A stretch of 64,000 bases of DNA, from assembly GCA_026552955.1 (NCBI GenBank), contig JAPMTS010000003.1, positions 129,237 through 193,236 of the forward strand. Direction: 5' to 3'. The first letter of the stretch is position 1, and each line of letters opens with the position of its first letter. This DNA is from Candidatus Methanoperedens sp. GTDB lineage: Archaea > Halobacteriota > Methanosarcinia > Methanosarcinales > Methanoperedenaceae. Positions 1 through 64,000 of the stretch are shown one piece after another. The translations under genes and the position numbers were made by a program. Below the pieces are notes generated by a model. That model worked only from the letters and a program-made list of their open reading frames with translations, did no database searches and was not told where the DNA came from.

Positions 1-1679
1 ATTACGCAAACCTGCTAAAAGAACAAAAAAGGAACGAGGAAGCGGAACAGCATTATAAACAGGCGATAGAAGCTGACCCGAAACTCGCGGCGACACATTC
101 GAATTATGCGAACCTGCTATCTGAACAAAAAAGGAACGAGGAAGCAGAACAGCATTATAAACAGGCGATAGAAGCTGACCCGAAACTCGCGGCGGCGCAT
201 TATAATTACGCGAACCTGCTAAAAGAACAAAAAAGGAACGAGGAAGCGGAACAGCATTATAAACAGGCGATAGAAGCTGACCCGAAACTCGCGGCGACAC
301 ATTCGAATTACGCGATCCTGCTAAAAGAACAAAAAAGGAACGAGGAAGCGGAACAGCATTATAAACAGGCGATAGAAACGGAACCGAATTATGCGGCGGC
401 GCATTATAATTACGCGAACCTGCTAAAAGAACAAAAAAGGAACGAGGAAGCGGAACAGCATTATAAACAGGCGATAGAAGCTGACCCGAAACTCGCGGCG
501 ACACATTCGAATTACGCGATCCTGCTAAAAGAACAAAAAAGGAACGAGGAAGCGGAACAGCATTATAAACAGGCGATAGAAACTAACCCGAAATATGCGG
601 CGGCACATTCGAATTACGCGAACCTGCTAAAAGAACAAAAAAGGAACGATGAAGCGGAACAGCATTATAAACAGGCGATAGAAACTGACCCGAATTTGAT
701 CGAAGCTCATGGTGCCTATGGCCTTTTTTTAATTGAAGGTAATCAACGAGAGAACTCATGGAAAGAAACAAAAATAGCTTCCGATCTTTTTCAAAAAGCT
801 TTGCGATTCACGGAATCCCATCTGGCTAAAGCATGGTTTTATGAGGAATATTCAAAAAAATACTTAGGGCAAAATGAATTTTACGAAAGTTCAAAGGATG
901 CTTATTCAGCAGGTCAGGAATATTTAAAAGCGGCTGACATGACAGATGACGGATCGAAGGAGAAATCTGCATTTGAATTGCGCGGGAACGAGCTTATTGC
1001 AAAATCATATATCCGCAAAGAACATAAAAATCCTCCGGAATTAATTAATAATTTAAAAATAGCATCTGAATATTATAAAAAAGCTTCAGTATGCCAGGTT
1101 GGTGGAAGAGAGGAGGTATGTGCAGCATGCAGAAAAGTAATTAATGTTTTTTCGGTAGTTCTGAACTCACTTGATGATATTATTAAAGATAAGGTTCCTA
1201 TGATTAATAAAAATCAATGGAAAGATGATCTTGAAAAATCTAAGATTGTTTATGAACAGAAGGAGTCAGAAAAAGGAATCAAACTTATTGAAACCCTGAA
1301 AGCATTTATCAAATGTGTGGATGAGCTGTATGATTATAAAAAACGCAAATCGATTGTTCAGGAAAAAAGATTGAAGGATTGTTATACAAAATTAATTGAG
1401 GTTAGTGCAAATATTGAAGGCGGACTTAAGAATATCACAGATCCTGCAACTGATATCATAAAAAATTATGCACGAAAAAAAGGATATCCAATTTCAGATG
1501 ATAGTTCAATTGAAAAATCAAAGTCACCTCTTGAATTTCTAGATAAAGGATTAATTAAGGATTTAATAATTATTTTAGCCATAATCGCAGCTTGTATCGC
1601 AATACTTCAATTTCTCAAACTTGATACACAGGCTCTTGAATTTATAAGATCCATCTTTTTCAATGGAAGTTCCCCATGA
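1..1679 (+). CDS. TPR-repeat protein with C-terminal membrane anchor (5' end outside window)
   Basis: The reading frame is open from the first bases, so the N-terminus lies upstream of the window. About 240 visible residues are seven tetratricopeptide repeats of exactly 34 aa (unit begins YANLLKEQKRNEEAEQHYKQ). A non-repetitive, partly helical region of about 300 aa follows, with a cluster of cysteines near positions 1090-1130. A hydrophobic helix rich in I/L/A lies about 20 residues from the end (around 1555-1615) and probably anchors the protein in the membrane. TPRs are protein-interaction scaffolds; no catalytic domain is visible, so the partner is unknown. The stop codon overlaps the ATG of the next gene (ATGA), which suggests translational coupling. 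The methionine at 696 is internal to the frame and is not a start. Confidence 0.85.
   Translation, partial: YANLLKEQKRNEEAEQHYKQAIEADPKLAATHSNYANLLSEQKRNEEAEQHYKQAIEADPKLAAAHYNYANLLKEQKRNEEAEQHYKQAIEADPKLAATHSNYAILLKEQKRNEEAEQHYKQAIETEPNYAAAHYNYANLLKEQKRNEEAEQHYKQAIEADPKLAATHSNYAILLKEQKRNEEAEQHYKQAIETNPKYAAAHSNYANLLKEQKRNDEAEQHYKQAIETDPNLIEAHGAYGLFLIEGNQRENSWKETKIASDLFQKALRFTESHLAKAWFYEEYSKKYLGQNEFYESSKDAYSAGQEYLKAADMTDDGSKEKSAFELRGNELIAKSYIRKEHKNPPELINNLKIASEYYKKASVCQVGGREEVCAACRKVINVFSVVLNSLDDIIKDKVPMINKNQWKDDLEKSKIVYEQKESEKGIKLIETLKAFIKCVDELYDYKKRKSIVQEKRLKDCYTKLIEVSANIEGGLKNITDPATDIIKNYARKKGYPISDDSSIEKSKSPLEFLDKGLIKDLIIILAIIAACIAILQFLKLDTQALEFIRSIFFNGSSP
3..716 (+). repeat. Seven tandem 102-bp repeats encoding TPR units
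   Basis: The core GAACAAAAAAGGAACGA recurs at 21, 123, 225, 327, 429, 531 and 633, exactly 102 bp apart. About 50 bp of each unit is almost invariant at the DNA level, including silent positions. The second half of each unit alternates between a few short cassettes (GCTGACCCGAAACTCGCG, ACGGAACCGAATTATGCG and others; ACACATTCG or GCGCATTAT). The array continues beyond the left edge and decays after 700. Confidence 0.95.
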
Positions 1680-2515
1680 CCCTCCCCATCCTCGACAACC
1701 ACATGCACCTCAATCCCTCCGGCCGCTGCCTCGACGCAGTCCGCGAATTCGCGCGCGCGGGCGGCACGCATATCGTTCTTGTCTCGCTCCCACCCTGGTC
1801 GCTGGGCATCGATATAAACTCGCCTGAGGATTACAGGAAGGTGTTTGACAGGATCCTCAAAATAGCCCGGCGAGCTGAAGAAGTTGAAAAAGTGAAGGTC
1901 TTTGTGGTGCTTGGAGTACATCCTGCCGAGCTCACCAAATACTACGGGCGCCTGGGTCTTTCGCGCTCTGTGGAAATAATGAGGGGAGGGCTGGAAATTG
2001 CCAGCGAATATGTGGCCCGGGGAAAAGCCATTGGATTAAAATCAGGGCGCCCTCATTATGAAGTTGAGCCCAAAATATGGACAGAATCCAATGACATCAT
2101 GCGTTACAGCTTTGAGCTTGCAAAGGAGGCCGGATGTGCAGTACAGCTTCATACTGAAAGCGCTACAGAGGAAGGGCTTGCAGAAATTGCCGGGATTGCA
2201 AGAAGCGTGGGATTGCCGGATGGAAAAGTGATAAAGCATTTTTCACCGCCCATGATACAAATATGCGAAAAACACGGGATTTTTCCGAGCGTGCTTGCGG
2301 GTGAGAATGCGATTGAAACAGCTCTGGGTGAAGGAACGCGTTTCATGATGGAAACTGATTATATCGACGATCTTCAAAGGCCAGGTTCCGTATTGGGGCC
2401 AAAGACCGTCCCAAGAAGGACAAAACACCTTATTGATACATGGGGCGAGGATGTGTTCTGGAAGATCCATAAAGAAAATCCGGAAAAAGTGTATGGAGTG
2501 GAGATCAACCTGTAG
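1676..2515 (+). CDS. TatD-like metal-dependent hydrolase (COG1099 type)
   Basis: A 279-aa TIM-barrel hydrolase of the TatD/amidohydrolase superfamily. Visible metal-site motifs are HxH near the N-terminus (DNHMHL, H9 and H11), a histidine in QLHTE, another in IKHFSP, and an aspartate in ETDYIDD. Bacterial TatD proteins are metal-dependent DNases; the archaeal COG1099 branch has no settled substrate, so I name only the class. The start ATG overlaps the upstream TGA. The 3' end overlaps the convergent gene by 11 bases. The first 120 bases are clearly more G+C-rich than the upstream gene. Confidence 0.8.
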   Translation: MTLPILDNHMHLNPSGRCLDAVREFARAGGTHIVLVSLPPWSLGIDINSPEDYRKVFDRILKIARRAEEVEKVKVFVVLGVHPAELTKYYGRLGLSRSVEIMRGGLEIASEYVARGKAIGLKSGRPHYEVEPKIWTESNDIMRYSFELAKEAGCAVQLHTESATEEGLAEIAGIARSVGLPDGKVIKHFSPPMIQICEKHGIFPSVLAGENAIETALGEGTRFMMETDYIDDLQRPGSVLGPKTVPRRTKHLIDTWGEDVFWKIHKENPEKVYGVEINL

Positions 2516-3548
2516 AATATATCAATATCCTGGATTCTTCCTTGAATTCTGGGACTCTGAAATCCCTTGAAATAATTTTGCCACCACCCAGAACCAGCTG
2601 GATTTTTCCCCTGTCAAGAGAATAAAGCTCCTGTTCTGTTGATGACAGGTTTATTTGAATAATTCCCACATCACCCTTTTTTAGTATTGTTTTACCTTTT
2701 CCGGTCATTTTTCCTTCATAATAAAAGTGCGATTCATCAGCATTCATACCGTAATTCAATGTTGATGTAGTGGTTTTGTCGATAAATTTTACTGTTATGG
2801 AATTGAAATTAAAATCCAGATCCATTGCCTCAATGTATAGAGTAAGTCCGACAATAGGACCTTTGGATATATTTGTTCGTTCTCCCGCAATAGATGTAAT
2901 ATATAAATTCGAGGAAATATCATGGATGGTTTCCTCACCCGTTGACATGGATCCTTGATATAAATTGCCGACTGAGGTGGTCAATCTATTACCCGCAAAT
3001 ATTAAAAAAATTATTATTATGGCAATAACAAAAAAACCAAGGGTTTTACGATTTATTAATTCATAAAAAAAATTTTCTCGATGTTTCTTATCCATGAAAA
3101 TTATATTGAAATCAAAAATGAGCGATTTCAATAAGATCAACATGGGAATCAAAAGAATTATGACAAACACTAATAAAATGACTTCTGAACTGATCCCTCC
3201 TGGTTTTGTGATCCAGAAGAGGAAAATTGCAGCAAGTATTATAATATTTGAAATACTTGAAATAATTTCTAATGCAACCTTATTAATTATCCTTATTTCC
3301 ACAATATTCGGGTCATCTTTGCTGGTATCATTTTCAAATTTGACAGAATTGACATCCGTTATAAGAGTTCTCAGGAAAAAAATAAATGCAATAATAAAAA
3401 ACCCGATAATACCCATGGATAAAACATAAAAATTTTCTCCGATCATGTCTAAAAGGCTGTAATATAAAATTATTATGATTGCAGCAAAAAGAGATAGGCT
3501 GGCGTAAAGTTCCAATGCAACCTTATACCTGAATGATATTTTTATCAT
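2505..3548 (-). CDS. Multispanning membrane protein with C-terminal archaellin-like domain
   Basis: 347 aa. The N-terminal about 175 residues hold four hydrophobic helices in two similar halves, each opening with KVALE(L/I) and ending in a basic/acidic linker (RTLITD; KSLIFD). This looks like an internal duplication. A fifth helix (about 180-200) runs into SVGNLYQGSMSTGEET and DISSNLYITSI, the layout of an archaellin: hydrophobic core helix, Gln/Gly/Thr-Gly-Glu stretch, then beta-sandwich. The rest matches the archaellin beta domain pattern (KKGDVGIIQINLS; GKIQLVLGGGK; final FRVPEF). Seen: the order of these parts. Inferred: a cell-surface or sensory protein using an archaellin-type head, not a filament subunit, because the head follows four other membrane spans. 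Confidence 0.65.
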   Translation of the reverse strand: MIKISFRYKVALELYASLSLFAAIIIILYYSLLDMIGENFYVLSMGIIGFFIIAFIFFLRTLITDVNSVKFENDTSKDDPNIVEIRIINKVALEIISSISNIIILAAIFLFWITKPGGISSEVILLVFVIILLIPMLILLKSLIFDFNIIFMDKKHRENFFYELINRKTLGFFVIAIIIIFLIFAGNRLTTSVGNLYQGSMSTGEETIHDISSNLYITSIAGERTNISKGPIVGLTLYIEAMDLDFNFNSITVKFIDKTTTSTLNYGMNADESHFYYEGKMTGKGKTILKKGDVGIIQINLSSTEQELYSLDRGKIQLVLGGGKIISRDFRVPEFKEESRILIYSTG

Positions 3549-3568
3549 ATTCCTGCGTTTATTTTAAT

Positions 3569-3596
3569 TGGTTCATGCAATTTGCACTATGAACCA
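3569..3596. promoter_or_regulatory. Inverted repeat in a divergent promoter region
   Basis: TGGTTCAT (3569-3576) and ATGAACCA (3589-3596) are a perfect 8-bp inverted repeat. Inside it, GCAA-T-TTGC extends the symmetry with a 3-base bulge. It lies between the membrane/archaellin gene (leftward) and pgk (rightward), next to TATA-rich sequence at 3600-3640. It may be an operator; no regulator is identifiable. Confidence 0.45.
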
Positions 3597-3727
3597 GGGT
3601 TATATATACATATATAGAATAGTTGTTATATATCTATTCCTATCTATTATTTTTGATTAAATCTACTACATTATGAAATCCTTCAGTAAATTATAATGCT
3701 ACCCTCTTAGAATTAAAGTACTTCAAT

Positions 3728-4951
3728 ATGACTAGGGATTACCTGACTATCGATGACATTGAAATAAAAAGCAAGACGGTCTTGTGCAGGCTTGACCTTA
3801 ATTCACCCATGGACCCTAACGGGATCATTCTTGATGATAGCCGATTTAGGAGCCACATCATAACCTTAAGGGAATTGGAGGGCTCAAAAGTTGTAATACT
3901 TTCCCATCAGAGCCGTCCTGGCAAAAGCGATTTTACCACAATGGAGCCTCATGCGAAGCAGTTATCGAAATTGATGAGGCGCAATATAAATCATATTGAT
4001 GATATTTTCGGCTCTCATGCTATTGAAGCAATCAAGAAAATGAATAAAGGCGATATAATCCTGCTTGAAAATACACGCTTTTATTCGGAAGAATCGCTTG
4101 AACGCGCGCCAAAAGACCACAAAAAAACACATATGGTCAGACGTCTTGCTGCTGTTTGCGATATATTCCTGAACGATGCGTTTTCAGTTTCACACAGGTC
4201 GCATCTTTCAGTTACGGGCTTTACAGAAACATTAACAAGCGTAGCGGGAAGAATTATGGAAAAAGAGATCGATTCCCTTAACAGGGGAATGTCCTGCTCC
4301 GAGCGACCTTGCGTCTATGTGCTTGGAGGAACAAAGGTGGATGATTCCATTAAAGTAACAAATAACGTGCTTGAGCGGGGATGTGCTGACAGGGTTCTCG
4401 TTACAGGGGTCGTGGCTAATGTGTTCCTGGCAGCTTCAGGAGTAAATATTGGGGAGGTAAATATGAGTTTTATCGATAAGCAGGGCTATTTGCCCCAGAT
4501 AGAAATTGCTAAAGTTCTTCTTAAACGTTTCCCGGACAATATTGGTCTTCCCGTAGATGTTGCGTTAAATAAGGATGATGAACGGATCGAAGAAAAAATA
4601 AGTAATCTCAGGCCTGCATTGCCTATCCACGATATTGGCATTGAAACAATGGTAAAATTCTCCGAGGAAATAAGCAGGGCAAAAACTGTGGTCATGAACG
4701 GCCCTGCAGGAGTATTTGAAAATGAACCTTTCGCCCTGGGGACTCAAGAACTTATAAAGGCAGGGGCAAAATCAGGTTTTTCTGTTATAGGAGGTGGGCA
4801 TATTGCAGCAGCAGCCGAACAAATGGGTATTTCAAACAAATTCTCTCATGTAAGCACAGGAGGCGGCGCCTGTATTGATTTCCTGGCTGGTGAAAAACTG
4901 CCCGGTATTGAGGCATTAAAGGATGCTGCAAGGAAATACCGGCAAAAATAA
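3728..4951 (+). CDS. pgk: Phosphoglycerate kinase
   Basis: 407 aa, the usual length. It interconverts 1,3-bisphosphoglycerate + ADP and 3-phosphoglycerate + ATP in glycolysis/gluconeogenesis. The N-terminal substrate motif is VLCRLDLNSPMD (family: RVDFNVP), HQSRPG and ENTRFY follow, and LGGTKVDDSIKV opens the nucleotide domain. MNGPAGVFE and GGGHIAAAAE/STGGGA form the ATP-binding loops. The ATG at 3728 is the first in frame and gives the expected N-terminus; no convincing Shine-Dalgarno is visible, so a short leader is likely. ApgM is encoded 2 kb downstream and a class I aldolase at 35.2 kb, so several gluconeogenic genes share this window. Confidence 0.95.
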   Translation: MTRDYLTIDDIEIKSKTVLCRLDLNSPMDPNGIILDDSRFRSHIITLRELEGSKVVILSHQSRPGKSDFTTMEPHAKQLSKLMRRNINHIDDIFGSHAIEAIKKMNKGDIILLENTRFYSEESLERAPKDHKKTHMVRRLAAVCDIFLNDAFSVSHRSHLSVTGFTETLTSVAGRIMEKEIDSLNRGMSCSERPCVYVLGGTKVDDSIKVTNNVLERGCADRVLVTGVVANVFLAASGVNIGEVNMSFIDKQGYLPQIEIAKVLLKRFPDNIGLPVDVALNKDDERIEEKISNLRPALPIHDIGIETMVKFSEEISRAKTVVMNGPAGVFENEPFALGTQELIKAGAKSGFSVIGGGHIAAAAEQMGISNKFSHVSTGGGACIDFLAGEKLPGIEALKDAARKYRQK

Positions 4952-5546
4952 GCTTGCAGGTTTTGATTTCACAGGCAATATGGTCTTGCTTGTGGATGAT
5001 ATTATTAAAACGCATCCATTTTTCAATCATATGAGAATTGACAATATCCTTGTCGCAATATCTCCCTCAAACGGTAACAAGAATGGAGTTGTTGCAAAAC
5101 TGCGCCCCATGCTTTTCGAAGGAGGTTCCAGAACAAAAGTAGTCCGGGGAATAGAATACGCAGTCCCGGAAGTCATAATAAATCGCAGAAATATTCTTTA
5201 TATTGTTTATTTTCATTTGCCGCGTTTCCTGAATCACGGAAACCAAAAGACAAAACTGTCGACTGTCATCCATGAATTGCATCATGTTTCCCCTTTATTT
5301 AATGGTGATATCAGACGGTATTCGGGAAAGAATTATGCTCATGGCAATTCACGCAAGGACTTTGATGAACTGATAAGTATTTATACTGAAGAATATATAA
5401 AAAGTACGATTCATCCGGAATTGAGCGTTTTCTTAAAATACAGGTATGATGAGCTTAAGCGCAAATATGGGGCGATTTATGGTGATATGATACGTATTCC
5501 GCGTTTAAAAAATTCTTTATTCAAACAACCCTTGGCAAACATTTAA
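4923..5546 (+). CDS. Putative zinc metallopeptidase (HELHH)
   Basis: Up to 207 aa. The recognisable element is VIHELHHVSP, an HExxH zinc-binding motif near residue 118, followed by an Asp/Glu-rich segment (DFDELISIYTEEYIK) that could give the third ligand. No signal peptide or membrane helix is evident, so it is probably cytoplasmic. The start is uncertain: the ATG at 4923 lies inside pgk, while the ATG at 4980 avoids the overlap but begins within a conserved-looking segment (FDFTGNMVLLVDDI). The position directly after pgk implies co-transcription. Substrate unknown. Confidence 0.6.
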   Translation: MLQGNTGKNKLAGFDFTGNMVLLVDDIIKTHPFFNHMRIDNILVAISPSNGNKNGVVAKLRPMLFEGGSRTKVVRGIEYAVPEVIINRRNILYIVYFHLPRFLNHGNQKTKLSTVIHELHHVSPLFNGDIRRYSGKNYAHGNSRKDFDELISIYTEEYIKSTIHPELSVFLKYRYDELKRKYGAIYGDMIRIPRLKNSLFKQPLANI

Positions 5547-5572
5547 CCATTCAAGATATTATTTAGGCCACG

Positions 5573-6523
5573 ATGAAGAAGTTTCATTTATTGATTCAAA
5601 TCGTTATTGGATTAATTATTATTGCATTTATTTTGAGCAAACTGGATATTAACCAGTTATTTCTTGTTCTCAAAAAAACCAACATGACATATTTCATCCT
5701 TGCTTGTCTCTCCTACCTGTTCGTTAATCTGTTACTGTCATTAAGATTATCCTATCTTTTGAAAAAAATTGGGTATAAAATAAGATTTAAGAACGTATTT
5801 CTTTCACACATGGCGGGAATGATCATTGGTGATATAACTCCCGGGAGAAGCGGCTATTTTTTAACACCCACGATCTTAAAGAAAAAGGGAAGTATTCCAA
5901 TTACGGAAGGAATGGCATGTATTTTTGCTCCGCAGGGAATTGAATTTATCCTTAAAGTGGGTGGGGCTATTGCTGCTATAATTTACTTATCGCTGTATTC
6001 AAATATTGAAGAAAATACAATTATTTATGCCGGGATTGGGTCGGCAATTCTCCTTATAGTCGGGGTATTGATGTTGGTGATATCATGGAATAATGAAAGA
6101 TTGACAACAAAATTCCTGAGTAAGATTCCATTTCTTAATAAATTTACTGTAAATCTCTCTTCCTTCAAAGACAGGAGCATGCTGATCAAAGATAGCTTGA
6201 ACATTATTTTGTTAATATATACAATTGGATGGATCTTTGCAGCACTGCAGTGGTACTTTTTAGGAAAAGCTGTTGGGATCGATAATATTTCCCTTTTTGC
6301 TTTTTTCCTTCTTCATCCCCTCATTACTATTCTGATGTTTGTCCCACTGACTCCTGCCGGATTTGGACTGATGGAGTGGGTTATTATTCTCGTATTTTCA
6401 TTATTTGGTATTTCGCCGGCTCTTGGAATGGCTTTCTCGGTCCTGGTGAGAGTCAGTATTTTAGGTGTAGATTTGATCGGATTAAAGACTGTCATTACCG
6501 CATCAAGAAAATATGGTTTGTGA
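5573..6523 (+). CDS. Flippase-like integral membrane protein (UPF0104/LPG synthase TM family)
   Basis: 316 aa with about eight hydrophobic helices. The pattern near the first third (DITPGRSGYFLTP), a glycine-rich helix near PQGIEFILKVGG and the final PLTPAGFGLMEW are typical of the family that includes the membrane part of lysylphosphatidylglycerol synthase and archaeal COG0392 proteins. Members are associated with lipid or lipid-linked sugar transfer across the membrane; the substrate here is not deducible. It starts 26 bases after the metallopeptidase gene. Confidence 0.75.
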   Translation: MKKFHLLIQIVIGLIIIAFILSKLDINQLFLVLKKTNMTYFILACLSYLFVNLLLSLRLSYLLKKIGYKIRFKNVFLSHMAGMIIGDITPGRSGYFLTPTILKKKGSIPITEGMACIFAPQGIEFILKVGGAIAAIIYLSLYSNIEENTIIYAGIGSAILLIVGVLMLVISWNNERLTTKFLSKIPFLNKFTVNLSSFKDRSMLIKDSLNIILLIYTIGWIFAALQWYFLGKAVGIDNISLFAFFLLHPLITILMFVPLTPAGFGLMEWVIILVFSLFGISPALGMAFSVLVRVSILGVDLIGLKTVITASRKYGL

Positions 6524-6950
6524 AAGTCATATACAGTTAATTGACAATTCAGGAGGTCTTCCCCCCGCCACATAAAAATTTTTCCCTATCCCACGGTCAA
6601 TTTATCAGGTATATTAACGTTCTTTGTTTTAGGTTTTTGAACCGGGCAGTTTTTTTTGTAATCCTCCAAAATGCATAATATCTGATAGGGAATTCTTGCA
6701 GGATTGATAAACAAGATGCTTGAGAACAATTAATATTGTAATAGTATTATATATAAACATAAAATGATTTTTAGGCATATAACCGCATTTGATTCTCCTG
6801 AGATCTTCAAGCGGTGAATATTTGATATAATTGTTCATAAGATCCACATCTTCTGACATGATAATGATTATTGTAATAACATATATACCTATCTGTACGT
6901 TCACGTCATTAAAAAAAGTTATGAAAGTATCAAATTTCGACCTGAAATAC
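6524..6950. other. 427-bp gene-poor stretch
   Basis: It lies between the 3' ends of the flippase-like gene and apgM, which are convergent. A 91-codon GTG-initiated leftward frame (6629-6904) has no recognisable domain, no ribosome-binding site and A+T-driven isoleucine runs, so I do not call it. No repeat or RNA gene is seen. Confidence 0.5.
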
Positions 6951-8126
6951 TTAAGATATCAGTAATTTCATCAGCATGTATCCTTCTATAAGCCCAAAAA
7001 TCCCTTCTTTTGCAGCGAATTCATCATAGTTGCCCACATAATCCGCTTTTTCAGTGGAAGAGTAGATAGCAAATGGAACCGGTTCTCTTGTATGCGTTCT
7101 TATCGATAATGGAGTGGGATGGTCGGGCAAAACCATGACCTTGAAATCCCCGAACCCACCGAGTTCATTAAGCATACCCCCTACCACTTTATCGTCAAAA
7201 TCATATATCGCTTTTATCTTTGCCTCAATATTTCCCATATGTCCGGCTTCATCAGGTGCTTCGACATGCACAAGGACAAAATCCCGCTCTTTTAAGGATG
7301 CCAGGGCATACTGCGCTTTTCCGGAAAAATTAGTATCCAGGTATCCGGTAGCACCCGGAACATCGATGATATTAAGACCGGCATACTTCCCGATCCCTTT
7401 TAACAGGTCTACCGCTGAAATGATAGAACCTGAAATCCCGAACATATGCTTAAATAGAGGCATGTCCGGCGCTCTTCCCTGTCCCCATGGCCAGATGAGA
7501 TTAGCTACGTTCTTTCCCGCTTTTTTTCTGTTATTATTGACCTCATGGTTTTCAAGAATGGGTTTTGAATCCCTGATGAGTGATATCAGGAACTCCGAGG
7601 ATTCACCATGCGGCATTACATCCTCAATGGATTGACCCACTACATCATGAGGCGGGGTACACTGCGCAAACTCTCCCTGTTTCATTACAAGCAGGTGCCT
7701 GTAACTCACACCAGCATGAAATCGGCAGGAATTGCCAAGTTCTTTATCAACAGCTTTGATCAGGATACCCGCTTCCTCACTGGAAATATGGCCTGAGCTA
7801 TAATCTGCGAGCAATCCATTTTTCTCGGTGATAAGATTGCACCGAAAAGCGATCTCATCTTTTTGCAGTTTTATTCCGATACTTGCTGCTTCAAGAGGCC
7901 CGCGTCCTGAATAATATTTTTGTGGATCATATCCCATAATAGAAAGATTTGCCACATCGCTTCCGGGCGGCTTATCATCGGGTACGGTCCTGGCAAGGCC
8001 GCATTTTCCGTGTTTTGCGATAAAATCCATATTTGGGGTATCTGCAGCTTGAAGGGGGGTTAAACCTCCAAGTTCCGGAATTGGATAGTCGGCCATTCCA
8101 TCGCCAACAAGGACAATATATTTCAT
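6951..8126 (-). CDS. apgM: Cofactor-independent phosphoglycerate mutase, archaeal type
   Basis: 391 aa from the ATG at 8126 (start MKYIVLVGDGMADYP). It interconverts 3- and 2-phosphoglycerate without 2,3-bisphosphoglycerate and belongs to the alkaline phosphatase superfamily. Metal and phosphate motifs: GDGMAD at the N-terminus, PGSDVANLSIMGYD with the nucleophilic serine, HVEAPDEAGHMG, and LPDHPTP near the C-terminus. The frame can be extended nine codons to a TTG at 8153, but the family N-terminus and a G-rich stretch just before 8126 favour the ATG. Confidence 0.92.
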   Translation of the reverse strand: MKYIVLVGDGMADYPIPELGGLTPLQAADTPNMDFIAKHGKCGLARTVPDDKPPGSDVANLSIMGYDPQKYYSGRGPLEAASIGIKLQKDEIAFRCNLITEKNGLLADYSSGHISSEEAGILIKAVDKELGNSCRFHAGVSYRHLLVMKQGEFAQCTPPHDVVGQSIEDVMPHGESSEFLISLIRDSKPILENHEVNNNRKKAGKNVANLIWPWGQGRAPDMPLFKHMFGISGSIISAVDLLKGIGKYAGLNIIDVPGATGYLDTNFSGKAQYALASLKERDFVLVHVEAPDEAGHMGNIEAKIKAIYDFDDKVVGGMLNELGGFGDFKVMVLPDHPTPLSIRTHTREPVPFAIYSSTEKADYVGNYDEFAAKEGIFGLIEGYMLMKLLIS

Positions 8127-8168
8127 GTCCCCCAAGAAGAATTGCTTACACAATAAAATATCGGTTGA

Positions 8169-8528
8169 TCAGGATTTAGCCAAAACAGCGATTACGAGAA
8201 CAAGGACAACTACGAATTGGGGCACTACATACCATTTTACCAGCTTATGAAGCCCTACAACGCGGATATTCAGTTCATTCAAATCCTCTGAAAGTTTCTT
8301 GACTGAATCATCGGTTTGTGGTGATGAGGGAACTGCTATCACAGGGTTAACATTCTGTTCCACAGGTTGTGCGGCTTTTACAACAGGCGTAGTTCTTACA
8401 TTCTGATTGGAATATGGTTTTTTTGGTTTTACTGCGGGTCTGACCTTTTCTATTACTTTGAAATTGGGATCTTTCCCTTTACCTAGAGTCTGGAATATCT
8501 GGTCTTCCGTTACATCAATTATTGACAT
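8169..8528 (-). CDS. Small tail-anchored protein of unknown function
   Basis: 119 aa. A soluble N-terminus, a Pro/Val/Gln-rich low-complexity linker (about 30-75), a short helical stretch, then one hydrophobic helix (about 98-117) ending in Lys-Ser. The topology suggests a tail-anchored protein facing the cytoplasm. It is not a family I recognise. It lies between infB and apgM in the same orientation and may be co-transcribed with them. Confidence 0.6.
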   Translation of the reverse strand: MSIIDVTEDQIFQTLGKGKDPNFKVIEKVRPAVKPKKPYSNQNVRTTPVVKAAQPVEQNVNPVIAVPSSPQTDDSVKKLSEDLNELNIRVVGLHKLVKWYVVPQFVVVLVLVIAVLAKS

Positions 8529-8645
8529 TATATGTTGTACCCTCTTACGAAATTATTACGTTATACCATTATATAATTGTTATTGTGTGGTGGGTGTGAA
8601 CAATCTCATTACCATGCGTTTTTCTTCTGGCATCCATCTCTTATT

Positions 8646-10409
8646 TCATTTCCCCCAGAAAGGATTGCCTTTACGTTTGATCTCCATGAATGCCATGAGG
8701 GTTTCCTTGTCCTCGATCTTCATAGATATGAAAAGTTCTTGCTCTGCGATTTTCGCATGCTTTTCCGGAATATTTATATAAAGCGTTTCTCCTTCTTTTA
8801 TCTGGCGGCCCACCACCGGCCCATCGATAGCCATAGCGATTTCTTTTCCTGCACCCGCTTCACTTATATTCTCGTTTTTCTCCTGTATTCCTTTTATTGT
8901 TCCAACAACAGTGCCGTCATCTTTCATTACTTCAAGATTTGACTTAATGACACCCCCAAGGACCCGGACACCCACAACCGCAGGTTTGCTTTGCCTGAAT
9001 GTGCAATCCGGTAATAATATGAATCTTCCCGGTCTGATTATTGTTTCATAACGTTTTTTCTCCATGAGTTGTTTTTGTTCCAGCACCCATTTCTTATAAT
9101 CCTCGATGAGGCGATAGATAACATTATTGGTAAACAGTTTTATATCAGAGCCGGATAATTCTTCCCTGGCATCAGGTAAAACATCCACATCAAATCCCAG
9201 AATTACTGAATAAAGCGGATCCTTGATTGTTTTTACCTCCGCGACATCACGTTTTGAAATATCCCCTATATCAGCCTTGCGAATAGGAATATTTTCCTTT
9301 TTCAACTCGTTCACAAGAGCTTCAAGTGACCCGATGGTATCTGCTTTGATCAAAACTCCATTGGATTCTGTTTCGATCCTTACCGAATCTATTTCAGATT
9401 TTATGGCAGATGCTACTTCATCGATATTGCCTGAAGCTACACGGATCTGTGAACCTGCAAGCGCTCCTTCAAGAGATGGGGCTGAGATCTTAATGCCTGA
9501 AGCTGCAACAACGTTATTTACCCTTTTGAATTTCTCTTCGGAGCGCATCTCAGAAAGCGGTCTTGGCTTTAACAGGGCTCTTATCTTTGTTGAAATTGGC
9601 GCATCCCTGCTTCCTACAACGATCGTGTCTCCTACTTTTAATTCCCCGTCATACAATATCACATCAAGCGTTGTTCCAAGACCTATTTCTTCCTTGACTT
9701 CAAGTACTGTCCCTACGCCCGGCCCAACAGCCCTGTACTCCAGGTCTTTTTCAAGGAACTTCTGGGCAAGTCCCATTAATATCATAAGAAGATCAGGTAT
9801 GCCTTCTCCCGTTTTCGCACTTACAGGCATGATTCCGATATTTCGCTGAAAATCCCGTACCCTGTCATACCTGTCGGAACTGAAGCCCATTTCATAGAGT
9901 TTTCCTATTATCGTGTATATCTTTTCATCAAGCCCGACTTTCGCAAAATCTGTCTGCTCCGGGAAAGATAATACAAAAGGTTTTCCCGGCTGCGGGTTCC
10001 ATCCCGGCACCCTGTCAATCTTATTTCCTGCAACTATAAATGGTGTTTTGAATCTTTTCAGGATTTCTACTGCCTCAAGAGTCTGGGGCTGGAATCCTTC
10101 ATTCACATCCACAACAAGAACTGCAAGGTCAGCAAGAGCTCCTCCCCGTGCCCTTAGTGTAGTAAATGCCCTGTGGCCGGGGGTATCAATGAAAAGCAAA
10201 CCGGGTACTTTTGTATCACCCTTAAAAACCGGCCCACATACACGTTTGATAATATCAAGCGGAACTTCTGTCGCTCCTATATGCTGGGTTATCAGACCAG
10301 CTTCACGCTCTGCTATTGTGGTCCCTCTTATCCTATCAAGAAGCGATGTTTTTCCATGGTCCACATGCCCCATCACACATACGATGGGGGTGCGCAGATT
10401 TTCTCCCAT
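8646..10409 (-). CDS. infB: Translation initiation factor aIF5B (IF2-like GTPase)
   Basis: 587 aa, normal for archaeal aIF5B, which lacks the long bacterial N-terminal extension. It promotes subunit joining and initiator tRNA positioning. GTPase motifs: G1 GHVDHGKTSLLD, G3 DTPGHRAF, G4 GNKIDR, G5 in PVSAKTGEG. Domains II-IV follow, with the C-terminal beta barrel (CTFRQSKPAVVGVRVLGG). It is the last gene of the leftward rpl7ae-rps28e-rpl24e-ndk-infB cluster, an order common in euryarchaea. Confidence 0.96.
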   Translation of the reverse strand: MGENLRTPIVCVMGHVDHGKTSLLDRIRGTTIAEREAGLITQHIGATEVPLDIIKRVCGPVFKGDTKVPGLLFIDTPGHRAFTTLRARGGALADLAVLVVDVNEGFQPQTLEAVEILKRFKTPFIVAGNKIDRVPGWNPQPGKPFVLSFPEQTDFAKVGLDEKIYTIIGKLYEMGFSSDRYDRVRDFQRNIGIMPVSAKTGEGIPDLLMILMGLAQKFLEKDLEYRAVGPGVGTVLEVKEEIGLGTTLDVILYDGELKVGDTIVVGSRDAPISTKIRALLKPRPLSEMRSEEKFKRVNNVVAASGIKISAPSLEGALAGSQIRVASGNIDEVASAIKSEIDSVRIETESNGVLIKADTIGSLEALVNELKKENIPIRKADIGDISKRDVAEVKTIKDPLYSVILGFDVDVLPDAREELSGSDIKLFTNNVIYRLIEDYKKWVLEQKQLMEKKRYETIIRPGRFILLPDCTFRQSKPAVVGVRVLGGVIKSNLEVMKDDGTVVGTIKGIQEKNENISEAGAGKEIAMAIDGPVVGRQIKEGETLYINIPEKHAKIAEQELFISMKIEDKETLMAFMEIKRKGNPFWGK

Positions 10410-10464
10410 ATTCTATAGATAATTCCAAAAGTATATAATAAGGAGCGTTTTAGATAAGAAAATC

Positions 10465-10917
10465 TTAATTTTCGTATATACAGGCTTCATCAGCCCTTAA
10501 ATATCCTTGAATTTCAGATTCTTTAAAATGGATGGTTATTTCCCTGGTAGCAGATTCCTGAGAGTCACTTGCATGGACAATGTTGCGTCCTGTATCCAGG
10601 GCCAGATCTCCGCGGATGCTTCCTGTAGCAGCATTCGCCGGGTTGGTCGCCCCATTGACCGCACGCATTACAGTAATGGCATTCTTACCTTCCACTACCA
10701 TCGAAACTGATGGACCTGATGTTATGAAACGTATCAGGGATCCGAAAAATGGTTTCTGTGCATGCTCAGCATAGTGTTTCTTTGCGGAATCAAGTGACAT
10801 GGTGTTCATTCGCATTGCCACTATTTTGAGTCCACGTCTCTCGATCCGATTTAAAACTTCACCGATAAGGCCACGCTGCACTCCGTCGGGTTTGACCATC
10901 ACGTATGTACGCTCCAA
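10465..10917 (-). CDS. ndk: Nucleoside diphosphate kinase
   Basis: 150 aa. It transfers the gamma-phosphate between NTPs and NDPs through a phosphohistidine. [10 protein letters not shown] near the N-terminus and [13 protein letters not shown] with catalytic His115 are diagnostic (family: N-x-x-H-G-S-D; here Ala replaces Gly after the His). It sits 9 bases after rpl24e and before infB, the conserved euryarchaeal arrangement. Confidence 0.96.
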
Positions 10918-10926
10918 TGTCCCACC

Positions 10927-11121
10927 TTACTTTGCTGTTTTTCCCCTGGCTTTCCTTCCCGCTTCAGTCCATGCGACCTTTCGGGGGATTCTACCGATGT
11001 TCAAATTACCCTGACATTTTGAGGAACAGAAATAGAACACAGTCCCATCTTTCCTGGCATAAAGCTTGCCTGTACCGGGTTCTATTGCACCTCCGCAGAA
11101 TGAGCATTTCCTTTTTTCCAT
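10927..11121 (-). CDS. rpl24e: Ribosomal protein L24e (eL24)
   Basis: 64 aa zinc-ribbon protein of the large subunit. Two cysteine pairs are present: CSFCGG near residue 6 and CSSKCQ around 32. Length and basic C-terminus fit the family. It lies between rps28e and ndk with very short spacers. Confidence 0.95.
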
Positions 11122-11125
11122 AATC

Positions 11126-11341
11126 TCACCTTGACATTAATTTCTTTGCTTCTCGTGAGGTCTCAAGCAGTATCAGGATATCCCCGAGTTTGACCGGTCC
11201 TACGACATTTCGGGTAATGATCCTGCCCTTATCCCTGCCATCCAGTACCCGGCACTGTATCTGCATTGCTTCGCCATGCATGCCGGTCTTGCCAACAATT
11301 TCAATTATTTCGGCAGGATATCCTGCATCTTCATCAGCCAT
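11126..11341 (-). CDS. rps28e: Ribosomal protein S28e (eS28)
   Basis: 71 aa. The sequence [20 protein letters not shown] and the end [20 protein letters not shown] (first residue approximate) follow the S28e consensus, an OB-fold protein of the small subunit near the mRNA exit. It is 4 bases downstream of rpl7ae and 4 bases upstream of rpl24e, so clearly one operon. Confidence 0.95.
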
Positions 11342-11345
11342 GATT

Positions 11346-11717
11346 TCACTTCTTCAATGCCTGGACTTTCTGAGCCACTTCTTCTACCAGTTCTTTACCC
11401 TTTCCAGGGTCAATTATTGCCGCAGCACCGCTGCCGACACTTAATCCGCTTGCTGCTCCAAGTTCTACCTGTTTCTTTACATATATATATGGTGTATTCT
11501 TTTCTTCGCAAAGAGCGGGAAGGTGCATCACAATTTCAGGTGGATTCACATCTTCACCAATTATTACAAGTTTTACTATTCCACGTTCGATTGCTTTTGT
11601 GGCTTCATTTGTTCCTTTCTTTATCTTACCGGTATCCCGTGCCATCTCAAGAGCTTCTAATGCTTTATTCGATAGTTCTGCGGGAACTTCAAATTTTATA
11701 TAGGTTGGTTGTGCCAT
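11346..11717 (-). CDS. rpl7ae: Ribosomal protein L7Ae (eL8), kink-turn RNA binder
   Basis: 123 aa from the ATG at 11717 (start [12 protein letters not shown]). A GGAAG ribosome-binding site lies about 8 bases upstream, which favours this start over the ATG at 11753. In archaea L7Ae is a ribosomal protein and also a subunit of C/D and H/ACA RNPs and of RNase P. The RNA-binding motif [14 protein letters not shown] and the loop [14 protein letters not shown] are present. It is the first gene of the cluster. Fibrillarin, a C/D RNP partner, is encoded at 37.5 kb. Confidence 0.95.
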
Positions 11718-11809
11718 TTTAATTACTTCCTTCAGGATTTTATCCTTCATCATTCATTTGAATAAAAGTATCGGCCTTTCTACAGCATGATATGCTATAT
11801 ATTTTGCGC

Positions 11810-12697
11810 CTAGGATGTCTCCTCAGCCAGAACTGTTAACAGTTCCGGTGATACTATTTTAACAGTGGTGTAATTTCCACTCTGATTAACGATATATTGT
11901 TCAAAACCTCTTTCTGTGCTGTTATCCCGGGACTGGTTTAGTTTTTTCAAGACACTTGAGTTTGCATCAAGGTATGCTGTAGTCTTTTCATAACTTCCAT
12001 TGACCAGTCCAATCCCCATATAAAATTGTTTTGCAAAAGTGACATTTGAATTAATGACCTGGTATGAAACCGGCTCTCCTTTGCTAAGAAGTCCCTCGTA
12101 TTGATCATGGGATGTATTTGTCTTATTCTTTCCATAAAGAATCCCAAGAACATCTACGGCTGTCTGGGGTGGGGCAAAAATGATAGGAGTTCCAAGTATA
12201 TTATACATCCCATTGTATTCATTTTCCTGTCTTATGAGGATGCTAGTATTGGATTCGACCATATATTCAAAATCATTTCTCGGTGTTAACATTGTACTGA
12301 GCAGGAGGAAAGAATTATTTTCACTCTGGTTTTCCCCTTCATGGAGTCGTGCATAGAACATCTTTGTAGTATTGGATTTGTAGAGTGAATCAACTTGCGG
12401 TATCAATTGATCGCTCTGTCTTACCCATTGAATCATTTGCGGGGGCATATTTTCAAGATCTATAAAATTTGCCGAAACGGTTCCGACCGGCGTCATGCGC
12501 AGAGCATCGGAAATGGAATTGAACGGCTCGTTGATTATCCATAAATCCGGATTATATTTTTGCAGGTCAGTATCCGGAGTCTGAGGTTCCTGCGTGGTGT
12601 TATCTCCTGTTCCAATGATCCAATAAGCGAATACCGAGCCTACCATTGTTAATACAAGAAAGCCCGCAAGTAATTTATAAGCCAACTGCTGATCCAT
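11810..12697 (-). CDS. Membrane-anchored extracytoplasmic protein, unknown function
   Basis: 295 aa from the ATG at 12697, which has AGGGGAA about 4 bases upstream; an ATG at 12721 lacks such a site. One N-terminal hydrophobic helix (about 7-27) acts as signal anchor. An Asn/Thr/Ser-rich extracytoplasmic region with at least ten N-x-S/T sequons follows. No domain is recognised, although the even spread of sequons suggests a glycosylated surface protein. It is divergent from the trp operon, and its probable TATA box on the minus strand (12735-12744) overlaps that of trpD, so the two may share control. Confidence 0.65.
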   Translation of the reverse strand: MDQQLAYKLLAGFLVLTMVGSVFAYWIIGTGDNTTQEPQTPDTDLQKYNPDLWIINEPFNSISDALRMTPVGTVSANFIDLENMPPQMIQWVRQSDQLIPQVDSLYKSNTTKMFYARLHEGENQSENNSFLLLSTMLTPRNDFEYMVESNTSILIRQENEYNGMYNILGTPIIFAPPQTAVDVLGILYGKNKTNTSHDQYEGLLSKGEPVSYQVINSNVTFAKQFYMGIGLVNGSYEKTTAYLDANSSVLKKLNQSRDNSTERGFEQYIVNQSGNYTTVKIVSPELLTVLAEETS

Positions 12698-12734
12698 GCT
12701 TCCCCTAATTACTTTTCTCATATTAAAGGATAAC

Positions 12735-12784
12735 TTTTATATACAATGTACTCAATTATACATTAATGTACACAAATGTACAAT
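12735..12784 (+). promoter_or_regulatory. trp operon promoter with four TGTACA-like boxes at 10-bp spacing
   Basis: A TATA-like element TTTTATATA (12735-12743) is followed by four boxes at exactly 10-bp steps: TGTACT (12747), TATACA (12757), TGTACA (12767) and TGTACA (12777). The last abuts the first ATG at 12783. TGTACA is the TRP-box consensus reported for the repressor TrpY of Methanothermobacter. The boxes cover the expected transcription start, the right place for repression. No trpY gene is visible in this window. Confidence 0.75.
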
Positions 12785-12791
12785 GATGGTT

Positions 12792-13820
12792 ATGAAAGAC
12801 TATATCAACAAACTCATCCAAAAACAGAGCCTAACAACAGGAGAGGCCGAGCTTGCAATAGCTAAAATATTTGCCGATGCCACAGATACCCAGATATCAG
12901 CATTTTTAACGGCATTAAAAATGAAAGGTGAAACACCCGCCGAGATCGCAGGACTTGCCATGGGTATGAAGAAGGCCGCAAATATTATTAATCCCCGGGT
13001 CAAAGGAACACTTATCGACACGTGCGGCACTGGTGGCGACTCAACAGGCACTATTAATGTGAGCACCGGCGCAGCACTTGTCGTTGCGGGAGCAGGCGTT
13101 TTTGTCGCAAAACATGGGAATTATTCGATCACTTCTAAATCAGGAAGCGCTGATGTGCTAAAAGAACTCGGTGTGAAGATAGACGCACTTCCGGAACAGG
13201 TGGAAAAAACCATCGAAAAAGTTGGCATAGGGTTCATGCTTGCACCGGTATTTCATCCTTCAATGAAGCGTGTGGCACAGATAAGGCGTGACCTGGGATT
13301 CAGGACGGTATTCAATATCCTGGGACCGCTGACAAATCCCGCAAACGCAAAAGCGCAGATCATAGGCGTTTTTGATAGTTCCTTATGCGAGCCGATCGCA
13401 AATGTTCTTCATATCCTTGGTACAAAAAGGGCGCTTGTGGTTCACGGCAGCGGAATGGATGAGATATCTACAACTGGTGAAACACAAATTGTAGAGCTGG
13501 ACGGTGGAAAAATCACACAATATACCACAACGCCGGAAAAACTCGGTGTAAAACGCGCATCAAGTGGTGATATCGCTGGCGGCACCCCGGAAGAGAATGC
13601 AAGGGATATCGTGGAAGTGCTAAAAGGCAAGAAAGGGCCAAAACGGGATATCATTGCTGTTAATGCGGGTGCAGCGCTTTTTGTGAGCGGAAAAGCTGAT
13701 ACTATTCTGGCAGGAATAAATCTGGCAAACCAGGCAATAGACAACGGCGCAGCCATGAGCAAGCTAAAAGAGCTTGTAAACGCAGCAGGTGAACCCGGAA
13801 AGCTTGCGCGGTTCCTTTAA
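12792..13820 (+). CDS. trpD: Anthranilate phosphoribosyltransferase
   Basis: 342 aa from the ATG at 12792 (MKDYINKLIQKQSL); ATGs at 12783 and 12786 are equally possible in frame. It joins anthranilate with PRPP, the second step of the tryptophan branch. The glycine-rich PRPP loop DTCGTGGDSTGTINVST and KHGNYSITSKSGSADVL are canonical. No Shine-Dalgarno precedes any of the three ATGs because the operator boxes fill the space, so translation probably starts on a very short leader. First gene of trpDFEG. Confidence 0.95.
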   Translation: MKDYINKLIQKQSLTTGEAELAIAKIFADATDTQISAFLTALKMKGETPAEIAGLAMGMKKAANIINPRVKGTLIDTCGTGGDSTGTINVSTGAALVVAGAGVFVAKHGNYSITSKSGSADVLKELGVKIDALPEQVEKTIEKVGIGFMLAPVFHPSMKRVAQIRRDLGFRTVFNILGPLTNPANAKAQIIGVFDSSLCEPIANVLHILGTKRALVVHGSGMDEISTTGETQIVELDGGKITQYTTTPEKLGVKRASSGDIAGGTPEENARDIVEVLKGKKGPKRDIIAVNAGAALFVSGKADTILAGINLANQAIDNGAAMSKLKELVNAAGEPGKLARFL

Positions 13821-13830
13821 AGGGGCGTCG

Positions 13831-14475
13831 ATGAAAGTAAAGATATGCGGTATAAAGAGTGAACGCGACCTTGTCATGGCAATAAATGCCGGAGCCGATG
13901 CTGCAGGATTTATTACTGAAGTGCCGGTTGATTCTCCCAGGAAGATAACTCTTAATGAGGCATCACGGTTAATTGCACTTGTCCCGGTTTTTGTTGCATC
14001 TGTGCTTGTCATCATGCCAAAAAATGCTGGTGAGGCCATTGAAATGATACATACGGCAAGGCCGACTGCGGTCCAGATCCACACTTCACTGCCAATCAAT
14101 GAACTCAGGGAAATCAGGCAAACCGGTGTAAGACTTATTAAAACAATTCCGGTGCCGATACATGCTGATGCCCGGAAGCTTCTGGATACTGTAAAAGACC
14201 TTTCCGGAATTGCTGATGCAGTGCTCCTTGATACCGCTTTAGATGGAAAAACAGGCGGGACTGGTGTTGTGCACAACTGGGAATTAAGTGCGGATATTGT
14301 TCGAAAAGCGCTCATGCCTGTGATATTGGCAGGTGGATTGAATCCCACGAATGTAAGGGATGCGGTAAAGTGCGTTCACCCATATGCTGTTGATACGGCA
14401 TCCGGTGTGGAGACCCGGGGAAAGAAAGATGAAAACAAAGTGAATGATTTTATCAAAAATGCGAGGTTGCTATGA
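13831..14475 (+). CDS. trpF: Phosphoribosylanthranilate isomerase
   Basis: 214 aa from the ATG at 13831 (MKVKICGIKSERDL), preceded by AAAGGGG. An in-frame ATG at 13789 lies inside trpD and is not needed. It catalyses the Amadori rearrangement of PRA to CdRP on a TIM barrel. KICGIK with the catalytic Cys, and LAGGLNPTNV near the C-terminus, mark the family. It overlaps trpE by 4 bases (ATGA). Confidence 0.94.
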   Translation: MKVKICGIKSERDLVMAINAGADAAGFITEVPVDSPRKITLNEASRLIALVPVFVASVLVIMPKNAGEAIEMIHTARPTAVQIHTSLPINELREIRQTGVRLIKTIPVPIHADARKLLDTVKDLSGIADAVLLDTALDGKTGGTGVVHNWELSADIVRKALMPVILAGGLNPTNVRDAVKCVHPYAVDTASGVETRGKKDENKVNDFIKNARLL

Positions 14476-15995
14476 AATTCGATATCGATGAAGCGGAATT
14501 CATGAGCCTTGCAAAAGACAGGCCTTCACTCATACAGCTTAAAGCAAAAGTGAAAGCGCAGTGTTCTCCTCTTGAAATTTATTCCACACTTGATAAAAAT
14601 TGTGCATATCTTCTCGAATCAGTCGAGAAAGAGAAAAAACATGCGCGGTTCTCCTTTGTTGGGTCAGAACCGGATGCCATTATTACGATAAAGGACCGCA
14701 AAGTATCGCTTGATTACGCACAAAGGACAAATCTGACAGAAATGATCGAATCATCACTTTCCAGGATATGTGATCCCGAAATCGAGAAAACTTTTAGGTT
14801 GAAATCCGGATTTGATACAATGGATGCCCTTCGATCTGCTTTTTCTGCATCCGGAGTCAAATTCAAAGGTATTGGTTTTGACAGGCAAACCTTCCTGGGA
14901 GGAGCTATCGGATACTGTGCTTATGATATGGTGTACGACTGCTGGCTGGATATTCCTCCAAAGAACAGCTTAATACCGGATGCGCAGTTCGCACTTACAA
15001 CGAAAACCGTTGTTTTTGATCATCTAACTGATGACACATTTATTGTCATAACCCCATTTATCCTTGAAGGGGATAATTCCCGCGAGATTTACCACAAAGC
15101 TCTGGATGACGCCGGTAAATTAGCTTCGATTATCGGATCTGCCCGGCCTTTCGTTCCGGAAAAAAACAAACCCCTTGAAATCAGATGCAACATGCATAAG
15201 GATGAATACGAAGAAATTGTCCGGAAAGCAAAAAAACACATAATTGACGGCGACATTTTCCAGGTGGTGCTTTCGCGGCGTTATGAAGTTACAACACAGC
15301 AAAAGCCTCTTGAATTATACACAGCACTTCGAAACGTAAACCCAAGCCCTTACATGTACCTGTTTGAGTTTAACGGGACAGCCATAATTGGAGCAAGCCC
15401 TGAAACTTTAATGTCGGTGCATAACAGGAAACTCATAATCAATCCGATAGCAGGCACCTGCATGCGCGGAAAGACCCCTGAAGAAGATAAAAAATACGCA
15501 CAGGAGATGCTTGATAGTGAGAAAGAAAAAGCGGAGCATGTAATGCTTGTTGACCTCGGGAGAAATGATGTCAGGATGGTTTCAAAAGGCGGGACAGTAA
15601 AAGTTGATGATTTCATGTCCGTGATTAAATATTCTCATGTCCAGCACATTGAAAGCACAGTTTCCGGGCAACTTCGTGACGAATGCGACCAGTTCGATGC
15701 CACACGCGCCATATTCCCCGCCGGGACACTGTCAGGTGCGCCCAAGATCCGTGCTATGGAAATAATACATGACCTTGAGAAAGACGCCCGCGGCATATAC
15801 GGCGGAGGTGTGGGCTATTACTCCTGGAACGGGGATGCTGATTTTGCTATTGTTATAAGGACGATAATCAAGAACGCAAATCTGGCAATAGTCCAGGCTG
15901 GCGCCGGAATAGTAGCAGATTCCGACCCCGAATATGAGTACAATGAGACCGAACGCAAGATGGCCGCCATGATAAAAGCCATCGGAGGATTATGA
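14472..15995 (+). CDS. trpE: Anthranilate synthase component I
   Basis: 507 aa. It converts chorismate to anthranilate with ammonia from TrpG. N-terminal LLESVEK and SFVGSEPDA form the tryptophan-binding region expected for feedback inhibition. The C-terminal chorismate domain has VLSRRYEV, SPETLM, INPIAGT, LGRNDV and AGTLSGAPKIRAMEII. It is coupled by 4-base overlaps to trpF before it and trpG after it, so component stoichiometry is probably fixed by coupled translation. Confidence 0.96.
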   Translation: MKFDIDEAEFMSLAKDRPSLIQLKAKVKAQCSPLEIYSTLDKNCAYLLESVEKEKKHARFSFVGSEPDAIITIKDRKVSLDYAQRTNLTEMIESSLSRICDPEIEKTFRLKSGFDTMDALRSAFSASGVKFKGIGFDRQTFLGGAIGYCAYDMVYDCWLDIPPKNSLIPDAQFALTTKTVVFDHLTDDTFIVITPFILEGDNSREIYHKALDDAGKLASIIGSARPFVPEKNKPLEIRCNMHKDEYEEIVRKAKKHIIDGDIFQVVLSRRYEVTTQQKPLELYTALRNVNPSPYMYLFEFNGTAIIGASPETLMSVHNRKLIINPIAGTCMRGKTPEEDKKYAQEMLDSEKEKAEHVMLVDLGRNDVRMVSKGGTVKVDDFMSVIKYSHVQHIESTVSGQLRDECDQFDATRAIFPAGTLSGAPKIRAMEIIHDLEKDARGIYGGGVGYYSWNGDADFAIVIRTIIKNANLAIVQAGAGIVADSDPEYEYNETERKMAAMIKAIGGL

Positions 15996-16579
15996 AAATC
16001 CTCTTCGTGAACAATAAGGATTCATTTGTGTGGAATCTTGTGGATTATGTTTCAATATTCGAACCCGATACGGTCGTAGTTCCAAATACAATTTCATTAA
16101 GGGAAATTGAAGATCAGAATCCTGACGCTATTGTGATCTCCCCCGGCCCGGGCCACCCGGCAAATCCCAGGGATATCGGAAATTGTCTTGATATTATCAG
16201 GGGATCAAGTGTTCCGCTGCTTGGTGTTTGTCTTGGCCACCAGGCGATAGCTGTTGCTTTCGGAGGCAAGGTAAATCATTCTCCTTCGGGTCCGCTGCAT
16301 GGGAAAATAAGTCCTATCGACCATAATGGCAATGGGATATTCCGGGGATTACCCAATCCGCTTGTGGGGGGTCGGTATCATTCACTTGCCGTAACAGGAT
16401 TGCCTCAGGAGCTTGAGGTGACAGCGCGTACACACGATGGGATAATCATGGGAATAAAGCATAAGGAAAGACCGATCTTCGGGCTTCAATTCCATCCAGA
16501 ATCGGTCCTTACGCCGCATGGTTTGAAGATCGTTGAGAATTTCGTTACGATAACCGAAGAGTTTATCATTAAGCATTGA
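15992..16579 (+). CDS. trpG: Anthranilate synthase component II (glutamine amidotransferase)
   Basis: 195 aa class I amidotransferase. The catalytic triad is visible: Cys80 in LGVCLGHQ and His/Glu in LQFHPESVL; the oxyanion motif is SPGPGHP. It supplies ammonia to TrpE. It is the last trp gene here, so trpC, trpB and trpA must lie elsewhere or be absent. The initiator tRNA gene follows 29 bases downstream. Confidence 0.95.
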   Translation: MKILFVNNKDSFVWNLVDYVSIFEPDTVVVPNTISLREIEDQNPDAIVISPGPGHPANPRDIGNCLDIIRGSSVPLLGVCLGHQAIAVAFGGKVNHSPSGPLHGKISPIDHNGNGIFRGLPNPLVGGRYHSLAVTGLPQELEVTARTHDGIIMGIKHKERPIFGLQFHPESVLTPHGLKIVENFVTITEEFIIKH

Positions 16580-16608
16580 CTATAAGGGGATACTATTTTT
16601 TACTCCAG

Positions 16609-16683
16609 AGCGGGGTAGGGTAGTCAGGATATCCCGACGGGCTCATAACCCGTAGATCAATGGTTCGAATCCATTCCCCGCTA
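16609..16683 (+). tRNA. Initiator tRNA-Met (CAU)
   Basis: Full cloverleaf of 75 nt. Acceptor AGCGGGG (16609-16615) pairs with CCCCGCT (16676-16682) and A16683 is the discriminator. Anticodon stem ACGGG/CCCGT (16637-16641, 16649-16653) encloses loop CTCATAA with CAT at 16644-16646. T arm AATGG-TTCGAAT-CCATT. The A1:U72 pair and the three G:C pairs closing the anticodon stem (GGG/CCC) are archaeal initiator hallmarks. No intron is present and CCA is not encoded. Confidence 0.95.
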
Positions 16684-16752
16684 TACAAGAATCTTATATT
16701 ACGATTCTTTTTCGAATTTATATTTGCGCCAAATGGCATTAAAACAATATAT

Positions 16753-17244
16753 TTACCTTGTTATTAAAGCATTAAGAAAAGCATTATAAGATTTGCAGTT
16801 TTTCCCAAGTTTATCAAAATCCAATTCATCTGCATACTTTGGAAGTTTCCACTTTTCATATCCGTATTTAGTTTTTAGCTCACCTGAAGGCTTTGAATGT
16901 TTCCATTTTAGATTTTTACTGATACATATCCACTCTTCGATCTCATAATCAATCAGAATGATTTCGACTGTAGTCTTCATGTCATCCGGTACATGACGTT
17001 TCACATTTTCATATCTGGTTTCATGGTTTTGGGGATCATCAGAATCCAGTATAATAATTATCTTATCACAGGAAGTATCGAAAGCCTTTAAAATCCTATC
17101 AAGCTGGAAATTACATAAAGGACGCATAGGTTTTGAGGCTTTTACAGTTATATTTCCAACCATCTTTTTATTTTTAAGCTGAATAATCACATTCTTCAAA
17201 AAAGCCCCACCGTAATCGTCTTCAGAGATTATTTTAATATTCAT
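16753..17244 (-). CDS. Small TOPRIM-like protein, partner of the adjacent ATPase
   Basis: 163 aa. An acidic residue in IISEDDYGG (Glu8) near the N-terminus and a DxD-type motif after a hydrophobic strand (IIIILDSDD, Asp67/Asp69) match the arrangement of a TOPRIM nuclease core. IDYEIEEWICIS (about 98-109) resembles the IExW signature of DUF4276/RloB-like proteins. It follows the ATPase gene after 8 bases on the same strand. In OLD-like, RloAB and PARIS-type systems an ABC-like ATPase works with such a nuclease. Family assignment is inferred from motifs only. Confidence 0.6.
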   Translation of the reverse strand: MNIKIISEDDYGGAFLKNVIIQLKNKKMVGNITVKASKPMRPLCNFQLDRILKAFDTSCDKIIIILDSDDPQNHETRYENVKRHVPDDMKTTVEIILIDYEIEEWICISKNLKWKHSKPSGELKTKYGYEKWKLPKYADELDFDKLGKNCKSYNAFLNALITR

Positions 17245-17252
17245 GCTTGTTT

Positions 17253-18635
17253 TTAAGTATTCAATAAATCCCCATAAATCCAGCCCTCGCTGAATGTTAT
17301 TCCCTTTTCTATTAAAAACTCTCTTATTTTATCTGGATCTTTTATACGCTTAAATTTAGATTCTCCATGTTCTTTTTCGACAAGAATAATATTACTTAGT
17401 TCTGTCATATCAACTACGACAGGCGAATGTGTTGTAATTATTGTCTGTGTTTCGCCAATAGCAATCGTATTTAAAATAAGTTCCAATGTGGAAGGATGCA
17501 GAGAATTCTCAATTTCATCGATTATAAGCAGAGGCGGTTTTAAATAAAAAGCTAAGAGTACAGTAAAAATTTTATATATTCCGTCAGATGTATTAGGTGG
17601 TAAAAGTTCAAATCCTTCCTCAAAAAATTTTATCATAACCCTACCGTCGTCAGTAATATGAGGCCGCACATCTATTTTTGGAAAAACTAATGAAAGTGGA
17701 TTTTGTATTTCTTCTGGAACTTTACCTTCTTCAAGATAAATAGTATGATATACGCTTGCGATATTGATTCCGTCTTCTTTTATAGTTTCTTCTCTTCTAA
17801 ATGGTTGGGGTATTTTCATTGAGCGAATATTAAGCGGATATAAAATCAATTGTTTACTTAGAATTGAAAGTATTGTTTCTGATGCATATGAATAAAGTGG
17901 GCTTCCAATATTTCCCAAATCATAAATTTCTTCTTTCTCATAGATAACCGGACATAAAGTTGTAATTGATTCAGTTTTTTCATCTTTTCCGAAACGTCTT
18001 GGAGCTATTATTTGGTTTATTACATGCATTTTTGACGTTTTTTCTTCAACAAGCATACGCCCCCCCCATGAAATATTTATGAAAAGTGTTAAAAGACTAT
18101 TTTCTATATCAACTCGAATTTTTCTCTCTTTTATTAATTGAGTCTTCTCCTTTTTTAGTTTCGCTTTAGCTCCGTATATTCCTCCAAATACTGATTTATA
18201 GTTATTTATATTTTTAATAATATTGTTTATATAATCAGCATCATGATTTACCACTATCCATTCACCATCTTTTTCAAATTTCAGATATCCTCTAACGTCT
18301 AATACTTCTCGCAAAATTTGGAATTTCCCGCCCACACCTGTAAAAGTTGTTTCAAAATAAACATCATAGACTTCGATATCAAAAAGCATCCCAATAGTTA
18401 TTGATAGTTCTTCTTTTCTCTGCCAAACAACATTATTGTACCCCCACCATTCAGTAAAAGGATTTATATCTTTATCAACATATATCTTTTTCAATAGTCT
18501 GAATGCTTCAAGTAGGTTAGATTTCCCTGAAGCGTTAGCCCCTACAATAACATTCAACATACCGATATCGATTTCACAATCATGAAGGCTTTTAAAATTT
18601 TTAATAAAAACCTTTTTTAGAAACGCTTTTACCAT
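17253..18635 (-). CDS. ABC-like AAA ATPase (AAA15/AAA21 type), putative defence system
   Basis: 460 aa. Walker A GANASGKSNLLEA (about 32-44) follows an SMC/RecF-like N-terminus (IKNFKSLHDCEID). A C-terminal half carries a signature-like segment (PPNTSDGIYKIF), Walker B PLLIIDEIENSLHP and a switch histidine (ITTHSPVVVD). This is the OLD/RecF-like ATPase fold found in many stand-alone and defence ATPases. The gene is upstream of, and probably co-transcribed with, the TOPRIM-like gene. It is isolated between the trp operon/tRNA and the repair operon. A run of eight cytosines on the plus strand (near 18061) is a possible slippage site, but the frame is intact. Confidence 0.7.
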   Translation of the reverse strand: MVKAFLKKVFIKNFKSLHDCEIDIGMLNVIVGANASGKSNLLEAFRLLKKIYVDKDINPFTEWWGYNNVVWQRKEELSITIGMLFDIEVYDVYFETTFTGVGGKFQILREVLDVRGYLKFEKDGEWIVVNHDADYINNIIKNINNYKSVFGGIYGAKAKLKKEKTQLIKERKIRVDIENSLLTLFINISWGGRMLVEEKTSKMHVINQIIAPRRFGKDEKTESITTLCPVIYEKEEIYDLGNIGSPLYSYASETILSILSKQLILYPLNIRSMKIPQPFRREETIKEDGINIASVYHTIYLEEGKVPEEIQNPLSLVFPKIDVRPHITDDGRVMIKFFEEGFELLPPNTSDGIYKIFTVLLAFYLKPPLLIIDEIENSLHPSTLELILNTIAIGETQTIITTHSPVVVDMTELSNIILVEKEHGESKFKRIKDPDKIREFLIEKGITFSEGWIYGDLLNT

Positions 18636-18864
18636 TAAGTATTATTTAAAGAACATACTATTTAAATTTTTGTAATAAAAAAGAAACAGAACCTCCTAAA
18701 AAGACTACTGGTAATACGGCAGGGAGATACTGTTGCATATTATTGATCTGTAAGGAATTATATATGAAACACAGATAAACACAGCTTTATAACACAAAAA
18801 TCATATCTCACTTTCACCCCGCTCCCACAATCATTTTTAACCCCAAGAGCCATTTATATAATCC

Positions 18865-20154
18865 ATGAACTTCATCCACGCCAGCGACTTCCACCTGGGT
18901 TATGCACAATACGGACTCGAAGAACGCTTCCGCGACTACGCCCGCGCCTTCCAATCTGTAATAAAATATGCTATCGACCACAGGGCAGAGTTCATTCTCA
19001 TATCAGGCGACCTTTTCCACAAGCGTAATATTAACGCGCCTACCTATTTACAGGCATACAAAGTTCTTTTGGAACTCAAAGAGAAAAGTCCATCAACACA
19101 GGTTTTTGCTATCGAGGGAAACCATGACCTTGCGTATCACCAGGACGGCAATAGCTGGCTTGAGATATTGAACTCACAGGGTCTGCTAAGGCTCATAAGG
19201 CTGAAAGAATCTCAGGGCGTGAAGCTCATGGGAGATTATGTGGAACTGGACAATGTCCGCATATTCGGGGTAAAATACATCGGCTCCAATACTACATCTT
19301 CAATCCAGCAGATCGCTGATGAAATAAAAAAAATAACGGCTGAAGCCGAAGAAAAATATACGATCCTGATGATGCATTTTGGCATGGAAGGGCAGGTTAA
19401 GCAGGCGCAAGCCGGCGAAATTCCCTATAGTTCACTTATGCCTTTAAAAGAGGTTGTGGATTATCTTGCGCTTGGGCATTATCACATGCAGTATGAGGTG
19501 GACAACTGGATTTTCAATCCGGGAAGTATAGAAATGATATCCATGAATGAGTATGGGCTTCCCAAGGGTTTCTACCATGTCAGGGACAGCAGCGCAAAAC
19601 TCATAACCCCGGTGACACGCAGTGTGAAGAGATTGAAACTTGATATAAGCGGTATTAAAACACCCGATGAGCTATATTCAAGTATCGGGAATTTGCTGGA
19701 AGGTCAGCATTCGACTTTTTCAGAAAACAAATCCCTGGTCGAGTTTTTGATGTATGGGGAATTGAATTTTCCAAAATCAGATATCAATATCGATATGATC
19801 AAAAAAATGCTTGATGAAGAGTTAAAACCACTGTCAAATGAAGTTAAAATTGAGAAAAGCAATTCAAAGTATGCAATCAACGGGGCGGAGGTAATTGGTC
19901 TTTCAAGGGAGCAGATCGAACTTCGGGTTTTTTCTGAAAGGGTGAAACTTGACGCCAGGTACAGGGATAACGCAGATGCTATCGTTAATACTATGATCGA
20001 GGTCAAAAAGAAAGCTGCCGCAGGAATTGAAGAAGGTGAAATAAGAACTGATCTTCGATGGTGTTTTGAGAAGATTCGACCATCCGGAAAGATCGAAAAA
20101 GACAGGAAAATTGAACCACGTCAGCAGACGTTGCTTTCGCGTATGGAGGATTGA
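18865..20154 (+). CDS. mre11: DNA double-strand break repair nuclease Mre11
   Basis: 429 aa. Manganese-dependent exo/endonuclease of the Mre11-Rad50 complex. Phosphoesterase motifs in order: ASDFHLGY (Asp8, His10), ISGDLFHK (Asp49), EGNHDLAYH (Asn86-His87-Asp88), MMHFGMEG, LGHYHMQY. A C-terminal region of about 130 aa is the likely Rad50-binding part. It overlaps rad50 by 4 bases, the standard euryarchaeal operon mre11-rad50-nurA-herA. Confidence 0.95.
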   Translation: MNFIHASDFHLGYAQYGLEERFRDYARAFQSVIKYAIDHRAEFILISGDLFHKRNINAPTYLQAYKVLLELKEKSPSTQVFAIEGNHDLAYHQDGNSWLEILNSQGLLRLIRLKESQGVKLMGDYVELDNVRIFGVKYIGSNTTSSIQQIADEIKKITAEAEEKYTILMMHFGMEGQVKQAQAGEIPYSSLMPLKEVVDYLALGHYHMQYEVDNWIFNPGSIEMISMNEYGLPKGFYHVRDSSAKLITPVTRSVKRLKLDISGIKTPDELYSSIGNLLEGQHSTFSENKSLVEFLMYGELNFPKSDINIDMIKKMLDEELKPLSNEVKIEKSNSKYAINGAEVIGLSREQIELRVFSERVKLDARYRDNADAIVNTMIEVKKKAAAGIEEGEIRTDLRWCFEKIRPSGKIEKDRKIEPRQQTLLSRMED

Positions 20155-23100
20155 TGTTAATAAAATCCCTGGAACTTAAGAACATAAAATCCTATTCGCA
20201 GGAGACCATCGATTTCTTTGAAGGTATAAACGGTATCTGTGGTGATAACGGGCACGGCAAAACGACTATTATTGAGGCGATCGGATTTGTGCTGTTTGAT
20301 TTCCTGCCTTTTAATAATTCGGATTTCCTTCGCCATGGCGAGAAATCAGGTTATGTAGAGGTTACTGTTGAAGGAAAAGATGAGATAGAATATACGATAT
20401 CCAGGAAGATCGGAAGCGGCAGTGACTATATTATAAGGACACCAGTTGGTGAGATAAAAGGAAAAAAAGACATCCAGGCATGGCTTGCAGGGAATATTTT
20501 CAGAAGCATCAGGTCAGAAGAGGAATTGCCCTCGCTCTTTGAGAATGCAATCGGGGTGCCGCAGGGCACGTTTACCACGGCCTTTCTTGAGGCTGCAAGG
20601 AACAGGAAGATCATATTCGATAATATTTTGAAGGTCGAAGAATATAAAACAGCATTTGATAATTTGCTGCCGGTGCTGAATTCTATAAAAAAAACCATCG
20701 ATGATATGGAAAAAGAGATCATCCCCCTTGTGACACGCACAGAAAAATATCCTGAATTAAAACTTGAAAAAGAATCGCTGCAAACTGAAATAGAAGGATT
20801 GGAAAAAGAGATCAATGAAATAAATATCAGGATTTCGGCGCTTTCCCTGAAAAAAAAGGATTTGATAGAAAAGAAAGAATATCTGGATGCTCTTAATATT
20901 CAGATCGAAAATGAACGGATCCATCTTGCAGGTCTTTCAAACCAGTTGAAAAAAGCGCGCTCTGATCTTGCAAGGGCAAAATCCGCAAGGGATATTTTCA
21001 ATGAACTTGAGCCAGCTGAAAAAGAGTTCCATAAAAAAACGGGGAAGCTAAAAGAACTCAATGTATCGCGCCTGGAACGGGATAAATTAAAAGATAAGTA
21101 TGCAAAGATCCAGTTTGAAATAAGCCGTCTTAATGAAAAATATGAACGTTCACAGACGATTTTATTGGAAAATTCACAAATAGAGGAACAAAAGAAACTC
21201 CTTCTTCCTAAAATAGAAACTGCACGCAAACTTGAAGAAAAAATACAACTCCTTCAAAAAGAATTGAAAGACCCGATGGCTGACCTTATTTCGCGCTTAT
21301 CAAATCTTCGTGAGAAAGCGCAGCTTGTGGAGAAAATGAAACAGGAGATTGAAAGACAGGAAGGGACTATTGCGGCACTTTTGCCATCAAAGAACAAACA
21401 GTCTGAACTTGAGAACAGGATAAAAGAATTGAAGGATATCGAAATATCGCTTGGGACTCTGTCCCTTGAAATATCGGCTTTAAAAGAAAAGGAGGCTCTT
21501 GCTGGAAAATTGCGTAATGAGATCTCACACCTTGAATCACAAAAAAAAGAACTTTCCTGGGTAATGGAAAGGAAGCAAACTCTTTCTGGTGAAATAAAAA
21601 AAATATCAAACCTGCTCGAATCTCTTATCGCAATCAATTTTGAATTAAAGACGGCACGCGAAAAAGAAGAGCGTGCAAAAACCATCAAACGGGAGATATC
21701 AACGCTTGAAACACAGATCGCATCTCTAAAACCTCTTTCAGAGGAACAAAACGCCCTTGAAGAGTCAGAGCAGGAACTTAACCGCCAGCATGCCGCTGTG
21801 AAATCGTTCCTGGCGCAGACAAAGAGAAATAAGGAACTTGCAGGAACACAGGGTATCTGTCCTATTTTCAATGGTGTTAAATGTTCGTCAGTAAGTGATT
21901 TTAATAAATATTTCAATGATGAGATAAATAGAAAGAATCATGAATTAGAGGGTTTGGAAATAAGCTTAAAAAATAATAAAAAGGAACTTGTTAAACTCGA
22001 TGATCCGCAAAAAAAGACGCAGGAAATACTTGTGCTGATCGCATCAAGAAAGAAGGATCTTGAATCCTATAAAGGAATAGAAAAAGAACTTGAGGCAATT
22101 CAAGAAAAACTGGATTCTTACTCATCATTATATACCAGGACGTTAACAGGAAGCGAAGGGGAACTTAAGGTAATATCATATGACCTGTTCTCAAAAAAAA
22201 AGGAATTTGAAGAACTCGCTAAACCCATCACCGAATTTCAAAATATTATAGCATTGGTAGAATCAAAAAACAAAGACCTTGAAGAACTTCCTGATATTCC
22301 TTCTCTGTTTATTGAATTTAATGAAAAACTGGCCGGAATAAATGAAAAGTTCAAACTTGAAATCAAGGTGAATTCTATAAATGACATCCTCCAAACTGTG
22401 GTTTCACAGATAAGGTCTGGCGAAAAGGACCTGAAAAATCTCAATAATCCCGCGCAGCAAATTGAAATAATTAGAAATTTAATTGCTTCAAAGCAATCAG
22501 ATATTAATTCTCTTAAAGAAGTGCCCCAGTTGATCGATGGATGTTTGAAACAACTTGATGAATTAAATCAAAGATTTCATTTAAAAGATTCCATAAAAGG
22601 CGAAAAAGATGAGATAGGCCTTGTCGATAATTTGATAGAAGAAAAGAAGGTTCAGCTAAAATCCCTGGTATCCCCTGATAAGCAATTTGACGCCCTTGAA
22701 GAAAATTTCAAAAGGAACCTCAAGGAACTGAAAACACTTGAAAAAGTACCGGAGCTTCTGGATTCGAGCAATAAAGAACGAGATGTAATGATACAAGATC
22801 TCTCAAAATTCGAAGGACTTGATGAAAACGTCTTATCGCTTGAGGACGCTATAAATAAACTTGAACCGCTGCACAATACATATTTACAGGCCCTTCCGCT
22901 TGCCTCCAAATTCGATGAATATACACACGAAACACTGGAATTTGAAAAAAATATCGACACAATGGGAGTTTCTTTAAAAGAATTGGTCACCAACCATGAG
23001 ATGCTCTTAAAACAATTCAAGGAATCAGATCTCAATGAAACTATCTTGAAACTTGAGGAACTTGGACAAACAGCAAGCAGTATAATGGAAGCCATAAAAC

Positions 23101-23678
23101 AGAAGAACAAGAACCTTCAAAAAATAGCAAAGGAACTTACACAGATGGAATCTATCATCATTAAAATAAAGGAAAATCAAAGAAATCTTGAAAAAGAAAA
23201 GGATTTCCTATCCTTCTCGAATTTCATCCGGGATACCATAAAATCCTCTTCGGAATTCGTGATAAACGAATTTATCGGGGAAATCAGCAATGAAGCCAAC
23301 AATATCTATTGTGAGATCATGGATGATCACAGCGCATCCCTGCGATGGGCAAATGATTATGATATCAAGATCGCCTCAGGCGGAGAAATATGCACCTTCA
23401 AGCAGTTAAGCGGCGGAGAACGCATGAGTGCAGCGCTTTCCGTTCGCCTTGCACTCTTAAAATCCCTTTCCAACTGCGATTTCGTCTTCCTCGATGAACC
23501 CACCCAGAACATGGATGAGATACGGCGGGAGAACCTGTCCGAGCAGATCACCAAGATCAAAGGTTTCAAGCAGGTTTTTGTCATATCCCATGACGATACT
23601 TTCAACGAAAAATACGCACACGTCATAAAGGTCCAGAAAATCGATGGACAAAGCAGGGTGGAATCATGCTCGACTTAA
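20151..23678 (+). CDS. rad50: DNA double-strand break repair ATPase Rad50
   Basis: 1175 aa SMC-like ATPase. Walker A GDNGHGKTTIIEA (31-43), long heptad-rich coiled coil from about 190 to 1030, signature LSGGERMSAALSVRLALL, Walker B FVFLDEPTQNMD and H-loop VISHDD. At the coiled-coil midpoint, where Rad50 normally has a CxxC zinc hook, the sequence is CPIFNGVKC (Cys570, Cys578), so seven residues separate the cysteines. It overlaps mre11 (4 bases) and nurA (13 bases). Confidence 0.95.
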   Translation: MMLIKSLELKNIKSYSQETIDFFEGINGICGDNGHGKTTIIEAIGFVLFDFLPFNNSDFLRHGEKSGYVEVTVEGKDEIEYTISRKIGSGSDYIIRTPVGEIKGKKDIQAWLAGNIFRSIRSEEELPSLFENAIGVPQGTFTTAFLEAARNRKIIFDNILKVEEYKTAFDNLLPVLNSIKKTIDDMEKEIIPLVTRTEKYPELKLEKESLQTEIEGLEKEINEINIRISALSLKKKDLIEKKEYLDALNIQIENERIHLAGLSNQLKKARSDLARAKSARDIFNELEPAEKEFHKKTGKLKELNVSRLERDKLKDKYAKIQFEISRLNEKYERSQTILLENSQIEEQKKLLLPKIETARKLEEKIQLLQKELKDPMADLISRLSNLREKAQLVEKMKQEIERQEGTIAALLPSKNKQSELENRIKELKDIEISLGTLSLEISALKEKEALAGKLRNEISHLESQKKELSWVMERKQTLSGEIKKISNLLESLIAINFELKTAREKEERAKTIKREISTLETQIASLKPLSEEQNALEESEQELNRQHAAVKSFLAQTKRNKELAGTQGICPIFNGVKCSSVSDFNKYFNDEINRKNHELEGLEISLKNNKKELVKLDDPQKKTQEILVLIASRKKDLESYKGIEKELEAIQEKLDSYSSLYTRTLTGSEGELKVISYDLFSKKKEFEELAKPITEFQNIIALVESKNKDLEELPDIPSLFIEFNEKLAGINEKFKLEIKVNSINDILQTVVSQIRSGEKDLKNLNNPAQQIEIIRNLIASKQSDINSLKEVPQLIDGCLKQLDELNQRFHLKDSIKGEKDEIGLVDNLIEEKKVQLKSLVSPDKQFDALEENFKRNLKELKTLEKVPELLDSSNKERDVMIQDLSKFEGLDENVLSLEDAINKLEPLHNTYLQALPLASKFDEYTHETLEFEKNIDTMGVSLKELVTNHEMLLKQFKESDLNETILKLEELGQTASSIMEAIKQKNKNLQKIAKELTQMESIIIKIKENQRNLEKEKDFLSFSNFIRDTIKSSSEFVINEFIGEISNEANNIYCEIMDDHSASLRWANDYDIKIASGGEICTFKQLSGGERMSAALSVRLALLKSLSNCDFVFLDEPTQNMDEIRRENLSEQITKIKGFKQVFVISHDDTFNEKYAHVIKVQKIDGQSRVESCST

Positions 23679-24814
23679 AAAATATCTCTCTTGCTTTCGA
23701 TGAAAAGCTTTCTGCAATAAAATCCTATGACGTTGAGCGCTCTGAATTGACACTGGAATACAGGACGGAACTTGAAAAAATAAAAGTCATCAATCCTGAC
23801 CTGAATAAGAACCTGCCCCCCTATAGCGGTGCGAAATTCCTGGAACCCGGAAGGCTCATCCATCCATTCCCGTTTAACTGGAAGGATCGCAACGAAGCGA
23901 TGGAATGGGTGGATTCCATCCTTTGCACTGTTCCTGTGGGAGCTGTTGATGGGAGCCAGATATATTCGGATAAGAATTACGAGATACCCATTGCTGTTAT
24001 CCAGATATCGCGTATTTTTAACAGGCATACGCAAAACATGGATTATTTTCAGGAAACAGATGCAGCGATAATCACCCCCGATGAGTTCGAGGCGGCAAGC
24101 GTATATTCCTTTGGGAATGAATATATCGATGCGCGGCGTTTTTCTATGGAATGCGATGGTGTTGTCCGCTTAATGAATGAATACCAGGGGATATTTGTCT
24201 TGCTTGATGGAGCGCTTATTCTTTCTCATATCAATATGCTCAACAAGAACACAAAGGAAATATATGTAAAAGCGATAATGAAACTGCTTGGTACATCACA
24301 AGAAACCGGGAATCCGGTGATCGGTTTTATTGATATGACCATGCCCAGGGACATTACTCTCATGATGCATTTCCTTTTCGGATTAAGGAAAAGCAAGCTC
24401 CCTGATACGCAGCTTTTTTCAACTATGTTGTGGGGTGAACGCACAGCAGCGTTTCTGTGCGACAGGGATGACAGGCGTGGTGATGAAGCAAGATCCGTCC
24501 TTGATAATTATGGCAAATTCAGGAATGAACTCGCATTTTTTTACATAAGAACGGGTAAAGGTCTTCCTGCGCGTGTGGAATTTCCATCATGGGTCCATAA
24601 AGAAGGCATGGTTGATAAGATAGCAGATATTATCAGGGCAGAGTGTGTTATCCGAAGCAATTATCCCGATATATTAATGCGGGCTCACGATGCTGCAGTG
24701 ATCCGAACGAACGAGCATGAACTTTTTTACAGGATGCTTGAGAATTTTTGCAAAGTTCATGGGATAAAGATACATAGAAGTGAAAAAGATTATCATAAAA
24801 AATTAAACAGGTGA
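23666..24814 (+). CDS. nurA: NurA 5'-3' nuclease
   Basis: 382 aa. NurA degrades 5' strands with the HerA motor during end resection in archaeal recombination. The metal-binding motif GAVDGSQIY (Asp95) is typical of the first NurA acidic residue; later acidic positions occur in LLDGALI and GFIDMTMP. The C-terminal His in RAHDAAVIR is also expected. The ATG at 23666 lies inside the end of rad50 and is preceded by GGTGGAA. Confidence 0.9.
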   Translation: MLDLKNISLAFDEKLSAIKSYDVERSELTLEYRTELEKIKVINPDLNKNLPPYSGAKFLEPGRLIHPFPFNWKDRNEAMEWVDSILCTVPVGAVDGSQIYSDKNYEIPIAVIQISRIFNRHTQNMDYFQETDAAIITPDEFEAASVYSFGNEYIDARRFSMECDGVVRLMNEYQGIFVLLDGALILSHINMLNKNTKEIYVKAIMKLLGTSQETGNPVIGFIDMTMPRDITLMMHFLFGLRKSKLPDTQLFSTMLWGERTAAFLCDRDDRRGDEARSVLDNYGKFRNELAFFYIRTGKGLPARVEFPSWVHKEGMVDKIADIIRAECVIRSNYPDILMRAHDAAVIRTNEHELFYRMLENFCKVHGIKIHRSEKDYHKKLNR

Positions 24815-24818
24815 TTCG

Positions 24819-25334
24819 ATGGTAATAGGAGACATAATCAGGGTTGAAGATGCGCGAACATATGTGGCAAAAATACCGCCCGATGCAAAAAAGGAATGCA
24901 TCGGCAGTTTCATAAAAATAACCAAAGATAATGGATCGATAATAGGAGTAATAAAAAATATCACAAACTCAATTCGGGAAGACTTTATTCCGTATATTAG
25001 CCCTGACTTGCAGCCAAAATATGCTCCTTTTAATGAGGATTTCAGGGACAGCTATTATTTTATCCATGGACTTGGAACAATTCGTAATGGTATTGCAGAA
25101 TACAATATCGATTCACCACCTGACGTGCAGGACAAAGTTGAGATTCTGGATCCTGAAGAATTGAAATTTTTCCATACTATTGACGGAAAGCAAAGTATCG
25201 CTTATTTTCATTCCAACAGTGAAGCTCTTCCTCAAAATGTTCTCATTGCAATGATAGACCAGATAGGGACCAGGTGTCCTGAATGCAAAGCCATGTTAAA
25301 GCTTGTCAAGAAATATATCCGGAGGAATTTATGA
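24819..25334 (+). CDS. Uncharacterised protein encoded between nurA and herA
   Basis: 171 aa, ATG preceded by AGGTGA. The first about 100 residues alternate short beta-like segments and Gly/Asp turns (GDIIRVEDARTYVAKIPPDA; IGVIKNITNSIREDF). This resembles the HAS-barrel at the N-terminus of HerA itself. The C-terminus has a single CPEC pair and a basic end. It overlaps herA by 4 bases (ATGA), so it is translated together with the helicase. Possible role: an extra barrel or adaptor for the HerA-NurA complex. The function is inferred from position only. Confidence 0.65.
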   Translation: MVIGDIIRVEDARTYVAKIPPDAKKECIGSFIKITKDNGSIIGVIKNITNSIREDFIPYISPDLQPKYAPFNEDFRDSYYFIHGLGTIRNGIAEYNIDSPPDVQDKVEILDPEELKFFHTIDGKQSIAYFHSNSEALPQNVLIAMIDQIGTRCPECKAMLKLVKKYIRRNL

Positions 25335-26899
25335 TAGGTATCGTCAATCATTCGGATGTGGAGGGATTTACCTTCATTTCACAGGAGCGGCTTCCTGCCG
25401 GGATGTTTGCCTGCTACCATGAAGGAGAGAAACAGATCCTGTGCAGGGTAAAGAACGCAGAACCACTCAAACAGTATCCCCAGGAGTTCCTTATGGATAT
25501 GGAGCTTTCCCCTGATGACGTTTGTGCATTTTACGGATTTGACCCCCAGGATTTTAAATACTATTCATATTCAGCATCAGTCGTGGGGTATTTTGACATT
25601 GCCATGGGTGAATTCATAAATCCAAGGACTAATCCTGCCAGCGGTGTGAAGATCCACCGAGCCGGCGAGGATGTCTTGAAAGATATAAGCAAAGTAAAAC
25701 GAGGGGAATCCGGCTCTGCATTTATCGGGAATGTGCTTGGCGAAAACACCGGGATCGCGTTATCCGTGCGGGATATCGTGAGCCAGCACGTGTCTGTGAT
25801 CGCATCCACAGGCGCGGGGAAATCCTACACGGTCGGCGTTCTGGTTGAAGAGCTGCTAAGACCTTATAACATGGCTCCCATTCTTATTTTTGATCCGCAT
25901 GGGGAATACTCTTCACTTGGTGAGATAGCAAACACACCTGAATTTGTAACTGCCACTTACCGTCCAAAAGTCAGGATAGTTAAGCCAAAAGATATAAAAA
26001 TAAGAATAAATGACCTTCTTGTAGGCGATTTTATCAGCATTATGGATGACGGCACAATGTCTGATAAGATGAAGATGTTATTTCGAACTGCCTATCATGG
26101 CCTGAAAAATGACACGAGAAAACAGTTTACGAGAAATGAATTGAAACTCAGGATCGAATCTCTTCGTGATTCAAATAATGAATCTACGATCGATGGTATC
26201 AATTGGAGATTCGGGAAATTAAACGCCTCGATCTTCGATGATTTCCAGACCATTCCGCTTGCCGATTACTTCAAAGTCGGGCAACTCACTATAATGGATG
26301 TCTCAGGAATTGAGGAAGGATTCCAGCAGTTGATAGCATCGGTCATGCTTCGCCGCCTTTTCGATGCGCGTGAGGGCACTGAGAACAACAGGTATTATGA
26401 AATGCATCTTGATAAATTCCTTCCTTATCCTGTTTTTGTGGTCATCGAGGAGGCGCACAGGTTCGCACCGCAAAGCGGTGAGGCAAAATCAAAAAGCATC
26501 TTAAAGACCATTCTCTCAGAAGGCAGGAAATTCGGGATCGGAGTATGCCTTGTGTCACAACGCCCCAGCAAACTGGATGCTGATTCCCTTTCGCAGTGCA
26601 TGACCCAGATAACGATGCGGATAATCAATCCCACCGACCAGACTCAGATAGCCCAGAGCATTGAATCCGCAAGCAGGGAACTTATTTCAGAACTTCCATC
26701 GCTTGCGAAAGGCCAGGCGATCATTTCAGGTGTTTCAATAAATACCCCGGCGCTGGTAAAAATCCGAAAAAGACTTACAAGTGATACAAAAGGAAGAAGC
26801 AAAGATGCCCCGGCCCTATGGGCAGCACAGAAGAAGTATGAAGAGAAGCACAGGGCGCCAGAATTGAAGGCTGATGAAGAAATGGATATCGGGGTATGA
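25331..26899 (+). CDS. herA: HerA bipolar DNA helicase/translocase
   Basis: 522 aa from the ATG at 25331, which has GGAGG 5 bases upstream; an earlier in-frame ATG at 25283 is inside the preceding gene. FtsK/HerA ATPase that partners NurA. N-terminal HAS barrel, Walker A ASTGAGKSYTVG (about 158-169), Walker B FVVIEEAHRFAP, and the conserved GIGVCLVSQRPSKLD segment with sensor and arginine features. Last gene of the repair operon. Confidence 0.94.
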   Translation: MIGIVNHSDVEGFTFISQERLPAGMFACYHEGEKQILCRVKNAEPLKQYPQEFLMDMELSPDDVCAFYGFDPQDFKYYSYSASVVGYFDIAMGEFINPRTNPASGVKIHRAGEDVLKDISKVKRGESGSAFIGNVLGENTGIALSVRDIVSQHVSVIASTGAGKSYTVGVLVEELLRPYNMAPILIFDPHGEYSSLGEIANTPEFVTATYRPKVRIVKPKDIKIRINDLLVGDFISIMDDGTMSDKMKMLFRTAYHGLKNDTRKQFTRNELKLRIESLRDSNNESTIDGINWRFGKLNASIFDDFQTIPLADYFKVGQLTIMDVSGIEEGFQQLIASVMLRRLFDAREGTENNRYYEMHLDKFLPYPVFVVIEEAHRFAPQSGEAKSKSILKTILSEGRKFGIGVCLVSQRPSKLDADSLSQCMTQITMRIINPTDQTQIAQSIESASRELISELPSLAKGQAIISGVSINTPALVKIRKRLTSDTKGRSKDAPALWAAQKKYEEKHRAPELKADEEMDIGV

Positions 26900-27052
26900 T
26901 CAATTAACCGTATAGTAATTCTTGAGCAAAAAATCCCGAATGTTTTTATTTTATTTAATCATAAAGTAGTTCCAGTCACAGAAATTGGAATAATCATTCT
27001 TATTGCAGCAGTAATGCTGGGATTCATTGGGATAAAAAGGAGATCACAATAA
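26900..27052 (+). pseudogene. Start-less fragment resembling a C-terminal surface-sorting tail
   Basis: Immediately after the herA stop the same frame stays open for 50 codons and ends at TAA (27050-27052). The last part reads VVPVTEIGIIILIAAVML followed by GFIGIKRRSQ: a short polar box, a hydrophobic helix and a basic end. That is the layout of archaeosortase-type (PEF/PGF-CTERM-like) tails. No usable start codon precedes it. It may be the relic of a surface protein or chance; the tail is what suggests the former. Confidence 0.4.
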
Positions 27053-27054
27053 CT

Positions 27055-27948
27055 TCATTTTCTATATTTCTTAAACATCATCGCTTCCATCTTTCCTCTA
27101 TCAAGCAGCCTGACAAGCATCCTGGTATCCCCTTCATTAACAGGAGAACCGGGAATCATAGCCTCCCCTTTATAAAATATCGTCCCACCTTTCATATTTG
27201 CGCCCACATAACCTCTGGCTTTCCCCTGGATGATAAGGATTCCATCTTTCATATACGCGCCAGCGAACTCTCCCGTATTTCCTGTGACGATCGTCCCGCC
27301 GCGCAGAAGTACAGCGGTGTTCAAACCTGAATCTCCATCAACATGGATAATTCCGCGCTTCATCAGGATGCCTGTGCTCATCCCCGAATCACCCTCTACA
27401 ATGAGCTTCTTATCAGCATCAAGGCGGGCTGCGATCGTATCACGGATCATCCTGTCCCTTAAATAAATGCCGTCATCTTTCATACCATTGGGTTGAAGTA
27501 TTTTTTCGATTTGTCCTTCTTCTAACATATCTGTAATAGATACGAATTTTTGATACCCCTCGCGATCAGATACAACTTCCACAACATTTCCTATTGGTTG
27601 TTTGACATTACCTTTTACATAGATAGCTCCCCTGACCATACTGATGCCCATCCGTGTATCAACATCCCCATCAACGATTATCGATCCTGTATGAATGGAT
27701 TTGCCGGTACCTCCAAAGTATTTTAGATCCACTCCGAAGCTGCTCCCAAGCCTTTTGCCCGCATTGCCTTTGATAGTGACATCTTCTCCTTTCTTTAAAG
27801 CAAGAACAAGGTCTTGATAAGTATATGATGTTCCCACCTGGTGCGGGATAACAGATGACGGGGAAAGCCTTGTGCCCTCGTGTTGCCAATAAAAATCATA
27901 GGTGAAATCGCACAGGCAGTCTACCTGGCCGGATAATTCAAGTTGCAT
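27055..27948 (-). CDS. GXGXG-domain protein (GltB-C-terminal / FwdC-like)
   Basis: 297 aa built of right-handed beta-helix turns with recurring G-x-x-x-G and GG patterns (GNAGKRLGSSFG; GDSGMSTGILMKRG; GNTGEFAGAYMKDG; GKARGYVGANMKGG). This is the GXGXG domain shared by the C-terminal part of glutamate synthase and by formylmethanofuran dehydrogenase subunit C. It stands alone here, with no fwd or glt neighbours, so it is probably a structural partner of an enzyme encoded elsewhere. Database names such as tributyrin esterase should not be trusted for this fold. It is convergent with herA. Confidence 0.75.
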   Translation of the reverse strand: MQLELSGQVDCLCDFTYDFYWQHEGTRLSPSSVIPHQVGTSYTYQDLVLALKKGEDVTIKGNAGKRLGSSFGVDLKYFGGTGKSIHTGSIIVDGDVDTRMGISMVRGAIYVKGNVKQPIGNVVEVVSDREGYQKFVSITDMLEEGQIEKILQPNGMKDDGIYLRDRMIRDTIAARLDADKKLIVEGDSGMSTGILMKRGIIHVDGDSGLNTAVLLRGGTIVTGNTGEFAGAYMKDGILIIQGKARGYVGANMKGGTIFYKGEAMIPGSPVNEGDTRMLVRLLDRGKMEAMMFKKYRK

Positions 27949-28026
27949 CCCTCTATAGTTCTACCTTAAAGTAGATGAATTTATATTGTGGGGGAGGTCT
28001 GCTTTTAGGGGGAATCTTGGAGCATG

Positions 28027-28527
28027 TTACTTTATGGAATAAGCTTTTTCTTTGGATTCCAGATAGCTGTCCATGATCATCCCAACTGCTGAAAGTGCGA
28101 ATAAGATCTTAAGATACAGGAGGTTTATTTCCATGGGACTCATGAACGGCAAACTTGCCATTGCCTGGAGATTTGCCTGAGTGGCCATCAAACCAGCCAG
28201 GATCAACGAGACAAGTACTCCATTTATGAACCAGTAGCTATTTTTTACAGCCGTTGAAGCGATAATGAGGGGCACTATGATCAATAATAATTTAGCACCT
28301 ATAAGACCTGAAAGCCCATAATTCACAAAAATGTTTTGGACTAATGAATTATATTCAGCGTTTATTCCTTTTGCCTCCATCATCATGGAAGCAGTAACCG
28401 CATCCCCGATATCAAAGGTTACAAACACAAAGAAGTAAAGCAGGTGCTGTAAATTCAATTTGCGTGATAGATACCTGAAAGAAAGATTTATGAAATCAAA
28501 TTCCGATTCGTTCCTGTTATCACTCAT
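28027..28527 (-). CDS. Four-helix integral membrane protein (DUF5658-like)
   Basis: 166 aa. A polar N-terminus and four hydrophobic helices. The first helix carries FDIGDAVTASMMMEAKG and is followed by an Asn in INAEYNS. That matches the pattern of small DUF5658-type membrane proteins (aspartates in helix 1, then GxxExN). No function is known for that family. It stands apart from its neighbours by about 80 and 115 bases. Confidence 0.55.
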   Translation of the reverse strand: MSDNRNESEFDFINLSFRYLSRKLNLQHLLYFFVFVTFDIGDAVTASMMMEAKGINAEYNSLVQNIFVNYGLSGLIGAKLLLIIVPLIIASTAVKNSYWFINGVLVSLILAGLMATQANLQAMASLPFMSPMEINLLYLKILFALSAVGMIMDSYLESKEKAYSIK

Positions 28528-28641
28528 TTGATCTCACCTTGAAGGAACGATATCTTCGACTAGTTTCATCATTATGATAGTAATCATTAATACTATATTA
28601 TTTTCAAGGCAAATAAACCCTGTATCGAATTAAAATGAGCA

Positions 28642-30711
28642 TTATCTGAACTTCTTCAATAATTTCCTATAAAAAGCAATATCTTCATACTTGCGTGCAA
28701 GTCTTTCCACAATAAGCTCAGGCGTACTTCGCGCCAGGTAATTATACCTGGGATTTCTGTCAACTATCAGGTTAAGGTGTTCATCCAGACCCTTTGCTTC
28801 AATACCATCAACGCGAATTTTATGAGTCGTATTCTTAAGTATTGATTCTGCCAGATGGCTCACAAATATTCCCAGTCCGTTATTATCATCCAGTTCCTCA
28901 AGTAACCCTGAAATGATCTTTGCAGAAGCTCCAGGTTCAGTGATGGATTCCATCTCATCAGCAAGGACTATCTTAGTATTTCTATTTGCAACCGCTGAAA
29001 AATCCTTAATGGTAGTTTCAAATGCCCCGGCATCCATTGTGCCTTTGGATTTGCCGAAATAATAAAATTCTTCAACAAGGCCAAGTTCGCATTCTGTTGC
29101 CGGGACAGGAAAACCCATATGGGCAAGTATGGTGATCTGGGAGAGCAGATCAAGGGTTGATGTTTTTCCCCCCGAATTCACACCACTCAACAGGATGACC
29201 CGTGCATCTTTGAGTTTTCCTACGCTCGAATTCATACGTGATCTTCCCACCGCGTAATCTATCGGGACTGCATTTGTTAGAAAAAGGTTTGACCCTCCTT
29301 TTATTCCGATCCCTATCTCACTTACAAGATATGGCATAGTAAGGGCGAATTTCTTTGAAAAACAGGCGATAGTATATCCAATATCAAAATCCAAGACAGC
29401 ACGGACAAGCCCCGATGCAGTTTCCCTTAAATCTGAAAGAGAACGGGCGTTATCCCTTAAAAGTCCTATCTTCCTTGACGCTATGACGCGAAGCAGGTGA
29501 TTTTTTAGACCTTCAACCCCGCGCATATTTGCTTTTATCGGGTGCGATACTTCCTCATCAAAGAAATTATTGACATACTGTGACTCTGCCGGATTCAGGT
29601 CAAGTTCTTCCCCTATTCCTTTTATCGCATTAGACGTTACTGTATTGTATTTTTCCCTTATTTCCTTCTCAAGCAGTCTATTAATACTCCCATCCATTGC
29701 TGTTAGCAAATCAAAACCCCTTACGGTTACGGAACTTTTTTCGATAAGAGCTCCAAATTCATTATTTGCCTGCACTTGCGAATTCGTAACTGCATTGCCA
29801 AGCCTTTCTATAATGGATTTGCACCTGTCGATTTCAATATCAAGTCCGCTTTTTATATCCTCATCATCAGAAAGTCTCATTAAACCTGAAGATAGCCGTT
29901 CGATATCTTCCGTCCTTATTTTCTCACAAAAACCAGGAGAATGTTCACGGATCATGTTAAATATCGCGATAGCGCAGTTGATGGAATCAAGGTTTCTTGT
30001 GAAAAAAGCCAGTTCTTTTTCAGGAGCTACCTGCCAGGTTTGGGCTTTCTTGATATCAAGGAAATCAACATCAATATCCTCCGGAAAATCAAGCCCGGCA
30101 AGATGAGTGTCCAGTATCAGGTAAGAATACCCCCGGGCTACATCCGCTATTTCCCTGGCATCGGAAACAAGCTGGACTGAAACAGGGAATTTTTTAGCGG
30201 CTTCAAATTCCTGCGCATTTGCGGCAATGATGACCCTATCCCTTATCACAGGAATATTATAATTCGTTTTCAGGGGTTTTATTCTTGATAAAAAGGAAGA
30301 TAGTTCTTCTTCATCGAGCTTATCCGCAATTTCGATAATGCCAAGGATGTCTTTTTGGATATGCATTATCTTTTCTTTTTTTCGTGATGGATAAGGGAAA
30401 TATAAGCCCAATTTGCTCCGGGCATGATCCGTATGGGCAAAACCCTTGATGAGTTCCATGAGCCGATCATAAAAATCAAACGCCTCATTCGTTTTTAGGA
30501 AATCCCGGACACCTGCACCATCGTTTACTGCAATAGCCTCAAGCACAAGAGAGATCGCGGATTTGTCGGTCATTCCCTCGATCTCGCTAATGGCTGCTAT
30601 ATCCCGGTTCATTATAGCATCAATTGCCTGTTTTTCAGAGCCGAAATGCTCAACAAGGCGGCGCGCGGTTTTTTCACCGATACGGGGGATGGATTTCAGG
30701 GTTGATATCAT
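28642..30711 (-). CDS. MutS-related ATPase with N-terminal helix-hairpin-helix
   Basis: 689 aa. The N-terminus has helix-hairpin-helix elements (SIPRIGEKTARRLVEHFG; ISEIEGMTDKSA). A helical lever/clamp-like region spans about 250-480. The C-terminal ATPase has Walker A LLSGVNSGGKTSTL, the family loop GTMDAGAFETTIKDF, Walker B IVLADEMESITEPGA and a late FVSHLAE. It lacks the mismatch-recognition and Smr domains of MutS1/MutS2, so it belongs to the archaeal MutS2-like branch. Known relatives act on branched DNA or stalled complexes; the exact role here is inferred. Confidence 0.8.
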   Translation of the reverse strand: MISTLKSIPRIGEKTARRLVEHFGSEKQAIDAIMNRDIAAISEIEGMTDKSAISLVLEAIAVNDGAGVRDFLKTNEAFDFYDRLMELIKGFAHTDHARSKLGLYFPYPSRKKEKIMHIQKDILGIIEIADKLDEEELSSFLSRIKPLKTNYNIPVIRDRVIIAANAQEFEAAKKFPVSVQLVSDAREIADVARGYSYLILDTHLAGLDFPEDIDVDFLDIKKAQTWQVAPEKELAFFTRNLDSINCAIAIFNMIREHSPGFCEKIRTEDIERLSSGLMRLSDDEDIKSGLDIEIDRCKSIIERLGNAVTNSQVQANNEFGALIEKSSVTVRGFDLLTAMDGSINRLLEKEIREKYNTVTSNAIKGIGEELDLNPAESQYVNNFFDEEVSHPIKANMRGVEGLKNHLLRVIASRKIGLLRDNARSLSDLRETASGLVRAVLDFDIGYTIACFSKKFALTMPYLVSEIGIGIKGGSNLFLTNAVPIDYAVGRSRMNSSVGKLKDARVILLSGVNSGGKTSTLDLLSQITILAHMGFPVPATECELGLVEEFYYFGKSKGTMDAGAFETTIKDFSAVANRNTKIVLADEMESITEPGASAKIISGLLEELDDNNGLGIFVSHLAESILKNTTHKIRVDGIEAKGLDEHLNLIVDRNPRYNYLARSTPELIVERLARKYEDIAFYRKLLKKFR

Positions 30712-30952
30712 TGGAATTTCAGGTTGTATTCTATAGTTGTCTTGTTATATTAGAATATACTGGAGTGAATGAGGAAACTTTTTAATTTATTCCGGAGAGA
30801 TAGAATAGTATTATTCATGTCGTTTCGCCCTTCCACTCTTCCGCTGATAATAAGCTTCCTTGATGCTATTTTTATGCTTTCAGTACTTTCGTTACCAAAA
30901 AAAGCAAAGGATTATACTCTACTATTCCAATTCTTGACGAAGGAGACATTAT

Positions 30953-31378
30953 ATGGAACCGCAAGACCTGTCAAGAATTGGTGTTTCTCTTCCTGAGAAT
31001 CTGCTTGAAAAATTCGATGAGATCATAACAAAAAGAGGCTATTCATCCCGTTCTGAAGGTATACGCGACGCAATCAGGAGTTATATCCGTTACTACGATT
31101 GGATGAGCGAAGTCCAGGGTGAACGAATTGGTATTTTATCCATGACGTATGATCATTCACAGCGCGGGCTTGTAACATCTTTACTGGACATAGAGCATGA
31201 GTTCTCAGGTATTACAAGGTCATCCTTACACGTTCATATCAGCCATGATGAATGCATGGAAGTTCATATACTCCAGGGAGATGGAAAAGAAATAAAAGCT
31301 ATCGCCGAGAAGATCATAGCGCTAAAAGGTGTAAAGAACGTTAAGCTTACAACCATACGTCCTGGGGAAGAAGTGTGA
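30953..31378 (+). CDS. nikR: Nickel-responsive regulator NikR
   Basis: 141 aa. Ribbon-helix-helix DNA-binding N-terminus (RIGVSLPENLLEKFDEII; GYSSRSEGIRDAIR) and an ACT-like nickel domain. The nickel ligands are intact: His82, His93, His95 and Cys101, each offset by +6 from His76/87/89/Cys95 of E. coli NikR. AAGGAGA lies 5 bases upstream of the ATG. It lies directly before the nikMNOQ transporter and its operator region, so it almost certainly controls that operon. Confidence 0.94.
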   Translation: MEPQDLSRIGVSLPENLLEKFDEIITKRGYSSRSEGIRDAIRSYIRYYDWMSEVQGERIGILSMTYDHSQRGLVTSLLDIEHEFSGITRSSLHVHISHDECMEVHILQGDGKEIKAIAEKIIALKGVKNVKLTTIRPGEEV

Positions 31379-31505
31379 AAAAACGTGATATGTCCTTTAT
31401 GATCTGAAAAAAATAATCTTTTTTGCTACAAATATTAATTATTGTAGCATTAAAGTCATTTTTTGATATCTTTTTTTATTCAAAAATTATAAGTAGTATG
31501 AAGAT

Positions 31506-31579
31506 TTACTAACTTTAGTAATACGAATACAATAATTTGTATTACTAAATACAATATTTTTAAATAATATTGTTACTAA
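31506..31579 (+). promoter_or_regulatory. NikR-type operator region of the nikMNOQ operon
   Basis: TTTAGTAATAC (31514-31524) and GTATTACTAAA (31539-31549) form a perfect 11-bp inverted repeat with a 14-base spacer. Counted as GTAATA-N16-TATTAC it spans 28 bp (31518-31545), the same geometry as the E. coli NikR operator GTATGA-N16-TCATAC. Further copies of the half-site TTACTAA occur at 31506 and 31573, and ACAATATT/AATATTGT (31551-31573) is another inverted repeat. The whole lies 15-90 bases before nikM. Confidence 0.8.
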
Positions 31580-31593
31580 TAGGAGGTAGAAAA

Positions 31594-32238
31594 ATGCATA
31601 TTGGAGATGGACAAATACCCCTTTTACAGGCGGTATTCTATTGGATCGCAGCTTTGCTATTGATTGCCTTATCCTTAAGATGGGCAAGAAAAGAAATGGA
31701 TGAATCAAAAGTCCCGATATTTGCTGCCCTTGCAGCGGGGATTTTTGCAATTCAAGCCATGAATATACCCATACCATGGGGAACAAGCGGACATATGCTT
31801 GGCAGTGTCATGGCAGCAATAATCCTTGGGAGCCCTTTTGCAGGAATATTGATCCTGGCGCTTGTGCTCATTGTTCAGGGTTTTCTCTTCGGGGATGGCG
31901 GTATATCGGTTATGGGCGCAAACATTCTGGATATGGGAGTATTGGCAAGCTTTGCAGGATATTATACTTTCAGGGCGATTAAAGACTCTATTGGTATGGG
32001 GAAAGCTTCCTTCATTGGTGGATGGGTCGGAATTGTTATAGGTGCAGAAGCGGTTGCGATCGAGCTGGCAATAGCAGGTACTTTACCTCTCATCCCGGCA
32101 ATGACATGGATGGGGATTTACCATGCAGTCATCGGAGTTATTGGAGAAGGATTAATTACTGCCATTGTCGTGACGTCTGTCATGAAGACAAGGCCTGATA
32201 TTGTTGCCTCAAGTTCCAAGGTGGGGGTACCGGCATGA
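31594..32238 (+). CDS. nikM: ECF-type nickel transporter S component NikM (CbiM-like)
   Basis: 214 aa from the ATG at 31594, with AGGAGG 7 bases upstream; an in-frame ATG at 31570 is rejected. The mature N-terminus must be Met-His because His2 and His67 bind the metal in NikM/CbiM. Both are present (MHIGDGQIP; WGTSGHMLG, His67 exactly). Six or seven membrane helices. The family name CbiM usually implies cobalt, but the NikR gene and operator directly upstream point to nickel. Confidence 0.93.
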   Translation: MHIGDGQIPLLQAVFYWIAALLLIALSLRWARKEMDESKVPIFAALAAGIFAIQAMNIPIPWGTSGHMLGSVMAAIILGSPFAGILILALVLIVQGFLFGDGGISVMGANILDMGVLASFAGYYTFRAIKDSIGMGKASFIGGWVGIVIGAEAVAIELAIAGTLPLIPAMTWMGIYHAVIGVIGEGLITAIVVTSVMKTRPDIVASSSKVGVPA

Positions 32239-32567
32239 CCCCGGAGAACACAAAGATAATCATAGCAGGGGCAGCAATAGCAATTCTCTTATCAATACTT
32301 GCTCCCTTCCTTGCTTCTTCCAATCCTGACGGACTCGACAAGAACCTGATCACTCTTGTTGGCGGCGGATCAGAAGAACATGCCGAGAAAATAATTGACG
32401 AAAAGAACCAGGTCGGATATGAGCCTCCATTCCCGGATTACAGTATTGAAGGGATGGATAAAGCCGGGGAAGTATTCTCTATATTGATAGGGACGGTCAT
32501 CATGCTTTTGTTAGCGCTTGGTTTGAGTTCCATATTGAAGAAGAATAAAGAAATAAGAAAGGCCTGA
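32235..32567 (+). CDS. nikN: Transporter subunit NikN (PDGLE domain)
   Basis: 110 aa. An N-terminal membrane helix, an external loop with NPDGLDKN near residue 31, and a C-terminal membrane helix ending in lysines. The PDGL motif identifies the NikN/PDGLE family that accompanies the M component in nickel ECF transporters; cobalt systems have CbiN instead, which supports nickel here. It overlaps nikM by 4 bases. Confidence 0.85.
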   Translation: MTPENTKIIIAGAAIAILLSILAPFLASSNPDGLDKNLITLVGGGSEEHAEKIIDEKNQVGYEPPFPDYSIEGMDKAGEVFSILIGTVIMLLLALGLSSILKKNKEIRKA

Positions 32568-32572
32568 ACTTA

Positions 32573-33430
32573 ATGAGTATTATAGATGTTCGAAACCTCA
32601 GTTATTCTTACCACGACGGCAAAACATTAGCCCTGGATAGAGTAAATATACAAATAGGGAAGGCGGAGAGGCTTGTCCTTCTCGGCGCCAATGGTTCGGG
32701 TAAGTCAACCCTTATCAAGCACCTGAATGGGATACTTCTGCCGCAAAAAGGAGAGGTGTTGGTTAAAGGTGAACCTATTAGCAAAAAGAACATGAAAGAT
32801 ATCCGGCGTACTGTGGGTATTGTCTATCAAAATCCTGATGACCAGGTATTTCTTCCCACTGTCCGCCTGGATGTAGCTTTTGGCCCCACAAACCTCGGAT
32901 TGCGGCAGGATGTTGTGGAGGAAAGGGTTAAAACTGCGCTTAATAATGTGGGACTCAATGGGATGGAGGAACGAGCTCCCCATCATTTAAGCGGAGGCGA
33001 AAAAAAACGTGTTGCCATTGCAGGAGTCCTGGCAATGGAGCCTGAAGTGATGGTGCTTGATGAACCCACAGCAGGTCTTGACCCGGAAGGAAAACACCGT
33101 ATCCTTCGTCTGATATATAATTTAAATAAGAAGCTGGGGATAACCCTTGTGATCGCAACCCAATATGTTGATGTTGTGCCAGTATTTTCAGATAGGGTCG
33201 CTGTCCTGTCTCATGGAAGGAAAATTGCTGATGCAACTCCAACCGAAATATTCTCAGATCCTGACCTATTAAGGGAATCACATCTTAATCTGCCCATTGT
33301 TACAAGGCTTCTTCAGGGTTTGCAGGAGGATGGTATGCCAGTCAGTACCAGGTTCACGGTAGCCGGCGCAAGAAAAGAACTTTTACGGGTGATGCAGGAA
33401 CAATGCAGCGCATATCTCTTACAGACATAG
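32573..33430 (+). CDS. nikO: ECF transporter ATPase NikO (CbiO-like)
   Basis: 285 aa ABC ATPase. Walker A LLGANGSGKSTLIKH (first residue near 34), Q-loop VYQNPDDQVF, signature HHLSGGEKKRVAIAG, Walker B VMVLDEPTAGLD. It powers uptake by the NikMNQ membrane part. The start is 5 bases after nikN; the 3' end overlaps nikQ by 28 bases. Confidence 0.95.
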   Translation: MSIIDVRNLSYSYHDGKTLALDRVNIQIGKAERLVLLGANGSGKSTLIKHLNGILLPQKGEVLVKGEPISKKNMKDIRRTVGIVYQNPDDQVFLPTVRLDVAFGPTNLGLRQDVVEERVKTALNNVGLNGMEERAPHHLSGGEKKRVAIAGVLAMEPEVMVLDEPTAGLDPEGKHRILRLIYNLNKKLGITLVIATQYVDVVPVFSDRVAVLSHGRKIADATPTEIFSDPDLLRESHLNLPIVTRLLQGLQEDGMPVSTRFTVAGARKELLRVMQEQCSAYLLQT

Positions 33431-34212
33431 AACGGGAAACATATAAGAATACTCTCATCCACAGTCTTGACGGAAGGATCAAGCTGCTTTTTCTGGTTGC
33501 TGTAATAATTTATATTGTAAGTCTTCCCAAATTCAGCACTCTGGCCCTATGGAAACTTGCAGGTCTTGAAATATATTTGATACTATTGATCCTTATTGCC
33601 AGACTGAATCTCTTTTATGTTGCCATGCGTTTTGTATTACTCACACCATTTGGTCTTGGTATTGCGATTATGCAGCCATTCTTTCGACAGGGATTTATAA
33701 CAGAGTTCACAGTCCGCGAACTCCCCTTATTGGGACTGACATGGACTGAAGAAGGATTGCTCTTCGGAACCCTGTTATTTGCAAAATGTACTGTAGCTGT
33801 AACAACTGTGATTTTGTTTTCATCTACCTCACCCATGACTGAGATGGTGGAATCTGCCAGGAGACTGAAACTTCCCAGGGAGTTCGCTCTCCTTCTTACG
33901 ATGATGATACGTTATCTCTTCGTCTTTTGGGGGATCCTGAACCGGTTGCGTAGAGCCCAGGAATCCAGATGTTTTGACATCTGGAATAAGAATATACCCA
34001 GGAAATGGATCCTGGAGCAAATTGGATATTCTATCGGTTCCCTTTTCATCCGTTCCTATGAGCAGGGGGAAAGAACCTTCCAGAGTATGCTTAGCAGGGG
34101 CTATGATTATACAGCCGATATCTTTGTACATAAAAAAAAGATACAAGCACATGAAATCGCTTTTATAGCGATTACGATATTTGTCGTTGGAAATATACAT
34201 TTTCTAGGATGA
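33403..34212 (+). CDS. nikQ: ECF transporter T component NikQ (CbiQ-like)
   Basis: 269 aa integral membrane coupling protein with five or six helices. The coupling helices carry the ARRLKLPREF-type and MLSRGYD (Ala/Ser-Arg-Gly) motifs that contact the ATPase. AGGAA precedes the ATG, which lies inside nikO. The order here is M-N-O-Q instead of the commoner M-N-Q-O. Confidence 0.92.
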   Translation: MQRISLTDIERETYKNTLIHSLDGRIKLLFLVAVIIYIVSLPKFSTLALWKLAGLEIYLILLILIARLNLFYVAMRFVLLTPFGLGIAIMQPFFRQGFITEFTVRELPLLGLTWTEEGLLFGTLLFAKCTVAVTTVILFSSTSPMTEMVESARRLKLPREFALLLTMMIRYLFVFWGILNRLRRAQESRCFDIWNKNIPRKWILEQIGYSIGSLFIRSYEQGERTFQSMLSRGYDYTADIFVHKKKIQAHEIAFIAITIFVVGNIHFLG

Positions 34213-34324
34213 ACAAGAATACTGGTTAGACCTACCTGAAATAATGTCTGTTTATTCAAAGTTTTTTCGGGTGGAAAAGTAGATACGCTAAAAAACATTC
34301 TTAACGATCGTTCTGGAGCAAATT

Positions 34325-35167
34325 GTGTTCTCTTTAAAATATCCGATCTATTTCATATCCGGCAGTATTCTCATCGCTTCGATCACAATAATTGCAGAAA
34401 AAAAGTCCCCCAAAATTGCAGGCATCCTGATGTCGCTTCCTGTCATTACTTTCTTATCTTTACTGTTCATTGCCGTATCCCAGGGAGTGAATTTTTCAAG
34501 CAAAGCAGCCCTCTGGAACCCTATAGGAGCAATAGCAGACCTGGTATATATGGGTTTATTCGCAGTCGGGATAAAAATCCCCGGATATCTTGAGCAAGGA
34601 AAGCAAAAAGTTGCATATACGTACAAAAATGATAATTACAGCAAGATCAAAGAGATATTTTTTGGGCTTCTCACTGGATTTGCAGGATATTTCATAACTA
34701 TTCTGACCTTGAGCAAGTTTCCTGTTAACAATGGCTGGGTCTCCCTTATTTCACTGTGGATTGCATCTGTCATTTTTTATCTGGTCTTTAAAAGGCTCGG
34801 GGAGATAACGATCGAAAAGAAGCAGATAATCTCTTCAAATGATATTGTTTTGAGAGGATTATTTGGGGGGGCCGTAGTTGCAGGAGTGGTGATCCTTGCC
34901 GATTCCACAGGATTCATCTGGGGAGGATTGTTTTCATCATTTCCAGGCACCATAACCCCCGTACTTGTCCTTCTTCATTTGAAAAACGGAAAGGAAATGA
35001 GTCACAGCATTATAAAAAGTTCACCCATAGGATTAAGTGCTACAGGGCTTTATTCCTGTATGGTCTGGCTTTTGTACCCTTTATATGGTATTTTTGTTGG
35101 AACACTTGCATCATATCTTGCAATGATAGGATTTCTATTTATAATTAAGAGAACGTTAGATTTTTAA
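34325..35167 (+). CDS. Conserved integral membrane protein, unknown function
   Basis: 280 aa, GTG start with GGAG about 8 bases upstream. About eight helices in two similar halves: each contains a Ser-x-Pro-G/V element (MSLPVITFLSLLF; SSFPGTITPVLVLLHL), and Gly-rich helices follow. The inverted or tandem two-half design is typical of small transporters. I do not recognise a transport substrate. It stands 112 bases after nikQ and may be outside the nickel operon. Confidence 0.6.
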   Translation: MFSLKYPIYFISGSILIASITIIAEKKSPKIAGILMSLPVITFLSLLFIAVSQGVNFSSKAALWNPIGAIADLVYMGLFAVGIKIPGYLEQGKQKVAYTYKNDNYSKIKEIFFGLLTGFAGYFITILTLSKFPVNNGWVSLISLWIASVIFYLVFKRLGEITIEKKQIISSNDIVLRGLFGGAVVAGVVILADSTGFIWGGLFSSFPGTITPVLVLLHLKNGKEMSHSIIKSSPIGLSATGLYSCMVWLLYPLYGIFVGTLASYLAMIGFLFIIKRTLDF

Positions 35168-35216
35168 TATCCTGAAACGTTTAAAGAAGAAAAAATCTGC
35201 AAATGAGGGAATTTTT

Positions 35217-36395
35217 ATGGCTTTCGTTCAAACATTAATGAATTCTAAGAAACATATTGATGAAGTTGACCTGGAAATTGATATCGGGAAAAATGTGGCT
35301 TTGAGGCCAAGGCTTGAAAAAATGCAGTTCCTGGAACCAGGAGTTGAAGCTAATCTTTACCGCATGCTTTATTCGCAGGGTCCCGGAAACGGGACAGCCC
35401 TTTTCATGCCCTTTGACCAGAAAAGCTCAGAACATGGTCCTGGTCATGAATTCCTGTGGGAAAATGATTTCGGCGCAGATGAGATAAATCTCAGGGGAAA
35501 AGGCTCTGCAGACATGCGTTCAATAGCGGAACTTGTGAACTGCGGAAATTTTTCCGGATATGTCCTCCACCCCGGTAATGTGAGGCAATTCAAGCACTTA
35601 TTCAGGCCCGATATTCCTTTGATATACAAGATAGATGGTCACATATCTCAGCCCCAGAGCGCCGGGTTTATGTCAACGGTTGGCACAATTGAAGAGGCTC
35701 TCAAGTACGGCGCCTCTGCTATTGGTTTGACAATTTATCCGGGCGGTGATCATATAAAAGCTGACCTTGAAAGAGCTGCAGAAATTATCAGGAAGGCACA
35801 TGATTCAGGTCTTGCTGCTGTGGTATGGGCTTATGCGAGAGGGCTGGGCCTTGATGAAAAAACCAAATTCAAGGATAAAGAAGGGGAATTTCAGGGTGTT
35901 ACCCAGTCGGACAGCCTGTACTGGACCCATTACGCTGTTTCGATAGCCTCCGGATTATTGGGGGCGGATATTGTCAAGACAAAATACCCGGCAAAGGTAA
36001 AGACAGACAACCGAAGAGCATACGATTCACATATTGAATCTCTTGCAAAAAAGAATTCAAGCATGATAGCTTACAAATATCTTGAACCTAAGAATGCGGA
36101 ATCAACATTGACAGCAGAGCAGGAAATTTTCAGGGCAAGCATTGTTGTGCAGGCAGCTCCACATTCCATTGTTATTTTCTCAGGCGGCCCGAAGCTTCCC
36201 GGCAATCCTACCGAAAGCCTGAAAAAACAAACCGAAATCGTAATGAAAGCAGGTGCAGAGGGAGGCATTTATGGAAGGAACATATGGGGTCTGCCAGTGG
36301 AAGATGGGGTTGCGGCTGCCCATGCGGTGAATGATGTTATCAGCAAACCTGAATTCCACAGGAAGCTGATAGAACCCAGATTTGCAGGATATTAA
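35217..36395 (+). CDS. Class I fructose-bisphosphate aldolase, FbaB/DhnA type
   Basis: 392 aa TIM barrel. GTALFMPFDQKSSEHGPG near residue 59 and the phosphate-binding end IVIFSGGPKLPG are typical of the DhnA/FbaB branch. The Schiff-base lysine candidate is in DIVKTKYP. It makes or cleaves fructose 1,6-bisphosphate in gluconeogenesis/glycolysis. It is longer than archaeal FBA of about 260 aa and closer in length to bacterial FbaB proteins. The next gene starts 13 bases downstream. Confidence 0.85.
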   Translation: MAFVQTLMNSKKHIDEVDLEIDIGKNVALRPRLEKMQFLEPGVEANLYRMLYSQGPGNGTALFMPFDQKSSEHGPGHEFLWENDFGADEINLRGKGSADMRSIAELVNCGNFSGYVLHPGNVRQFKHLFRPDIPLIYKIDGHISQPQSAGFMSTVGTIEEALKYGASAIGLTIYPGGDHIKADLERAAEIIRKAHDSGLAAVVWAYARGLGLDEKTKFKDKEGEFQGVTQSDSLYWTHYAVSIASGLLGADIVKTKYPAKVKTDNRRAYDSHIESLAKKNSSMIAYKYLEPKNAESTLTAEQEIFRASIVVQAAPHSIVIFSGGPKLPGNPTESLKKQTEIVMKAGAEGGIYGRNIWGLPVEDGVAAAHAVNDVISKPEFHRKLIEPRFAGY

Positions 36396-36408
36396 GAGAG
36401 GATAATTT

Positions 36409-37536
36409 ATGACACAATACAAAATTCCCGTGATACCAGGCGACGGTATCGGCCCGGAAATCATACGAGAAGGACGAAAAGTCCTTGACGCTGCCGGTGA
36501 AAAATTCGGTTTTGATGTAGAATGGATCGAATATCCGCATGGAGCTGACCATTATCTTGAAACTGGCGAGTTGATATCCGAAGATACGCTAAAAGACCTT
36601 TCAAAATACAGGGCGATTTATTTCGGGTCAATAGGCGATGATAGAATAAAGCCGGGAATCCTTGAAAAGGGAATTCTCCTGAACATCAGGTTCTATTTTG
36701 ATGAATATGTCAACCTTCGCCCCGTGAAACTGCTTGAAGGAGTCTGGACCCCGTTAAAGGACAAGACTTCAAAGGATATTGATTTTGTAGTGGTGCGGGA
36801 AAATACCGAAGACTTCTATATCGGAATAGGCGGGCGTGCCAAAAAAGGAAATAGTAAAAAAACACTTGAAGTTGCCCGTAATATGTATAATGTGAAATTT
36901 GGCCTTGATATCACTTCTGACAGTGATGAAATAGGCTACCAGCTCGGCCTGATAAGCAAAGAAGGCACAAGCAGGGTGATCCGTTATGCATTCGAGCTCG
37001 CAAAAAACAGGAATAAACATCTCTCTTCGGTTGACAAAGCAAATGTTCTCTCTGACATTTACGGATTATGGCGCGAGGAATTCACTTCAATCGCAGCCGG
37101 ATATCCAGAGGTCAAAACAGATTTTAATTTTGTGGATGCTGTAACCATGTGGTTTGTCAAGAATCCTGAGTTTTTTGATGTAGTGGTCACACCCAATATG
37201 TTCGGAGATATAATTACTGACCTGGGGGCAATGATACAGGGAGGGCTTGGCCTCGCTCCGGGCGGCAACATTAATCCTGAAGGTACAAGCATGTTCGAAC
37301 CCATCCACGGAAGCGCGCCAAAATATAAGGGCCAGAATAAGATGAATCCCATTGCCACAATCTGGGCAGGAGCTCTGCTTCTTGACCAGCTGGGCGAAAA
37401 AGAAGCTTCCCTGGAGATCGTTTCGGCTATCGAGAAAAATATCGTTAACGCGCAAGTTAAAACATATGATATGGGCGGGTCAAATACCACATCGCAAGTC
37501 GGAGACGATATTGCACGATTGCTTATTTCAAACTGA
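36409..37536 (+). CDS. Isocitrate/isopropylmalate dehydrogenase family enzyme
   Basis: 375 aa beta-decarboxylating dehydrogenase. [17 protein letters not shown] opens the protein; [16 protein letters not shown] is the substrate-recognition helix; [20 protein letters not shown] carries the Mg-binding aspartates; [19 protein letters not shown] contacts the adenine. RENTED is seen in isocitrate, homoisocitrate and tartrate dehydrogenases, not in classic LeuB (RELTGG), so LeuB is less likely. Substrate undecided. It overlaps flpA by 26 bases. Confidence 0.85.
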
Positions 37537-38188
37537 GCTGGATAATTCATTTTTTTTTATTTCAAAGGGTTCAAAAAGGATAATTACAAAAAACCTTACT
37601 CCCGGAATAAAAGTTTACGATGAAAAGCTCATCAATATAGAAAACGAGGAATATCGCATATGGAATCCGTTTCGAAGCAAGCTTGCAGCCCTGGTAATTA
37701 AAGGTTCTTCTATATCAATAAAGAAAAATGATACTGTCCTGTATCTCGGGGCAGCAAATGGAACAACTCCTAGCCATGTTTCCGATATCGTCAAAGATGG
37801 AACTGTTTTTGCAGTTGAATTCTCACCGCGGGCAATGAAAGACCTTATTAATGTCGCCTCTTCAAGGATGAACCTTGTTCCCATATTGTCCGATGCTTCG
37901 ACCCCGAAGTCTTATCAGAATTTGGTTCCTGGTGTGGACGTTATATATCAGGATATAGCGCAAAGGGATCAGGGCAAGATCGCTGTCAGGAATGCGGAGT
38001 TATTTCTCAAGAAAGATGGTATCCTTGTCTTAATAATAAAGGCAAGAAGTATTGATTCAACAAAGGATCCAGGGGATGTGGCCGATAGGGAAGTAAAAAA
38101 GCTTGAAAGAATATTCAAAGTAAAAGAATTAGTAAACCTTGAACCATTCCATCACGATCACTTTGCGGTCGTGGCTCTAAAAATATGA
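37511..38188 (+). CDS. flpA: Fibrillarin-like rRNA/tRNA 2'-O-methyltransferase
   Basis: 225 aa from a TTG at 37511, preceded by GGAG 7 bases upstream. This start gives 27 residues up to RIITK, the same N-terminal length as M. jannaschii fibrillarin; no ATG or GTG exists nearby in frame (the next ATG is 37466, deep inside the dehydrogenase gene). The SAM-dependent catalytic subunit of the C/D box RNP with L7Ae and Nop5. Motifs: [59 protein letters not shown]. The usual neighbour nop5 is not present; a gene relic follows. Confidence 0.93.
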
Positions 38189-38193
38189 TCTAA

Positions 38194-38343
38194 TGCCATT
38201 TTTACTTGTTTGTTGACGAATTCCAAAACATTGTCGCTACCGAGACTTTTGATGGTATTTTATCCGAAGCAAGGAAATATAAGCTATGTTTGGCACTTGC
38301 CAACCAGTATATTGGCCAGTTTTCAGACAATTTCAATAAATAA
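38194..38343 (+). pseudogene. Relic of a type IV secretion/conjugation coupling ATPase (VirD4/TraG-like)
   Basis: A 50-codon open fragment between stop codons with no start. It reads HFYLFVDEFQNIVATETF, then DGILSEARKYKLCLALANQY. This is the Walker B strand and following helix of TraG/VirD4/TrwB-like coupling ATPases (pattern FYLYVDEFQNF, then LSEARKY and LANQY). Nothing of the Walker A half remains upstream, where flpA ends 6 bases away. It marks an old conjugative or integrative element insertion. Confidence 0.75.
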
Positions 38344-38358
38344 AAAAAATAAAAAATA

Positions 38359-38637
38359 TTATGCTTCTTCGTGTGCCGCTCTTATTTCTTCCGGGGTAAA
38401 CCTACCGACTTCTTGGGCACCGACTTTATTCCTCAAAAATTCAGGCACTGTTTCTAATGCTTCTTTTTTGCTATTTGCATCTATATATGAATCTATATAT
38501 ACCCAGTCCGTATTTTCTCCAGATTTACATCCGAAAGCGAATTTTTTAAGTGTGTCCTCCCCCTTCTCACGCACTTCATCAAGTGCCTGCAAACACTTTT
38601 CAGGAGTGTGCGGTGATTCAACTGCATATTTTGACAT
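38359..38637 (-). CDS. Small conserved cytoplasmic protein of unknown function
   Basis: 92 aa from the ATG at 38637 (MSKYAVESPHTPEKC), with GGAGGAAC 8 bases upstream, the strongest ribosome-binding site in this area. A five-codon longer start at 38652 would place that site inside the gene. It looks like a small alpha/beta ferredoxin-like fold: an opening strand, then ECL-type helix (PEKCLQALDEV), FGCKSG, and a C-terminal FTPEEIRAAH. I recall related uncharacterised bacterial proteins with the same layout, but name no function. Confidence 0.65.
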   Translation of the reverse strand: MSKYAVESPHTPEKCLQALDEVREKGEDTLKKFAFGCKSGENTDWVYIDSYIDANSKKEALETVPEFLRNKVGAQEVGRFTPEEIRAAHEEA

Positions 38638-38917
38638 AGGTTGTTCCTCCACTCTTTTGGTCTTGTATACATTGATTTATGTATACATTAATAATTACAA
38701 TTTCTTAACGGATATACTTTATTTCGATAAAAACTATTTTGTAGGGTAATCTTGATGTTCGATTTCTCTGGCGGGAGGTTGAAGCAAAAATTGGAGGGCA
38801 GGTTTGAAATTCATTTGGTGGATATACCAGTCTTTACGCCGAGCGTAAACTATATCTATGTTTGTTCGAATATATGAAATAATAGTAAAAAACGAAATCA
38901 AAAAAGGTGAAATAAAA

Positions 38918-39160
38918 ATGACCTATGAAAAAACGAACGTTGGATTATTGATCGGTTTTATCAGTGCAATTCTTGCATTGTTTGTTCTTATGCTCGTCGC
39001 TCCAATTTCAACGATATTCTTAGCTTTGGTTCTGGGACTTCTCTTGGCTCTTCCAGTGTTGGCTTTGGTACTTATACTCATTGGCGGAGCTTCCACAGTT
39101 TCAAAGAAACTGAGGGAGACGTCAAAATCAGAAAAAGATGCTGAGGTAGTTGCTATCTAA
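38918..39160 (+). CDS. Small two-helix membrane protein
   Basis: 80 aa from the ATG at 38918 (MTYEKTNVGLL), preceded by GGTGA at a suitable distance; an in-frame ATG at 38858 has none. Two long hydrophobic helices (about 8-30 and 33-58) and a charged Ser/Lys/Glu tail. No family recognised. Confidence 0.5.
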   Translation: MTYEKTNVGLLIGFISAILALFVLMLVAPISTIFLALVLGLLLALPVLALVLILIGGASTVSKKLRETSKSEKDAEVVAI

Positions 39161-39506
39161 AGTTAGCTATGGATGACAAAGTCGATCACGGCGGTGAATT
39201 TGCCTCATTTATCCGCTACGATATTATTTTGTCCCCTATGCAAACGATAGAAACATCATGCATATCTTGCTGATGACGCGGTTCTACAAAACGGCTGTTT
39301 GTGACGGGACAATTTAACAAGTCAAATGATCAGAGTGAGAAGTTGGTGTCCGGGACAGGAGAGAGGAGACCATTGAAAATAAATACTATAATTTTATCAT
39401 ATTATTGGTGGGTCATTTAGGGAGAGTTCACAAGGGAAATAATGCTCATTTTAATTATCCACAATGTTAAATATTGATTCACAATATATAAAAATTGTGA
39501 AAAAAT
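39161..39506. other. 346-bp stretch without a recognisable gene
   Basis: I read both strands for protein relics and found only short frames of under 40 codons. The last 40 bases are A+T-rich and probably hold the promoter of the nuclease gene at 39507 (AATATATAAAAATTG). Otherwise nothing is seen. Confidence 0.5.
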
Positions 39507-40013
39507 ATGGGTCTATTAGACGTTGGTATTGATCTTCTTAAAGGTATAAAGTACACGTTCTCTGATGAACCGTTTATGGGATTGAGATTTGAAGATTATG
39601 TGTCAGATTTGTTTTCAACAAAATATTTTTCCCTTGTAGAAAAGACACATTCTACTGAAACAAATCAAGAACGTTATGTTGAAAGGAATATGAATCCAGA
39701 TTTTGTTTTTCGATACGAACCAGCTGGCGAATTGTTCGCTGTAGAGTGTAAATATCGTTCAAATCTTAATAATGAAGGTCTTTTAAATTGGTCGTATCCT
39801 GAACAAATGAAAAGATATCAAGAATTTTCACATAAACGGAGAATGCCTGTTTTCATTGTTATCGGATTGGGCGGTACAGACAATAATCCTAAAAAGATGT
39901 TTAATATCCCTTTGGAAGAAGCGAAATATCCAACACTTTACCCAGGCGTGTTCGATACATTCAATAGACCCCCAAATAAGCCTTTTTATTGGAAAAATGG
40001 GAAATTGTATTAG
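39507..40013 (+). CDS. PD-(D/E)xK-type nuclease-like protein
   Basis: 168 aa. The core NMNPDFVFRY (Pro64-Asp65), followed 15 residues later by AVECKYRS (Glu80-x-Lys82), is the catalytic signature of the restriction-endonuclease-like fold. RFEDYVSDLF near the N-terminus would supply the first-helix Glu. No DNA-recognition domain or methyltransferase partner is nearby. An A+T-rich upstream region with no Shine-Dalgarno suggests a leaderless message. It could be a solitary Mrr-like nuclease or part of a degraded defence or mobile element. Confidence 0.65.
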   Translation: MGLLDVGIDLLKGIKYTFSDEPFMGLRFEDYVSDLFSTKYFSLVEKTHSTETNQERYVERNMNPDFVFRYEPAGELFAVECKYRSNLNNEGLLNWSYPEQMKRYQEFSHKRRMPVFIVIGLGGTDNNPKKMFNIPLEEAKYPTLYPGVFDTFNRPPNKPFYWKNGKLY

Positions 40014-40033
40014 AGTTGAGACTTCTTGACACC

Positions 40034-40054
40034 ACATTTTTTCCACAAAAATGT
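40034..40054 (+). terminator. Hairpin after the nuclease gene
   Basis: ACATTTTT (40034-40041) and AAAAATGT (40047-40054) form an 8-bp inverted repeat with a five-base loop, 20 bases after the nuclease stop codon. It could assist transcription termination; the T-run itself may be sufficient in archaea. Confidence 0.35.
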
Positions 40055-40259
40055 AGTATCCAACCAGATCTTAGACTTTTGAGCGCATAATCAAAGAGAT
40101 AATCTTAATCCGCCAGTACAAACGTTTACGTCACCAGATGCCATTTTGAACCCAAACGGCTGTAAATATGGCCAGATCAAACTTGATTTTGCTTCTCTCC
40201 ACACACCAAGATTAATTACGAATGCGGGCATTTTCACCAATAAATATCAGGAGATTGAT

Positions 40260-41210
40260 GTGTTCCGTACACGAACGTTGGGAAGAAAACTGTTTGGTCC
40301 TTCATTCGATTACATCCTTTTCCTTCGCCCCCGCCAGTGGCCCATTCTGACCTTTCAATTGATGGTGGGGATACTTACTGCTCCTTCGGTCGTTGCTGCC
40401 ATTTCCCAGGGTTCATTTGAGTCATTCTCATGGAACAGTCTGGTTATGGCCTGGATAGCATGGGTTGTCTGCCTGAATGGAGGTACACTGGCTTTTAACA
40501 GCGCTTACGATCGCGATGAGAACGATATCGCTTATCTGGTCAAGCCACCGCCCCCACCTCAACATCTCGCAACCTTCTCCTTCATCTTGATGACGATTGG
40601 TGCAGTTCTTGCGTTACTTGTAACTCCAGCCTTCGGCCTGGTTACCGGAGGATGTGTGATAATGTCTATCCTCTATTCTCATAATGCCTTCCGCTGGAAG
40701 AGCATCCCGGGTGGCGACCTGGCTATTAATATGATTGGTTACGGAGGCTGCACGACACTATCGGGGATAATGGTCGGGCAGGTGGTTCTGGGCGCAATAT
40801 CTGTCAATCCGGATCAGGCGGGTTGGTTAATTATCGTGGGGTTTGGCCTCTTATTTGGATCATTCTATCCTTTGACCCAAATCTACCAGTTGGACACAGA
40901 CCGCAAATGCGGCGACTTGACGTTGGTTGCAGCTATTGGTACAGGCAAAGCCCTGACCTTGGCCATCGTGCTTGGTGTTGCTGCCACGATATTTCTCCTT
41001 GGAGCGGCGTGGCTGTGGAATGATGCTTTCAGACTGCTGCTTCCACTCCTCGCGGCCTTAATAATCTGGATAGTAATGCTTGTTGTCTGGTACCGCAAGT
41101 CTGCCAGAATGAAGGTGGCAGCACATGAGAATGGAATGTACATTGCTCTGACTGTCTGGGCATTGATCGACTTGTCAGTTTTGATCAGCAGGTACGGATC
41201 CATGCTGTAA
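40260..41210 (+). CDS. UbiA-family prenyltransferase
   Basis: 316 aa from a GTG at 40260, with AGGAG 7 bases upstream; the longer frame from an ATG at 40146 has no ribosome-binding site and adds 38 residues of non-membrane sequence. Eight or nine membrane helices. The two Mg/diphosphate motifs are NSAYDRDEND (about residue 80; family NxxxDxxxD) and YQLDTDRKCGD (DxxxD). It transfers a prenyl chain to an aromatic or glycerol acceptor; the acceptor cannot be read from sequence. Base and codon use look more G+C-rich than the neighbours (by eye), and the gene sits in an eroded accessory stretch, so acquisition by transfer is likely. Confidence 0.8.
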   Translation: MFRTRTLGRKLFGPSFDYILFLRPRQWPILTFQLMVGILTAPSVVAAISQGSFESFSWNSLVMAWIAWVVCLNGGTLAFNSAYDRDENDIAYLVKPPPPPQHLATFSFILMTIGAVLALLVTPAFGLVTGGCVIMSILYSHNAFRWKSIPGGDLAINMIGYGGCTTLSGIMVGQVVLGAISVNPDQAGWLIIVGFGLLFGSFYPLTQIYQLDTDRKCGDLTLVAAIGTGKALTLAIVLGVAATIFLLGAAWLWNDAFRLLLPLLAALIIWIVMLVVWYRKSARMKVAAHENGMYIALTVWALIDLSVLISRYGSML

Positions 41211-41227
41211 TTTGACGATAAAATCGC

Positions 41228-41588
41228 TCACAACATTCTTGTCTCTTGATAAGCTGCCCCTGATTCAATAAACTTGCTGAGCCGCAAAGGAATGCAACAG
41301 CAAGTGCAACAGTTGCATATTGCATAGGCTTCTTTCCTGCATTTTCCAAGAATCTGAATAAGACCCAATCTTTTACATTCGTCTATGATTTTTTTGGCCT
41401 CTTCTTTGCTTATTTCAATATACTCATCCTTTCTGACTTCAGTAAAAACATCATAACCAATTCCAATGACAATGTCCGTCCTTATCAGGCCATCGCAATT
41501 GTCATAGATCTTTCTGCATTTGCAGTCCCCTACAGCTACGCTTGTAGCTGCGTTTATGACCTTCTTTGCCTCTTCAGAAGTTAATCAT
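41228..41588 (-). pseudogene. Frameshifted cysteine-rich Fe-S protein gene
   Basis: Read leftward, one frame is open for 118 codons and clearly protein-like: SEEAKKVINAATSVAVGD, then CKCRKIYDNCDG, ISKEEAKKIIDECKRLGL and ICNCCTCCCIPLRL. The CxCR...C and CNCCxCCC clusters are those of 4Fe-4S-binding ferredoxin-like proteins. The frame has no start codon of its own. The only sensible ATG (41588-41586) lies one base out of frame: ATGATTAAC then TTCTGA. Removing one T gives M-I-N-S-E-E-A-K. So it is either a recent frameshift or a base-call error. Confidence 0.75.
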
Positions 41589-41618
41589 CGATGGTTATAA
41601 TTTATTGACAGGGTTCAG

Positions 41619-41673
41619 AAAACTATATATACTATACTCACTAACTTAAGGTTAGTAACCTCAAGTCACTAAC
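41619..41673 (+). promoter_or_regulatory. Heat-shock operon promoter with HSR1-type operator
   Basis: The core promoter AAAACTATATATACTATA (41619-41636) is followed by ACTAAC-TTAAG-GTTAGT (41640-41656), which contains CTAAC-N5-GTTAG exactly. That palindrome was described for the heat-shock regulator HSR1 of Archaeoglobus fulgidus. A third half-site ACTAAC is at 41668-41673. The operator covers the expected transcription start, as needed for repression by the adjacent gene's product. Confidence 0.85.
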
Positions 41674-41691
41674 TCGGGGTGAAGCACAAAC

Positions 41692-42324
41692 ATGGAATCA
41701 GCACAACTGTTAGACATACTTGGAAATGAGAACCGAAGGAAGATCCTGCACCTTCTGGCAAGCCGCCCATGCTATATGAGCGAGATAGCAGAAAGGCTTG
41801 ATGTAGGCGCAAAAGCGATCCTCGGGCACCTTGAGCTTCTTGAGCGGGCTGGTATGGTCGAAGCTAATGTGGATGAACAACGGCGCAAATACTTCCATAT
41901 ATCAGATAACCTCCGTCTTGAGGTATTTGTGTCCCCCTATTCATTTGAGGTACAAATTACCGCTGTCGCCCTGTCAGAACCGAAGGAGCAGGAAGCTGCG
42001 TCCCAGGAGATAATAAAAGGTTTAAAATCCCTTTACGACCAGGTACAGAAGCTTCTGGAAAAGAGGAATAATATAATGCGTGAGTACCAGCATATCCAGG
42101 GAAACATAACAGAAGCGATGGGACATTGTATGGATGCCATAGGGGATGTTGCGCAGGATAATATTGAAGCGGAAATACTTTATGCACTCATAAAAGGCCC
42201 GACGAATGCGCGTGTGTTGTCCATGCAGCTTGGAATTCCGGAATATGTGATCGAGAGATATATTACAGAAATGGAACGGAGAAAGATTCTTAAGCGAGAC
42301 GAAAATAATTATATAATAGGCTAA
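41692..42324 (+). CDS. hsr1: Heat-shock transcriptional regulator (HSR1-like, ArsR-type winged helix)
   Basis: 210 aa. An N-terminal winged helix (LGNENRRKILHLLASRP; SEIAERLDVGAKAILGHLEL; AGMVEANVDEQRRKYFHIS) followed by a coiled-coil middle (about 105-140) and a second helical domain that reads like another small HTH (LSMQLGIPEYVIERYI). The gene order regulator-hsp20-cdc48 and the CTAAC-N5-GTTAG site upstream reproduce the A. fulgidus HSR1 operon (AF1298-AF1297-AF1296), so the function is inferred with good support: repressor of its own operon at normal temperature. Confidence 0.85.
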   Translation: MESAQLLDILGNENRRKILHLLASRPCYMSEIAERLDVGAKAILGHLELLERAGMVEANVDEQRRKYFHISDNLRLEVFVSPYSFEVQITAVALSEPKEQEAASQEIIKGLKSLYDQVQKLLEKRNNIMREYQHIQGNITEAMGHCMDAIGDVAQDNIEAEILYALIKGPTNARVLSMQLGIPEYVIERYITEMERRKILKRDENNYIIG

Positions 42325-42365
42325 AGAATATAAAATATATAAAAAATAGAGAAAGAGGTAAAAAT

Positions 42366-42860
42366 ATGGAGAGAGAATGGAGAAAAACTGAAAAGGGATT
42401 TTTCACTGAATTTGAAAAAGAGATTGAACAGATGAACGAACTTGTTAACAGAATGATGCAATCCATGGGAAAAGAGCCGCAGGTTTATGGTTTTAGCATG
42501 CAGGTGGGACCTGACGGCATACCGCATATGGAGCGTTTCGGGAATGTCATACCAGTAGGTAAGGACAGGGATGTGAGAGAACCATTTACGAGCTCGTTAG
42601 TAGATGAAAAAAGGAATGAATTGAATATTACGGCGGAAATGCCGGGGATAAACAAAGAAGACATCGAGCTAAATGCCACCGAAAAAGAAATTACCATCAA
42701 AGCAGATAGCAATTCAAGGAAATATTACAAGATCATAAAGACTTCCGGCCCTGTTGACCCTGAAAGCGCCACAGCAAAGTACAACAATGGCGTGCTTGAA
42801 ATAACGTTCAGATTCAAAGATATGAAAAAACAGGACGGAAAGTCAATAAAGATAGAGTAA
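42366..42860 (+). CDS. hsp20: Small heat-shock protein, Hsp20/alpha-crystallin family
   Basis: 164 aa. AGAGGT precedes the ATG. The alpha-crystallin domain occupies about 78-164, with [18 protein letters not shown] and [11 protein letters not shown] (the conserved GVLxI motif). The N-terminal arm contains a Met-rich segment. ATP-independent holdase; it is 8 bases upstream of cdc48 and downstream of the regulator in one operon. Confidence 0.93.
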
Positions 42861-42867
42861 ATCAAAT

Positions 42868-45051
42868 ATGGATAAAAAAGATAAGGCTCTGACACTTAAA
42901 GTAATTGAAGCAAAGTCCTACGATGCGGGACGCGGTATTGCCAGGATCGATCCTGAGGTTGCTTATAATCTGGGTTTGCAGACCGGGGATGTCATAGGCA
43001 TAGAGGGCACCAAGAGGACAGCTGCCCTTGTATGGCCAGGTTATCCTGAAGACAGCAATTCGGGATTGATACGGATTGACGGTACAGTACGAAGAAATGC
43101 AGGAGTGAGCATCGATGACAAGGTTCAGATCAGAAAAATTCATACTGCGCCCGCTGAAAAAATATTGTTTTCACCGACACAGCCCTTAAAGATCCAGGGC
43201 GGAGAAGCATATCTTGCCCATAACCTTGAAGGACGCGTAATTACCCGCGGGGATGTAGTGGAATTAAATATAATGGGACGCCGCGTTGACCTTGTGGTAG
43301 TATCAATAAAGCCTGTTGCCGATTCAGTAATTATCGGTGGAAGAACAGTAATTGAGATCAGTGATAAACCTGCAAAAGAGATGCCTTCCATTCCCAGGGT
43401 TTCTTATGAGGATATAGGGGGGCTCGGGGATGAGGTAAGGAAGGTAAGGGAAATGATAGAGCTTCCTCTGCGGCATCCTGAACTTTTCGAACGTCTCGGA
43501 GTTGAGGCGCCAAAAGGAGTACTTCTGCATGGGCCTCCAGGCACGGGAAAAACCCTGCTTGCAAAAGCGCTTTCCTCGGAAACAAATGCAAATTTCCTGA
43601 CCCTTTCAGGGCCCGAAATAATGAGCAAATTCTATGGTGAATCCGAAGAGAAACTGAGGGATATATTCCAGCAGGCTGAGGAGAATGCCCCAAGCATCAT
43701 ACTGATAGATGAGATAGATAGCATTGCCCCTAAAAGGGAAGAAGTCACAGGGGAAGTGGAACGGCGCGTCGTAGCCCAATTGCTTGCGGTAATGGATGGA
43801 CTCAAGGCCCGAGGAAAAGTTGTTGTGATCGGAGCCACAAACAGGCCAAATGCAATTGACCCGGCGCTTCGCCGTCCCGGCAGGTTTGACCGGGAGATCG
43901 AGATCGGAGTCCCAGGAAGGAAAGCCCGTTTTGAGATAATGCAGATACATACCCGGGGAATGCCTATGGCAGATGATGTAAACCTTGATAGGATCGCGGA
44001 TCTGACGCATGGTTTTGTTGGCGCGGACCTTGCTGCCCTGACGCGGGAAGCTGCCATGAATGCTATAAGAAGGGTGCTCCCTGAACTCGATCTTGAAGTA
44101 CAGAGCATACCTGCTGAAATACTTAACAAATTGATCGTAACGGGAGAGGACTTTACGAATGCCCTGCGTGAAATGACTCCTTCCGCCCTGCGTGAGGTAT
44201 TTATTGAATCCCCCAACATCCACTGGAGCGATATCGGAGGTCTTCCGGATGCAAAGCAGGAATTAAAAGAAGCTGTTGAATGGCCTATGAAATACCCGAT
44301 GCTTTTCAAGCAGACAGGAGCAAGACCTCCAAAAGGTATCCTCCTTTATGGTCCGCCAGGGACAGGAAAAACCATGCTTGCAAAAGCTGTGGCTACGGAA
44401 AGCGAAGCAAATTTCATAAGCGTGAAAGGGCCTGAATTCATGAGCAAATGGGTCGGGGAGAGTGAAAAAGCTATCAGGGAAACATTCCGGAAAGCAAAAC
44501 AGGCAGCTCCGTGCATCATCTTCTTTGATGAGATAGATTCAATTGCCCAGACAAGAGGTTCAAGTTCTGATTCACATGTGACCGAAAGGGTTATCAGCCA
44601 GATGCTTTCCGAGATAGACGGACTTGAAGAACTGCACAGCATTACCGTGATAGCTGCAACCAACAGGCCTGATATCATTGACCCTGCACTTCTTCGTCCG
44701 GGAAGGATTGACCGCCTGATATACATAACGCCGCCTGACAGGAACTCAAGATTTGAGATATTCAAAGTCCACACATCAAAGACTCCGCTAGAGGCCGATG
44801 TTGATCTTGATACGTTAGCTGATGATACTGAAGGTTTCACAGGAGCAGATCTTGCTTCCGTATGCAATGAGGCTACGATGCTTGCGATCCGGGAATATGT
44901 GGTTTCAGGAAAATCCACAGATGATGAGTCCGTAAAGCAATTGAAAGTGGGTTACCATAATTTCAGGGACGCCATGACCAAGGTGAAACCTCATTCTAAG
45001 AAAGAACTGGAGAAATATACCAAGATATCAGAGAATTTCATATACCAGTGA
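42868..45051 (+). CDS. cdc48: AAA+ ATPase CDC48/VAT
   Basis: 727 aa. A VAT-N double-psi barrel (about 1-180), then D1 with Walker [15 protein letters not shown] and Walker [15 protein letters not shown], and D2 with [14 protein letters not shown] and [15 protein letters not shown]. Both carry second-region-of-homology arginines ([20 protein letters not shown]). It is a hexameric unfoldase feeding the proteasome. It ends the heat-shock operon; a palindrome follows. Confidence 0.96.
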
Positions 45052-45082
45052 AGAAGCTTGTTAGAAAGGCAAAAAAATAAAA

Positions 45083-45108
45083 AATGTAAACGCATATGCG
45101 TTTACATT
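45083..45108. terminator. 26-bp perfect palindrome between convergent genes
   Basis: AATGTAAACGCAT followed by its exact reverse complement, with no spacer, 32 bases after cdc48 and 25 bases before the convergent lipoprotein gene's stop. It is flanked by A-rich sequence to the left and a T-run (ACATTTTTATA) to the right. A bidirectional terminator is the simplest explanation; a dyad protein site is possible because there is no loop. Confidence 0.5.
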
Positions 45109-45132
45109 ACATTTTTATATTAGATTTTTACG

Positions 45133-45396
45133 TTAAATTGTATCTACCAGGGATATTTCCATATCCATATCGGTAAGTGTAGAATTCATTGCATTTAGAT
45201 CGCTTTCTGTATCGAAAAGGTCATCAGGTGCCTGCGTAACTTCTGGAGAAGTTGCCGTCATTGCCGCAGTTACGGCTGCAGCATCCGGGGATTTCTGTAC
45301 CGGGTTTTCCGATGATGTTTCAGTCTGCTTCTTATCCACGCAACCTAAAGCGAAGGCCGCTATAATCAGCACGATCACAATATATACAAATTTCAT
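45133..45396 (-). CDS. Small lipoprotein
   Basis: 87 aa. A hydrophobic signal segment ends in the lipobox-like FALGCVDKK (Cys19). The mature part is Ser/Thr/Ala/Asp-rich and low in complexity, so probably an extended surface tether. It follows the coiled-coil protein gene after 11 bases on the same strand, implying a shared job at the cell surface. No domain recognised. Confidence 0.65.
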   Translation of the reverse strand: MKFVYIVIVLIIAAFALGCVDKKQTETSSENPVQKSPDAAAVTAAMTATSPEVTQAPDDLFDTESDLNAMNSTLTDMDMEISLVDTI

Positions 45397-45407
45397 TTTA
45401 TCCTCCT

Positions 45408-46451
45408 CTAATCTTCTTCGGTAAGAGTTGCTGTTGGTCCACCTATAAGAGTTATGGTGGCTCCACCATTCACTTCAAGGTCACCTTTATCGTTGACTTT
45501 CACATTCCCGCCAACAAGTTTCCTGAAATCCCGGCCAAATTCTATCAACTTCCTTCCTGTTTCTTTCAATTTCTTGATAGTTTCTCTTTGCAGCTCATTT
45601 GCCTTTTTAAGGAAATCCCTGGCTTCCTTTTCATTTGTAACTGTGCCATCTGCAGCAAATCCGGAATGTGTCGTGAACAAAGCGATTGTTTTCGCCTGAA
45701 TATCTTTTGCTTCTTCTAATGTATTCTTGAAATCTGCGGCTTCAGCCTTAAGTTTTGTTGTATCCTTACCTTGCGCTTCTAATTTCTCAATAGCAGCATC
45801 CACTTTTGCAGAAACATTATCTGCCCGGTTTATGAAATTTTCGATCCTGTGGTTTAACACCATTCCAATAAAATATCGTGTTTCAAGATTTATTTTAGCT
45901 ACAATTCCTGCAAGTTCTTTATGGACGTCCCTGATCTCCTGGATAGTAGTTGCGTTGTTGACTTTTACTTTCAGGTCTTCAAGCTGGGCTGTATGGGCAT
46001 CGATGATATTTACCGCATCGGAGGCCCGTATACCACGATTTTCACTATTATCGAGTCTGTTCTTCATTACCTGAAGTTGCGCTTCGGTATGATCTATCGC
46101 CTTGAGAATATATTCCCTGGCTTTTCTCATTAGATCTTCATTTGATCTGATATCTGATTTATTGTTTTTCGCGTCTGTTAATCTCCTGTTAGCTTTCTCA
46201 AAGAGGTCTTTGGCATCTTCGAATTGCTTTCTTGTATCGTCGAACTTTTCCTTGTTTTTCTGGTATTGTTCTCTCGTATTTTCGAATTTTTCCTTGGTTA
46301 TCTGGATTTTTTCCTTTGCATTTACGATCTGTTCCCTTACTGCTTTTTCCCGGGATTCTGCCTCTGCAGCAACATTTCCTGAGAATAAACTTAGGATGAA
46401 CATCGCCAGAATCAAGGCTGTAAATATCCCTGATCTATTTGTGGGTTTCAT
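45408..46451 (-). CDS. Secreted coiled-coil protein
   Basis: 347 aa. Signal peptide about 1-29 (FTALILAMFILSLFSGNVAA). Residues 35-115 are heptad-like, rich in Lys/Glu/Gln with a repeating KEKFEN/KEKFDD/RKQFED pattern, a strong coiled coil. Further helical segments follow, and the end is Gly/Thr-rich (GGATITLIGGPTATLTEED), resembling a short beta tail. No enzymatic motif. The gene is divergent from the regulator at 46647, and forms a pair with the lipoprotein. Confidence 0.7.
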   Translation of the reverse strand: MKPTNRSGIFTALILAMFILSLFSGNVAAEAESREKAVREQIVNAKEKIQITKEKFENTREQYQKNKEKFDDTRKQFEDAKDLFEKANRRLTDAKNNKSDIRSNEDLMRKAREYILKAIDHTEAQLQVMKNRLDNSENRGIRASDAVNIIDAHTAQLEDLKVKVNNATTIQEIRDVHKELAGIVAKINLETRYFIGMVLNHRIENFINRADNVSAKVDAAIEKLEAQGKDTTKLKAEAADFKNTLEEAKDIQAKTIALFTTHSGFAADGTVTNEKEARDFLKKANELQRETIKKLKETGRKLIEFGRDFRKLVGGNVKVNDKGDLEVNGGATITLIGGPTATLTEED

Positions 46452-46611
46452 ATTTTTTCCTCCTTCTATTATTCCAATCGCATCCGCGATTGCATACCCA
46501 ATAGTATAATGTCAGAACATATAAATATACTTTTATGTGATTAAAAATTTAAGTTATTTTATGCTTGATAATTCTTTATAAAACATTATAAACGCTTTTT
46601 TAGCTTTATAA

Positions 46612-46629
46612 AAAACTATATATACTATA
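46612..46629 (+). promoter_or_regulatory. Core promoter AAAACTATATATACTATA
   Basis: Identical over 18 bases to the core promoter of the heat-shock operon (41619-41636). With the usual 25-base TATA-to-start distance, transcription would begin at or next to the GTG at 46647, so the mRNA is probably leaderless. No Shine-Dalgarno is present, which agrees. Confidence 0.6.
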
Positions 46630-46646
46630 TTTGAAAATTAGAATGT

Positions 46647-47402
46647 GTGTATTTGAGAAGAGGATTAATTCTGGCGATCATCCTGATAACATGCCTTATT
46701 TTTAGCGCACAAGCCGCAAAAGTGTATGGTTCTATCTATGATTTTTCAGACTTTGAGAAACCTCTTAAGAACGTAATAGTTGAAGTTGAAGAAAATTCAA
46801 CACGGCTACAATACAAAGTGTCTGTTGATGGAACATATTTTTTTGATGTTTCTCCCGGAAGGTATGTTATAAAAGCCAAATTTTATAATGATAATAATAT
46901 TCTGGAATTTTCAGGTGAAGAGAAGCTCAATATAAGCCAACCCGATGAGTCAAGGAATCTTGACCTTATTCTTTTTCCACCAATCGATTCTGAATTTGAA
47001 TATCTCGGTGATATCAATCTTACAGGAGAAATTGAGCCAAATGAAACGGATTATATGAATTACATCATCCCTGCGGCTTTGATTATTATTTCTATTATTT
47101 TTATTATTCTTTTCTCTATCCGGAAGAAAAAAAGGAAAGGTATTTCAAAGACTGATGAACCTGCACTCTTCGAAGATAAAACCGTGAAAAATATAGGTGA
47201 TGAACTTCCGGATGACCTGCGTGAACTTTATGAAATAATATTGAAAAAAGGCGGAAGAACAACCCAAAAGGACATGAGAAAAGAAGTTATTTATGGCGAA
47301 GCAAAGGTTAGCCTTATGATCGCTGACCTTGAAGACAGGGGGTTGATCAAGAAGATCAGGAAAGGACGTTCAAATATAATTATAGCCAAAAACAAACAAT
47401 AA
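46647..47402 (+). CDS. Membrane-bound winged-helix regulator with external beta domain
   Basis: 251 aa, GTG start. Signal peptide (about 1-23), an external carboxypeptidase-regulatory-like beta sandwich (KVYGSIYDFSDFEKPLKN to NLDLILFPP), a membrane helix (about 133-155), a basic stop-transfer KKKRK, then a cytoplasmic winged helix (RTTQKDMRKEVIYGEAKVS; LEDRGLIKKIRKGRSN). An extracytoplasmic sensor linked to a C-terminal DNA-binding domain is a typical archaeal one-component membrane regulator. The gene at 59834 has the same C-terminal half. The target is unknown; the divergent coiled-coil/lipoprotein pair is a candidate. Confidence 0.75.
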   Translation: MYLRRGLILAIILITCLIFSAQAAKVYGSIYDFSDFEKPLKNVIVEVEENSTRLQYKVSVDGTYFFDVSPGRYVIKAKFYNDNNILEFSGEEKLNISQPDESRNLDLILFPPIDSEFEYLGDINLTGEIEPNETDYMNYIIPAALIIISIIFIILFSIRKKKRKGISKTDEPALFEDKTVKNIGDELPDDLRELYEIILKKGGRTTQKDMRKEVIYGEAKVSLMIADLEDRGLIKKIRKGRSNIIIAKNKQ

Positions 47403-47453
47403 ATAAAGTTGAAAGCGTAACATTCATGGACTTCTAAAACTTACAGGTGAAAT

Positions 47454-48608
47454 ATGATAGAAAGGAAGGAGATAACAGATGTACTATGTGAATATGATAT
47501 CAGTGAAACCACGATTGGGGTACTGGCATCACATTCGGCACTTGACGTTTGCGACGGGGCAATTGAGGAAGGATTCAATACATACGCAGTATGTGAGAAG
47601 GGACGCGAAAAGACCTACACACAATACTTCAAGGCAGAGAGGAAAAATGGCAACCTGGTCCGTGGAATAGTGGACAATGCTGATGTTTATTCAAAATTTC
47701 ATGAAATAATGAAGCCTGGAAACCAGAAAAAGATGAGGGATAAAAATACTATTTTCATCCCCAACCGCTCTTTTACTTCCTATTGCGGGATAGATGAAAT
47801 TGAAAATAATTTCAAAGTTCCGATGTTCGGAAGCCGCAACCTTCTTCGAAGCGAAGAGCGAGGCGAAGAGCGAGATTATTACTGGCTTCTTGAAAAAGCG
47901 GGACTTCCCTATCCTGAGAAGATCAATAATCCTGAAGATATCGACAGCCTTGTTATGGTAAAATTACCTCATGCTGTCAAGAAACTTGAACGCGGGTTCT
48001 TCACAGCGGCTTCTTATGATGAATACAAGAAAAAATCCGGTGCTTTCCTGAAACAGGGCGTTATCACAAAAAAATCGCTTTCTGAGGCCAGGATCGAGAG
48101 ATATGTCATAGGACCTGTTTTTAACCTTGATATGTTCTATTCACCCCTTGAGGAAAAGATGAGCCGGATAGAACTTCTTGGTATTGATTGGCGCTTTGAG
48201 ACCAGCCTTGACGGGCATGTGAGGCTTCCTGCTCCCCAGCAGATATCGCTCAATGAACACCAGATCACCCCCGAATATACCGTTTGCGGCCACAATTCCG
48301 CAACCCTGCGTGAATCCTTACTGGAGGACTCATTTGAACTTGCCGAGAAATATGTAAAGGCATCCCAGAAATATTATAATCCCGGGATTATCGGGCCCTT
48401 TTGCCTCCAGACATGCGTTGACAAAGACCTTAATTTCTCTGTTTATGACGTGGCGCCGCGTGTTGGCGGGGGGACAAATGTTCACGTTTCTGTAGGGCAT
48501 CCATACGGTAACACGCTCTGGCGCAAGCCCATGAGCACAGGGCGTCGCATGGCCATGGAAATCAGAAGGGCGATAGAGGTGGAAAGATTAGAAGAAATTG
48601 TCACATAA
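47454..48608 (+). CDS. purP: 5-formaminoimidazole-4-carboxamide ribotide synthetase
   Basis: 384 aa ATP-grasp enzyme. PurP makes FAICAR from AICAR, formate and ATP, replacing the folate-dependent PurH step in archaea. The AICAR-binding start TIGVLASHSALDVCDGA, the fold-specific LVMVKLPHAVKK, GIDWRFETSLDGHVRLP and the metal-binding end DVAPRVGGGTNVH fit the family. A 12-bp tandem duplication (47851-47862 and 47863-47874) encodes SEER-GEER after LLR, where relatives usually have a shorter link; it keeps the frame. Confidence 0.93.
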   Translation: MIERKEITDVLCEYDISETTIGVLASHSALDVCDGAIEEGFNTYAVCEKGREKTYTQYFKAERKNGNLVRGIVDNADVYSKFHEIMKPGNQKKMRDKNTIFIPNRSFTSYCGIDEIENNFKVPMFGSRNLLRSEERGEERDYYWLLEKAGLPYPEKINNPEDIDSLVMVKLPHAVKKLERGFFTAASYDEYKKKSGAFLKQGVITKKSLSEARIERYVIGPVFNLDMFYSPLEEKMSRIELLGIDWRFETSLDGHVRLPAPQQISLNEHQITPEYTVCGHNSATLRESLLEDSFELAEKYVKASQKYYNPGIIGPFCLQTCVDKDLNFSVYDVAPRVGGGTNVHVSVGHPYGNTLWRKPMSTGRRMAMEIRRAIEVERLEEIVT

Positions 48609-48643
48609 AAGTTATTAATGACGAACCTGAATACAGATAAACC

Positions 48644-50047
48644 ATGGTAAAAAAAGATAACGAAGGAGACAGGACTATTAAATCCATAATACTTGCAGGA
48701 GGTTCAGGCACTCGCCTGTGGCCTTTGAGCCGTGAACAATATCCAAAGCAGTTCTTGAAACTTGAAAAGACATCACTTTTCCAGAATACCGTGTTGCGAT
48801 GCCTTAAATTGTCAGTTCCGTCTGAAATATTTGTTGTCACAAATGAAAGCCAGAAATTTTTTGTCTCAGGACAAATGGAAGAAATCGGGATTGATGTCCC
48901 GAAGGAAAACATATTGATCGAACCCCATGGGAAAAATACGCTCCCTGCAATATGTTTCGGTATGAATGAGATAAAAAAGCGATACGGCAAGTGCGTTGTT
49001 GGTATTTTCCCTTCGGATCATATACTTGATATGGCGGCCATGGACCAAATTAAAAGCGCAGAAAAATTGTGTTCCCAATATCTTGTAACTTTTGGGATCA
49101 CACCTGTATCTCCTCATACAGGTTATGGTTACATAAAACCAGGGAAGAATCTGGAAATCGGTTCTATGGTTCTTGAATTCAGGGAAAAACCCGGATTGGA
49201 GGCTGCAAAAAAATATATACAGGAAAAATGTCTCTGGAACAGCGGTATGTTCATGTTCGATACGGGAGTTTTTTTTTCGGAACTTAAATCACACCAGCCG
49301 GATATGCTGGCAGCTTTCAAACAAAGTGGCAAGAATATCGAACAGGTCTACAATGAACTTCCCTCCATTTCCATTGACTATGGGATTATGGAAAAATCAG
49401 ACAAAGTAGCTGTTGTCAGGCTTGAACATAAATGGAGCGACCTTGGCGACTTTGACTCAATATTCCAGGAAGCCAATAAGAATCAAAATGGGAGTGCCTC
49501 CTATAATTGCGATGACATTTCATTGAATTCCAGCGGAAATCTCATATATTCTAAGAAGGACAAGATCGTATCACTCATTGATGTCAATAACATGGTTGTT
49601 GTTGATACACCTGATGCACTTCTGGTTTGCCCCAGGAAGAGCTGCCAGAAAGTCAAGGAGATAGTTACCTCGCTTAAGAACCAGAAGAATCAAAAAGCAT
49701 TGTTCCACCTGACGGTGTACAGGCCATGGGGCTCATATACGATAATGGAAGACTCGGAAAGACATAAGATCAAGAATATTACCGTGACACCGGGCAAGAA
49801 ATTGAGTCTCCAATTGCACAATCACAGGAGTGAACACTGGGTGGTAGTAAGAGGAATGGCCTGGATCCAGGTTGATGATAAGGAATTTTATTTACGCCAG
49901 GGGGAAAGCACTTTCATCAAAGCAGGAATAAAACACAGGTTATCAAATCCAGGGACAATACCACTTGAGATCATAGAAGTTCAGCTTGGCGATTATGTGG
50001 GAGAGGACGATATTGAAAGATTTAAGGATGATTTCGGAAGGATCTAA
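48644..50047 (+). CDS. manC: Mannose-1-phosphate guanylyltransferase / mannose-6-phosphate isomerase
   Basis: 467 aa, type II fusion enzyme. N-terminal nucleotidyltransferase with ILAGGSGTRLWPLSREQYPK, FREKP and WNSGMFMF; C-terminal cupin isomerase with RPWGSYTIMEDS, PGKKLSLQLHNHRSEHW and the metal ligands in that His-rich strand. It makes GDP-mannose for surface glycans from fructose 6-phosphate. Start: the ATG at 48644 is followed by about a dozen polar residues before the strand that opens the enzyme. Single gene, not in a visible glycan cluster. Confidence 0.93.
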   Translation: MVKKDNEGDRTIKSIILAGGSGTRLWPLSREQYPKQFLKLEKTSLFQNTVLRCLKLSVPSEIFVVTNESQKFFVSGQMEEIGIDVPKENILIEPHGKNTLPAICFGMNEIKKRYGKCVVGIFPSDHILDMAAMDQIKSAEKLCSQYLVTFGITPVSPHTGYGYIKPGKNLEIGSMVLEFREKPGLEAAKKYIQEKCLWNSGMFMFDTGVFFSELKSHQPDMLAAFKQSGKNIEQVYNELPSISIDYGIMEKSDKVAVVRLEHKWSDLGDFDSIFQEANKNQNGSASYNCDDISLNSSGNLIYSKKDKIVSLIDVNNMVVVDTPDALLVCPRKSCQKVKEIVTSLKNQKNQKALFHLTVYRPWGSYTIMEDSERHKIKNITVTPGKKLSLQLHNHRSEHWVVVRGMAWIQVDDKEFYLRQGESTFIKAGIKHRLSNPGTIPLEIIEVQLGDYVGEDDIERFKDDFGRI

Positions 50048-50092
50048 TGCTTTGCCTGGAGTTTATATCGTTCGTTTTTTGAACTTTTAATG

Positions 50093-50344
50093 TTACCACG
50101 AAATGACTTTGTCATATTCAAACAGCATCTTCGCTATCTGTTTGTAATCCACGCATTCATGCCCCATAACTCCTCTTGCCAGGGCATCGGCTGCAGAGGC
50201 ATAAACTTGAATTTTGGCATCAGGATTTGCATAAACCCCATCATGCAACAGGAGAACTGCCACTTCATGTTCCCTGCCATGGGCTTTTGCAATTTCGAGG
50301 GGTGTGGCATCATTCGGGTTCCGGATTATATGGAGTATCTTCAT
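50093..50344 (-). CDS. DsrH/TusB-like sulfur relay protein
   Basis: 83 aa. It follows the DsrE superfamily layout: an opening strand KILHIIRNP, then VAVLLLHDGVYA, then a helix and VYASAADALARGV, where DsrH/TusB proteins have a D-x-x-x-R-G segment. No catalytic cysteine is apparent at the DsrE position, as expected for the structural TusB partner. Last gene of a five-gene leftward operon, 2 bases after its neighbour. Confidence 0.7.
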   Translation of the reverse strand: MKILHIIRNPNDATPLEIAKAHGREHEVAVLLLHDGVYANPDAKIQVYASAADALARGVMGHECVDYKQIAKMLFEYDKVISW

Positions 50345-50346
50345 AA

Positions 50347-50691
50347 TTAGAATGGTATAATAATGTCTGATTCGCTTATTGTTCGAACGATCTCTTCACG
50401 TTCAACAATATTTATATTCTCGATCAATTCCTTGATCCCCCTTTTTTCCAATGATGGTTTATCCGCAAGCAGCCTGCATTTAAGCATTGTGAGCGCCCCG
50501 AATTCCCTTACAGGAGGAGGAACATTAATAATTTCAGGCTTTGTGCGGGTTGGTGTATAGACACCGTCATCCATGAAAATGACTGTAACCTTATCCTCAC
50601 GAAGCGTCAATCCAACGCTCATACGCAGCGCTTCGGCATTTTTGCGCGTATTGAAAGGCAGGTTTCTTATGATTACTGAGATCTTTTTCAT
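50347..50691 (-). CDS. DsrF/TusC-like sulfur relay protein
   Basis: 114 aa DsrE-superfamily protein: KKISVIIRNLPF, VTVIFMDDGVYT, and a possible active cysteine in LTMLKCRLLADKPSLEKRGI, close to the C-x(n)-R-G arrangement of the family. It lies between dsrE-like and dsrH-like genes with 2-3 base spacers. Subunit role inferred by position. Confidence 0.7.
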   Translation of the reverse strand: MKKISVIIRNLPFNTRKNAEALRMSVGLTLREDKVTVIFMDDGVYTPTRTKPEIINVPPPVREFGALTMLKCRLLADKPSLEKRGIKELIENINIVEREEIVRTISESDIIIPF

Positions 50692-50694
50692 ATT

Positions 50695-50997
50695 TCACCC
50701 GAACGATATGAACCTGTCAACATCTCCTGCAATGCAGGCATGGTCATACTGGCTTCCGAACAATATGCCATCCACTTTAGCAACTTTTCTCTGTTCGGCA
50801 TTAAATGCACATATTGCTATTTCCACACCCTTCCCGGCCAATCCTGCAAATTCTTTATTATTCACATTATAAACGCCATCGTACATCAGGAAAATAGATA
50901 CCTCATGACCTTCATCCCTGGCCGCTTTGCTTATTTCGATAACGGTATTGGTATTTTCATTTTCAGGGCTTGTGGTCAGGAGGATTCCCAGTTTCAT
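50695..50997 (-). CDS. DsrE/TusD-like sulfur transferase
   Basis: 100 aa from the ATG at 50997 (MKLGILLTTSPEN), which overlaps the tusA stop as ATGA; eight more codons upstream are possible but unlikely. VSIFLMYDGVYN and VEIAICAFNAEQRKV carry the family pattern, the cysteine being at the active-site position of DsrE/TusD. It should accept persulfide sulfur from TusA. Confidence 0.75.
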   Translation of the reverse strand: MKLGILLTTSPENENTNTVIEISKAARDEGHEVSIFLMYDGVYNVNNKEFAGLAGKGVEIAICAFNAEQRKVAKVDGILFGSQYDHACIAGDVDRFISFG

Positions 50998-51218
50998 ACT
51001 TTTTGTATCCTTACTTTCCATAGATGGTCGCCTGTTTGCTCGATCCCCATTATCTTATGGCCTTCATTTTTCAGGCTTCTGGGCACATTCTCAACGGCGG
51101 GAGCATGGTCAAAATATACAACCAGTTCCTCACCGCTTTCTACTTCTTCAAGTTTCAGTTTTGTTTTTACGAAGGTATAAGGGCAAACCTCACCCTTCAG
51201 GTCAAGTTCGATCGTCAT
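50994..51218 (-). CDS. tusA: TusA/SirA-like sulfur carrier
   Basis: 74 aa. DLKGEVCPYTFVKTKLKLEE has the Cys-Pro-x-x-x-x-x-K motif with the persulfide-carrying Cys12. TusA proteins pass sulfur to DsrE/TusBCD for tRNA thiolation or to molybdenum-cofactor and Fe-S pathways. It lies between moeB (3-base gap) and the dsrE-like gene (overlap), so the operon encodes carrier, acceptor complex and an E1-like enzyme together. Confidence 0.88.
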   Translation of the reverse strand: MTIELDLKGEVCPYTFVKTKLKLEEVESGEELVVYFDHAPAVENVPRSLKNEGHKIMGIEQTGDHLWKVRIQKV

Positions 51219-51221
51219 ATT

Positions 51222-52031
51222 TCACCATATTCTGCATGAATCACCATATATCTCTTCCTGTATCGATGTTATCCTGGGTTTTTCGCCGCAAATCGGGCAG
51301 TTCTTGTTCCATCTCATCTTGATCTCCTGGAAAGTCATGTTAAGAGCATCATAATAAATGAGGCGCCCCACCAGCAGTTCACCGATTCCGAGGAGATATT
51401 TGACTACTTCTGTGGCCTGTATGACACCTATTATCCCCGGGAGAACTCCAAGTACACCGGCCTCCTGGCAACTGGGCACCATTCCCGGAGGAGGAGCATG
51501 TTCAAATAAGCACCTGTAGCATGGTCCTTTATGAGGGATGATGGTTGTTACCTGCCCCTCGAACCGGTAGATACTGCCGTGAGACAGAGGTTTATTTGTG
51601 ATAACACATGCATCGTTCACAAGATATCTTGTTGCAAAATTATCAGAACCGTCAACAATGATGTCATATTCTTTAAAAATATCGGTAACATTATTGGCAT
51701 TCAGCCGCTGCACGTATGTTTTTACTTCAATATCAGGATTCAGGTTGTTAACGAATTGTTTTGCGGATTCGGCTTTTGGCTTTCCGACATTGCCCCCGTG
51801 GATTACCTGTCTCTGGAGATTACTTAGATCCACAGTGTCATCATCGATAATACCAATAGTCCCGATGCCTGCTGCTGCCAGGTATTCGATTATCGGGGCG
51901 CCAAGACCGCCTGCCCCAATGCATAATACCTTTGATGATAGCAGTTTTTTTTGTCCTTTCCCGCCAACTTCCGGCAATATGATATGACGCGAGTATCTTC
52001 TTATTTGTTCTTCATTAAATCCGCCTAACAT
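51222..52031 (-). CDS. moeB: E1-like adenylating enzyme (MoeB/ThiF/HesA family)
   Basis: 269 aa. Rossmann nucleotide loop VLCIGAGGLGAPIIEYLAAA, adenylation residues DDDTVDLSNLQRQ, DGSDNFATRYLVND and the catalytic Cys segment MVPSCQEAGVLG. Zinc cysteines are CYRC and CPIC. It adenylates the C-terminal Gly-Gly of a ubiquitin-like sulfur carrier (MoaD, ThiS or SAMP); none is encoded next to it. First gene of the sulfur operon. Confidence 0.9.
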   Translation of the reverse strand: MLGGFNEEQIRRYSRHIILPEVGGKGQKKLLSSKVLCIGAGGLGAPIIEYLAAAGIGTIGIIDDDTVDLSNLQRQVIHGGNVGKPKAESAKQFVNNLNPDIEVKTYVQRLNANNVTDIFKEYDIIVDGSDNFATRYLVNDACVITNKPLSHGSIYRFEGQVTTIIPHKGPCYRCLFEHAPPPGMVPSCQEAGVLGVLPGIIGVIQATEVVKYLLGIGELLVGRLIYYDALNMTFQEIKMRWNKNCPICGEKPRITSIQEEIYGDSCRIW

Positions 52032-52188
52032 TGTTTTATCACCATATTATTACTGTGGGTTCTATTTAAGACCATAAAGTATTACCAGCATAAATAATTT
52101 TTGGTAATCTCATAAACGAAAACCAAAACTCATTAACCAGGTCATATTTATTACAAACAAAAGCGTATAAAAATCAAAGTGATGAAAC

Positions 52189-52938
52189 ATGAAAATAATC
52201 GCAATAACAGGTAAGGGCGGAACAGGAAAAACAGCCGTAGCCGGGATGCTCATAAGGCATATCTCAAAAGGAAAAAAAACTCTTCTTGCTATCGATGCAG
52301 ACCCGGATTCCAATCTGCCCGATGTTCTGGGTGTAAAAGTCGATAAGACAATAGGTGACATGCGTGAATTCATGCTGCAGGAACGGGATAAGATGCCTCC
52401 TGATACCAACAAGGAGAGCCTGCTTGAATCAAAGGTTTATGAAGTTCTCAGTGAGATGCCGCGTTTTGACCTTCTCGTGATGGGGCGGCCTGAGGGTTCG
52501 GGATGCTACTGCTTTGCAAATAATCTCCTTCGCGGGATAATGGACAGGGTCCTTAAAAATTATGATATAACGATAATCGATACCGCTGCAGGACTTGAAC
52601 ACCTTTCACGGCGGATCATCAGGGATGTGGATGAACTTCTTGTGGTTACTGACGGCTCGCGCCGCGGCCTCCAGACTGCAGAAAGGATACGTGAGCTTGC
52701 AAAGTCACTTAACCTGAACGTTAAACAAATGCATGTGATCGCGAATAAGGTTACCCTGCAAAACCGGGAAAAGATAGAGGAATATGCCCGTGAATTAACG
52801 ATGGACCTTGTTGGAATTGTGCCATTTGATGAGATTCTTGCCAGATTTGACCTTGAGGGAAGACCGCTTGCGGAATTGCCTGAGGATTCCGGAGCGCTAA
52901 GAGCAACAGGAGAGATCGCACAGAAGATGGGATTATAG
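52189..52938 (+). CDS. cooC: CO dehydrogenase nickel-insertion ATPase
   Basis: 249 aa MinD/SIMIBI-class ATPase. Deviant Walker A TGKGGTGKTAVAG and AIDADPDSNLPD near the N-terminus. GSGCYCFANN contains the CxC motif (Cys106, Cys108) by which CooC dimers bind nickel. It matures the nickel site of CO dehydrogenase, which is part of the CODH/ACS complex in methanogens and relatives. No cdh genes are in the window. With NikR and NikMNOQ it shows a nickel-dependent metabolism. Confidence 0.9.
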   Translation: MKIIAITGKGGTGKTAVAGMLIRHISKGKKTLLAIDADPDSNLPDVLGVKVDKTIGDMREFMLQERDKMPPDTNKESLLESKVYEVLSEMPRFDLLVMGRPEGSGCYCFANNLLRGIMDRVLKNYDITIIDTAAGLEHLSRRIIRDVDELLVVTDGSRRGLQTAERIRELAKSLNLNVKQMHVIANKVTLQNREKIEEYARELTMDLVGIVPFDEILARFDLEGRPLAELPEDSGALRATGEIAQKMGL

Positions 52939-52982
52939 GAATGATTTATTACCTTATGAAAGTATAATAACCATGAGAAAAC

Positions 52983-53441
52983 ATGATTTTAAACTTCCAG
53001 CTTACAAATGTGGAATCCAAGGTCTATTCAACTTCAGAGGATATTCGAAAATATAAGAATATCAATATAAATTATGATGTAAATCTTAAGAATCCATCAT
53101 TAGTTGCCCAAAACACTCCCTTCGGGGAAAAATCAGTATTAAGGATTGAGTACACATTTGCCATCAATTATCTCAGTCCCAATATCGGTCATATCAGGTT
53201 CGAAGGCGTAACGGATTACTACAGCGATGAGGATCTGAAGTCCCTGAAAGAAAAATGGGATTCAGGAAATGCGCCTGGCGATATCCAGAATGAGCTTGCA
53301 AACACAATGGTGGCAAATCTTGCTCCTCTTGCACTATTGCTCTCAAAGTCCCTTGGCCTGCCACCTTCGATGCCTATTCCTGTCATTAATTTCCAGCAGG
53401 CTCAGAAGAAAAAAGAAGAACCTACTTTTTACCATGGATAG
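52983..53441 (+). CDS. Conserved archaeal protein of unknown function (SecB-fold candidate)
   Basis: 152 aa. Alternating strands in the first two thirds (VESKVYST; NINYDVNL; LRIEYTFAINYLS; HIRFEGVTDYY) and a C-terminal helix with Pro-rich end (LGLPPSMPIPVINFQQ). The layout (long beta strands, then a helix and a proline-rich tail) resembles SecB-like chaperone folds described in archaea; this is a guess from pattern. It sits 44 bases after cooC. Confidence 0.55.
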   Translation: MILNFQLTNVESKVYSTSEDIRKYKNININYDVNLKNPSLVAQNTPFGEKSVLRIEYTFAINYLSPNIGHIRFEGVTDYYSDEDLKSLKEKWDSGNAPGDIQNELANTMVANLAPLALLLSKSLGLPPSMPIPVINFQQAQKKKEEPTFYHG

Positions 53442-53759
53442 CTAATAATTTTCCATGGTATCCTTGACACTATTTTTATACTCATCTTTGAGCGAATAGA
53501 CATTATGGTCGCCTGTCACATCTATTCTCAGGATACCAAGCCTTGTATTCATAAGGCCGACCATAGCTGAAATTCCCCTGTAATTAACATCAAATCCCTG
53601 TTGCTTCAGGAGGTCAAAAACATTTTGTGTGGTATATGGCCGATCATCGAGAAACAATTTCAATAGTGACTTCCTGATACCGGTTTCATCTCTCATCAGG
53701 TATTTTGTGAGTCGTGTTTTTAATGCATCATTTTCTTTTCCGGTCAGTGAAACCACCAA
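53442..53759 (-). CDS. DUF2551 family winged-helix-like protein
   Basis: 105 aa. TRLTKYLMRDETGIRKSLLK, YTTQNVFDLL, VNYRGISAMVGLMNTRLGIL and HNVYSLKDEY match the DUF2551 pattern I know from methanogen genomes. It looks like a small HTH fold. Function unknown; it is restricted to methanogenic and related archaea, which supports the taxonomic guess. It converges on the preceding gene with no gap. Confidence 0.75.
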   Translation of the reverse strand: MVVSLTGKENDALKTRLTKYLMRDETGIRKSLLKLFLDDRPYTTQNVFDLLKQQGFDVNYRGISAMVGLMNTRLGILRIDVTGDHNVYSLKDEYKNSVKDTMENY

Positions 53760-53800
53760 ATCCCAATATTCGATTTTTAGAGTTTATACCTTTCCATGTC

Positions 53801-54826
53801 TTAAAATGGTGTCATTTCAACTATTATCCCGTTTTTCATGGGATATCTTTCTATAACTGACACCTTACATCCTATTTGTTTCAATTCGACCGCAAGGTCC
53901 CGGGCTATCCACCAGGCTGTATTGACAATACCACCTTTATATTCAAACATTTCCTCCTGTGCTCCTGCCTCTTGAAGGAGAGTCACGCAGTCTCCTTCAA
54001 TAACACCGTAGACGAGGGTCCCGTCGTCTGTGACCTCATCAAAATACCGGGCGGATTTTTTGGCCATGCGTTTTAATCTTTCCCGAAGCTGCACTGCATC
54101 TTTGAATCTTGAAGAACAAAAATGCAGCTTCCCATAATCCAGGGAACTTGCTCCTTGTTTGCTTCCTGAAGCTGCACAGGAAGTATCATCAACGGGCACA
54201 TATCCCTGTTTCTTAAGTTCGGCAAAATTTGTTTCCGAAAATTCAAGTTCATTCAGGTTCAGGAATCCATCGACTTCCTTCAATAATGATATTACTCCAT
54301 TAAAATCATTTGAAATTGCCGGGATCTCAATCCCTGTGCAAATACCCAGTTTCTTTGCTTCCTTTATCGAAATACTGTAATATGTCCGCCCGATATTTGG
54401 AAGCATGTTCCGGGGGGGATGAAACCTTATTTCATCAAGACCTGCCTTCCTTAAGGATTCAAGTAGCCCCCTGTTCGGGGCAAGAGCCGTATATAAATGA
54501 ATATGATGCATTTTCCCGAATGTATTTTTCAGGAGCTTTATATAACGAATCACCCGCTCAAGTCTTAAGAGCGGTTCACCCCCGGTAATGCCTGTACCCA
54601 GGGCATCCATTGAAATGGCTTCTTCTATAAGGTCTTCATCTCTCTTAACAGGTCTTTCATTTGCATATATTATATCTTTCTCACGCCTTTCATTTGAAAC
54701 AGGACAGTAAAAACAATTCTTTCCGCATACACCAGTAACGAAAAGAACCATTTTGGCTCCTTCATAACACAAGCGGCATCCTTCGGGAAGGAAATTGAAA
54801 AAAGAACCGCTGTTATCTTTTTCCAT
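53801..54826 (-). CDS. Radical SAM protein (COG2108-like)
   Basis: 341 aa. The 4Fe-4S cluster motif is VCGKNCFYCPVS (C-x3-C-x2-C), and CRLCYEG precedes it. The SAM contact GTGITGGEPLLR follows. The fold continues as a partial TIM barrel, and the C-terminus adds a region with Cys-Ala-Ala and HFCSS that could bind a second metal. Substrate unknown. It is immediately downstream of the prenyl synthase gene (3-base gap), suggesting co-transcription. Confidence 0.8.
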   Translation of the reverse strand: MEKDNSGSFFNFLPEGCRLCYEGAKMVLFVTGVCGKNCFYCPVSNERREKDIIYANERPVKRDEDLIEEAISMDALGTGITGGEPLLRLERVIRYIKLLKNTFGKMHHIHLYTALAPNRGLLESLRKAGLDEIRFHPPRNMLPNIGRTYYSISIKEAKKLGICTGIEIPAISNDFNGVISLLKEVDGFLNLNELEFSETNFAELKKQGYVPVDDTSCAASGSKQGASSLDYGKLHFCSSRFKDAVQLRERLKRMAKKSARYFDEVTDDGTLVYGVIEGDCVTLLQEAGAQEEMFEYKGGIVNTAWWIARDLAVELKQIGCKVSVIERYPMKNGIIVEMTPF

Positions 54827-54829
54827 GTG

Positions 54830-55744
54830 TTATTTAGTTCGGGTTATTATATATTCACCCAATTCATTAAGTTTTGTTTTTGCGTAACTGTCATCAAGAT
54901 TTTTGATGTGGCTTTTTGCAATATCGAACTCTTCAATTGCCACATTTTTAGCATTTTCTATGGAATCAGAAACAAGATGCATGAGTTCTCCATTATTGCA
55001 TTTCATCATTCTTTCTATTGAGATGCCTGAATTCATGGCATCAAGAAGTACAATGGATGGCCGTCCCATAAAAAGGTCTTTCTTTACAGGCTTACCTAAG
55101 TCATCTTCTTTTGAAATGCAATCCAGTATGTCATCGCGTATCTGGAAGGCAAGACCTATGTGATTTCCGAATTCCTTAAGATCATGTATCTGTGACATGT
55201 CCCCTCCTCCAACAAGAGCACCTACTTCGGCAGCTGAACTGAAAAGTGAACCGGTTTTCCTGAAAGCAAGGTCAAGATAGCTTTTCTTGTCTTTTGCAAA
55301 TTCTACAAGTTCCATTGCTTCGCCTTCACCCATATAGAACAGTGAGTCTGCAATGGCATGGATAAGCCTGGGGTCACGAGCCGCGATCCTGAGTGAAAGT
55401 GCTGCGAGGATCTGTACCGTGAGTAAAGCCATATCAGTGCCCCATAGGGTATGGACAGTGGATCTGCCACGTCTTTTTTCCGATTTGTCTATCACATCAT
55501 CAAGCACGAGCGATGAAGAATGTATTAATTCAATGGAAGCTGCTGCAAAGCAGGCTTTATCGGCTGTCCCGCCAACAGCCTCACTGGCAAGTGTCACAAG
55601 AGCCGGTCTTATGCGTTTTCCTTTTGATAATATGGCATAACTGACAGCTGCGGCGAGTTCCGGAGGTTTGATATCCATAAGCAGGTTTGGCATTTCTCCA
55701 TCCACCAAACATGCACGCTGTGCCAAAAGTTGCTCTATGTCCAT
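54830..55744 (-). CDS. idsA: Polyprenyl (geranylgeranyl) diphosphate synthase
   Basis: 304 aa. First Asp-rich motif DDVIDKSEKRRG (82-93) and second region QIRDDILD (near 205) are those of trans-prenyltransferases; KGKRIRPALV is the diphosphate-binding segment. It makes the C15/C20 chains of archaeal membrane lipids. The DDxxD context without a bulky pair just before it is ambiguous for chain length, so GGPP is inferred from the archaeal setting. A UbiA-type prenyltransferase is encoded at 40.3 kb. Confidence 0.9.
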   Translation of the reverse strand: MDIEQLLAQRACLVDGEMPNLLMDIKPPELAAAVSYAILSKGKRIRPALVTLASEAVGGTADKACFAAASIELIHSSSLVLDDVIDKSEKRRGRSTVHTLWGTDMALLTVQILAALSLRIAARDPRLIHAIADSLFYMGEGEAMELVEFAKDKKSYLDLAFRKTGSLFSSAAEVGALVGGGDMSQIHDLKEFGNHIGLAFQIRDDILDCISKEDDLGKPVKKDLFMGRPSIVLLDAMNSGISIERMMKCNNGELMHLVSDSIENAKNVAIEEFDIAKSHIKNLDDSYAKTKLNELGEYIITRTK

Positions 55745-55879
55745 TATTCACACCCATAACCTGAATACTTGAAAAATATTCCTATTTAATAGCATATTCA
55801 ATCACTATTTATACTAATCATAAATAGATTTTATCTTTTATTTCTGTGAATCTTATTGATTTATAATTATACTTGTTCA

Positions 55880-57037
55880 TCATATATCCAGTTTAAGCAT
55901 TCTTTCAACAGCTTCATTGATCCTATCCACCGACTGCGTAAGAGCGAATCGGACATACCCTTCTCCATATTCTCCGAATCCGATTCCAGGAGTGGCCACT
56001 ATTCCTGCTTTTTCCAGAAGCATCTTTGAAAAATCCCAAGCCGGGCCGTTCACATGTGCCCATATATAGAAAGTAGCTTTGGGCGGTTTTACTTCAAGCC
56101 CCAGTTCTCTGAGCCCGATAAGAAGAGCATCGCGTCTTTCTTTATATATTTTATTCATATCGCGAACACAATCCTGGGGCCCGGACAGCGCCGCAATTCC
56201 CGCTTCCTGTATAGATTCAAATGCGCCTGAATCCACATTCGTTTTTACTTTTCCAAGACCTTCCAGTATATCACGGTTACCTGCGGCAAAACCCAGTCTC
56301 CAGCCGGTCATATTATATGTTTTTGAGAGGGAATGCATCTCAATGCCTACATCTTGTGCCCCCCTGGCATTCAGGAAACTGGGCGCTTTGTAGCCATCGT
56401 AGGTCATCTCCGAATAGGCGTTATCGTGTATGACTATGATCTCATTTTCATTGGCATAATCCACAACTTCCTCAAAGAATTTAATGGTTGCAGTTGCAGA
56501 TGTGGGATTATTGGGATAATTCAAAAACATGATCTTTGCCTTCCTGGCGATATCCTCAGGTATTGCATCAAGGTCGGGAAGGAATTCATTCCGCGCAAGG
56601 AGAGGCATCTTAAAAGGCGCAGCGCTTGCAAGGATCGACCCGATATTATAGACAGGATATCCCGGATCGGGAACTAAAGATACATCCCCCGGATTCAGGA
56701 AGGCAAGCGGTATATGCGCGATTCCTTCCTTTGAACCGATCAGTGTAAGAACTTCATACTCAGGATCCAGGTCAACATTCATTGTTTTCCTGTACCAGTC
56801 AGCTGCTGCCTTCCTGAAAGACGGCATGCCTTCATATGATGGATATTTATGCCTGTCCGGATTATCCAGGGATTTTTTCATCGCTTCCACGATATGGGGC
56901 GGTGTAGGCATATCCGGATCGCCTATTCCCAGGTTGATGACGTCAACGCCCTTCTCAATGATCCGTGCTTTTGCTTTATCGATAGCAGCAAATAAATAAG
57001 GAGGTAATGAATTGATCCTGTCAGCGTACATTATCAT
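55880..57037 (-). CDS. dapL: LL-diaminopimelate aminotransferase
   Basis: 385 aa fold-type I PLP enzyme. [52 protein letters not shown] and the PLP lysine in [16 protein letters not shown]. The last motif and overall sequence fit DapL, which converts tetrahydrodipicolinate directly to LL-diaminopimelate in lysine synthesis of methanogens. ATGs at 57037 and 57031 are both possible; neither has a clear ribosome-binding site. Confidence 0.85.
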
Positions 57038-57326
57038 AGGGGCGTTTTGATGTTTTTATTGTATATAAGATATGAGTTTTAATTTTTGAGACTTTTTAAA
57101 TTAATATAAAGAAATGGTTCATCATAAGGAAAACCAACCGAAGAGTTCACCCATAGCACAGAACACTAACGCTTTTCTCTGTGTAATCTCTGTATGGTTT
57201 ATCAAACCAGAATATACTAAAAAACTCCTATTTTGTTATGAGAGCAAAACGAAGGATTTTTATTCCTTATTGGATTAATTCATCTTGAATAACGTTTTAT
57301 TCGATTTAGGATGAAGAGGATTTAAC

Positions 57327-58541
57327 ATGAAGAATGGTGGAATTAAGAATAAAATAATGATAGGATCGATGATAACATTTGTAATTATCATAAATATTCT
57401 TATTGTTGGGGCCTCCAACAATACGGTTTTGTATCCGGGGAATAGTTTTGTCGATCCTTCCGTTAGTATAGATGTAAATGATTTTTCTATTGGTTCTGAA
57501 AGTTATGTTGGACCATTCACTTCGTTCACAGGAGAATATGCCCATATCGGAAGCAATAGCGATTTCCAGGACGGCGTCAGTAATTCCGGGAATATAACAA
57601 TAAAAGACGATGCTGTGGTCGCCCATGGGGCCCATCTTGAAGGAGAGGTGGAGATCGGGAATTTCGCATTCATCGGATTTAACTCATTTATCAAAGATGC
57701 AAGAATCGGTGAAGGTGCCTATATAGGAATTGGAAGCAAGGTCACTGGCATTGATATACCTCCCGGCAAATCCGTACCGCAGGCATCAGTGGTCGACAGT
57801 ACAGATGACATTGAAAAGCTTGGACCTGTCACAAAAGAGCAGGAAGAATTCGTAGAAGAGGTCATAGACGTAAATAGAGCCCTTGCAATAGGATACACCC
57901 GGTTGTTTGAGAAAAATGGGGCATCCGATTTTGGCAGTGTCGGTCCTAACGGTGATGGAGATATATTAATAGAAGGGAAGGATATTCTCGCACGAAGTGG
58001 AAATAACATGCCTGTTATTGGAGCATCTTCTACCATTGGATCAACGCGAATAATAGGAGATGTCTTCCTGGGTGAGAATAGTATTGTAGAGAATGGAACA
58101 TCCATAAGGGCTGATGAGGGGATCCCGATAAAAATTGGAAAAAATGCACAAATAGCTATGAACAATACATTCCATTCCCTGAATGATCAAGCGATCATTA
58201 TTGGAAATGATCTCAAATTGGGAAGTGATTCAGTATTGCATGGACCGCTTGTTCTTGGCGAGAAGGTAACCATAGGGAGCAGGGCCGTGGTCTTTAAATC
58301 CACGATCGGAAATAATGTGCAAATCGGCGACGATGCCATAGTTGTTGGCGTTAAAGTCCCTGATGGAACCGTGATACCATCGGGTTCTGTTGTCGAAACA
58401 CAAAAAGATGTGAGACTATTGAATCCCGCTGCTGCTCCGGGCACAAAATGGGTGTCAAATATGGACCTGTTCCTTGTATCTATGGTTCCGATCCTTCTTG
58501 GCCTTATGATGTCAGTGGTTTTGAGAAAAAAAGAACATTAA
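57327..58541 (+). CDS. Membrane-anchored tandem gamma-carbonic-anhydrase-like protein
   Basis: 404 aa. Signal anchor (about 9-28), two left-handed beta-helix domains (about 40-165 and 225-365), and a C-terminal membrane helix (about 381-400). Compared with Cam of Methanosarcina thermophila, domain 1 keeps the His117 position (VVAHGAH, His100) and the Gln75/Asp76 motif (FQDGV), but has Ser87 and Glu105 in place of His81 and His122. Domain 2 keeps Arg59/Asp61/Glu62 (RADEG) and His81/His122 (His283, His305), but has Ser300 in place of His117. Positions were aligned by eye. In Cam the zinc is held by His81/His122 of one subunit and His117 of the next, so the two domains are complementary. Extracytoplasmic location is inferred. 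Confidence 0.8.
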   Translation: MKNGGIKNKIMIGSMITFVIIINILIVGASNNTVLYPGNSFVDPSVSIDVNDFSIGSESYVGPFTSFTGEYAHIGSNSDFQDGVSNSGNITIKDDAVVAHGAHLEGEVEIGNFAFIGFNSFIKDARIGEGAYIGIGSKVTGIDIPPGKSVPQASVVDSTDDIEKLGPVTKEQEEFVEEVIDVNRALAIGYTRLFEKNGASDFGSVGPNGDGDILIEGKDILARSGNNMPVIGASSTIGSTRIIGDVFLGENSIVENGTSIRADEGIPIKIGKNAQIAMNNTFHSLNDQAIIIGNDLKLGSDSVLHGPLVLGEKVTIGSRAVVFKSTIGNNVQIGDDAIVVGVKVPDGTVIPSGSVVETQKDVRLLNPAAAPGTKWVSNMDLFLVSMVPILLGLMMSVVLRKKEH

Positions 58542-58554
58542 GAGGATAAAATTT

Positions 58555-58914
58555 TTAATCCTCTTCATCTTCTTCCTCTTCTTTTCCAGCATCAAGCAGC
58601 AGTTCGCCATATATCAATTTTTCAATTACCTGGGAAACAAAAAGTCGTTTATGGTATTTTTCGATATCTTCATTGAGGTGGAGCTGTGAATCGATCTGGA
58701 CCCTTAGCATTACGAACCTGAATTTTTCCGGATCCTCAATTTCAAGGGATTTTATATCTTCAAGAAAATAGGGTAGTTTATCCGGCTCATCTACCACTTC
58801 GGCGATGATCAGAATATTATTATGGATATTTTCGATATCCACATCTTTTTGTCCCGTAAGTAGTTCTAATGTCTTCAATGAATATTTCTTATCCTTAAAA
58901 AAGATTACATCCAT
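58555..58914 (-). CDS. Small acidic protein of unknown function
   Basis: 119 aa from the ATG at 58914 (MDVIFFKDKKYSL); three more codons upstream are possible. Mixed alpha/beta with VDIENIHNNILIIAEVVD and a C-terminal run of nine acidic residues. I do not recognise a family. It is convergent with the carbonic-anhydrase-like gene and divergent from trmI by 53 bases. Confidence 0.55.
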   Translation of the reverse strand: MDVIFFKDKKYSLKTLELLTGQKDVDIENIHNNILIIAEVVDEPDKLPYFLEDIKSLEIEDPEKFRFVMLRVQIDSQLHLNEDIEKYHKRLFVSQVIEKLIYGELLLDAGKEEEEDEED

Positions 58915-58967
58915 AATAACCATGTATTCTATATCTATTAAGTCCTATATTACCCCAGCGGAGAAAA

Positions 58968-59711
58968 ATGGACACACCGGTAATCTTAAAAATATTCCAT
59001 AAAGGAAAAATGAAAGAGTATTTTGTTAAGCCCGAGGGTGAAATGCACACAGACCTCGGGATAATAAGACTTGATGAGCTTACATCTAAAAACTTCGGAG
59101 ATAAAATAAGTTCCCACCTGGGAGCTGAATTTGTTATCCAGAAGCCACGGGCGCCTGATTTTTTTATTCATGCAAAACGTAGCGGAGCTCCAATGATGCC
59201 CAAGGATATAGGGGTAATTATTTCAAATACCGGCCTTTGTTCTTCGGATCATGTACTGGATGCAGGAACAGGTTCGGGAATACTTGCTATCTACCTGGGC
59301 CAAATAGCCGAAAAGGTTGTAACATATGAGGTGAGGGAGGAATTCTTAGAAATGGCACGTAATAATATTGCCCTCACAGGCATTTCACGTATTGAATGCC
59401 GGCATGGCGATATAGTCGAAGAGATCGGAAAATTGGATGAGAAATTTGATGTTATAACTCTTGATACTCTTGCAGCGGCCCGGGTCATTCCATATGTCCC
59501 TGGTGTTATTTTTCCCGGCGGTTTCCTTGTCACATATTCACCTTTTCTTGAACAGGCAAAGGAAATCAGGGAGGCCATTGGAAAAACGAATTTTATCGAG
59601 GTCAGGACCATTGAGACCCTGGAACGTGAGATTTCATTCACAGACCGGGGTACACGCCCCGCAACGGTAAGGGTAGGCCACACCGGATATATTACCATAG
59701 CAAGATATTGA
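58968..59711 (+). CDS. trmI: tRNA (adenine-N1)-methyltransferase
   Basis: 247 aa. The N-terminal TrmI beta domain (PEGEMHTDLGIIRLDEL; GAEFVIQKPRAPDFFIHAKR) precedes a Rossmann SAM domain with VLDAGTGSGILAIYLGQI, VTYEVREEF and VITLDTLAAARVI. Archaeal TrmI methylates A57/A58 in the T loop of tRNAs as a tetramer. TGYITIARY ends the protein as in the family. Confidence 0.93.
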   Translation: MDTPVILKIFHKGKMKEYFVKPEGEMHTDLGIIRLDELTSKNFGDKISSHLGAEFVIQKPRAPDFFIHAKRSGAPMMPKDIGVIISNTGLCSSDHVLDAGTGSGILAIYLGQIAEKVVTYEVREEFLEMARNNIALTGISRIECRHGDIVEEIGKLDEKFDVITLDTLAAARVIPYVPGVIFPGGFLVTYSPFLEQAKEIREAIGKTNFIEVRTIETLEREISFTDRGTRPATVRVGHTGYITIARY

Positions 59712-59833
59712 CTTTTTTTTATACTGTGGAGCAGAGAGTTCCTCCTTGTAGGGTGGTAGTTTACTATTGCTCACCTGCCAGCAGATATTTACGGAAACAA
59801 CAGAATAGTAAATCTTAATACCTATGTAATTGT

Positions 59834-60970
59834 TTGATGTGGATGATGAGATATGTCTTTTTCTGTTTATTCTTAATTTTGGGAGCAAATTTAGCATTTG
59901 CCGAGTCGATAATTACAGTTAATGTTAACGAAAGCACAGATGCTCTATGGACGATGGAAAAATATATCCACTTTACAAAGGAATCCGATTTTAGCGAATG
60001 GATAACGATGGATCAGAACTTGTCCAGATATCGAAATGTCCCTGAATATGAGGACATTATCAAATCATTTCAAAATTCCAGTGGAAATTTCTCCAACCGC
60101 TCAATGGAAGTTGAAAACTTTACGATTTCATACGATACAAAGAAAACAATTTCGGAAAGACTTGGAATAATCAGATATTCTTTCGTATGGAAGAATTTTT
60201 CTTATAACAATTACGGAAAGATCTATATAGGGGATGCCATCCCGGGCGGCGTACTATTCCTTTCAACTGATAATCAGCTAATAATCAGGATACCTGAAGG
60301 ATATAATGTTACAAATGTGACACCTGTTTTTGATAAACAGAATGGCAACCTTTTAATATGGGATGGGACCCTTTACGGTAATTTCAGTAATGGAGAACCA
60401 TTTGTTGAACTCACTCCAATAAATCAGACGATGATTGCAAGTCCGGGGAATTCATATGCTTCCTGGATTGCAAAATCGCCTGTCTTGCAAATAGTCCTGA
60501 TCTTCATTTCCATTATGGCGGTCGTGGCCTTTGTTAGATTATGGAAAAAGAAGCGTTCAGGAGATGTGTCCACAACAGATATGGTAACGCAGGTGCCAAG
60601 AGAGATGCTTCATGAAATCTCTGAAATCCCCGGGGCATGGACAAAAATCGTGCAATCAATCCAGAACGAATTTGGAGAGGAATCAATCGAAGAATTAGAG
60701 AAGGCCGCACGAGAACAAAGATTGAAAAATATAGGTATGCCGCTTTCTGAATTATCACACGAAGACCTGGAAGATGAAGAGATGATAAAGCAATTCCTTC
60801 TCAGGTCAGGGGGGCAGGCATATCAAACAGATATTGTCGAGCATAGCGGACTTTCAAAATCCAAGATCAGCATGGTTCTCTCAAAAATGAAGGATGACGG
60901 AATAATCATAAAGATAAGAAAAGGCAAAGAGAATCTCATAAGAATTGTTAAAGAGATCAATGAACCATAG
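59834..60970 (+). CDS. Membrane-bound winged-helix regulator with external sensor domain
   Basis: 378 aa. Signal peptide (about 1-24), an external beta-rich domain with several N-x-S/T sequons (about 25-215), a membrane helix (about 219-238), a linker that includes a helical segment, and a cytoplasmic winged helix at 315-372 (AYQTDIVEHSGLSKSKISMV; KMKDDGIIIKIRKGKENL). The last 60 residues are clearly homologous to those of the regulator at 46647, but the external domain differs. A TATA-like stretch is not obvious upstream. Targets unknown. Confidence 0.75.
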   Translation: MMWMMRYVFFCLFLILGANLAFAESIITVNVNESTDALWTMEKYIHFTKESDFSEWITMDQNLSRYRNVPEYEDIIKSFQNSSGNFSNRSMEVENFTISYDTKKTISERLGIIRYSFVWKNFSYNNYGKIYIGDAIPGGVLFLSTDNQLIIRIPEGYNVTNVTPVFDKQNGNLLIWDGTLYGNFSNGEPFVELTPINQTMIASPGNSYASWIAKSPVLQIVLIFISIMAVVAFVRLWKKKRSGDVSTTDMVTQVPREMLHEISEIPGAWTKIVQSIQNEFGEESIEELEKAAREQRLKNIGMPLSELSHEDLEDEEMIKQFLLRSGGQAYQTDIVEHSGLSKSKISMVLSKMKDDGIIIKIRKGKENLIRIVKEINEP

Positions 60971-60995
60971 GAACTTATGAAAATATTCTTTGCGA

Positions 60996-62468
60996 TCAAA
61001 AATCAAACAATGAGCTCTGTGCTTTGCTGTCTTTCTTGCTAGAAATCTCCGGTTCTATCTTTTCCGGTTCAGGGATTGGGATTTTCTGGTCCCTGGTTAC
61101 AAATCCCCCGAACAGTTCAACTTCGTGATCAATTTCATTTTCTACCAGGCACCTGGCTGTTTCATATATCTTTAGGATCTTTTTTGTGACAGACTTTGAT
61201 TCCATAAGGAAGGCAATTTCTTCGGGTTGAAGTCCCAATAAAGCAACGACTTTCGGAGCAATTTCATGATCTTTCATCAGGCTCCTGAAGAACACAAAGA
61301 GCTGGGAACGGGTATAATTCATTGAAACATGGCAATGCATTCCTATCTTTTTTGCGGTGGAATCTCTTACCAGCCTCATCCCTTTTGTTTGCCCGAGCTT
61401 TCTCCATAACGATGGCGGCTGGTATTTTACAAAACCGCTGCTGCGATGGGATCTTGCGACTATGATACCGGCTGTCATAAGTACTCCGGCATATCTCCAC
61501 ATATTGTAATTCTGTCTTCTTTTCACCCTTCCGAGAAAAACCGACGCTCTTCCAAGATAATGATATCCTTTTGCAAGATCAGTTGGGGCTGTATATTCCA
61601 GCGAGAGATTCTCATCCATCCATTGTATCAGGTCATCCGGATTCTCATCAAGATTCAGGGATGCATCATGAGCCTCACGAATATGTGTGCTTTTGAAGAT
61701 CTTTGTAAGGAACTTGAAGATATTTTCCTTGCTATCCCTTTCACCGGTAATTATATCCGCAATTTGGATTGAAGTCTTGCCCTGTGCTATAGCCTGGAGG
61801 TCATTTATCGCACTTCGAAGATCCCCGTTCGCATTCACGGCAATTTTTTCAATAACGCCAGGGTCACATTTTATTCCTTCAGATTCAACAATTTTCTTTA
61901 GTACCGGGATCATTGAGCGTGACATCACAGAATTAAATTGAATCGGTTTACAGGCAGTTCTAAGTCCGGTTGACATATCATAGAGTTCATTTGCTATAAG
62001 AATTATAGGCTGGCCTGTATTTTTTATGATTTCTGCAATTGCCCGTTCGCCTCCGCGATCGGCCGTGCCGTGGATATTATCAGCCTCATCCATTATGATA
62101 AGCCGTTTTATCCCGCTTCCTTCAAGCGTGCCCAGTCGGGAAGCAGAGCCTGCGACTTTGTCAATGATATCTGCTGTGCGCTGGTCGCTTGCATTGAGTT
62201 CTATGACCTCCCATGCCATATCCCTGGCAAGAGCATGAGCTGTTGTAGTCTTCCCTGTTCCTGCCCTTCCATATAACACAACCGCCCTGTTCTGGGGTAT
62301 TCCATGCATCCAGGACTTCGCCCAGATTTTGAGGTCCTCAAGTGCCTTATTATGGCCTGCAACTGCGGATAATGTCTGCGGGCGGTATTTTTCGGTCCAT
62401 TGAAGTTCAGATCGATTAATTCTTGATCCCGCTACGTTAAGATTGGGTTCTTGATGTTGATAATTCAT
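60996..62468 (-). CDS. rfcL: Replication factor C large subunit
   Basis: 490 aa. AAA+ clamp-loader subunit: Walker A YGRAGTGKTTTAH (about 66-78), Walker B IIMDEADNIHG, and the C-terminal collar domain. The last residues QSSLFDF form a PIP box (Q-x-x-hydrophobic-x-x-aromatic) for PCNA. The small subunit gene is not in the window. It loads the sliding clamp during replication. Confidence 0.95.
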   Translation of the reverse strand: MNYQHQEPNLNVAGSRINRSELQWTEKYRPQTLSAVAGHNKALEDLKIWAKSWMHGIPQNRAVVLYGRAGTGKTTTAHALARDMAWEVIELNASDQRTADIIDKVAGSASRLGTLEGSGIKRLIIMDEADNIHGTADRGGERAIAEIIKNTGQPIILIANELYDMSTGLRTACKPIQFNSVMSRSMIPVLKKIVESEGIKCDPGVIEKIAVNANGDLRSAINDLQAIAQGKTSIQIADIITGERDSKENIFKFLTKIFKSTHIREAHDASLNLDENPDDLIQWMDENLSLEYTAPTDLAKGYHYLGRASVFLGRVKRRQNYNMWRYAGVLMTAGIIVARSHRSSGFVKYQPPSLWRKLGQTKGMRLVRDSTAKKIGMHCHVSMNYTRSQLFVFFRSLMKDHEIAPKVVALLGLQPEEIAFLMESKSVTKKILKIYETARCLVENEIDHEVELFGGFVTRDQKIPIPEPEKIEPEISSKKDSKAQSSLFDF

Positions 62469-62518
62469 TATTAAATACTATATCATTATATTGCTTAGAT
62501 ACATATAAATTCATCAGA

Positions 62519-63604
62519 ATGAGACTAAATATTATTCAGCTTCTTATTAATTCTTCTATAATGATGTCCAATCTATTTATCCCTATTTTTGCCAGTGAAT
62601 TGCATGCAACAGGGACACAAATTGGGATAATAGGAGCCTGTTATGGGGGGGCGCTTTTCGTTTCAACGTATATATTCAGCAGGGCAGCTGATAGTTATCC
62701 CCCAAAGACACTTTTATTAATAGGGTTCTTAAGTTCATCAATAACATTTTTCATCCAGATTTTTGCGCACGACCCGATCAGTCTTGCCATAATCCGGGCT
62801 CTTGCAGGATTTAGTGTGGGTATTTATCCTGCAGTGCTGATCCTGTACGTTTACAATCTGAAACAGAGCATCGGGAAATTCAGTTCCTTCATGCCGCTTG
62901 GCTGGGCAATTGGCAACCTGGTGGCCGGTATAATAGCCGTATACTATCAGATATTTGCGGTTGCTTCTTTTTTATTTGCAGTATCTTTTCTTTTAACATT
63001 GAAACTTCCTTCTACCGAAGCTGGCACAAAAAAGAAAACGAACTTTTTCTCATTTGAACTCCTGAAAAAAAATATTAATATTTATTTTCCATTTTTCTTA
63101 CGCCAGATAGGGGCAAATAGCGTATGGGTGATTTTCCCTTTATATCTGGCCAGCCTTGATGCCAATAAATTATGGATCGGAATAATATATATGTTAAATC
63201 CTGCCCTTCAATTTATTATAATGAGGGGGCTTGACAAATATGAAAACAGGTTTCTGATCCATACCGGAGATATTCTTTCGGCGGCAGCTTTTATAGCATT
63301 GATACCACTAACGATCTTTTACCAGGCAATTCCTGGCCTTGTACTTATCGCTTTTTCATATTCGTTCCTATATGTAGGCTCAATTAATGAACTCATAAAG
63401 AAAAACGAAGAAAAAGGAGCAGCTGCCGGATTGCTTAATTCTTCAATAGCGCTGGCCTCGATCATAGGTTCATTCTCAGGCGGTATTATCTTTGAATATT
63501 ATGGTTTCAGGGCTGTTATGGCAACGGGTTCATTTTTTGCAGTACTTGGTTATGCATTCATGTTATTGGCCGATAGGCCTCGCATACCCCAAAAAAGTTC
63601 CTGA
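62519..63604 (+). CDS. Major facilitator superfamily transporter
   Basis: 361 aa with about eleven hydrophobic helices. Motif-A-like [18 protein letters not shown] lies between helices 2 and 3, and [16 protein letters not shown] and [13 protein letters not shown] are typical MFS helices. Substrate unknown; the substrate-binding residues do not match a known class. It overlaps the convergent guaA subunit gene by 47 bases. Confidence 0.8.
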
Positions 63605-64000
63605 GAAGGTCATTTCCTTTTTCAGTATGAGAAACTTCAGGATGCCACTGTACCCCATACAGGGGCTTTGTCTCGTGTTTCATGGCTTCTACTTCACATA
63701 TTTGCGAACGGGCAAGCCTTATGAAACCAGGTGGAAGGATGGACACCTCATCCGCATGGGATGCCCATACGTTCGTCTTTTTCCCAATTCCCTTTAGAAT
63801 GTCGTTTTCCTCAAGGATCTCTATTTCAATTGAGGCATATCCACCCGAGGCGCCTGTTTTTACTGCCCCGCCGTAGGATTGCGCCAATACCTGGTGGCCC
63901 AGGCAAATACCAAGTATGGGAAGGTCAAGCTCTTTTACATACACGCTGCAATTTCCCGCGCGCGCAAGTGTGGGGCCACCGCTAAGTATCATTCCATCCG
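63558..64000 (-). CDS. guaAA: GMP synthase glutaminase subunit A (5' end outside window)
   Basis: The visible 147 residues are the C-terminal part of a class I amidotransferase. [22 protein letters not shown] with the catalytic Cys, WASHADEV, and [15 protein letters not shown] with the catalytic His/Glu identify the archaeal stand-alone GuaA subunit, which feeds ammonia to GuaAb. The N-terminus and start codon lie beyond base 64000, where the frame is still open. The last ten residues run past the usual end of the family. Confidence 0.9.

Follow-up and report, generated by a model that had tools for sequence, protein, structure and literature searches.

Our results demonstrate that a gene of Candidatus Methanoperedens sp. 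encodes two fused gamma-carbonic anhydrase (gamma-CA)-like domains between which the residues corresponding to a single Cam-type zinc site are divided. The open reading frame occupies exactly positions 57327 to 58541 (+ strand) of the window, the 64,000-nucleotide stretch of DNA that was analyzed, and encodes a protein of 404 aa for which homologs were found. Residues Arg59, Asp61, Glu62, Gln75, Asp76, His81, His117, His122, and Asn202 of Cam, the gamma-CA of Methanosarcina thermophila (1THJ, 1QRG), are each represented once in the two domains taken together. It is probable that the protein is an exported, membrane-tethered gamma-CA, a single chain whose two complementary domains form one composite zinc site at their interface.

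Domain layout and relationship to gamma-carbonic anhydrases

Along the protein, a hydrophobic N-terminus is followed by the first domain (D1), comprising a beta-helix and a C-terminal helix, then by a linker, a second beta-helix domain (D2), and a C-terminal membrane helix, all encoded on the + strand. D1 (aa 40 to 158; 57444 to 57800) is a gamma-CA-like left-handed beta-helix recognized by Pfam hexapeptide repeats and by matches to CcmM and Cam, and its Cam-like alpha helix (aa 170 to 193; 57834 to 57905) contains Asn183, the invariant equivalent of Cam Asn202. The linker, defined by alignment, spans aa 195 to 226 (57909 to 58004). D2 (aa 227 to 365; 58005 to 58421), identified by its match to Cam, is a left-handed beta-helix of the same type without the C-terminal helix.

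The earlier note had described the protein as anchored in the membrane at both ends, and this is supported for one of them. Hydropathy supports a membrane helix at the C-terminus (aa 380 to 399; 58464 to 58523), followed by RKKEH, which is present in all six full-length Methanoperedens proteins and absent from a homolog in Deinococcus. At the other end, a hydropathy peak (aa 10 to 28; 57354 to 57410) marks either a signal peptide or an anchor. The N-terminus, MKNGGIKNK...VGAS, has a Lys-rich start and then a hydrophobic stretch, and resembles a signal peptide no less than it does a permanent anchor. An AlphaFold monomer run (two rows), with a pLDDT of 46 and a pTM of 0.34, was too poor for geometry; this low-confidence model places a helix at aa 4 to 30. 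By the usual topology rules, both domains would lie outside the membrane.

D2 matches Cam of M. thermophila, with an E value of about 5e-20 for the whole protein, and D1 matches CcmM of beta-carboxysomes best (7e-16), followed by Cam (5e-12). The Pfam matches are confined to generic hexapeptide families; the top NCBIfam matches are CcmM and carbonic anhydrase, under the curated cut-offs, and many of the others are acetyltransferases. The protein thus contains a beta-helix of hexapeptide repeats homologous to those of Cam and CcmM, elements of which are present in the low-confidence model, and the three zinc-ligand His residues are found across D1 and D2 together and within neither domain alone. 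With regard to the hydrogen-bond network, residues of the Gln75 and Asn202 types are invariant in D1, and the position of Asn73 is occupied by Asp or Asn (Asp in most Methanoperedens proteins). The acidic loop and the Glu84 of the Cam subclass are absent, with Asn286 or Lys at the Glu84 position, whereas the Glu62 of this subclass is present as the invariant Glu264. The last residue also makes the fit to CamH, which lacks the acidic loop, Glu84, and Glu62, only a partial one. The residue set therefore appears to lie between Cam and CamH, with a full fit to neither subclass.

Division of the zinc-site residues and its conservation

Cam numbering was obtained by counting along chain 3otz_A from the alignment, and Arg59, Asp61, Glu62, Gln75, Asp76, and His81 were located where expected. 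D1 retains Gln75 and Asp76 (Gln81-Asp82; 57567 to 57572; invariant among 7 homologous proteins), the ligand His117 (His100; 57624 to 57626), and Asn202 (Asn183), and has Thr68, Glu70, Tyr71, Ser87, and Glu105, the last of them variable, at the positions of Arg59, Asp61, Glu62, His81, and His122, respectively. D2 retains Arg59, Asp61, and Glu62 (Arg261, Asp263, and Glu264; 58107 to 58118) and the ligands His81 (His283; 58173 to 58175) and His122 (His305; 58239 to 58241). Gln275, Ala277, Met278, and Ser300 (Asp in Deinococcus) occupy its positions for Asn73, Gln75, Asp76, and His117, and the helix bearing Asn202 is missing as well. D2 thus represents the whole His81 side of the site except Glu84, and D1 represents the whole His117 side, with no residue of the opposite side in either. 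Arg59 and Asp61 of Cam pair with Asp76 over the interface.

In the zinc site of Cam, His81 and His122 come from one monomer and His117 comes from its neighbor; Asn73, Gln75, and Asn202 form a hydrogen-bond network, and Glu62 and Glu84 participate in proton transfer (PMC4519908). In complex I of Arabidopsis, the zinc site consists of His130 of gammaCA1 together with His107, His135, and the Glu62/Glu84 equivalents of gammaCA2, and at the gammaCA2-CAL2 interface, His130, Gln101, and Tyr207 of gammaCA2 are opposite His124 and Arg152 of CAL2, so that Gln75 and a Tyr of the C-terminal helix are located on the His117 side (PMC9873573). Judging from residue spacing, Arabidopsis His130 would correspond to Cam His117, His107 and His135 to His81 and His122, and Gln101 to Gln75. 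The earlier note had proposed that D1 keeps only the His117-type ligand with Gln75/Asp76, that D2 keeps only the His81 and His122 types with the RADEG motif, that these two sets meet over subunit interfaces in Cam, and that the two domains together hold exactly one complete site. The alignment with Cam bears out the first two proposals, and both structural papers agree with the third. Because the His81/His122 pair and His117 of Cam come from neighboring subunits, D1 and D2 jointly amount to one complete site; the count of residues holds, and the division reaches the second-shell residues. The Asn202 helix is a further member of the set retained by D1, beyond what had been claimed.

Six further homologs were found in Methanoperedenaceae, five with identities of 89% (a copy that turned up twice, as L001 and L006), 79%, 78%, 77%, and 56%, and one, from another genus, cut by the end of its contig and comprising only the D1 helix and D2 (65% identity over that part). 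A seventh, WP_012694801 (33% identity), is encoded on plasmid 3 of Deinococcus deserti. The His division is identical in all of them wherever sequence is available: none of the three His residues, whose loss from orthologs had been named as evidence against a shared site, is missing from the six Methanoperedenaceae proteins or the Deinococcus protein, the contig-cut copy showing D2 only. All nine retained catalytic-type residues are invariant in the seven full-length proteins, including that of the window, in which 80 of the 404 columns are invariant. The hypergeometric P value is 3e-7 against all columns and 3e-6 against domain columns, and serves as a guide, since the test assumes independent columns and the Methanoperedens sequences are related to each other, the Deinococcus row weighing most. 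The nine corresponding positions in the opposite domain all vary, and of the six His residues only His100, His283, and His305 are invariant. His103, near His100, was considered as an alternative ligand and rejected, being Asp in three homologs and Val in Deinococcus. As the division recurs in relatives and in a desert bacterium, it appears, at the level of sequence, to be maintained by selection.

Distribution, ancestry, and gene neighborhood

The split tandem is present in 7 of 34 Methanoperedenaceae genomes, and a search of 393 genomes from the phylum revealed no further example. The idea that the tandem and canonical Cam exclude each other is not supported: among the 34 genomes, 7 harbor the tandem, 7 harbor a canonical Cam, and one (G005) harbors both, with approximately 1.4 expected by chance. 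A 57-residue fragment of canonical Cam (58% identity) at G030:C24:51110-51283, in a genome with the split tandem, is perhaps a remnant. Other Methanoperedens have canonical Cams that look like lipoproteins, and an exported gamma-CA is therefore normal in this group. The genome of the window also encodes a separate, complete, cytoplasmic gamma-CA of the CamH type without a signal peptide (L079, G000:C36, 3311 to 3862, + strand). Viral contigs contained no match to the tandem alignment, to the Deinococcus protein, or to single-domain gamma-CA, and phages contained only single-domain matches of the PaaY type.

The bacterial search covered plasmids. The tandem of D. deserti (L058, 5866 to 7008), annotated as carbonate dehydratase, has the same two-domain layout and His division as the window protein, with a signal-like N-terminus. 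Its D1 still has residues of the Arg59/Asp61 type (RADP), and the second shell is therefore less cleanly divided there. When single domains were placed in a maximum likelihood tree, D2 of Methanoperedens and D2 of Deinococcus formed a clade (98/98), which indicates that the split predates the divergence of, or a transfer between, the two lineages. For D1, a tree that joins the two lineages in one clade fares as well as the best tree (p-AU 0.5); a common origin of both domains through duplication within Methanoperedens fares less well but is not rejected (p 0.23). The branches are long, and the simplest reading is that a fused, already split gene may have moved between archaea and bacteria. A protein of Peptoclostridium acidaminophilum, WP_025436643 (L059, 2818 to 3798, plasmid EAL2_808p), has the same His division in a weaker form, with GHK in D1 (His117 only), LHLL and IIHG in D2 (His81 and His122), and no matching second shell. 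It is cytoplasmic, more CamH-like, and annotated only as related to DapH/DapD/GlmU, and may be distantly related or have arisen in parallel.

Fused gamma-CA domains of the exported type also occur in two related archaea, differing from the window protein in that all three His are present in every repeat. One is a lipoprotein-like tandem Cam of 437 aa with nearly identical repeats and two complete sites (L035, G046:C192); the other, of 725 aa, consists of three complete Cam repeats with a twin-arginine-like signal and a C-terminal membrane helix (L077, G057:C151, 733 to 2910, - strand). Fusion alone therefore does not force the loss of ligands.

At five loci, that of the window among them, the tandem gene is solitary, flanked by a gene for LL-diaminopimelate aminotransferase and a small acidic open reading frame, both on the opposite strand. 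The small acidic protein (122 aa; window positions 58555 to 58923, - strand), which has no NCBIfam family, is encoded beside the carbonic anhydrase gene in five genomes. In G022, the tandem gene is situated 18 bp downstream of fpoO, closing an fpoKLMNO (archaeal complex I) run (L080, G022:C30:15000-27105, 358 to 7236); FpoO, which has no NCBIfam match, was identified there by its position and Cys motifs. A CcmE-like gene and an arsR/acr3-like pair come after the tandem gene at this locus. At the other 29 fpoO loci, no carbonic anhydrase gene follows fpoO in the DNA examined, some of these loci ending soon after fpoO. The link to complex I, drawn from G022 alone, is a lead and not a finding.

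A putative composite site and its alternatives

In the arrangement that we favor, D1 would supply the His117/Gln75/Asp76/Asn202 side of the zinc site and D2 the His81/His122/Arg59/Asp61/Glu62 side, and the site would form where D1 adjoins D2 in a Cam-like three-fold packing, with the remaining interfaces as dead sites. Each beta-helix ring would then contain one zinc site, whichever domain takes the third place. In Cam, the C-terminal helix is antiparallel to the beta-helix (PMC4519908); the helix of D1 would accordingly lead the chain back to the base, from which D2 could begin next to D1. The most likely reaction at the site would be the interconversion of CO2 and bicarbonate, on the outer side of the cytoplasmic membrane of this CO2-producing methanotroph. 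Against such a site stands the fact that a ring with three-fold symmetry is not filled by the two domains of one chain; candidate assemblies include, for instance, two rings built from three chains, or a ring completed by a third partner. The Asp at the Asn73 position in most Methanoperedens proteins, and the presence of the gene in no more than 7 of the 34 Methanoperedenaceae genomes, also weigh against the favored reading. Against an enzyme stands the lack of the acidic loop and of Glu84, a feature shared with CamH, a type of variable activity (PMC7447434).

The same lack favors a different view of the composite site, namely, that it is real and binds metal and bicarbonate or CO2, with the protein serving as a sensor or as a structural or adaptor module instead of being an enzyme of high efficiency, comparable to the gamma-CA trimer of plant complex I, which is largely inactive. 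Plant gamma-CA modules bind one zinc and their catalysis is disputed (PMC7447434), and the position after fpoO in G022 would also suit an adaptor. However, CcmM-type enzymes are active without Glu84 (PMC4519908). Glu62, lost in CamH and in the plant proteins, is invariant here, and the window protein has no signaling domain; we consider a sensor or adaptor unlikely. The loss of half the ligand positions, and the frequent use of left-handed beta-helix domains as scaffolds, could point to a double beta-helix that is in decay or has a structural role only, its remaining His residues being functionless relics. We find this improbable, as the only invariant His residues are the three able to meet over an interface, accompanied by six second-shell residues in bacteria and archaea, and as the membrane and signal parts are intact. 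Still harder to credit is a left-handed beta-helix acyltransferase or another hexapeptide-repeat enzyme that resembles gamma-CA by chance. The generic Pfam matches and the many acetyltransferases among the NCBIfam matches would be expected of such an enzyme, but the best specific matches are CcmM and Cam, and the Cam-specific RxDEG, QD, three His, and Asn202 helix are each present once.

The proposed exported gamma-CA with one composite site shares with Cam the beta-helix, the C-terminal helix, and membership in an exported group. It differs in its two fused domains, its divided residues, its one site versus three per trimer, and its C-terminal membrane helix. Like the gamma-CA/CAL heterotrimer of plant mitochondrial complex I, it would combine pseudo-heteromeric beta-helices such that one of the interfaces has a complete zinc site (PMC9873573, PMC7447434). 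The plant proteins are separate polypeptides of the CamH type without Glu62 and face the matrix, whereas here one chain shows reciprocal loss in both domains. In beta-carboxysomes, CcmN is the degenerate partner beta-helix; unlike the window protein, CcmM and CcmN are cytoplasmic, are encoded by separate genes, and belong to the carboxysomal scaffold. The earlier note had regarded a fused, pseudo-heteromeric form as unfamiliar. A literature search, limited mainly to freely readable papers, revealed no tandem or fused gamma-CA with divided ligands, and to this extent the statement stands; single-site heteromers, on the other hand, are known as separate subunits in plant complex I. What appears to be new is that a site is divided reciprocally inside a single chain and that this division is retained in both Archaea and Bacteria. 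The lead from G022 raises the further thought, which we hold to be a long shot, that the split tandem arose by fusion and reciprocal domain degeneration as an external single-site CA module working with Fpo in Methanoperedens, an opposite-side counterpart of the gamma-CA heterotrimer module of plant complex I.

The protein would be a clear natural case in which fused copies of a homo-oligomeric enzyme have degenerated reciprocally to share one active site, in an archaeal and a bacterial lineage. The exact complementarity would be striking to specialists, and the chemistry itself is probably ordinary. The protein could serve as a one-chain model for the origin of heteromeric gamma-CAs, such as those of plant complex I and CcmM/CcmN, and for the capabilities of a single site in a trimer whose two other sites are missing. 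Beyond this, it represents a candidate external CO2/bicarbonate enzyme of anaerobic methane oxidizers.
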